IMG/VR virus record: IMGVR_UViG_3300026097_000832
Location: 1 to 23,465 of that record
Reading direction: 5' to 3' (one strand)
Length of the DNA: 23,465 nt
Source: a virus
The position numbers and the translations under genes are program-made. This document shows positions 1 through 23,465 of this stretch, one piece after another; position 1 is the stretch's first letter, and each line of letters starts with the position of its first letter. Below the pieces are notes generated by a model that saw nothing but the letters and a program-made list of their open reading frames with translations, was not told the origin of the DNA and did not search any database.

Positions 1-274
1 CCTTTGACAGGAATCCAAAGATACCCATACTTGTAATAAACATTAGAATAATAACAGCGGCACTTAGATAGGTTTTAAGCCACCAAGTAGCACGTTCCCA
101 GTGCTTGTGTAACCACACTGCTGTGACTAATTTACCAATCTCAAGAGCACCGCCCATAATAATGATTGGTACGGCGGCGGCCGCAAAGATAGCAACAAGA
201 CCTGCAACTGAGTAGTAAATTGCAACCGCACTAATAGTAAGTGCGGTGATGAGTGTTAGTACTGCTAAGAACAT
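1..274 (-). CDS. Conserved phage membrane protein, C-terminus outside window
   Basis: The ATG at 274 opens a frame that runs without a stop to the window edge, giving 91 residues of the N-terminal part. It begins MFLAVLTLITALTISAVAIY and is very hydrophobic. About three membrane segments are visible, at roughly residues 2-26, 27-48 and 72-90, separated by a short polar stretch rich in Trp, His and Lys. This looks like a multi-pass inner-membrane protein of a type I associate with marine T4-like phages, but I cannot assign a function. It follows the exported proteins at 284-1458, so the left end of the window appears devoted to envelope proteins. A TAAATA box lies just upstream at 281-286, but only 6 nt from the ATG, so its role is uncertain. 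Confidence 0.7.
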   Translation of the reverse strand, partial: MFLAVLTLITALTISAVAIYYSVAGLVAIFAAAAVPIIIMGGALEIGKLVTAVWLHKHWERATWWLKTYLSAAVIILMFITSMGIFGFLSK

Positions 275-283
275 AATATGTAT

Positions 284-715
284 TTATCTGTCCTTCCACT
301 GCCAGTTATCTACAGCGTTTTGATAACAGCCTGTTCTGCTGAATGTATTAGTCACACCGTACTTAGTAACTTGGATGTGAATCTGACGACAGTAACCGCT
401 ACCTGTGGGATACGTAATAGCAGGAACTGCTACACCATTTGCACGACCACGATACCAAACCACAGGCTCGCCGTTCTCTGCCGCCATGAGTGCATGCATA
501 ACACTAGAATGATATGCACTTAATTCCTCATCGTTTAAACGTTTGAAAAATCCAAATACTACATTGCCTAATCGGTTTGTAAAGTCTCCACCTCTATATT
601 GATAGAACCGTGGATCGTCAACACCGCTAGCATGTACAGGATTAGTAGCCAGAAGTATTAATAATTTCCCAACTGCCATCCAGGCGCTGACACGAAATAC
701 CTTTGCGTTGAACAA
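284..715 (-). CDS. Exported protein with 17-kDa surface-antigen-like C-terminus
   Basis: This is a 143-residue frame if it starts at the TTG at 715, which has a good Shine-Dalgarno sequence (GGGAGG) 5 nt upstream. An alternative start is the ATG at 679, which gives a shorter signal peptide (MAVGKLLILLATNPVHASG). Either way the N-terminus is a Sec-type signal ending near AxA, with no lipobox Cys. The C-terminal part (YHSSVMHALMAAENGEPVVWYRGR, then a YCRQIHIQV block and a late GCYQ) resembles the C-terminal domain of the Rickettsia 17-kDa surface antigen/RT0821 family. In that family, small outer-membrane or periplasmic proteins share a conserved Cys-containing beta domain. With the TTG start it overlaps the upstream lipoprotein gene by 74 nt. 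The role in the phage is unknown; alteration of the host envelope is an inference. Confidence 0.55.
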   Translation of the reverse strand: MFNAKVFRVSAWMAVGKLLILLATNPVHASGVDDPRFYQYRGGDFTNRLGNVVFGFFKRLNDEELSAYHSSVMHALMAAENGEPVVWYRGRANGVAVPAITYPTGSGYCRQIHIQVTKYGVTNTFSRTGCYQNAVDNWQWKDR

Positions 716-968
716 GTTGACCTCCCATGCTCATCCAATATGTAAATTCACCACAGTTTGCTGACATTCCTAGCCTACGGTGTGTTACACGCTGTACTTG
801 ATTGTCAGTACATTCTACCCTAGTTTTACTAGTCACAGTTTCGTTATTTTCTGTAACAATAGTTTCACTGGTGTAACAGTACTGTGGTGTATGATCTACA
901 ACTTGCTGAGTAGAACACCCAGCAAGTGTAGCGACAGCAATACTACTGAGCACTAGCGGCTTTAGCAT
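642..968 (-). CDS. Small phage lipoprotein with Cys-rich surface-antigen-like domain
   Basis: I chose the ATG at 968 rather than the longer frame from 1049, because it begins a textbook lipoprotein signal (MLKPLVLSSIAVATLAGC) with lipobox LAGC at residues 15-18 and has AAGAGG upstream. The mature part is about 90 residues, with several Cys (YCYTSE, VECTD, SANCGEF, ISCQR) and an ending of SCQRLDGSWEI. That ending resembles the terminal strand of the 17-kDa surface-antigen domain also seen in the next gene. Lipid-anchored outer-membrane location is predicted. The start lies inside the end of the preceding lipoprotein gene (26 nt overlap), so the two are translationally coupled. Phage lipoproteins can block receptors (T5 Llp is a known example), but there is no direct evidence for that here. 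Confidence 0.65.
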   Translation of the reverse strand: MLKPLVLSSIAVATLAGCSTQQVVDHTPQYCYTSETIVTENNETVTSKTRVECTDNQVQRVTHRRLGMSANCGEFTYWMSMGGQLVQRKGISCQRLDGSWEIINTSGY

Positions 969-1458
969 CTTTGGCCTCTTGCAATAGTCCGTTGAAGATA
1001 TCCAGTGGCATTTTAATACGCACATATGTGTGTACACGCCCTGTTGCACTTAACTCGTAAGCATGACGCTTGACTTCTAAATGCTCGCGAATTGCAGTCT
1101 TGCTTACAGCATGCTCAACAAAAGTCCGTGTATTACGGTTTTCGTTAGTGTTATTGCCTGTAAGTTCAACAGTGGTAGTAGAATTCACTTCGCCGTTAAT
1201 ACGCTCTGCAAATGCCTTTACAGCAAATGCATACGCTTGTGCTTCTGAAGCTTGCTCGTACTTGCTTTCGCCCATACCACATGCATACGCATAGTCTTTA
1301 CGGTTAAAGAAGATAAAACCTTCTGTGCCAATCTGTTCGCAGTCTACATACCAATTAGGATGAGCTTTAGTTTCACGAACTGAAATCTCTTGCATACCAG
1401 AACAGCCTGCAAGTGTAATAGTAGCGCCAAGCGCCAATGCCTTAAGTGTGCCTTTCAT
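943..1458 (-). CDS. Phage lipoprotein, LPP20-like
   Basis: 171 residues with a lipoprotein signal (MKGTLKALALGATITLAGC) and lipobox LAGC with Cys at residue 19. The mature domain contains PNWYVDCEQ, then GMGESKYEQASEAQAYAFAVKAF, a helix in which regularly spaced Ala precede a hydrophilic region. This pattern resembles the LPP20/LPP20-like lipoprotein family (WY-containing start, glycine turn, Ala-rich helix). Family assignment is tentative. The gene has its own strong sigma70 promoter (1494-1522) and heads the group of three exported proteins running down to 284. The rest of the chain is Thr/Asn rich in the middle. Lipid-anchored periplasmic or outer-membrane localisation is predicted; function is unknown. 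Confidence 0.65.
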   Translation of the reverse strand: MKGTLKALALGATITLAGCSGMQEISVRETKAHPNWYVDCEQIGTEGFIFFNRKDYAYACGMGESKYEQASEAQAYAFAVKAFAERINGEVNSTTTVELTGNNTNENRNTRTFVEHAVSKTAIREHLEVKRHAYELSATGRVHTYVRIKMPLDIFNGLLQEAKDAKAASAQ

Positions 1459-1493
1459 TGTATTAGTCCTCAGTTATCTAACAATGTACATAT

Positions 1494-1522
1494 AGTATAA
1501 GTGATTATACTCATTCTGTCAA
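1494..1522 (-). promoter_or_regulatory. Sigma70-type promoter for the lipoprotein group
   Basis: On the minus strand TTGACA (1522-1517), 17 nt, then TATACT (1499-1494). The TGA within the -35 hexamer is also the stop codon of the upstream gene (1521-1519). It precedes the ATG at 1458. Confidence 0.75.
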
Positions 1523-2154
1523 TCAATTATTTTCACATAATTTAATTGAGTGGTTCCGTCCCCACGACGAGCTTTGACCTTGCCTTTGACGGAATAGGGC
1601 ATTCCGTTCTCTAGACTTTCGCGATACCAAAAGTCCATGATCTTGTTTTCTGTGCGAGCCGTGATGCGGAACTTGCCATAGTAAACTGAATAGCGACAGG
1701 CTTCTACAATGATCTCTCCACGGAAGTTATCCGTGTCAATTACTGTGGACGCTCGCTTCTTCTGCTCAATCTCACGCTTCTCTTGATCCACACGATAAAC
1801 TTTAGGAAGGCAGGCAACAATACTGCATTCGTATTGTGATCTGTATGAGATTTCATCACTGGATATAACTGTTAACACAGTTTGCTGGAAGTCGTTGAGT
1901 TTGCCCGCAAGTTCTAGCATTACATAGCCACGGAAGTGTGTGAGCATTTCTTTAGCGAAGGTGCGATCAGCGTCAGTGACTGTGAGTTGATCGACACCAA
2001 GACAGTGATCCATTACCATATACTTGTTTGCTCTGCGTATAACGTTATATCCGTTGACGTCGCCAAACTCAGCATGTTTGACATAACCGTCATTGATACG
2101 ATCAGCGGCGATTGCTACAGCTAATGCTTCTAGTGTTGGAAAAGTTTGTGTCAT
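1519..2154 (-). CDS. Uncharacterised phage protein (211 aa)
   Basis: 211 residues starting at the ATG at 2154, with a TAGGAG ribosome-binding site 6 nt upstream. I do not recognise a family. The protein appears soluble and mixed alpha/beta: an N-terminal helix (FPTLEALAVAIAADRI), a middle part with few Cys, a charged Lys/Glu stretch near residue 127 (DQEKREIEQKKRAS), and a C-terminal beta-rich part with a basic turn (GKVKARRGDGTTQLNYV). The last part has the feel of an OB-like or other small beta barrel, but that is only an impression. It has its own near-consensus sigma70 promoter placed directly after the terminator of the MoxR gene, so it forms a separate, probably early, transcription unit. 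Confidence 0.6.
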   Translation of the reverse strand: MTQTFPTLEALAVAIAADRINDGYVKHAEFGDVNGYNVIRRANKYMVMDHCLGVDQLTVTDADRTFAKEMLTHFRGYVMLELAGKLNDFQQTVLTVISSDEISYRSQYECSIVACLPKVYRVDQEKREIEQKKRASTVIDTDNFRGEIIVEACRYSVYYGKFRITARTENKIMDFWYRESLENGMPYSVKGKVKARRGDGTTQLNYVKIID

Positions 2155-2183
2155 TGGTCGCTCCTAAACTTCACTATATGTAT

Positions 2184-2212
2184 AGTATAGGATCTTTTTA
2201 CAGAGTTGTCAA
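2184..2212 (-). promoter_or_regulatory. Sigma70-type promoter
   Basis: TTGACA (2212-2207), 17 nt spacer, TATACT (2189-2184) on the minus strand. It begins 2 nt after the T-run of the preceding terminator and reads into the gene starting at 2154. Confidence 0.8.
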
Positions 2213-2213
2213 C

Positions 2214-2253
2214 CAAAAAGAAAGGGGAGCACCCTACTGAGCGGGCCTCCCCC
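2214..2253 (-). terminator. Rho-independent terminator after the MoxR gene
   Basis: The minus strand shows a GC-rich hairpin, GGGGAG paired with CTCCCC (roughly 2252-2224), with further GCCC/GGGT pairing inside, followed by TTTCTTTTT (2223-2215). It lies about 20 nt after the stop of the ATPase gene. Confidence 0.8.
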
Positions 2254-2272
2254 GGGCTTTCGCTATGGCAGG

Positions 2273-3349
2273 TTAGGATTCCATAGCGGAAAGTACATAT
2301 TTGCCAAATCGCTGATGAAACTCATCAAAGCTCTTCATCTTAGTTGCGTCTAGTGGCAAATCGTAGTTTGTCAGTGCTGTTTTTGCACCCATTACTACTA
2401 ATTCAGTTGGAAAGTTATCCATCATATAGCGGAAGAAGCGATCAGTTTGCTCGTTCCAGTTTTTAGCACCTTTCTCTGCACGATCTTTAAGCTCGTAGCA
2501 CAGCGATACTGTGAGCGAGTACATCGCAGAAACTTCTTTGACTTTGAGATCTTTAACCTTGCCATCGAGAATGTCTTCTGCGTTAGGCAACTTGCCAGCG
2601 ATCTTGCGATGAGCCATAAACTTTACAGCAAGCCCGTCGCCGATAGCACCAGAAACTAGATTTGTCAATGTTTCTGTATCAATGTCTGTATCTTGCAGGA
2701 GATCACTTACAAAGCTCCACGAACGCGGTGTCGCAAAACTCTTGCTTGAGCTCTTAGGATCAAAGTCATACAAGTCCTGCTTGGCGAAGCCAACATAACC
2801 TACAACTTCAGGATGCAGTTTATTCAGTGTAGCCCAGTCCTGCCAATCGTCGAAGTCTACCTTCATCTCCAAGTGGATGAAGCGGTTAGCTAACGGTGCT
2901 GGCATGCGGAATGTAACGCCTTTATCGCCATCGCGGTTACCAGCGGCAACAATATCAACACCATCAGGTAGTTTGTAAGTACCAACACGGCGGTTAAGGA
3001 TAAGCTGATATGCTGCCGCTTGCACCGCAGGTGGAGCACTGTTAAGTTCATCAAGGAAAATAATAGCAGTTGATGCAGGGTCTGTAGGCAATTCCGCAGG
3101 TGGTGCCCAAGTCATTGTGTTTGCATTGCTATCAAAGTAAGGAATGCCTTTGATATCTGTAGGTTCCCACAGTGCAAGGCGAACGTCAATTACTTCGCGA
3201 TCAGTGTCGCTACCAATTTCTGCAACAAGTTCTGATTTACCAATGCCTGGAGGCCCCCAAAGGAACGCTGGACGGCGAACTGCAATTGCTTTGCTAATAG
3301 CTCGCTTTGCGGCTTTAGGACCCATTTGTCTTACGCTTGAATCTGACAT
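2273..3349 (-). CDS. MoxR-family AAA+ ATPase
   Basis: 358 residues. Walker A is GPPGIGKS (residues 32-39), Walker B is IIFLDE (96-101), and sensor-1 Asn is in AAGNRDGDKG (N138). The stretch MPAPLANRF afterwards is typical of MoxR/CobS-type AAA+ proteins. Such ATPases usually act with a VWA-domain partner to remodel or metallate target proteins. The neighbouring upstream gene (3418-4656) encodes just such a VWA protein. Related proteins in marine T4-like phages are often labelled CobS (cobaltochelatase subunit); no other cobalamin gene is visible here, so I do not adopt that name. It has its own sigma70 promoter at 3384-3412 and a strong terminator at 2214-2253, so it can be made separately from its partner. 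Confidence 0.85.
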   Translation of the reverse strand: MSDSSVRQMGPKAAKRAISKAIAVRRPAFLWGPPGIGKSELVAEIGSDTDREVIDVRLALWEPTDIKGIPYFDSNANTMTWAPPAELPTDPASTAIIFLDELNSAPPAVQAAAYQLILNRRVGTYKLPDGVDIVAAGNRDGDKGVTFRMPAPLANRFIHLEMKVDFDDWQDWATLNKLHPEVVGYVGFAKQDLYDFDPKSSSKSFATPRSWSFVSDLLQDTDIDTETLTNLVSGAIGDGLAVKFMAHRKIAGKLPNAEDILDGKVKDLKVKEVSAMYSLTVSLCYELKDRAEKGAKNWNEQTDRFFRYMMDNFPTELVVMGAKTALTNYDLPLDATKMKSFDEFHQRFGKYVLSAMES

Positions 3350-3383
3350 ATTTCTAACCTCTTTTCTTTATCTCAGTTTTAAT

Positions 3384-3412
3384 AGTATAATTTCTTGTAG
3401 TCGTGATGTCAA
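3384..3412 (-). promoter_or_regulatory. Sigma70-type promoter for the MoxR gene
   Basis: TTGACA (3412-3407), 17 nt, TATACT (3389-3384) on the minus strand, in the gap between the VWA-protein gene and the ATPase start at 3349. Confidence 0.8.
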
Positions 3413-3417
3413 CCACT

Positions 3418-4656
3418 TTATGCGGCTTTTGCTTCAACATCACGCTCGTAGATAACAGTTTGACCAAACGGTGCTTCTGCTCGCTCATTGCCTTTCACAA
3501 TAAACAGTGTATCACAATAATCAGGATCTCCCCACTCACCCCACGGATATCCGTCAGTGAACATGATCAGTTTCTTAGGCTCAATACCGTTTGCTTTCAT
3601 GTACTCCCAATTCACCATGAATTCAGTACCGCCACCGCCTACTGGCTCGTAGTTAAGGATGCCATCTCCATCATCGTGTGTGAATGTTTCATGTGCATAT
3701 ATCTCTGTATCAAAGCACCAAATATCAATCTTGTAGTCTTCATACTGTTCAATAATACCCAACACTTCGCTGAGGAACACCTTAGCATCTGCATCGCTGA
3801 TACTGCCTGACATGTCAACTGCAATTGCAACGTCGATAGTCTCATCGTTTTTCATGCCGGGCAAGATTGCCCCTGACTGCCAACCCTTGCGACTAGGACG
3901 ACTGAAACTGTAGTCGTTGCGAATAATGCTTTGAATATTCATACGCAACACTTCACGCCAGTTCATCTTAGGCTCTGTGAGATCCTTAATCATACGCTGA
4001 ATCTGTCCAGGCACTTTACCAGCACCTGCGGCAGACGCTGATTGGATCATTGCTTCTTTGAGTTCATCACGGATTTTTTGTGCTTCTTCTTTGCTTATGG
4101 AAGGACGCTTGCCTTTGCTTCCTTCTCCGTCACTGCCTTTGTCACCGCTACCACCGTCACCATCGATGTCGCCTTCTTTGAGATGTTCGTCAAGCACATC
4201 TCCTAGTTGCTCAAGCAGATCTTCCATTGAGATCTTTTCAGCTTGTTCGTATAACAGGTCGTAGATTTCTTCCCATGCCATGCCGCGATACTTTGGATCG
4301 TAGCAAATCTGTACTTCGGTAATCTTTTCACCAATCTTCTCATCAACTAAAATTTGATTCACAGCATAGTCTTGTGCGATGTTGCTTAATTTAAAATCAC
4401 GTGAACCAACACGACTGATGTGATCAAAGATTGCGTGGCAGATTTCGTGACCAAACAGGAACTCCAGCTTTTTAGTGCTAAGTCCGTCTACGAAATCTCT
4501 GTTGTAGTAAAACCCACGACCATCTGTTGCGGCTGTAGGACACCAATCTGAAGCATCAATCAGCGGCATGCGTGTCGCCATATTGCCAAAGAAAGGTGCT
4601 TTAAGTAGTAAGCCTACACGAGCAGTAGTAAGCTTTTCGATAATCGGATCTGACAT
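3418..4656 (-). CDS. VWA-like protein with HExxH metallopeptidase-like N-domain
   Basis: 412 residues. The N-terminal half has a zinc-metallopeptidase-type motif, HEICH (residues 70-74, HExxH), as in the DUF2201 putative metallopeptidase family. A low-complexity acidic/Gly/Ser linker follows (about 161-185, DGDGGSGDKGSDGEG). The C-terminal half is a von Willebrand A-like domain with an intact MIDAS: D281-x-S283-x-S285 (VDMSGSIS), T344 (GGGGTEF) and D368 (MFTDGYP). This is the expected partner of the MoxR ATPase directly downstream. MoxR/VWA pairs are known or suspected chaperones, chelatases or metal-loading machines; the substrate is unknown. CobT-like naming is possible, but the HExxH domain fits DUF2201 better. 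It has its own sigma70 promoter and an RBS (GGAGAG). Confidence 0.8.
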   Translation of the reverse strand: MSDPIIEKLTTARVGLLLKAPFFGNMATRMPLIDASDWCPTAATDGRGFYYNRDFVDGLSTKKLEFLFGHEICHAIFDHISRVGSRDFKLSNIAQDYAVNQILVDEKIGEKITEVQICYDPKYRGMAWEEIYDLLYEQAEKISMEDLLEQLGDVLDEHLKEGDIDGDGGSGDKGSDGEGSKGKRPSISKEEAQKIRDELKEAMIQSASAAGAGKVPGQIQRMIKDLTEPKMNWREVLRMNIQSIIRNDYSFSRPSRKGWQSGAILPGMKNDETIDVAIAVDMSGSISDADAKVFLSEVLGIIEQYEDYKIDIWCFDTEIYAHETFTHDDGDGILNYEPVGGGGTEFMVNWEYMKANGIEPKKLIMFTDGYPWGEWGDPDYCDTLFIVKGNERAEAPFGQTVIYERDVEAKAA

Positions 4657-4681
4657 AATTACTCTCCTAACCTATGTATAT

Positions 4682-4710
4682 AGTGTAAGCTCAACGAGCA
4701 GTTTTGTCAA
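4682..4710 (-). promoter_or_regulatory. Sigma70-type promoter for the VWA-protein gene
   Basis: TTGACA (4710-4705), 17 nt, TACACT (4687-4682) on the minus strand, directly after the SleB gene and before the ATG at 4656. Confidence 0.75.
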
Positions 4711-4715
4711 GTGAT

Positions 4716-5264
4716 TTATTCTGCTCTGTAAAAGATGTGAGCACCGATGCGACCTATAGTACGGAACCTTTTGTTCCAGCTTGGGTCCACATAGGTTGCG
4801 TGATAGTGTGTGGCACCTTCTGTAATTCCTCGATGCATGTCACGATGCATGATTTGATATGCCACAGTCTGTGCTTTACGCCATGAATCTTCTTCAGTGA
4901 TGTCGTCAGGTTTTCCGTCACAGTACCATGAGAACTGACATTTGTGTTTGACTGGTACAATCTTGCCGTGCTCTTTTAACCACCATTGACTTATTTTACC
5001 TTCAGTGACTACAGCACATACACTGTCAGGCCAACGACGATCACGCATACGATTAAGTGTGACATCCGCTACGGCAAACTGCCCAGCTAGATTATCTGAT
5101 CGTGCTTCGTGGTAGATGTTGATAGCCATACAGTATTCTTCAGGATGGCTTTCTCTAGTATATAATTCTCCTCGAGGAGCGTTAATTGTGTCTCCTAAAA
5201 TTTCTGTGCTTGAAAAAGACACAGTAGTTGCTAACAATAGTGATATTGCCGCTGTAAGTTTCAT
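4716..5264 (-). CDS. Exported cell-wall hydrolase, SleB/CwlJ family (candidate endolysin)
   Basis: I chose the ATG at 5264 because GGAG lies 6 nt upstream; the frame extends to a TTG at 5279. The product is about 182 residues with a signal peptide (MKLTAAISLLLATTVSFSS). The mature part matches the SleB/CwlJ hydrolase_2 fold. It has IYHEARSDNLAGQFAVADVTLNR in pieces: IYHEAR with the presumed catalytic Glu, GQFAVADVTLNRM, the WPDSVCAVV segment, CQFSWYCDG, and a C-terminal GATHYHATYVDPSWN. Family members cleave peptidoglycan as lytic transglycosylases or amidases. In a phage this suggests a Sec-exported endolysin or an enzyme for envelope remodelling. No holin is adjacent; the coiled-coil/TM protein at 21298-21540 is a distant candidate. 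It lies about 50 nt after the preceding gene, with no obvious promoter of its own. Confidence 0.85.
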   Translation of the reverse strand: MKLTAAISLLLATTVSFSSTEILGDTINAPRGELYTRESHPEEYCMAINIYHEARSDNLAGQFAVADVTLNRMRDRRWPDSVCAVVTEGKISQWWLKEHGKIVPVKHKCQFSWYCDGKPDDITEEDSWRKAQTVAYQIMHRDMHRGITEGATHYHATYVDPSWNKRFRTIGRIGAHIFYRAE

Positions 5265-5316
5265 TATTCGCTCCATCAATTATTTAAAGGTTAATCTTTT
5301 GTAATAAACTTGGTGT

Positions 5317-5763
5317 TTATCCGCGACGCATTTTTGCGATGCTTTCTGCTTCTTCTTGATTGATTACAGGAACCGCATTGCTCTTGTGCATTGTGGCAAT
5401 CCCCCTAATCAATGTGCCTGTGTATTCTTTCTTAGGTTGTGCAAGTGCATTACCTGTGCTTAGTTCGCCGCTCGGGATGTGTGCTCCGCTGTCTCTGCGG
5501 TAACCTTTAGGTTGCCAATCGAATGTTTTTACTTCTGGTGCTGTCTGATACTGCACAGGCTTGCGGCGTTCTGTTTCGCCATGCACCCAAGCAACGTATT
5601 GATCGATATCCATACAGAGGTTGTGTTGATGTGCCTGCTTCATTCGCTTGTTGTAATCGCGAAGTTCTGCTTGATACTTTTTTAGTTGTGTTTTTGTAAG
5701 TTTGTGTTTCTTGGGTTTGCTTGTCTTAAGAGTCGAAAGCCCTTGTGCCAAATGCATTGTCAT
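5317..5763 (-). CDS. Conserved basic phage protein of unknown function
   Basis: 148 residues from the ATG at 5763, preferred over a TTG at 5781 because GGAG sits 7 nt upstream. The N-terminal third is strongly basic and helical (KPKKHKLTKTQLKKYQAEL, then RDYNKRMKQAH). The middle contains WVHGETERR and FDWQPKGYRRDSGAHIPSG. The C-terminus ends in MHKSNAVPVINQEEAESIAK-MRRG, a tail I associate with conserved proteins of marine phages. Nucleic-acid or ribosome binding is possible from the charge, but unproven. The ribosome-binding site is held in the loop of a perfect small hairpin (5766-5778), which may regulate translation. It has its own sigma70-like promoter (5796-5824). Confidence 0.65.
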   Translation of the reverse strand: MTMHLAQGLSTLKTSKPKKHKLTKTQLKKYQAELRDYNKRMKQAHQHNLCMDIDQYVAWVHGETERRKPVQYQTAPEVKTFDWQPKGYRRDSGAHIPSGELSTGNALAQPKKEYTGTLIRGIATMHKSNAVPVINQEEAESIAKMRRG

Positions 5764-5765
5764 AA

Positions 5766-5778
5766 AAACGCTCCGTTT
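5766..5778 (-). promoter_or_regulatory. Hairpin carrying the RBS in its loop
   Basis: The minus strand reads AAACGGAGCGTTT: a 5-bp stem AAACG/CGTTT with loop GAG, 2 nt before the ATG at 5763. The loop is part of the GGAG ribosome-binding site. The CGGAGCG apex recurs at 21553-21569 and 22843-22859. Confidence 0.5.
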
Positions 5779-5795
5779 CAACTACACTTTATATA

Positions 5796-5824
5796 ATAGT
5801 ATAGTCTCAGGAGCGTGTTGTCAA
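5796..5824 (-). promoter_or_regulatory. Sigma70-type promoter
   Basis: TTGACA (5824-5819), 17 nt, TACTAT (5801-5796); an overlapping TATACT sits at 15-nt spacing. It lies after the peroxiredoxin stop and before the ATG at 5763. Confidence 0.7.
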
Positions 5825-5866
5825 CCATTATTTACCCAGTAAATTGTATACAATTTAAACGATATT

Positions 5867-6457
5867 TCAACCGAGACTTTTAATGAAGTCAAATTTATTT
5901 ACTGATTTTAAGTATTCAATTACCTGTTTAGGATCTGTTTCGCCGTATGGGTCGTCATCTTCGCCACAGTCATTTATGCCTGGCTCTTCAAACCATTTTT
6001 CAACTACGCCGTCTGTGATCACAGCCGCATAACGCCATGAACGGTTACCAAAGCCCACGTGATTCTTACAGACCAGCATACCCATACGCTGTGTGAACTC
6101 GCCATTGCCGTCTGGAATGAACTGAATGTTTTTAATGTCTTGGTCGATCATCCATTTACGCATTACGAAAGTGTCGTTCACTGAAACAACGTATACTTCG
6201 TCCACACCAAGATCTTTTATTTGATCGTAGAGTTCTTCAAAACCCGGAACTTGGTAGGTAGAGCATGTTGGCGTAAATGCTCCTGGCAGTGAAAATACAA
6301 CTACTCGCTTGTCTTTGAAAATGTCATTGCAGGTAACATCTTTCCAAGTAAAAGGATTATCGCCGCCGTTTGTAGTATCTACAAATGTAATGGGTTTGCC
6401 ATCTGTTCTGACACGATATTTAAAGGTTGTGTCTGGTACCTTAATGCCTTCTTTCAT
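5867..6457 (-). CDS. Peroxiredoxin, AhpC/Prx5-like
   Basis: 196 residues from the ATG at 6457, which has GGAG 8 nt upstream; the frame extends to 6496, but that part lies in a hairpin. The thioredoxin-like peroxidase signature is PGAFTPTCS (residues 58-66), with peroxidatic Cys at C65 and the conserved Thr three residues before it. VPGFEELYDQIKDLGVDEVYVVSVND follows in pieces, as in Prx5-type enzymes, and the conserved Arg lies in FGNRSWRYA. These enzymes reduce hydrogen peroxide and alkyl hydroperoxides in the cytoplasm, using thiol donors such as glutaredoxin. A glutaredoxin gene is present at 11231-11485. It follows the rubrerythrin gene, making a peroxide-detoxification pair. A hairpin with a short T-run (6474-6496) between them probably tunes readthrough. 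Confidence 0.85.
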   Translation of the reverse strand: MKEGIKVPDTTFKYRVRTDGKPITFVDTTNGGDNPFTWKDVTCNDIFKDKRVVVFSLPGAFTPTCSTYQVPGFEELYDQIKDLGVDEVYVVSVNDTFVMRKWMIDQDIKNIQFIPDGNGEFTQRMGMLVCKNHVGFGNRSWRYAAVITDGVVEKWFEEPGINDCGEDDDPYGETDPKQVIEYLKSVNKFDFIKSLG

Positions 6458-6473
6458 GTGTGTGTTTCTCCTT

Positions 6474-6496
6474 GAAAAGTGGACATCCCTGTCCAC
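6474..6496 (-). terminator. Short hairpin plus T4 tract between rubrerythrin and peroxiredoxin genes
   Basis: The minus strand GTGGACAGGGATGTCCAC (6496-6479) forms a 7-bp stem with a GGGA loop, followed by TTTT (6478-6475). It starts 7 nt after the rubrerythrin stop. The short T-run suggests a leaky terminator or an mRNA-stability hairpin, not a full stop. Confidence 0.5.
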
Positions 6497-6502
6497 TATA
6501 TA

Positions 6503-6937
6503 TTATGCGTTTTCTTCGTTGTATGCATCCAAAGTCTTCTTGAACTTGTTGGCATGAGAACGCTCTGCTTTGGCTAATGTTTCAAACCAATCAGCAATCT
6601 CATCATGGCCTTCTTCACGAGCTGTCTTTGCCATTCCCGGGTACATATCTGTGTATTCATGTGTCTCGCCAGCAATAGCACTTTCAAGAGCTTCTTGAAC
6701 ATTACCTGCCGCTAGGCCAGTTTCTGGATCACCTGAACCACCTTGGATTAGATACTCCATATGACCGTGTGCGTGGCCAGTTTCACCTTCTGCTGTGTTA
6801 CGGAATACATTGGCTACTTCCGGAGCACCTTCAATGTCCGCCATGTTTGCGAAGTAGAGATAACGGCGGTTGGCTTTTGACTCGCCTGCGAAAGCATCTT
6901 TCAATGCTTGTTCTGTTTTAGAACCTTTTAGACTCAT
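6503..6937 (-). CDS. Rubrerythrin-like diiron protein lacking the rubredoxin domain
   Basis: 144 residues from the ATG at 6937, with an AAGGAG ribosome-binding site. The four-helix ferritin-like diiron fold is supported by the paired metal-ligand motifs E19 ([11 protein letters not shown]), E52/H55 ([11 protein letters not shown]), E91/E94 (GETHEY) and E125/H128 ([10 protein letters not shown]). Canonical rubrerythrins add a C-terminal rubredoxin with four Cys; here the chain ends straight after the fourth helix and has no Cys. Electrons must therefore come from another donor. Such proteins act as cytoplasmic peroxide reductases. It has its own promoter (6970-6998), lies directly downstream of the tmRNA terminator and precedes the peroxiredoxin gene. 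Phage-borne rubrerythrin is uncommon in my knowledge. Confidence 0.9.
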
Positions 6938-6969
6938 AGTTTTCTCCTTTTGTTGTAAACTATTAAACT

Positions 6970-6998
6970 ATTGTAGTAGATATTTACTATTAATGCAA
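6970..6998 (-). promoter_or_regulatory. Sigma70-type promoter for rubrerythrin-peroxiredoxin
   Basis: TTGCAT (6998-6993), 17 nt, TACAAT (6975-6970) on the minus strand, about 33 nt before the ATG at 6937. Confidence 0.65.
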
Positions 6999-7065
6999 CC
7001 GCAAATATTGCAAAAATCTATGTTATTTTTCTATAGGTGTGTTAGTTAAAATCTATTAACTGCGT

Positions 7066-7093
7066 ATAAAAAGAAAGCACCCGAAGGTGCTTC
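7066..7093 (-). terminator. Rho-independent terminator of the tmRNA, UUCG tetraloop
   Basis: The minus strand has GAAGCACC, loop TTCG, GGTGCTTT (7093-7074), giving an 8-bp stem closed by the very stable C(UUCG)G tetraloop, then TTTCTTTTTAT (7076-7066). It ends the tmRNA primary transcript and may define the 3' end of the coding piece. Confidence 0.85.
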
Positions 7094-7130
7094 CGGCTAT
7101 TTGGTAACAAGGTGGCCACCCCCGTAGCGA

Positions 7131-7160
7131 TCAAGCCGCTAGTGCAAAGTTTTGATTTGC
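7131..7160 (-). other. tmRNA proteolysis-tag reading frame ANQNFALAA
   Basis: Codons GCA AAT CAA AAC TTT GCA CTA GCG GCT TGA encode A-N-Q-N-F-A-L-A-A-stop. The resume codon is GCA, and the end ALAA matches the degron end recognised by ClpXP in E. coli (ANDENYALAA). The tag is one residue shorter than the E. coli tag. Confidence 0.92.
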
Positions 7161-7271
7161 AGTTATTTTAGTTTGCTTCTACGACCGGGTATACTCCCAA
7201 TCCTACGGCTTTCACATTGCCGGTAACTCCACTCGCCTAATTGCATCGCCGTCGAATCCTTGATCTGCCCC

Positions 7272-7345
7272 ATCATAGATACACCACGTTCTTCTCCTAC
7301 TATTTCAGCTTTCGCTCTACTGTTTCGGAGTTGTAGATGTATCTA
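7272..7345 (-). other. Intervening segment of the permuted tmRNA, removed on processing
   Basis: 74 nt between the CCA end of the acceptor piece and the GGGGCAG start of the coding piece. The terminal TAGATACA and TGTATCTA pair and extend the acceptor stem across a small internal loop. Processing by RNase P and tRNA 3' maturation enzymes is expected from known permuted tmRNAs. Confidence 0.8.
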
Positions 7346-7412
7346 TGGTGGAGCAGCCGGGAGTCGAACCCGGGTCCGTCAACCTTTCAGTCTGCTTCAT
7401 CGTTACAGTATT

Positions 7413-7441
7413 ATTTAACTATCTTTATCGCTGTCTGTCAA
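7413..7441 (-). promoter_or_regulatory. Probable promoter of the tmRNA
   Basis: A perfect TTGACA (7441-7436) inside the end of the preceding 64-codon gene, 17 nt, then TTAAAT (7418-7413); one base further, TAAATA also fits the late-promoter box. Transcription would start near 7405, just before the acceptor half. Confidence 0.5.
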
Positions 7442-7609
7442 GTCTTGAAATACAACTTCTTCTATCCAATTGTATGTTGCAAGTCTTTCTTGTTCTCTTT
7501 CTAACTGTTTGAGAGTAAGTTTTTGTTCGTATCCGTGTTCAAATCCGTGTTTCCACTTTATATCTACACGGTACTTTCTAGGGAGTGCTTCAAAGGTTCT
7601 GTCGTTCAT
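7415..7609 (-). CDS. Small uncharacterised phage protein (64 aa)
   Basis: 64 residues from the ATG at 7609, whose ATGA overlaps the stop of the previous small gene (7606-7773). Charged and probably compact: RKYRVDIKWKHGFEHGYEQKL, split by a helix (LKQLEREQERLATYNWIEEVVFQ), ending in an acidic tail. No family recognised. The tight start/stop overlap shows it is translated with its upstream neighbours as part of the chain 8988-7415. Its last codons carry the -35 box of the probable tmRNA promoter. Confidence 0.55.
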   Translation of the reverse strand: MNDRTFEALPRKYRVDIKWKHGFEHGYEQKLTLKQLEREQERLATYNWIEEVVFQDLTDSDKDS

Positions 7610-7773
7610 TTATATGTCACGTGTTTTGTTTCTTTTGTTTTAGGATTATAATAACACTTGTACCAAGGATTAATTGCTACCAAAAACCAATCTTGAGGAT
7701 TGTCACACTGTTGACAACATTCAGGAGTTCCGCACTTGTCATGCTCTATTGGATCGAACTGTTCTACACTCAT
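7606..7773 (-). CDS. Small Cys-rich protein, zinc-ribbon-like (55 aa)
   Basis: 55 codons from the ATG at 7773 to the TGA at 7606, too short for many gene finders. It starts MSVEQFDPIEHDKCGTPECC and has Cys at 14, 19, 20, 23 and 40. The C-x4-C-C-x2-C cluster plus a later Cys (WYKCYYN) suggests a small zinc-binding fold, though a full zinc-ribbon pair is not evident. Both ends overlap neighbours as ATGA: it starts on the stop of 7770-8072, and its stop overlaps the start of 7415-7609. This strongly supports it as a real coupled gene. Function unknown. Confidence 0.65.
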   Translation of the reverse strand: MSVEQFDPIEHDKCGTPECCQQCDNPQDWFLVAINPWYKCYYNPKTKETKHVTYK

Positions 7774-8072
7774 GCTGTGATCTCCTTGTCAACTTTTTCT
7801 GTTTGCTCTAGTCGGTCAGGGCGAACGGGTTCTAGCCAGGTGTCAGGAATATATGCCTTAGGCGTATCTCCCATCATGTTTGATAGGCCACGATCAGCAG
7901 ATATCCACCAATAGTGATCAGTAACAGCACACTGGCAAGGAACTCCTCTAAAGTCAAAAGTCTCCCCCACTTTAAAATGTCCTATATAATTGTCAACATG
8001 AACTACCTTGCCAATATTCTCTGGTCGAATACTGTAAATGATTTTTGCTAGATCGCCCTGTTCACACTTCAA
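7770..8072 (-). CDS. Small phage protein, possibly SH3/KOW-like (100 aa)
   Basis: 100 residues with a TTG start at 8072, preceded by AAGGA and overlapping the upstream stop by 11 nt; no in-frame ATG fits. The opening QGDLAKIIYSIRPENIGKVVHV and the glycine-spaced strands after it resemble small beta barrels (SH3- or KOW-like). Later parts are aromatic (DHYWWISADRGL) and end in a charged tail. No specific family or function can be assigned. Part of the overlapping chain of small genes between PAAR and the tmRNA. Confidence 0.55.
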   Translation of the reverse strand: MKCEQGDLAKIIYSIRPENIGKVVHVDNYIGHFKVGETFDFRGVPCQCAVTDHYWWISADRGLSNMMGDTPKAYIPDTWLEPVRPDRLEQTEKVDKEITA

Positions 8073-8331
8073 TATCTTTTTCCTTAGCGAGTAATTTTGT
8101 GTGCAGTAAAAAATTTTCCACTGTGAGTTTAGTTAGTGTTGACAGTAAAATAATCTTGTCTTCTTCTGTGTATTCTTCTTTGTCAAACTGTTCTAGAATA
8201 CTAGTGCCGATCATTTTAAATGCTTCTTGCTTGCCAACACTCAATCTGCCAAAGTCAATCGGATCTGCATCTTCTACTTCCATTGCAATATCAATTAATA
8301 AATCTAAATCAATCTTTCTCATTTTATCCAT
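8062..8331 (-). CDS. Small acidic helical phage protein (89 aa)
   Basis: 89 residues from the ATG at 8331, with AGGAG about 10 nt upstream; a second ATG at 8322 forms an ATGA overlap with the previous stop and is an alternative. Mostly helical and acidic, e.g. LIDIAMEVEDADPIDFGRL and EEYTEEDKIILLSTLTKL, with no Cys or membrane segment. I recognise no family. Overlaps at both ends place it in the same co-translated chain as its neighbours. Confidence 0.55.
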   Translation of the reverse strand: MDKMRKIDLDLLIDIAMEVEDADPIDFGRLSVGKQEAFKMIGTSILEQFDKEEYTEEDKIILLSTLTKLTVENFLLHTKLLAKEKDIEV

Positions 8332-8741
8332 CCGATCTTTTCTCCTTTTTCTTTTCTACTATTGTATTCTTCTAAACTGCCGGGGAATCGCCATGCCCAT
8401 AGTGCTACCAGTAACATAAATGTTCCTGACCATATTACAGCATTAATATTATAAGTGGTAAACCAAAGGAAAGCAAGTGAACTTGACATTACCAAAATCA
8501 TAGCATACTTGCCTCGAGTTGGGAATACCTGCTTCTGTGTCCAGTTAGTTAAGAACTCTCCGAACCACGGATGATTGTAAATCCAGGCATGCAGTTTATC
8601 ATTGCTTTTGGCAAACGCCCAAGCCGCAATAACCAAGAATATACTGAACGGAATACCCGGAACTACAAAACCTATATAAGCCATGCCCACACAGAATAGT
8701 CCTAGAGTCATGTATAGATATTTTTTAATTAACGAAGACAT
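8319..8741 (-). CDS. DUF454/YbaN-like inner-membrane protein
   Basis: 140 residues from the ATG at 8741, chosen because the longer frame (to 8921) runs through the PAAR gene and lacks membrane character there. The protein has an N-terminal membrane pair with the family signature VVPGIPFSIFLVIAAWAFAK, then LHAWIYNHPWFGEFLTNW, then two further hydrophobic segments. This matches the DUF454 (YbaN-type) inner-membrane family: PG-x-P turn, AAW-x-FA, LHxWxxNHxWFG. Molecular function of the family is unknown. It overlaps the end of the PAAR gene by 17 nt. A membrane protein next to a spike-tip gene is odd; host membrane modification is only a guess. Confidence 0.8.
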   Translation of the reverse strand: MSSLIKKYLYMTLGLFCVGMAYIGFVVPGIPFSIFLVIAAWAFAKSNDKLHAWIYNHPWFGEFLTNWTQKQVFPTRGKYAMILVMSSSLAFLWFTTYNINAVIWSGTFMLLVALWAWRFPGSLEEYNSRKEKGEKIGWIK

Positions 8742-8988
8742 CGCCGCTTCCGGATGACGGATGTCCACAGGTTGCTTGATCACCTGCACGACAGGTTGGG
8801 ATAAAGTTAGTAATAACATTTGGCGATCCTTCCGCCATGACAGGTGCGGCATGTTCACCGACGCCGTGCCCTTGTACTTTATCTCCAATTCTTGCAACAG
8901 GTTTATTGTTAGCAAAAACATTAGGAGATCCTTCGATTATCTCGCCGCCTGCTACATCTTGCCCTGAGTCTCTTGCTATTCCTGGCAT
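8725..8988 (-). CDS. PAAR-domain spike-tip protein
   Basis: 87 residues from the ATG at 8988 (AAGGA upstream). Two related halves carry the PAAR pattern: GSPNVFANNKPVARIGDKV and GSPNVITNFIPTCRAGDQA, with conserved His residues (GHG, EHAAP, GHP) and Cys that usually bind a metal at the tip. PAAR proteins cap the central spike of contractile tails and type VI systems and sharpen it for membrane piercing; T4 gp5.4 is the phage example. The two repeat proteins immediately upstream (9008-10932) are plausible baseplate partners. Gene length is typical of stand-alone PAAR tips. Confidence 0.88.
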   Translation of the reverse strand: MPGIARDSGQDVAGGEIIEGSPNVFANNKPVARIGDKVQGHGVGEHAAPVMAEGSPNVITNFIPTCRAGDQATCGHPSSGSGDVFVN

Positions 8989-9007
8989 ACTATTTTCCTT
9001 TTAATTG

Positions 9008-9205
9008 TTACGAACTTAGAGGATAATATTGATCTAACAATGCTAATTCACCATATACTCTTACCGGTACAGTTTCATTGTTGAATTCAAGTTCTTCTGC
9101 TTCTAAGTCTCTAATTCGTATCGTTTCAGTAACGTCTCTAAACGGTTTAGTTTTGTCTATATTCCAACTTTGAAGTTCTCCGTTTGAATCAAGTCTTCTA
9201 CTATA
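9008..9205 (-). repeat. C-terminal repeat unit, copy 2
   Basis: Codes for about 65 residues sharing with 9697-9894 the blocks NIDKTKPFRDV, RDLEAEEL, VPVRVYG/IPVRVYG and LLDxxYP. The two also match in nucleotide sequence (for example GGTTTAGTTTTGTCTATATT on the plus strand), pointing to a fairly recent duplication. Confidence 0.75.
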
Positions 9206-9694
9206 TTTTGGTTTTTCTATAGTGATTGGCACAGCATCAGATTCGCCGTTTAGTTTGCGTTTGCTTTGTGCGATGAGAGCCTTTAAATTATTCATAGCGT
9301 TATCTAGATCAGTATTAGCATCTTGTGCAGCTAATAAAGTCTCTAGTAATCCTTTAGATTGTGTAAAAGCTGCCTCGGCTGTTGTTGCAACTAACCCTAT
9401 AGCAACCTTGGCTTTTTCTATAATTTCTTGAGGAATTAAAGTTGTGGGATCAAAAGGAAGCGGAGTATTGGCATCTGCGTCTCCGGGAGGTTCCGGATCA
9501 GCTGTTTCCGGAAACTTGTTTTCTAATTGATCTTTATCGCCCCAAACACGGAGCTGATAAGGAATCCTACCCCAATTGCCATCGACGTCGCCCCACCTAT
9601 GTTTAGTAACTACCTTTGCTACATTAGGCGGATTTTTATCTATATCAAAATTATAAATATTTCCGTCTTTGCCTAGTCTACGATCTTCAATCAT
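9008..9694 (-). CDS. Virion-associated repeat protein, paralogue of next upstream gene
   Basis: 228 residues from the ATG at 9694, which overlaps the preceding stop as TAATG. Architecture: an N-terminal repeat unit (4-62: DRRLGKDGNIYNFDIDKN through YQLRVWGDKDQL-ENKFPE), a Pro/acidic linker (63-85), an Ala-rich helical section (86-148), and a C-terminal unit (164-228: RRLDSNGELQSWNIDKT, FRDVTETIRIRDLEAEEL, VPVRVYG, ALLDQYYP). The C-terminal unit is nearly the same as the end of the adjacent 412-residue protein. Position directly before PAAR suggests a baseplate or spike component; I do not recognise a named T4 counterpart. Function is inferred from context only. Confidence 0.65.
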   Translation of the reverse strand: MIEDRRLGKDGNIYNFDIDKNPPNVAKVVTKHRWGDVDGNWGRIPYQLRVWGDKDQLENKFPETADPEPPGDADANTPLPFDPTTLIPQEIIEKAKVAIGLVATTAEAAFTQSKGLLETLLAAQDANTDLDNAMNNLKALIAQSKRKLNGESDAVPITIEKPKYSRRLDSNGELQSWNIDKTKPFRDVTETIRIRDLEAEELEFNNETVPVRVYGELALLDQYYPLSS

Positions 9695-10932
9695 TATGAC
9701 CCCTCAGGATAAAATTTATCTAACAATGCCTGATCGCCATATACTCTAACCGGAATAGTTTCTTTAGTAAACACCAGTTCTTCTGCTTCTAAGTCTCTTA
9801 CTCGAACTGTTTCAATTACATCTCTGAATGGTTTAGTTTTGTCTATATTAAATGAAACTAATTCTCCATTTGCTTTCAACCCTCTAGACACGTCAGGAGA
9901 TCCATCTCCTCCAAAATTAGAACCCAGTGTTCCGAATCTTTCTAACATTTTGGCATTATCTTGATAATACATTCTGGTAAGTTTACCTTGGTATTGAATA
10001 TCTGCATATTGTAAAGTTTTGTCAATATTAATATTTACTACTTTACCTGATCTATCTAACATTCTACTTTGTTGTGGAATTGTACTTTGTATTACTGCTC
10101 CCAAAATTCCTGCCAATCCCGGAGGACCTACATTTAAATTTGCAAGCGCATCTGCTACAGTATTACACCCTCCTGCTTTTGCAGGAGATATTAGTTCAGG
10201 AACTGCTGCGCCGGCGGCTAATATTGCCTCACCGCTGGTATCAACATTTGTTTTTATGTTTTCGCCAACATCGGCTTTTCTCTCACCTACAGCTTCGTTT
10301 AATCCGTTAGTAGCAGTTTCGAGAAGATCAACAACCTCGTCTGTAGCTATCTCAAGTGAAAACGCAAGATCTGTAAAACCTGCATTTACCAGTTGAGTCT
10401 GCAGATCTGATGCTTCTGCAATTAAACTTTCTGCTTCTGAAACTGCTGCTGTAGTTTTTGAAGTTGTTTCTGCAACAACGCCGGCAGTTTCTGCAGTAGT
10501 AGCTAATACCTCTCCGGTCTTTTCTTCAGCGCCAGCGGCTGCTATTTGCATATCAGAATCAAAACCGCCCAATGTTCCCATAATAGCACAAGCATCAGTA
10601 GCATTTTGAATTGCTTGATCACTTGCTTCTGTGAGATTCGCAGCATTGGTATTAACTTCTGGATCTATAATTTCTTCAGAAGCAAATTTCCTATCGAATT
10701 GGCTTTGAGCTGTACGACCAATAATAGTTCCGTCTTTACGAGGATCAATAATAAATCTAGTAATCTTTCCAAAATGTAATGCGTATGCAATCGAAAAGGT
10801 GCCATATTCGTCATCTTCATATACTAAGTTCCAATTGTTTATTTGACCCGTTGCATCTATTCTTCGATCAACACTATTTTTAAGTCCAGAGTCCGCATCT
10901 AAATAGTCTTGTTCGGTTCTAACTTTTGACAT
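9694..10932 (-). CDS. Virion-associated repeat protein with long Ala-rich helical core
   Basis: 412 residues from the ATG at 10932. Three divergent copies of the same unit are visible: about 20-65 (VDRRIDATGQINNWNL), 289-335 (SRMLDRSGKVVNINIDKT, then LERFGTLG) and 347-412 (RGLKANGELVSFNIDKT to LLDKFYPEG). Between the first two lies a long Ala/Glu/Thr-rich region (about 96-250; e.g. EVLATTAETAGVVAETTSKT), predicted to be helical or coiled coil, and a Gly/Pro-rich turn. With its smaller paralogue and PAAR downstream, it probably belongs to the baseplate, spike or tail-fibre attachment apparatus. A needle-like fibrous role fits the composition. No precise family assigned. Confidence 0.65.
   Translation of the reverse strand: MSKVRTEQDYLDADSGLKNSVDRRIDATGQINNWNLVYEDDEYGTFSIAYALHFGKITRFIIDPRKDGTIIGRTAQSQFDRKFASEEIIDPEVNTNAANLTEASDQAIQNATDACAIMGTLGGFDSDMQIAAAGAEEKTGEVLATTAETAGVVAETTSKTTAAVSEAESLIAEASDLQTQLVNAGFTDLAFSLEIATDEVVDLLETATNGLNEAVGERKADVGENIKTNVDTSGEAILAAGAAVPELISPAKAGGCNTVADALANLNVGPPGLAGILGAVIQSTIPQQSRMLDRSGKVVNINIDKTLQYADIQYQGKLTRMYYQDNAKMLERFGTLGSNFGGDGSPDVSRGLKANGELVSFNIDKTKPFRDVIETVRVRDLEAEELVFTKETIPVRVYGDQALLDKFYPEGS
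9697..9894 (-). repeat. C-terminal repeat unit, copy 1
   Basis: Partner of the unit at 9008-9205; the start positions are 689 nt apart. It is the last 66 residues of the 412-residue protein. A third, more divergent unit is at 9928-10068. Confidence 0.75.
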
Positions 10933-10943
10933 TTATGTGCTCG

Positions 10944-11231
10944 TTAAACTGCTAAACCTGTTGTGCTTTGAATATATTGACTGGCCATATCCTTCTCTGT
11001 TTTGGCAATAACCAAAACATTGCTGGCCTTTAGTTTTAAATCAGATTCTTGACTAACTGTAAACATAAATGGAGCAAGCCCCAACCCTTGTTGTGTAGCC
11101 GCTACCATTAATGGTTTTGAAACTTTTACGTGGGTTTCAGTTTCATCTTCTAATTTTGCAATTACTTCTTCCCCGGAGTTAAGTTTCATTGAAATAACAT
11201 CACCATTTTTATATGGAGTTTCGATTAGCAT
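10944..11231 (-). CDS. Sm-like small phage protein
   Basis: 95 residues; the ATG at 11231 overlaps the glutaredoxin stop as TAATG. The sequence opens with NGDVISMKLNSGEEVIAKLE, then ETETHVKVSKPLMV, a strand-turn-strand layout with the G-E-E-V/I-I-A/G pattern of Sm/LSm-like beta barrels. It continues TQQGLGLAPFMFTV and finishes AKTEKDMASQYIQSTTGLAV. I associate this whole-length pattern with a conserved small protein of marine T4-like phages. RNA binding has not been shown for these proteins to my knowledge. It is translationally coupled to glutaredoxin in the nrd operon. Confidence 0.65.
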   Translation of the reverse strand: MLIETPYKNGDVISMKLNSGEEVIAKLEDETETHVKVSKPLMVAATQQGLGLAPFMFTVSQESDLKLKASNVLVIAKTEKDMASQYIQSTTGLAV

Positions 11232-11485
11232 TATATTTTTCCTTCTGTTGAGCCTGTTGTATTCTCTTGTAAATAGTTATCTAAATCTGTGTGACCGCCA
11301 ATATATTTTCCGTATAGAAAAATTTGTGGCACTGATCTAGCAGTTGGCACTGACTCTAGTAACTGTTCTTTTGTCCAACCTTCTCCAATTTTACGCTCTT
11401 CGTAACTAATATCATGCTGTCTTAACATAGCTTTTGCTTGATCGCAATGAGGACAGTTTTCTTTACTCCATACAATATTTTTCAT
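11231..11485 (-). CDS. Glutaredoxin
   Basis: 84 residues from the ATG at 11485. The active site is CPHC (C11-C14) after MKNIVWSKEN. The cis-Pro motif SVPQIFLYGKYIGG contains the TVP-like turn and the glycine pair typical of glutaredoxin, and length is typical. It reduces disulfides in ribonucleotide reductase, whose genes lie just upstream in the same operon. It could also regenerate the peroxiredoxin at 5867. T4 nrdC is the functional analogue, but I do not claim orthology. Followed with a 1-nt overlap by the Sm-like gene. Confidence 0.9.
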   Translation of the reverse strand: MKNIVWSKENCPHCDQAKAMLRQHDISYEERKIGEGWTKEQLLESVPTARSVPQIFLYGKYIGGHTDLDNYLQENTTGSTEGKI

Positions 11486-11488
11486 CGA

Positions 11489-11656
11489 TTATCCTGTGTA
11501 AACTACTCCACCCTTCTTGTCTGAGACACGCACCATTACTGCCCCAGCATTCTTTTTACGAATAGCGGCACTAATGGCTTGTGTTTCACTAGAATACGAT
11601 CCTACAGTACTCCAGGTTTCGAAAGGTGAATTCTTTTTAAATTGTGTCTTAAACAT
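11489..11656 (-). CDS. Small basic protein in nrd operon (55 aa)
   Basis: 55 codons from the ATG at 11656 to the TAA at 11489, below the usual size cut-off. It begins MFKTQFKKNSPFETWSTVGS and ends SDKKGGVVYTG. A strand-helix-strand pattern is likely: FETWSTVGSY, the helix SSETQAISAAIRKKNAG, then AVMVRVSDKKGGVVY. It fills the space between nrdB (stop at 11660, 3 nt away) and glutaredoxin (start at 11485, 3 nt after) almost perfectly, which argues that it is real. Function unknown; possibly an accessory of nucleotide metabolism by position only. Confidence 0.65.
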   Translation of the reverse strand: MFKTQFKKNSPFETWSTVGSYSSETQAISAAIRKKNAGAVMVRVSDKKGGVVYTG

Positions 11657-11659
11657 ACA

Positions 11660-12757
11660 TTATATACTAGGCAACGCATCGTAGTCAAGATTGTCGCCCA
11701 TAACTCCTATCACATAGTTAGTGCTTTCATTTTCCTGCAAAGCGGTTTGTTTTGAGCTTGTATCGCTATGCTTATTAAACCACGGAATTGGAGTGGTTTT
11801 TGGTGCACTTTCAGTGTATTTAATGCCGATATCTTTCAAACTCTCTCGTGCAGTGTAGTCTACGAAATTTTTAAGAATATCAGCATTTAGCCCAATCACC
11901 GGACCCTTCTGAAACAAATAATCTGCCCACTCTTTTTCTTCTCGAATTACGTCCATGTACATAGCATATACCTGTTCAGCACAGTCTTCTTTTGCACGAG
12001 CAAAACGTTCATCTTCTTTTACAACTTGATTGATAATGTAAGCCGTCCATCCTTTATGCAGTAGTTCGTCTTGTAAGATAAGGCTGATAATATTACCGTT
12101 GCCAATAAAGATTTTATTCTCAACCATAGCAAGGCTTGTAGCAAAGCTCACCATGAAGCGAAGTGCTTCAAGAGCATAGCTTGCGTTCAATGCTAGCCAA
12201 ATAGCCTTAATATGATCATATTCATCTACAGGTTCTCCTAATTCAATTTTGCAATTTAATTGATGCAAACGATCATATTCTACACCAACACTCGAAGCCA
12301 TATCAATAATTTCATCCGTAGTGTGAATTGAGTTAAACACCTCCTTAGGTACGTTGTAAATATTACGAATGATATGGCTATATGAACGGCTGTGAATATT
12401 TGTTTCGAAGAATCCCCAGTTTAGGCATAATGCTTCTAGCTCAGGCAGACTTACCACAGGCGTAAACACCTGAGTAGGGCCGCGACCCTGTAAACTGTCT
12501 AGTGCAGTTTGACGGAGAAGATTAGAAGTAAAAATATGTTTTACAGCATCACTAGAATCTTTAAAGTCGCCAGCGTCTTTTGTGAGACTCACTTCTTCTG
12601 GCACCCAAAAGAATCCACGAGCCGTGGTTTCGAAACTTTGAATTTTAGGATATTTTACTTCTTCAAAACGCTGAATAGTAACCGGACCCGCAGGATCCAA
12701 AAACATTTTACGCTGTAGGTAATCTGTATTTTTTGTTAAATCGTAACTCTTACTCAT
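11660..12757 (-). CDS. nrdB: Class Ia ribonucleotide reductase, beta (radical) subunit
   Basis: 365 residues. The diiron and radical residues can be placed by comparison with E. coli NrdB: Asp in LDSLQGR, Glu in GFFETNIH, His in NIHSRSY, the radical Tyr in SRSYSHIIRNI, Glu in ALEALRF, and Glu and His in LQDELLH. The C-terminal tail NLDYDALPSI is the segment that docks on the alpha subunit. The enzyme supplies dNTPs for phage replication by generating the tyrosyl radical. One oddity: the first Glu-His pair is spaced ExxxH here, where E. coli has ExxH (SETIH). The gene starts 9 nt after nrdA ends and is followed by the 55-codon ORF and glutaredoxin in one operon. Confidence 0.93.
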   Translation of the reverse strand: MSKSYDLTKNTDYLQRKMFLDPAGPVTIQRFEEVKYPKIQSFETTARGFFWVPEEVSLTKDAGDFKDSSDAVKHIFTSNLLRQTALDSLQGRGPTQVFTPVVSLPELEALCLNWGFFETNIHSRSYSHIIRNIYNVPKEVFNSIHTTDEIIDMASSVGVEYDRLHQLNCKIELGEPVDEYDHIKAIWLALNASYALEALRFMVSFATSLAMVENKIFIGNGNIISLILQDELLHKGWTAYIINQVVKEDERFARAKEDCAEQVYAMYMDVIREEKEWADYLFQKGPVIGLNADILKNFVDYTARESLKDIGIKYTESAPKTTPIPWFNKHSDTSSKQTALQENESTNYVIGVMGDNLDYDALPSI

Positions 12758-12766
12758 GATAGCTCC

Positions 12767-15115
12767 CTATAATTTACATGCTTCGCAGTCGTCTTCGAAA
12801 TCAGTTTCGTGGAAACCATTGACCTGCGTTTGTGGTAGTTCTGTACCAATAAACTGTGCTGTAGGTTCTTTGCCCTTAGCTCCAGCTTTGTTAATTAGAC
12901 TGTAGTAGAATGTTTTCAATCCCCAATAGTGTGCTTGCATCAAGTTCTTAGCAATTAATGTGCTGGGTACTTTCCCGTTTTCAAAATATGCAGGATTATA
13001 AAATGTGTTGGTGCTGATACTTTGATCAACATAGGCCGCTAACACAGCGGCAGTTTTTAGGTATCCACTGCAATCTTGTTGTTCCCACATCATTTGATAT
13101 TTTTTCTTTAATTTTTGATATTCTGGAACAACCTGTGTAAAAGATCCTGCCTTGCTTTCTTTGGTTGAAATAAGAGCCATTGGCATTTCAATACCATTGG
13201 TACTGTTAATTACAACAGAACTAGATTCCACAGGAGCAATGGCCATTAATGTTGCATTGTGAATACCATACTGTTTCATATCTGTTCTTAAAGTTTCCCA
13301 ATCAAGTTCAGGGGAAAAATCTGCAAGATCATTAACTCCGTTAGCTCTGCGTTCCCATGGGAACACTCCACGACCATACCAAGTCTTGTCACTGTCTTTA
13401 CAAGAACCACGCTCTTTGGCAAGTTCAACACTGGCTTCTGTAAGGAAGAATGCTTGATGCTCCATCCATGCCTTAACTTCTTCTAGTGAGTCTTGTTCTC
13501 CATACTTTAATCCACGCTTGGCATGCCAGTAGGCAAGATTAGTAACACCGATGCCTAGAGGACGGATTTCGTCATTGCTCAATTTACTCTGAATTGATAG
13601 GAAGTCTTGGTAGTCTAAGATATTACATAAACTACGCTGTAAGATTCTACAAGCTCTACGCATGTCTTCTGGATTTCTAAAACTTCCCCAGTTGATTGAT
13701 CCTAAGGTACACAAAGCGATACGGCCTTCTTCATCATCTAAACGCTTAAATGGCTTGGTAGGTAGTAGAATTTCACAACATAGATTGCTTTGGTAAATTG
13801 TGTGATACTCAGGATCAAACGGTCCTTGGTTCATTACATTATCAACGAACACAAGATAGATACGACCAGTATCAGTACGCTCTTTTAAGATTCCTGAACG
13901 GAATACTTCGTCAGCACTGATTGTTTTCTTTCTAATGTCTGTACGCTTTTCATACTTCTCATACAGTCTTTCAAACTCTTCTGTGTTAGAATAAAATGCT
14001 TCATATAGTTCAGGCACTTCGTTAGGATCAAAGAAAGTAATATCTCCTTGATTCTTAAATCGTCTCCAGAAAAACGCATTCAGCACAACACCATAGTCCA
14101 TATGACGCACACGAGTTTCATCTGTGCCCTGATTGTTTTTAAGAACAATGAGATCATCAAACTGGTAATGCCAAATAGGATAGAACACTGTGGCACTGGC
14201 ATTACGAATACCTCCTTGGCTACAACTGCGAAGATCACCAAACCACTTCTTAAGGAATGGAATCATACCCGTATGCATGATTTCACCGCCTCGGATAGGA
14301 GCACCTAGTGGGCGAAGCCTACCAATTTCAAAACCAATACCTGCTCTCTTTGATGCATACTTGGCCATCATTTCGCCACTGGCAAAAATACTGTCAAGAT
14401 CGTCGTCTGAACGAATAAGAACACAACTGCTAAACTGTTTTGTTTTAGTGCCAAGACCAGCAAGCACAGGAGTAGCAAGGGTAAACAACCCGTCAGAGGC
14501 ACAGTTATAATACTCTTTGATCAGTTTCATTCTTGTGCGATTAGGTTCTTCATGATGCATAACGGTTGCGGCTGCAATCATATATCTAATTTGAGGCGTT
14601 TCGTAGATAGTTTTAGTGCTTCTGTTTTTAACAAGATATTTTTCAATCATTTGTTCAATTGCAGAATAGGAATAGTTCTCATCTTTTTCGTGGTCGATGA
14701 TTGTGTTCATACGATCCCAGTCGTCTTCCGTATACCACTCGAGCAATTCGGGAGTATATAACCCAACTTCAATATTTTTCTTAACTATTTCATATAGATG
14801 CGGAGGATCGTAACTACCATATACATTTTTACGCAACATTGATAATCGTTGTTTACCTGCTACATACTGATAATTTACATGACCAATGTCTGGATTGCTT
14901 TCTACATTAATGAGATCTACAATAGCTCGAAGTGTTATATTATCAATTTCTTCTGTTGTGATTTTATCATAGAAGTGAGGCTGTGCATTAATTTCGATCA
15001 TGCTTTGACTAACGTCAGCTATTCCGGAACATACTTTTGCAACCTGTGCCTGCCACTTCTCTACGGCGAGTGGCTCTCTGGTACCGCTTCTCTTAATTAC
15101 TGTTATATTCGTCAT
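12767..15115 (-). CDS. nrdA: Class Ia ribonucleotide reductase, alpha (catalytic) subunit
   Basis: 782 residues, about the length of E. coli NrdA. An N-terminal ATP-cone (TVIKRSGTREPL; about 1-95) is followed by the ten-stranded barrel. Active-site residues are recognisable: the Cys in KQFSSCVLIR, the N-x-C-x-E type motif in NLCCEILLP (catalytic Cys and Glu), the Cys in IALCTLGSINWG, and the Tyr pair in KTFYYSL. The C-terminal CEACKL gives the shuttle dithiol that glutaredoxin or thioredoxin reduces. It reduces ribonucleoside diphosphates. An exact TATAAATA late-promoter box sits 24 nt upstream of the ATG. First gene of nrdA-nrdB-ORF-grx-Sm. Confidence 0.95.
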   Translation of the reverse strand: MTNITVIKRSGTREPLAVEKWQAQVAKVCSGIADVSQSMIEINAQPHFYDKITTEEIDNITLRAIVDLINVESNPDIGHVNYQYVAGKQRLSMLRKNVYGSYDPPHLYEIVKKNIEVGLYTPELLEWYTEDDWDRMNTIIDHEKDENYSYSAIEQMIEKYLVKNRSTKTIYETPQIRYMIAAATVMHHEEPNRTRMKLIKEYYNCASDGLFTLATPVLAGLGTKTKQFSSCVLIRSDDDLDSIFASGEMMAKYASKRAGIGFEIGRLRPLGAPIRGGEIMHTGMIPFLKKWFGDLRSCSQGGIRNASATVFYPIWHYQFDDLIVLKNNQGTDETRVRHMDYGVVLNAFFWRRFKNQGDITFFDPNEVPELYEAFYSNTEEFERLYEKYEKRTDIRKKTISADEVFRSGILKERTDTGRIYLVFVDNVMNQGPFDPEYHTIYQSNLCCEILLPTKPFKRLDDEEGRIALCTLGSINWGSFRNPEDMRRACRILQRSLCNILDYQDFLSIQSKLSNDEIRPLGIGVTNLAYWHAKRGLKYGEQDSLEEVKAWMEHQAFFLTEASVELAKERGSCKDSDKTWYGRGVFPWERRANGVNDLADFSPELDWETLRTDMKQYGIHNATLMAIAPVESSSVVINSTNGIEMPMALISTKESKAGSFTQVVPEYQKLKKKYQMMWEQQDCSGYLKTAAVLAAYVDQSISTNTFYNPAYFENGKVPSTLIAKNLMQAHYWGLKTFYYSLINKAGAKGKEPTAQFIGTELPQTQVNGFHETDFEDDCEACKL

Positions 15116-15138
15116 TTACGCCTCTGTTTATGGATTGA

Positions 15139-15146
15139 TATTTATA
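15139..15146 (-). promoter_or_regulatory. T4-type late promoter box before nrdA
   Basis: Exact TATAAATA on the minus strand, the T4 late consensus, ending 24 nt before the nrdA start. It overlaps the stop of the preceding gene. Confidence 0.6.
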
Positions 15147-15564
15147 TGGAATCGGTGAGAGACCATATCAGGTACGAGTCAATTTTATCAAGTGACTGAC
15201 GACTCGCTACCTGGCCATGTTCTAGATTGAACACAGTTGTGTCGTTGACGACAAGGTAGTATCTTGATGTTTTCTTATCACTTGTAGATTTATATATCTC
15301 GACTTTCGCATCGGAAAAACGCTGTGTTAATTTCAAAGTGTAACACATTCCTAATGCTATTGCAAGATTGTCTAGTCGATCATCTAATATTAAATGCCAA
15401 GGGTCTGGCCAACTATCTGGATAATATGGGTCTAAATAGTTGTTTACAAACGGAGCCTGACCCCAAAGCTGTGCAACTAATTCGAATGGTTTCTCGTGAG
15501 TTTCCAATGTGTCTCGGAAACTGCGCCACGACTCTAACCTTTGTGTGCCGTATAAATCAAACAC
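15142..15564 (-). CDS. Conserved phage protein following the tail fibre (140 aa)
   Basis: 140 residues with a GTG start at 15564 that overlaps the tail-fibre stop by 8 nt, so it is translationally coupled. The sequence is aromatic-rich: LYGTQRLESWRSFRDTLE, then YLDPYYPDSWPDPWHLI, then LGMCYTLKLTQRF and a C-terminal strand-rich part (RYYLVVNDTTVFNLEHGQ). I do not recognise a named family. Position suggests a tail-fibre assembly factor, chaperone or structural partner, by context alone. Confidence 0.6.
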   Translation of the reverse strand: MFDLYGTQRLESWRSFRDTLETHEKPFELVAQLWGQAPFVNNYLDPYYPDSWPDPWHLILDDRLDNLAIALGMCYTLKLTQRFSDAKVEIYKSTSDKKTSRYYLVVNDTTVFNLEHGQVASRQSLDKIDSYLIWSLTDSI

Positions 15565-17128
15565 CGTAAGTTACATCAAATGATATTGTTCCTGTGGATC
15601 CTGTTGCAAGAGGATTTCGATATGATAGTGCAATAGTTTCTACTGTACTATCTGCTAGATTATTTTTAAGTTCTGCAGAAAATTCAAAGTTAGTCATTAA
15701 AGCGCCAGCCGCATCGGTTGCAGAAGTGCTGGCATATGTAAAGCTGTCTGTGAGAGAGACTTCTGTGCCTGCACTGTTAACCATTAAAGTTAAATTTCCC
15801 GATCTAAATTCAGTACCTAATCTTAGTTGGTAGTTTATTGTTGTATGCTTGTTTTCGGCAGATAACAATGCAAATGTACTAGAACTATCTGTTAAAAATA
15901 TATCTGCATAATTTCTTTCAACAAAACTAATCTTGTCGCCATTTAATACTTCTGTCAAAAATACTTTGGTATCGTCTGCACCAACACCCGCTTGCTGTTG
16001 TCTGTTACTGCTACAATCAACTACAACGTTATCTCTGTATTGGCCAAATATTATGATACTGCTTGCAGGGGTATCTGCGGTATTAGTGCCGTTGCCGCAA
16101 TTCTGAAAACGACATCTCTGTATCTTTGTTCCAATGCCAGCTGTTGATCTAAAAACCTGTCCTGCAATTTCTTCAAAGTCGCAGTCAGTGATTTGCCAAT
16201 ATGTTCCTTGATTAGTTACTCCGTTGATATAGATTGCTGTATCGGATTGGAAGAATTTACAGTTGTCAAATACATTTCTAGTGTCAAATAACTCTGTCTG
16301 GGTGCATTTTACACTCACGCTGTTATTTTCAAACAGGCAGTTGACAAGAGTGTTATTTGTAGATCTAGTACCAACTAGAGTATTTGTCCAAAACACAGCC
16401 GCTGGCTCTGTAACAATATTAGATACTGCTGTACCTAAAATATAGTTGCCAAGAAATTTTACATTGTCGAGTTTACTGTCGGCAATACCAGTCAATACAA
16501 CTTGTCCTGTAGTTCTCTGGATGGTTAAATCTAAGATGTTTATATCAACAGGTCTATTAGAACTAGTAAAACTAAGAGAATTTAATCCAGTACTTGTGAC
16601 AAATGTTATGTCATTGGCGCCAATGTTAAGTTTAACATTGTCTCTAGTTTCGCCGCGAATAATAGCATTGCTAGGAATTTCTAAATCGTCGGTGAACAGG
16701 TACTCGCCATTAGGGATGTACAATACTTTCTTATAACGATCATTGGTATTTCTAAATAGTTGTGTAAATGCAGTTTCAAAAGCTGTGACATTGTCTGTAC
16801 TACCGTCTGGATTAGCACCAAAGTCTAATACACTTACTTGTATTTCGTCTATCTTATCTTGTAAAGAACGGCTTACACTGCCTACAATACCAGGATCATC
16901 GCTGGCGAAACTATAACTACTAGCTAGTTCAATAATATTATCATTTTCAGTTAGTATCTTTGTGTTGCCAACTTGAGGAGCACCTTCTGCGACACTGCCG
17001 TTGCCAATGTATAATTCTTGTGTGTCTACTGCCCATGCTAGTTCTGCTGAACTTAATTGAGGAACACCTGTGCTAGAGTTTTTTAATCCTCTGCGAATTT
17101 GTATTTTCGAGATCTGAACAACTGCCAC
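15557..17128 (-). CDS. Tail fibre/spike with beta-helix (pectate-lyase-like) domain
   Basis: 523 residues with a GTG start at 17128 and an AGGAG ribosome-binding site. The N-terminus (KIQIRRGLKNSSTG, LSSAELAWAVDTQELYIGNG) matches the N-terminal domain seen in many phage tail fibres and the major tropism determinant, a virion-attachment module. VLDFGANPDGSTDNVTAFE then starts a right-handed beta-helix of the pectate-lyase-3 type, with regularly spaced Asn/Asp turns over about 100-400 (e.g. LDLTIQRTTG, DCDFEEIAG, RCRFQNCG). A beta-sandwich-like Ser/Thr-rich end finishes the protein. It likely binds, and may digest, host surface polysaccharide. A TAAATA late box lies upstream (17158-17163). Confidence 0.85.
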   Translation of the reverse strand: MAVVQISKIQIRRGLKNSSTGVPQLSSAELAWAVDTQELYIGNGSVAEGAPQVGNTKILTENDNIIELASSYSFASDDPGIVGSVSRSLQDKIDEIQVSVLDFGANPDGSTDNVTAFETAFTQLFRNTNDRYKKVLYIPNGEYLFTDDLEIPSNAIIRGETRDNVKLNIGANDITFVTSTGLNSLSFTSSNRPVDINILDLTIQRTTGQVVLTGIADSKLDNVKFLGNYILGTAVSNIVTEPAAVFWTNTLVGTRSTNNTLVNCLFENNSVSVKCTQTELFDTRNVFDNCKFFQSDTAIYINGVTNQGTYWQITDCDFEEIAGQVFRSTAGIGTKIQRCRFQNCGNGTNTADTPASSIIIFGQYRDNVVVDCSSNRQQQAGVGADDTKVFLTEVLNGDKISFVERNYADIFLTDSSSTFALLSAENKHTTINYQLRLGTEFRSGNLTLMVNSAGTEVSLTDSFTYASTSATDAAGALMTNFEFSAELKNNLADSTVETIALSYRNPLATGSTGTISFDVTYGV

Positions 17129-17157
17129 TCGGCTTACTCCTGATTGATTATGTATAG

Positions 17158-17163
17158 TATTTA
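17158..17163 (-). promoter_or_regulatory. Late promoter box before tail fibre
   Basis: GATAAATAC on the minus strand, 30 nt before the GTG at 17128, containing the TAAATA core shared with other late genes here. Confidence 0.5.
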
Positions 17164-17871
17164 TCAGGCTAGGCCGTAATACTGTTCCACTCTAGCAAGC
17201 CACAGGTCGTGATACTTGTTAAAGTTATCCGGTGTTATATCAAACTGCTGATATTCAAAGTTTCTAGAACACATAAAGATATGCCCGTGTTTGATATCAG
17301 TGCCGTATACTTCGTTGTGAGCGAGAGTGTATGCCATTAACTGTAGATAATAATCCTCAACCCATTCTTCTTTCTTGGGCTTATTGGTTTGCTTGTAATC
17401 GCATACCGCAGGATTACCTTTATAAACGGCAATGAGATCAGCTGTTCCTGAATACAATCCGGGGAAGTATAAACTCTGTTCCATTGCCCATACTTCATTG
17501 ATATCTGTAATTGCATTTTCAATAATCTGATCAGCCATAGCATTTGCTTGAACATGAACAGGATTATTGCCAGGCTGTCGTTGTTCGCCCACAATAAAAC
17601 GCTCTAGGTTGCTGTGCATAGCTGTACCAACGCCGGCGGCTTCTGTGGTTATCTGCTGTGCTTTCGCTTCACCGACACGTTTGCGCCACTCAAAAAGATG
17701 TGTTTTGTCTTTGGTTTTATCCAGGATGGTTGTAACACTAGGCAGTTTTTCGCCATCGGGTGTTTGATATACACGCTTGCGGGTTACTGGATCATTGATC
17801 TGTTTGCATCCAACATAGTCAAATTTTTCAACAAACGGCGGGGCAGTAAAAGACTTATTTTCATTAATCAT
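17164..17871 (-). CDS. PD-(D/E)XK superfamily nuclease (RecB/MGME1-like)
   Basis: 235 residues. The motifs of the Cas4/RecB-like PD-(D/E)XK exonuclease group appear in order: H86 in GTAMHSNLE, D145 in SGTADLIAVY, D158-x-K160 in VCDYKQTNK, and the Q177-x3-Y181 motif in LQLMAYTLAH. This set is the hallmark of exonucleases that process single-strand ends. It probably acts in phage DNA recombination, repair or processing, or in breakdown of host DNA. The start ATG at 17871 overlaps the oxygenase stop as ATGA, so the two are coupled. No iron-sulfur Cys cluster of the AddB/Cas4 type is evident. Confidence 0.85.
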   Translation of the reverse strand: MINENKSFTAPPFVEKFDYVGCKQINDPVTRKRVYQTPDGEKLPSVTTILDKTKDKTHLFEWRKRVGEAKAQQITTEAAGVGTAMHSNLERFIVGEQRQPGNNPVHVQANAMADQIIENAITDINEVWAMEQSLYFPGLYSGTADLIAVYKGNPAVCDYKQTNKPKKEEWVEDYYLQLMAYTLAHNEVYGTDIKHGHIFMCSRNFEYQQFDITPDNFNKYHDLWLARVEQYYGLA

Positions 17872-18518
17872 AATATTAACCTGTTAATTGGTGCTTTTCC
17901 GAGATGCCACACATCATGGAAGTCTCCGTGAGCAAACACGTTGTATGCTAAACAGTATCTTTTACCTGTTTTGGAAGTCATTGGTGTAGTTCCATGTTCT
18001 AAATACGACGGAAAAAGAACTGTGGTTCCAGTAACTGGCTTTGCATTCCATTGTTTGGTATTATATAAGTTCCATTGTTTATATTTTGGTTTTAAGAATC
18101 CAAACATGCTATAGGATTGAGGAGCATATATCTCAAATAGGCTTTCGTCATCATCTGGAATATCTATATAAAGTGTTCCTGATAATAAACTGTTATCGTG
18201 GTTATGGGGAGGGGCCCAATCCCCCTCCCCATGTATTGTTACCCAGGAATTAGTAATATAAAAGTTAAAATTTTCATCTATTTGTAAAATGTCATGTGCA
18301 TAATTTTGAATAACATGAGTAAGTTTATTTTTTAGATCATTCATAGCAGGATGAGATAGGACAAGTGTATCCTCAGATAACCATCCTACGCTTGATAACA
18401 TTTCATAATATTCCAAGCTTTTCACATGATTTGCTACTTCATCTGTAATATGAATATCTGTAACACACACTGGATTAGAAAACAGTGGTAATATATCTAT
18501 ATTGTTTTTATCAGTCAT
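17868..18518 (-). CDS. 2-oxoglutarate/Fe(II)-dependent oxygenase
   Basis: 216 residues. The jelly-roll iron site is visible: the H-N-H-D stretch (H105, H107, D108 in WAPPHNHDNSLLSG), the distal His H175 (YLEHGTTPM), and Arg R187 (GKRYCLAYNVF) for 2-oxoglutarate. The pattern resembles the TIGR02466-type putative 2OG oxygenases. Substrate is unknown; DNA, protein or small-molecule hydroxylation are all possible, and marine phages commonly carry such enzymes. The sigma70 promoter just upstream places the transcription start at the ATG, implying a leaderless mRNA. No ribosome-binding site is visible. Translationally coupled to the nuclease at 17164. Confidence 0.85.
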   Translation of the reverse strand: MTDKNNIDILPLFSNPVCVTDIHITDEVANHVKSLEYYEMLSSVGWLSEDTLVLSHPAMNDLKNKLTHVIQNYAHDILQIDENFNFYITNSWVTIHGEGDWAPPHNHDNSLLSGTLYIDIPDDDESLFEIYAPQSYSMFGFLKPKYKQWNLYNTKQWNAKPVTGTTVLFPSYLEHGTTPMTSKTGKRYCLAYNVFAHGDFHDVWHLGKAPINRLIL

Positions 18519-18525
18519 ACAGTAT

Positions 18526-18554
18526 ATATTACTATCGTTCTAGACTTTTGTCAA
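18526..18554 (-). promoter_or_regulatory. Sigma70-type promoter giving a leaderless oxygenase mRNA
   Basis: TTGACA (18554-18549), 17 nt, TAATAT (18531-18526), then exactly 7 nt to the ATG at 18518. The -35 box contains the TGA stop of the nitrilase gene (18553-18551). No Shine-Dalgarno sequence is present. Confidence 0.75.
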
Positions 18555-19360
18555 GTGTGGTTTTGTGATGCTAATAAATTACCCCAGGGATGCATCTTTT
18601 CCATTGGTAACGTAACGGTGAAGTTATGCTGTCCAATTTCAGGGACGCCCGCTATCTTTTCACCCGCAACCCAACATCCGCTAGGAGATGAAGTTCTTCC
18701 ATTATAAGGTTCTCCTTTCATATGGCAACTATTGTCAACACTGATAACCACAATCCTAAAGATACTGCTTATCTGTTGTAACCAAGCAGTGTGCCAATCC
18801 CAATTAATCTGATCAATCAACACACCATTGCCGCGAGCACCATTCGTGCAATGTATTAGTATATTGACAGCACCCTCCTTCATATATTGATAAGGAAGGC
18901 AGGGCATTCCTCCGAGTGGACCTCCCCAGAAATCATTGCATACCATAACACCGGCAGAGATACCAGGATGATTAGGAAGTTGAATAGCATCGGTAGTTGG
19001 TGCAGGTTTACATCCTAACTGTATATCGTAAGGTATAATTTGGCTTTTTGGTTGATGATTTACAATCTTTCCTTGGTTGTTAATAATTAAACAATCGTTA
19101 TACAAGTCTTCCCCTTTTGCCATTGTACCTAGGAATAAACCTGTTTGTGTTTCTCTCGATGCATTTAGCACAATCTCTAATGCTTCATCGCATGACTCAT
19201 TCGCACAATTTTCTCCATAACCGCTCAGAGCACATTCTGGGGTGATTGCATAATCACACTCAGGATTATCATAAAGAGATCTAGAAATATGGTTGGCATT
19301 TCTAACACTGTTAGAAGTACAGTCCATCTGTATACCCAAGAATTTTAAATTATTAATCAT
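18551..19360 (-). CDS. Nitrilase-superfamily carbon-nitrogen hydrolase
   Basis: 269 residues from the ATG at 19360. The Glu-Lys-Cys triad of the nitrilase superfamily is placed at E42 (ITPECALSGYG), K105 (NHQPKSQIIPYD) and C141 (GVMVCNDFWGG). These enzymes hydrolyse nitriles or amides or remove carbamoyl groups, through a Cys thioester intermediate. The substrate cannot be read from the sequence. Cys content elsewhere is high (C14, C35, C43, C52, C57, C90, C117). Such an enzyme is unusual in a phage and could act on host nitrogen metabolism, a nucleotide precursor or a signal molecule. The gene has a sigma70-like promoter with 7 nt between -10 and ATG, hence probably leaderless, like its downstream neighbour. 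Confidence 0.88.
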   Translation of the reverse strand: MINNLKFLGIQMDCTSNSVRNANHISRSLYDNPECDYAITPECALSGYGENCANESCDEALEIVLNASRETQTGLFLGTMAKGEDLYNDCLIINNQGKIVNHQPKSQIIPYDIQLGCKPAPTTDAIQLPNHPGISAGVMVCNDFWGGPLGGMPCLPYQYMKEGAVNILIHCTNGARGNGVLIDQINWDWHTAWLQQISSIFRIVVISVDNSCHMKGEPYNGRTSSPSGCWVAGEKIAGVPEIGQHNFTVTLPMEKMHPWGNLLASQNHT

Positions 19361-19367
19361 ACTATAT

Positions 19368-19396
19368 ATAGTAGCACAACTAACAATTTATGCCAA
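19368..19396 (-). promoter_or_regulatory. Sigma70-type promoter giving a leaderless nitrilase mRNA
   Basis: TTGGCA (19396-19391), 17 nt, TACTAT (19373-19368), then 7 nt to the ATG at 19360. Same geometry as the promoter at 18526-18554. Confidence 0.6.
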
Positions 19397-19403
19397 TAAT
19401 TGA

Positions 19404-19754
19404 TTAGTCTAGATTTTTCTCAGCAGCTGATGCGGCAATATTATCTACTTTGTCTTGGCTGGTTTCGCGATCTTTTCCAGGTTCATCAGCTTCTGGTGCA
19501 CCTGGTACTTTTAATGTTACGCCATCGCCACTATAGTCGTGTACAATAGGTTCAAACATTGCTCGGTTGCTTTGATAGATTTTATCGAACACTTCATAGT
19601 CTATACTGAAGTCCGGATATAGTTTGTCAATTGCATTCCAGTTAAACTCAGCTGGAGAATTTTTACTGGACGCTCTGCCTCTGAGATTTTTGAGTAGTGC
19701 ATAAAGTTTAAGCACAAACCTGTCGTCGTCATTGGTGAACTCACGAAATCTCAT
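19404..19754 (-). CDS. Conserved small phage protein (116 aa)
   Basis: 116 residues; the ATG at 19754 overlaps the previous stop as TAATG. The N-terminal part is compact and helical (DDDRFVLKLYALLKNLRGRA, FNWNAIDKLYPDFSIDYEVF). The C-terminal third is a polar tail rich in Glu, Asp, Lys and Pro (from PGAPEADEPG onward), probably disordered. No known family. Linked with the small coiled-coil protein and the prohead-core candidate, so a head-assembly context is suggested but not proven. Confidence 0.6.
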   Translation of the reverse strand: MRFREFTNDDDRFVLKLYALLKNLRGRASSKNSPAEFNWNAIDKLYPDFSIDYEVFDKIYQSNRAMFEPIVHDYSGDGVTLKVPGAPEADEPGKDRETSQDKVDNIAASAAEKNLD

Positions 19755-20005
19755 TATGATTGTGCCAATTGCTTGCGTAGATCTCGCAATTTCTCTTGAT
19801 TTCGCTGTAACTCAGACTGCGTTAATTGAATTTCCTGGCGAAGAGCTTCTTTTTGATCTCGTTGTTGTTTCGCGGCTAGTGCTCGAGCTGCAGGATCTGT
19901 AGCAGTAGTTGGTTGCTGTTGGCCTTGTTGCGACATTCCGGGAGGCTGAGGAGGTATCTCCTCATTCACTACATTGTCGACAACTTGTAATTGGTTAAGT
20001 TTCAT
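19754..20005 (-). CDS. Small coiled-coil phage protein (83 aa)
   Basis: 83 residues from the ATG at 20005, overlapping the previous stop. A Pro/Gln-rich N-terminal half (EEIPPQPPGMSQQGQQQPTT) leads to a long heptad-like helix (KQQRDQKEALRQEIQLTQSE, LQRNQEKLRDLRKQLAQ), predicted to form a coiled coil. Between two genes of the putative head region. Scaffold or core accessory is the most natural guess; no homology recognised. Confidence 0.6.
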   Translation of the reverse strand: MKLNQLQVVDNVVNEEIPPQPPGMSQQGQQQPTTATDPAARALAAKQQRDQKEALRQEIQLTQSELQRNQEKLRDLRKQLAQS

Positions 20006-20781
20006 TAGCCTGCCAAAATTTTCATTAAGTTGCTGCCACGATCAATGCTTTCACGCTTGGCACGACCAGCGGCTTCAATACCACCTGCGGCTGGCTCAGC
20101 GGCTGCAAACTCATCTTCTGGCTCGTCAATGTCGATGTTCATTGTGTCTGGTTCAACATCCATGTCAATGTCAGCATCGGCTTCGTCGTCAACATCACCT
20201 AGCATGTCAACCCCACTTTCTTCACCTGTTAGTACGCGAAGACTTGTGGCCATTGTGTCTCTTGTATCTTTTAAATGATCAAGAGCATCTTGAATTGCAG
20301 GAGCTGTGCTGGTTACAAACTGCTTGGCCTTTTCACTGCCCATTTGATCACGGATGCTATCACCTAGCGATAACAGGGTATCATTTTCCATGCCACTTAG
20401 TTCTTCGATCCAACGGCCTACTTTGTCAACCATGGTCTTGGCAGTTACGATTGCACTGGCTTCATCTACTTCACTTTCATTAATTGTTGTTTCTTCTTTC
20501 ATTTCACTCTCGATTACATCTTCTACAGATTCTTCTCTTTCTAAAATTTCAGCATTAATAGCGTCCAGCATCCACTGTGCTTCTAAAAATGCTTCATTTT
20601 CTAAATTCTCATTGAACGCACTGTTGCTTCGAACTTGATGTACTTGTGTTCTTAGCTTGTTGCGAGCATCTTCTAATTGTTCATTAGAAAATGTTTCTAA
20701 TTTTAATTTCTTACCAAAAGTCTTCTCGAGACTTTCGTTGATCTTTGCCGAAGTTGTTTTATAAAGGTCTGTAGTTTTCAT
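20005..20781 (-). CDS. Probable prohead core/scaffold protein
   Basis: 258 residues. The N-terminal helix-rich half (KTTDLYKTTSAKINESLEKT, EAFLEAQWMLDAINAEILER) is followed by an acidic centre (VEDVIESEMKEETTINESEV). A highly acidic Asp/Glu/Met low-complexity stretch (about 195-230: DVDDEADADIDMDVEPDT) and a basic Gly-containing C-terminus (AGRAKRESIDRGSNLMKI) complete it. Acidic, helical, easily proteolysed composition is typical of phage prohead core proteins. An exact late TAAATA box sits 24 nt upstream of the ATG (20805-20810). I cannot name the T4 counterpart (gp22, gp67 and gp68 are candidates). Confidence 0.5.
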   Translation of the reverse strand: MKTTDLYKTTSAKINESLEKTFGKKLKLETFSNEQLEDARNKLRTQVHQVRSNSAFNENLENEAFLEAQWMLDAINAEILEREESVEDVIESEMKEETTINESEVDEASAIVTAKTMVDKVGRWIEELSGMENDTLLSLGDSIRDQMGSEKAKQFVTSTAPAIQDALDHLKDTRDTMATSLRVLTGEESGVDMLGDVDDEADADIDMDVEPDTMNIDIDEPEDEFAAAEPAAGGIEAAGRAKRESIDRGSNLMKILAG

Positions 20782-20804
20782 AGTCCTGTCCCAGTATGAT
20801 ATTG

Positions 20805-20810
20805 TATTTA
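20805..20810 (-). promoter_or_regulatory. Late promoter box before prohead-core candidate
   Basis: GAATAAATAC on the minus strand, TAAATA core 24 nt before the ATG at 20781, the same distance as the nrdA box. Confidence 0.6.
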
Positions 20811-20811
20811 T

Positions 20812-21252
20812 TCAGAAACTTGCTAATCGTTCTGCTTTTTCTCTAGCGTATTTAGATTTAGTCTTGCATTCGCAATAGCGTGTCCATAACACTTCTGCTT
20901 TGAAACTGTCTTGATGTTTTAAGGCTGAGTGATACCCTGATAGATAAACTGTGCTGTCGATATAAAGCTTGTTATAGTCTCGATCTGCTTGATATATTTC
21001 CTGCATTTTGTAGTTGCTGGTATTCCATGCTATTAGATTGGCCAATCGTATTGCAACACGATTGAGACAGATATTTTCAAATATCAAATCGTCGTGTTTG
21101 TAAATATTTTTATAGGATCCGTGACAGGTAATCAAAGCCGACCCAACTAGAATACCTTTATCAGTTTTTACAGGCAGTATTGTTCCTTGATCGAGAAATC
21201 GGCGTTGAGTTGAAACAACTATCTGTTCAAAGCGTTTAGAAACATCACTCAT
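20812..21252 (-). CDS. Uncharacterised phage protein (146 aa)
   Basis: 146 residues from the ATG at 21252. A beta-like N-terminal part (FLDQGTILPVKTDKGILVGS, ALITCHGSYKNIYKHDDLIF) precedes a helical part with many Lys, Tyr and Arg (LANLIAWNTSNYKMQEIYQA, YCECKTKSKYAREKAERLAS). No membrane segment. Not a family I can name. Its ATG follows directly on a T7 tract of a hairpin, and a TAAATA box lies 22 nt upstream (21274-21279), so terminator and late promoter overlap here. Confidence 0.6.
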   Translation of the reverse strand: MSDVSKRFEQIVVSTQRRFLDQGTILPVKTDKGILVGSALITCHGSYKNIYKHDDLIFENICLNRVAIRLANLIAWNTSNYKMQEIYQADRDYNKLYIDSTVYLSGYHSALKHQDSFKAEVLWTRYCECKTKSKYAREKAERLASF

Positions 21253-21274
21253 AAAAAAAGACCCTTACGGCCTT
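21253..21274 (-). terminator. Terminator after coiled-coil/TM gene, abutting next ATG
   Basis: The minus strand has AAGGCC, loop GTAAG, GGTCTT, giving a 6-bp stem with one G.U, then TTTTTTT (21259-21253) touching the ATG at 21252. A second hairpin, ATGGGCT/AGCCCAT (21306-21286), covers the upstream gene's stop. Confidence 0.6.
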
Positions 21275-21279
21275 ATTTA
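21274..21279 (-). promoter_or_regulatory. Late promoter box
   Basis: TAAATA core in GTAAATAAGG on the minus strand, 22 nt before the ATG at 21252, and directly abutting the terminator stem. Confidence 0.45.
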
Positions 21280-21297
21280 CATTTAATGGGCTTACTG

Positions 21298-21540
21298 TTA
21301 GCCCATCTTGAGAAGAATAGTTACTACAATTGATAGTACACCTGCTACTACAGTGCCTGCTGTACCGATGATTACTTTGCTTAGGCTTTTTTGTCCGTTG
21401 ATGATATCGTCGTGGATGTCGTCAACTTTGGTTTCGAGGGTGGTTAGACGATTATCTAATTGCTCGTAGCGAAGGGCACATAAATCAACATGTGCTTCTA
21501 GACTTTCTTTTTCTAATGATGTAGGCTGTTTAGTCGCCAT
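21298..21540 (-). CDS. Coiled-coil plus C-terminal membrane-anchor protein
   Basis: 80 residues from the ATG at 21540 (GGAG upstream). A coiled-coil N-terminal part (RYEQLDNRLTTLETKVDDIH, DDIINGQKSL) is followed by one C-terminal membrane segment (VIIGTAGTVVAGVLSIVVTI, ending LLKMG). This layout is like XhlA-type holin-associated or haemolysin-like phage proteins, and a holin role is possible. However, the SleB hydrolase is 16 kb away and a single TM is not diagnostic. Its 5' leader holds a conserved-apex hairpin (21553-21569), and a late box is found at 21605-21610. Confidence 0.65.
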   Translation of the reverse strand: MATKQPTSLEKESLEAHVDLCALRYEQLDNRLTTLETKVDDIHDDIINGQKSLSKVIIGTAGTVVAGVLSIVVTILLKMG

Positions 21541-21552
21541 CTTATCTCCGTG

Positions 21553-21569
21553 TATCTCGCTCCGAGATA
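21553..21569 (-). promoter_or_regulatory. 5'-leader hairpin with CGGAGCG apex
   Basis: The minus strand TATCTCGGAGCGAGATA forms a 7-bp stem with loop GAG, 12 nt before the ATG at 21540. The real RBS (CGGAGATAAG) repeats GAGATA, so the first arm could pair with either copy and mask the RBS. Confidence 0.5.
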
Positions 21570-21604
21570 TAATAAAGTAAACTCTGGGTTGGCCTTTACG
21601 GTGT

Positions 21605-21610
21605 TATTTA
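21605..21610 (-). promoter_or_regulatory. Late promoter box
   Basis: CTTAAATAAC on the minus strand, 65 nt before the ATG at 21540; the resulting leader would contain the hairpin at 21553-21569. Confidence 0.4.
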
Positions 21611-21635
21611 AGATGCCTTGTATGCCTATATGCTT

Positions 21636-21965
21636 TTATTTATCTTCTTGCTTTAAATTCTGATTGATTTCGCGAAGTTCGTCACCAATTTGTTTTAGAT
21701 TGTTAGCAGTATTTAGCAGAAGATTGCTCAACCTTGCCAGTTTGAAGATAGCCCACCACCACCAATATACTGCAACAGTGAAAAACAATATTCCTCCAAC
21801 CACAACTGCTCTGTGAAATCCATCACTCCAGCCGATCAAATCGACAAAGAAGATACCGGCCAGTGCCGCTAACGGCAGTGTCCAAGCGGCGTATGCCCAC
21901 CAACGCACTTGTTGTGTAGTTGCACAATAGAACTGCTTGTATTTTAAGTATTCTGTTATCTTCAT
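21636..21965 (-). CDS. Two-TM phage membrane protein with C-terminal coiled coil
   Basis: 109 residues from the ATG at 21965. Two hydrophobic segments can be read, AAWTLPLAALAGIFFVDLIG and VVVGGILFFTVAVYWWWWAI, separated by a short polar loop. A helical C-terminal tail (LLLNTANNLKQIGDELREIN QNLKQEDK, heptad-like) should lie in the cytoplasm. Unknown function; by shape it could be a holin/antiholin-type or membrane-remodelling protein. No ribosome-binding site is seen: TAAATA at 21971-21976 is only 5 nt from the ATG, which may indicate another leaderless start. Confidence 0.65.
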   Translation of the reverse strand: MKITEYLKYKQFYCATTQQVRWWAYAAWTLPLAALAGIFFVDLIGWSDGFHRAVVVGGILFFTVAVYWWWWAIFKLARLSNLLLNTANNLKQIGDELREINQNLKQEDK

Positions 21966-21989
21966 ACTATTATTTAAACAAAACTCAGA

Positions 21990-22361
21990 TTAAAGATTAG
22001 TATGTATATATTCGACCCAAGTGTTTGTGCTACCGTTTACGGTTCTCACAACAGGTGGATATATTGCTCGCGGGTTAGTAAGATTGCCTATGATAGGAAT
22101 GCCGTCTAGATCTTCCTTCAACAATCCAACAGGATCGTCACCGTGTCTAAACACATCTTCCTGTTCCGAATAAAATTCCCACGTCCAAGTATTATCTTCT
22201 TTGATAGGATCTTGATCCCAAGTGATATTTGATCTTAGACCTATGCCTTGTAGAAACGCATTGAAGTTGCTTTGTTGACCCGAGGCAATTTCATCAGAGG
22301 TTGCTCTGTCAACATTTGATCTTGTGATATCAATGTGAGTGCGAATCTTGTACCTAAACAT
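21990..22361 (-). CDS. Conserved phage protein (123 aa)
   Basis: 123 residues from the ATG at 22361. It opens MFRYKIRTHIDITRSNVDRA and continues EIASGQQSNFNAFLQGIGLR, with later aromatic strands (NTWTWEFYSEQEDVFRHGDD) and a Pro/Asn-rich end (IYPPVVRTVNGSTNTWVEYI). I associate this N-terminal pattern with a conserved protein of marine T4-like phages but know no function. Separated from the gene upstream by a strong terminator and preceded by a late box (22372-22377). Confidence 0.6.
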   Translation of the reverse strand: MFRYKIRTHIDITRSNVDRATSDEIASGQQSNFNAFLQGIGLRSNITWDQDPIKEDNTWTWEFYSEQEDVFRHGDDPVGLLKEDLDGIPIIGNLTNPRAIYPPVVRTVNGSTNTWVEYIHTNL

Positions 22362-22371
22362 AATATGCTAC

Positions 22372-22377
22372 TATTTA
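22372..22377 (-). promoter_or_regulatory. Late promoter box
   Basis: GTGTAAATAGT on the minus strand, 10-11 nt before the ATG at 22361, right after the terminator at 22385-22414. Confidence 0.45.
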
Positions 22378-22384
22378 CACTCAT

Positions 22385-22414
22385 AAAAAAAGGGCAGTAA
22401 AAAACTGCCCTTTT
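22385..22414 (-). terminator. Strong rho-independent terminator
   Basis: The minus strand has AAAAGGGCAGT, loop TTTTT, ACTGCCCTTTT, giving an 11-bp perfect stem, with the T-run continuing to 22385. It ends the gene at 22435-22815. Confidence 0.9.
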
Positions 22415-22434
22415 CTGCGTTACAGGTGTAACGT

Positions 22435-22815
22435 TTACTTGATGCCTGGAATAGTAGTTACTGCTGTGATATCAACGTTAGCGAAGTATTCTTCAGCAAC
22501 TGTGCTTGGAGTACCTGTACCTTGTACTACTACAGTAATTGCCGAATCGCCTACTGCACCTACTACTGCTACAACTGTAAATGCATCTGAAACACCTGAT
22601 GTAACAAGACCCTCACCGTGCTGAATTCCGGTTAAGAAACCGTCAAGTTCTGCTTGTGTGAAGTTACTATCGTCATTACAATCAACAGTACAAATGTGAG
22701 TGCTACCAGCAATACCTTGTCCTGCTGTTGCTTTTTTGTTTGCATCTAGATAAGATGCATCAACACCTGTTCCTGAGTTGTCATATGTTTGATGAAATGT
22801 GCTTAAATCTGCCAT
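22435..22815 (-). CDS. Small Val/Thr/Gly-rich phage protein, possibly a virion protein
   Basis: 126 residues from the ATG at 22815, preferred over 22836 because GGAG is 7 nt upstream. Start MADLSTFHQTYDNSGTGVDA. The C-terminal half is rich in Val, Thr and Gly and beta-like (SDAFTVVAVVGAVGDSAITV, GTPSTVAEEYFANVDITAV). Two Cys (HICTVDC) lie in the middle. A late box with a leader hairpin and a strong terminator bracket the gene as a single-gene unit, suggesting high late expression. A decoration or minor virion protein is plausible but not shown. Confidence 0.6.
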   Translation of the reverse strand: MADLSTFHQTYDNSGTGVDASYLDANKKATAGQGIAGSTHICTVDCNDDSNFTQAELDGFLTGIQHGEGLVTSGVSDAFTVVAVVGAVGDSAITVVVQGTGTPSTVAEEYFANVDITAVTTIPGIK

Positions 22816-22842
22816 GATAATCTCCTTTAATCTCAATCATAT

Positions 22843-22859
22843 ACTCACGCTCCGTGAGT
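22843..22859 (-). promoter_or_regulatory. 5'-leader hairpin with CGGAGCG apex
   Basis: The minus strand ACTCACGGAGCGTGAGT forms a 7-bp stem with loop GAG, 27 nt before the ATG at 22815. Its stem differs from the one at 21553-21569, but the apex CGGAGCG is the same. Confidence 0.5.
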
Positions 22860-22871
22860 GGCTATTACAAG

Positions 22872-22877
22872 TATTTA
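22872..22877 (-). promoter_or_regulatory. Late promoter box
   Basis: GCTAAATACT on the minus strand, 57 nt before the ATG at 22815; the leader would include the hairpin at 22843-22859. Confidence 0.5.
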
Positions 22878-22917
22878 GCCGATTATAATAAAATCAAGGT
22901 GATAGCAGTGTTTTTGA

Positions 22918-23465
22918 TTAGTTTAGTGTGAATCTTTTACGAGGAACCAGTTTGACTTTTTCGCTATGTATAACATAACCTTCTCCGCCTTTCTCTGATC
23001 CTATGTTTGCCATAACATCGCCTTCTGCGGCATCTAGTTCGCGAATAACTTCATCTTTGGCTGACATTATCTGTCTTACCAAACTAATGATATCATCTGT
23101 TATATCTTCAACAATGTTATCATTCTTAACCACAAATTCTTGTGCTAGATCAAGAACTCGCTGTCTTTTTGGATCAGTAAGTTTGGCTTCAGCTGCTTCG
23201 AGATAATTTAAAAAAGTTTGCTTGCTTAAATCATCCAGTCTACGCTGTTTGCCCATGTAATTTACATAACGATAAAATATTTCTTGTATGTTAGCCAAGC
23301 CCTTTCTAGGAGCAAAAAACTCTTTTATTCGAGACTGCACACTGTTTGCTTTTTGAGCTAAACTATCTATGTTATCTAAATCAACTTCTGGCTTGTGATC
23401 GACATAGGTTTGCCCCAGCACAGCAACATCTCCTTGGAAGATATCTTGTCCGTCGAATGGTTTGC
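22918..23465 (-). CDS. Phage protein, N-terminus outside window
   Basis: The frame is open from the right edge of the window to the stop at 22918, so about 182 residues are visible. A GTG at 23421 is not a convincing start: residues continue upstream in frame (KPFDGQDIFQGDVAVLGQTY), and GGAG there is inside the coding stretch. The visible part is helical and charged: SLAQKANSVQSRIKEFFAPR, a YRYVNYMGKQRRLDDL segment, LNYLEAAEAKLTDPKRQRVL, and IVEDITDDIISLVRQIMSAK. A beta end closes it (GEGYVIHSEKVKLVPRKRF). Soluble. No family recognised. Being first in the late block, it may be structural. Confidence 0.6.
   Translation of the reverse strand, partial: KPFDGQDIFQGDVAVLGQTYVDHKPEVDLDNIDSLAQKANSVQSRIKEFFAPRKGLANIQEIFYRYVNYMGKQRRLDDLSKQTFLNYLEAAEAKLTDPKRQRVLDLAQEFVVKNDNIVEDITDDIISLVRQIMSAKDEVIRELDAAEGDVMANIGSEKGGEGYVIHSEKVKLVPRKRFTLN

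Follow-up and report, generated by a model that had tools for sequence, protein, structure and literature searches.

tmRNA is the RNA that releases stuck ribosomes, and its split, two-piece form is rare. The spacer between CCA and GGGG should be discarded on maturation. To our knowledge, the excised part of a permuted tmRNA precursor has hitherto been regarded as waste, and we know of no established role for the tmRNAs of phages.

Two-piece tmRNA genes have already been predicted in viruses, 53 of them among 18,146 phage genomes and 50 of these 53 from marine or aquatic samples (PMC9004378), and the tmRNA database holds 79 phage sequences (PMC11915505). The gene described here lies in a 23,465-base IMG/VR virus contig, the whole of which we term the window. 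The initial annotation presented it as a rare, phage-borne permuted tmRNA. The permuted phage tmRNA was confirmed, but its novelty had been overstated in view of the 53 published predictions. A permuted tmRNA in a phage is already known; the unusual part is the conserved, structured spacer.

The two-piece tmRNA of the Methylophilales phage Melnitz (MZ577097), a T4-like phage of aquatic bacteria, has been described in detail (PMC9004378). The window resembles Melnitz in having a permuted tmRNA with its own promoter (TTGACA-17-TATAAATA in Melnitz) and a long spacer (142 nt in Melnitz) closed by a helix with a UGAU end; the Melnitz tag is ANDNYVPVDYALAA. It differs from Melnitz in that the latter has an alpha-type body (106.7 bits with alpha_tmRNA), a spacer of unrelated sequence, and a glutamine riboswitch after the tmRNA, which the window lacks.

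Unannotated permuted tmRNAs were found in DSS3P8, vB_RpoS-V10, RcXuper, MD18, RpAliso, RcSimone-Hastad, and Mesorhizobium phage Cp1R7A-A1; the deposited Roseobacter-type, Rhodobacter, and Mesorhizobium phage genomes concerned are L342, L343, L344, and L346-L349 in our numbering. The genes of DSS3P8, vB_RpoS-V10, RcXuper, and MD18, together with the annotated gene of DSS3_MAL1, are like that of the window in their long, hairpin-like, UGAU-ending spacers (98-111 nt in these phages) but unlike it in their alpha-type T arms and unrelated spacer sequences. In none of these five was a TTGACA/TATAAATA promoter found at the same place. Mycobacterium phage DS6A also carries a tmRNA-derived RNA, which is TLD-only with the tag part absent, whereas the window gene is complete (PMC4131195). 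Bacterial permuted tmRNAs (RF04321; RF01849 alpha, RF01850 beta, RF01851 cyano) have the same acceptor-spacer-coding order, G3.U70 pair, and tag frame as the window gene, which also shares a beta-like acceptor half and CCUUGUUACCAAA tail with them. Their spacers, however, are 2-53 nt long and poorly conserved, whereas that of the window is 74 nt long, structured, and conserved.

The permuted tmRNA gene of the window

An intact and complete circularly permuted tmRNA gene runs from position 7406 to about 7065 on the minus strand of the window (Table 1). In an Rfam scan, the model RF04321 (tmRNA_permuted) matched positions 7131-7406 over its full length (model positions 1-213 of 213) at 82.7 bits and an E value of 9.5e-15, the curated cut-off being 47 bits. 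ARAGORN, which is independent of Rfam, also called a permuted tmRNA with the tag ANQNFALAA. As in other RF04321 members, the acceptor half lies 5' of the coding half, the halves pair to give a tRNA-like domain with G3.U70, and the tag frame has an Ala-Ala end. Every element listed in the initial annotation was present, on the minus strand, including the pairing spacer ends, the TTGACA box, and the UUCG terminator. The whole precursor folded better than shuffled sequences (z = -5.2, with 0 of 100 shuffles as good), as did the acceptor-spacer part alone (z = -3.9, 0 of 200). The structure is not due to chance.

Table 1. Elements of the tmRNA locus in the window
Feature	Position	Strand	Content	Evidence
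Promoter	7413..7441	-	TTGACA-17 nt-TTAAAT; overlaps last codons of upstream ORF 7415-7609	Sequence and positions
Promoter boxes	7441-7436; 7418-7413	-	TTGACA; 17 nt; TTAAAT	
Acceptor half	7346..7406	-	First piece transcribed, ~61 nt; T arm GGGTTCGACTCCC, acceptor 3' strand, encoded ACCA	Rfam RF04321; beta-type profile score
Acceptor 3' strand and ACCA	7356-7346		CTGCTCC + ACCA	
Spacer	7272..7345	-	74 nt	Model R1, window 103.5 bits; compensatory changes
Spacer closing helix	7345-7336/7285-7276			
Spacer inner helix	7330-7327/7297-7294			
Spacer GAAA hairpin	7316-7314/7309-7307			
Spacer 3' end			UGAU directly before GGGG	
Coding half	7065..7271	-	GGGGCAG, TTCGACGG, pseudoknot region, tag frame, 3' tail, terminator	RF04321 and RF01850 alignments
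Acceptor 5' strand	7271-7265	-	GGGGCAG	
Tag frame	7131..7160	-	GCA AAT CAA AAC TTT GCA CTA GCG GCT TGA = ANQNFALAA	ARAGORN and position
Intrinsic terminator	7065..7094	-	UUCG hairpin + T run	Scan

Among the clade models, beta_tmRNA (RF01850) was best for the window gene at 59.7 bits, a score below its cut-off of 84. The alpha_tmRNA model (RF01849, cut-off 50), which had been suggested initially, was not the best clade match, and the window gene does not qualify for that family; the genes of L215, L217, L003, L005, and Melnitz do. With profiles derived from the permuted genes of alphaproteobacteria (51 genes) and betaproteobacteria (26 genes), the acceptor half was beta-type (21.0 bits versus 9.5 bits for alpha) and the 3' tail beta-like. 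By sequence the gene looks beta-like and, being below the RF01850 cut-off, is not placed in that family.

Both strands of the acceptor stem were readable in 21 phage sequences. Seven distinct stems were found, all of them fully paired, with both sides changed at two positions; the G.U at the third acceptor pair, already noted initially in the window, was invariant as G3.U70 in all 21. Full pairing with changes on both sides and a fixed G3.U70 indicates that the gene is maintained as a tRNA-like structure, under selection, and is not a remnant. The initial annotation had likewise excluded a remnant, and the comparison with G001, a related viral contig, agrees: the two tmRNAs are 89.9% identical, versus 66-79% for the aligned flanks, with rubrerythrin the exception at 90%.

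The window tag is one residue shorter than ANDENFALAA, which is encoded in related phages and in one betaproteobacterial tmRNA of the permuted kind. The unusual handling once envisaged for so short a tag is not suggested, since the NFALAA end is identical. In L215 (gene at 2592-2904) the tag, ANSNYAPMERMVA, has MVA in place of the terminal Ala-Ala and might not act as a normal degradation signal. A search of 13 phage records, most of them fragments, yielded no SmpB gene, and host SmpB would therefore be required.

At the same place as the window promoter, TTGACA-17-TATAAATA occurs in L210, L214, L216, and L005, as in Melnitz, and TTGACG-17-TATAAATA in L215. The TTGACA-17-TATAAATA element of these relatives would suit host sigma-70 and appears to resemble a T4-type late promoter. 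A generic promoter scan of the window did not pick the exact pair TTGACA/TTAAAT. The upstream ORFs of the window (7415-7609) and L207 (8397-8681) look otherwise unrelated and have near-identical peptide ends (DLTDSDKDS and DLTDSKKDS), because the tmRNA promoter region encodes them. These ends place the boundary of a cassette immediately 5' of the -35 element. No relatives of the upstream 64-amino acid ORF were found.

Distribution and conservation of the spacer

The same 74-nt spacer was found in nine other phage contigs, namely G001 (155,508 bases), G050 (182,329 bases), and the smaller L210-L212 and L214-L217; the L210 gene is cut off at the contig end, and the L212 sequence follows that of G001 across the gene. 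As detected with our model R1, the spacer occurs in one copy per record, solely inside permuted tmRNAs, and always between CCA and GGGG. It is present in beta-like genes (window, L206, L211, and L214) and in alpha-type genes (L215 and L217). A relaxed spacer pattern run against 2.9 million viral contigs gave, beyond the known members, just chance matches (L283-L288). The spacer core was absent from 84,980 bacterial and archaeal genomes, and the spacer was not found in 50,697 isolate phage records or 72,556 plasmids. Model R1, run without a positive control, detected nothing in 240 alphaproteobacterial genomes and 250 genomes of a sampled betaproteobacterial order. A second phage spacer family, of the L003/L004 type, was confined to those two contigs.

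In 19 of the 21 phage permuted tmRNAs examined, the spacer measured 73-142 nt and the outer helix ran unbroken for at least 18 bp. Nine of these 19 had been recruited by a criterion based on the spacer or its length. Among the eleven phages besides the window that were found without a spacer criterion, long spacers were present in nine. The exceptions were L019 (8 nt) and RpAliso (30 nt). The spacer ended in UGAU before GGGG in 18 of the 19 long-spacer genes. The long outer helix was considered as a phage-specific trait and rejected, as 18 bp is also reached in bacterial precursors (19 of 51 alpha, 18 of 26 beta, 37 of 77 in all); because the helix is shared with bacteria, our claim is limited to how long and how conserved the spacer is.

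Mean identity over five full genes was 0.92 for the spacer, 0.74 for the acceptor half, and 0.70 for the coding half, and the spacer exceeded both mature halves in nine of 10 phage pairs, values to be read with a bias toward conserved spacers, most members of the family having been recruited by spacer pattern. G001, which was found by a tmRNA model, and G050, which was found by a tmRNA pattern fixing the length of the spacer and not its sequence, have spacer identities to the window of 0.95 and 0.91, respectively. In bacteria the spacer is the most rapidly changing part of the permuted tmRNA. Its mean identity was 0.47 in one alphaproteobacterial genus and 0.37 across the alphaproteobacterial class, exceeding that of both halves in 0 of 253 and 0 of 406 pairs, respectively.

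Seven distinct full spacers are known; aligned, they do not differ at 60 of 74 columns, among them columns in the loops. The stem of the GAAA hairpin occurs in three versions with both sides changed (AGC/GCU, ACC/GGU, and GUC/GAC). Either U-A or A-U stands at the base of the closing helix, and one further pair is U-G, C-G, or U-A. Across the spacer stems 99% of cells were paired, versus 31-53% with the partners slid. In the precursor the 7-bp acceptor stem continues via ACCA/UGAU, with one C.A mismatch, into the 10-bp helix of the spacer.

Two other identities for the spacer were tried and rejected. A short leader peptide (AGGAG..GUG GUG UAU CUA UGA) loses its frame in L215 and other phages, and the motifs of hammerhead and pistol ribozymes misfit by eye, with no Rfam match.

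In L214 (3544-3690) and L216 (7023-7150), 80-100 nt of the coding half are missing, TTCGAC and one of the two helix 2 strands among them. Both genes retain an intact acceptor half, spacer, and tag, and the losses lie at nearly the same place in different backgrounds. Not every copy, therefore, is able to form a normal tmRNA.

Proposed function and alternative explanations

From what was observed directly, the gene, its conservation, the covariation of its stems, and the distribution of its spacer, we infer a course of transcription, processing, and trans-translation and a role for the spacer. The gene would be transcribed during phage infection from its own promoter, with a start near 7406. 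The single precursor would fold as one long hairpin with ACCA facing UGAU, and host RNases would excise the spacer to leave an acceptor RNA of ~61 nt and a coding RNA of ~200 nt. These two RNAs would pair, be charged with alanine by host AlaRS via G3.U70, and bind host SmpB, and stalled proteins would be tagged with ANQNFALAA. According to the initial annotation, the RNA may act in infection by rescuing ribosomes on degraded host mRNA or by redirecting the tag. Most simply, the spacer would be a fold that presents both cleavage sites to nucleases of the host or the phage. We hold, with reasonable though far from full confidence, that the window gene yields a working two-piece phage tmRNA and that the spacer is under selection as a cis-acting processing element. 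Selection on the spacer is suggested by loops and stems more strongly conserved than the mature RNA. Judged from its sequence, the spacer probably has its own job in this phage group; a phage-only spacer with a slower rate of change than the working RNA points to function.

That function might reside in the spacer itself, either as an excised small RNA (a decoy or an anti-defence RNA) or as a ribozyme or ligand-binding RNA controlling its own release. The conservation of loops to the same degree as paired residues would fit such an RNA, as would the compensatory changes in the stems, the presence of the same element in alpha- and beta-type tmRNAs, and a possible CUAC/GUAG pseudoknot that would cross the CUCC/GGAG helix. 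However, the columns of this pseudoknot do not vary, no copy of the spacer was found outside a tmRNA, and comparison of positions 7272-7345 with Rfam, including its ribozymes and riboswitches, gave matches at chance level only, up to E = 10. We consider a functional RNA of this kind possible but doubtful. It is also rather unlikely, in our estimate, that the 74-nt spacer constitutes a separate functional RNA (a released small RNA, a decoy, or a self-acting element) maintained by phages inside the tmRNA transcript; were this so, the spacer would pass between alpha- and beta-type genes with the tmRNA gene as its vehicle. The high identity could instead signify youth and not function, if the spacer had recently spread among phage tmRNA genes by recombination. 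Such spread would accord with the small number of distinct spacers and with the mosaic make-up of phage tmRNAs. L003 (1938-2181) and L004 (4760-5003) have the spacer and coding half in common and acceptor halves of alpha- versus beta-type, and L205 and L211 combine beta-type acceptors with alpha-type 3' tails; by sequence, the halves of the permuted tmRNA have plainly been swapped between phages in the L003/L004 case. Yet in divergent genes the spacer is bounded precisely by CCA and GGGG, and the changes are compensatory or limited to a few sites, and we think a recent spread an unlikely explanation.

The phage tmRNA might alternatively not serve rescue at all and compete with or inhibit host tmRNA, for example through SmpB binding, or be a passenger. 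The TLD-only tmRNA of DS6A resembles tmRNA-inhibiting molecules (PMC4131195; PMC11915505), and L214 and L216 retain the tag without part of the coding half. This explanation appears improbable for the window, where no part is damaged, the tag has the usual ALAA end, the acceptor identity elements are kept, and the tmRNA is among the best conserved stretches in common with G001. We also weighed whether the contig was mis-assigned and the sequence comes from the host. Nothing in favour of this was found, although integration at tmRNA genes is common in bacteria. A host origin is very hard to credit for an IMG/VR virus record with NrdA/B, head protein, and other PHROG genes, whose gene order recurs in a 155-kb viral contig and whose spacer recurs in a 182-kb contig with T4-type gp23, the spacer core being in no bacterial genome searched.

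Genomic setting

The window carries genes for NrdA, NrdB, a head protein, PAAR, a 2OG-Fe(II) oxygenase, a MoxR-type ATPase, and a peroxiredoxin, PHROG genes among them. Its nearest relatives by VWA-type protein are two contigs at 82%. One of them, G001, has a permuted tmRNA in the corresponding position, the gene order being conserved, between nrdAB/PAAR and rubrerythrin/peroxiredoxin. The original assignment of the gene to a phage is thus upheld by a tmRNA that lies on a viral contig and is syntenic in a second one. In G050, which has a T4-type gp23 capsid gene, the tmRNA is near rubrerythrin and peroxiredoxin genes as well.

Acceptor type and host do not go together: RpAliso, a phage of Ruegeria, has a TTCGA-type T arm. 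The long-spacer body pattern returned just three unrelated genomes. An inference of the host was dropped, as the spacer core was in no genome searched, the three pattern matches were unrelated, and acceptor type is not host-linked. As the mosaic genes show, phage tmRNA genes are assembled from exchangeable halves, and this bears on the fitting of ribosome rescue to new hosts by phages.

In the window, rubrerythrin and peroxiredoxin genes (6503-6937 and 5867-6496) adjoin the tmRNA. The rubrerythrin has no PHROG family match, and its conservation between phages is about that of the tmRNA. A carbon-nitrogen hydrolase gene at 18551-19360 has a weak phage-family match (PHROG 36475).
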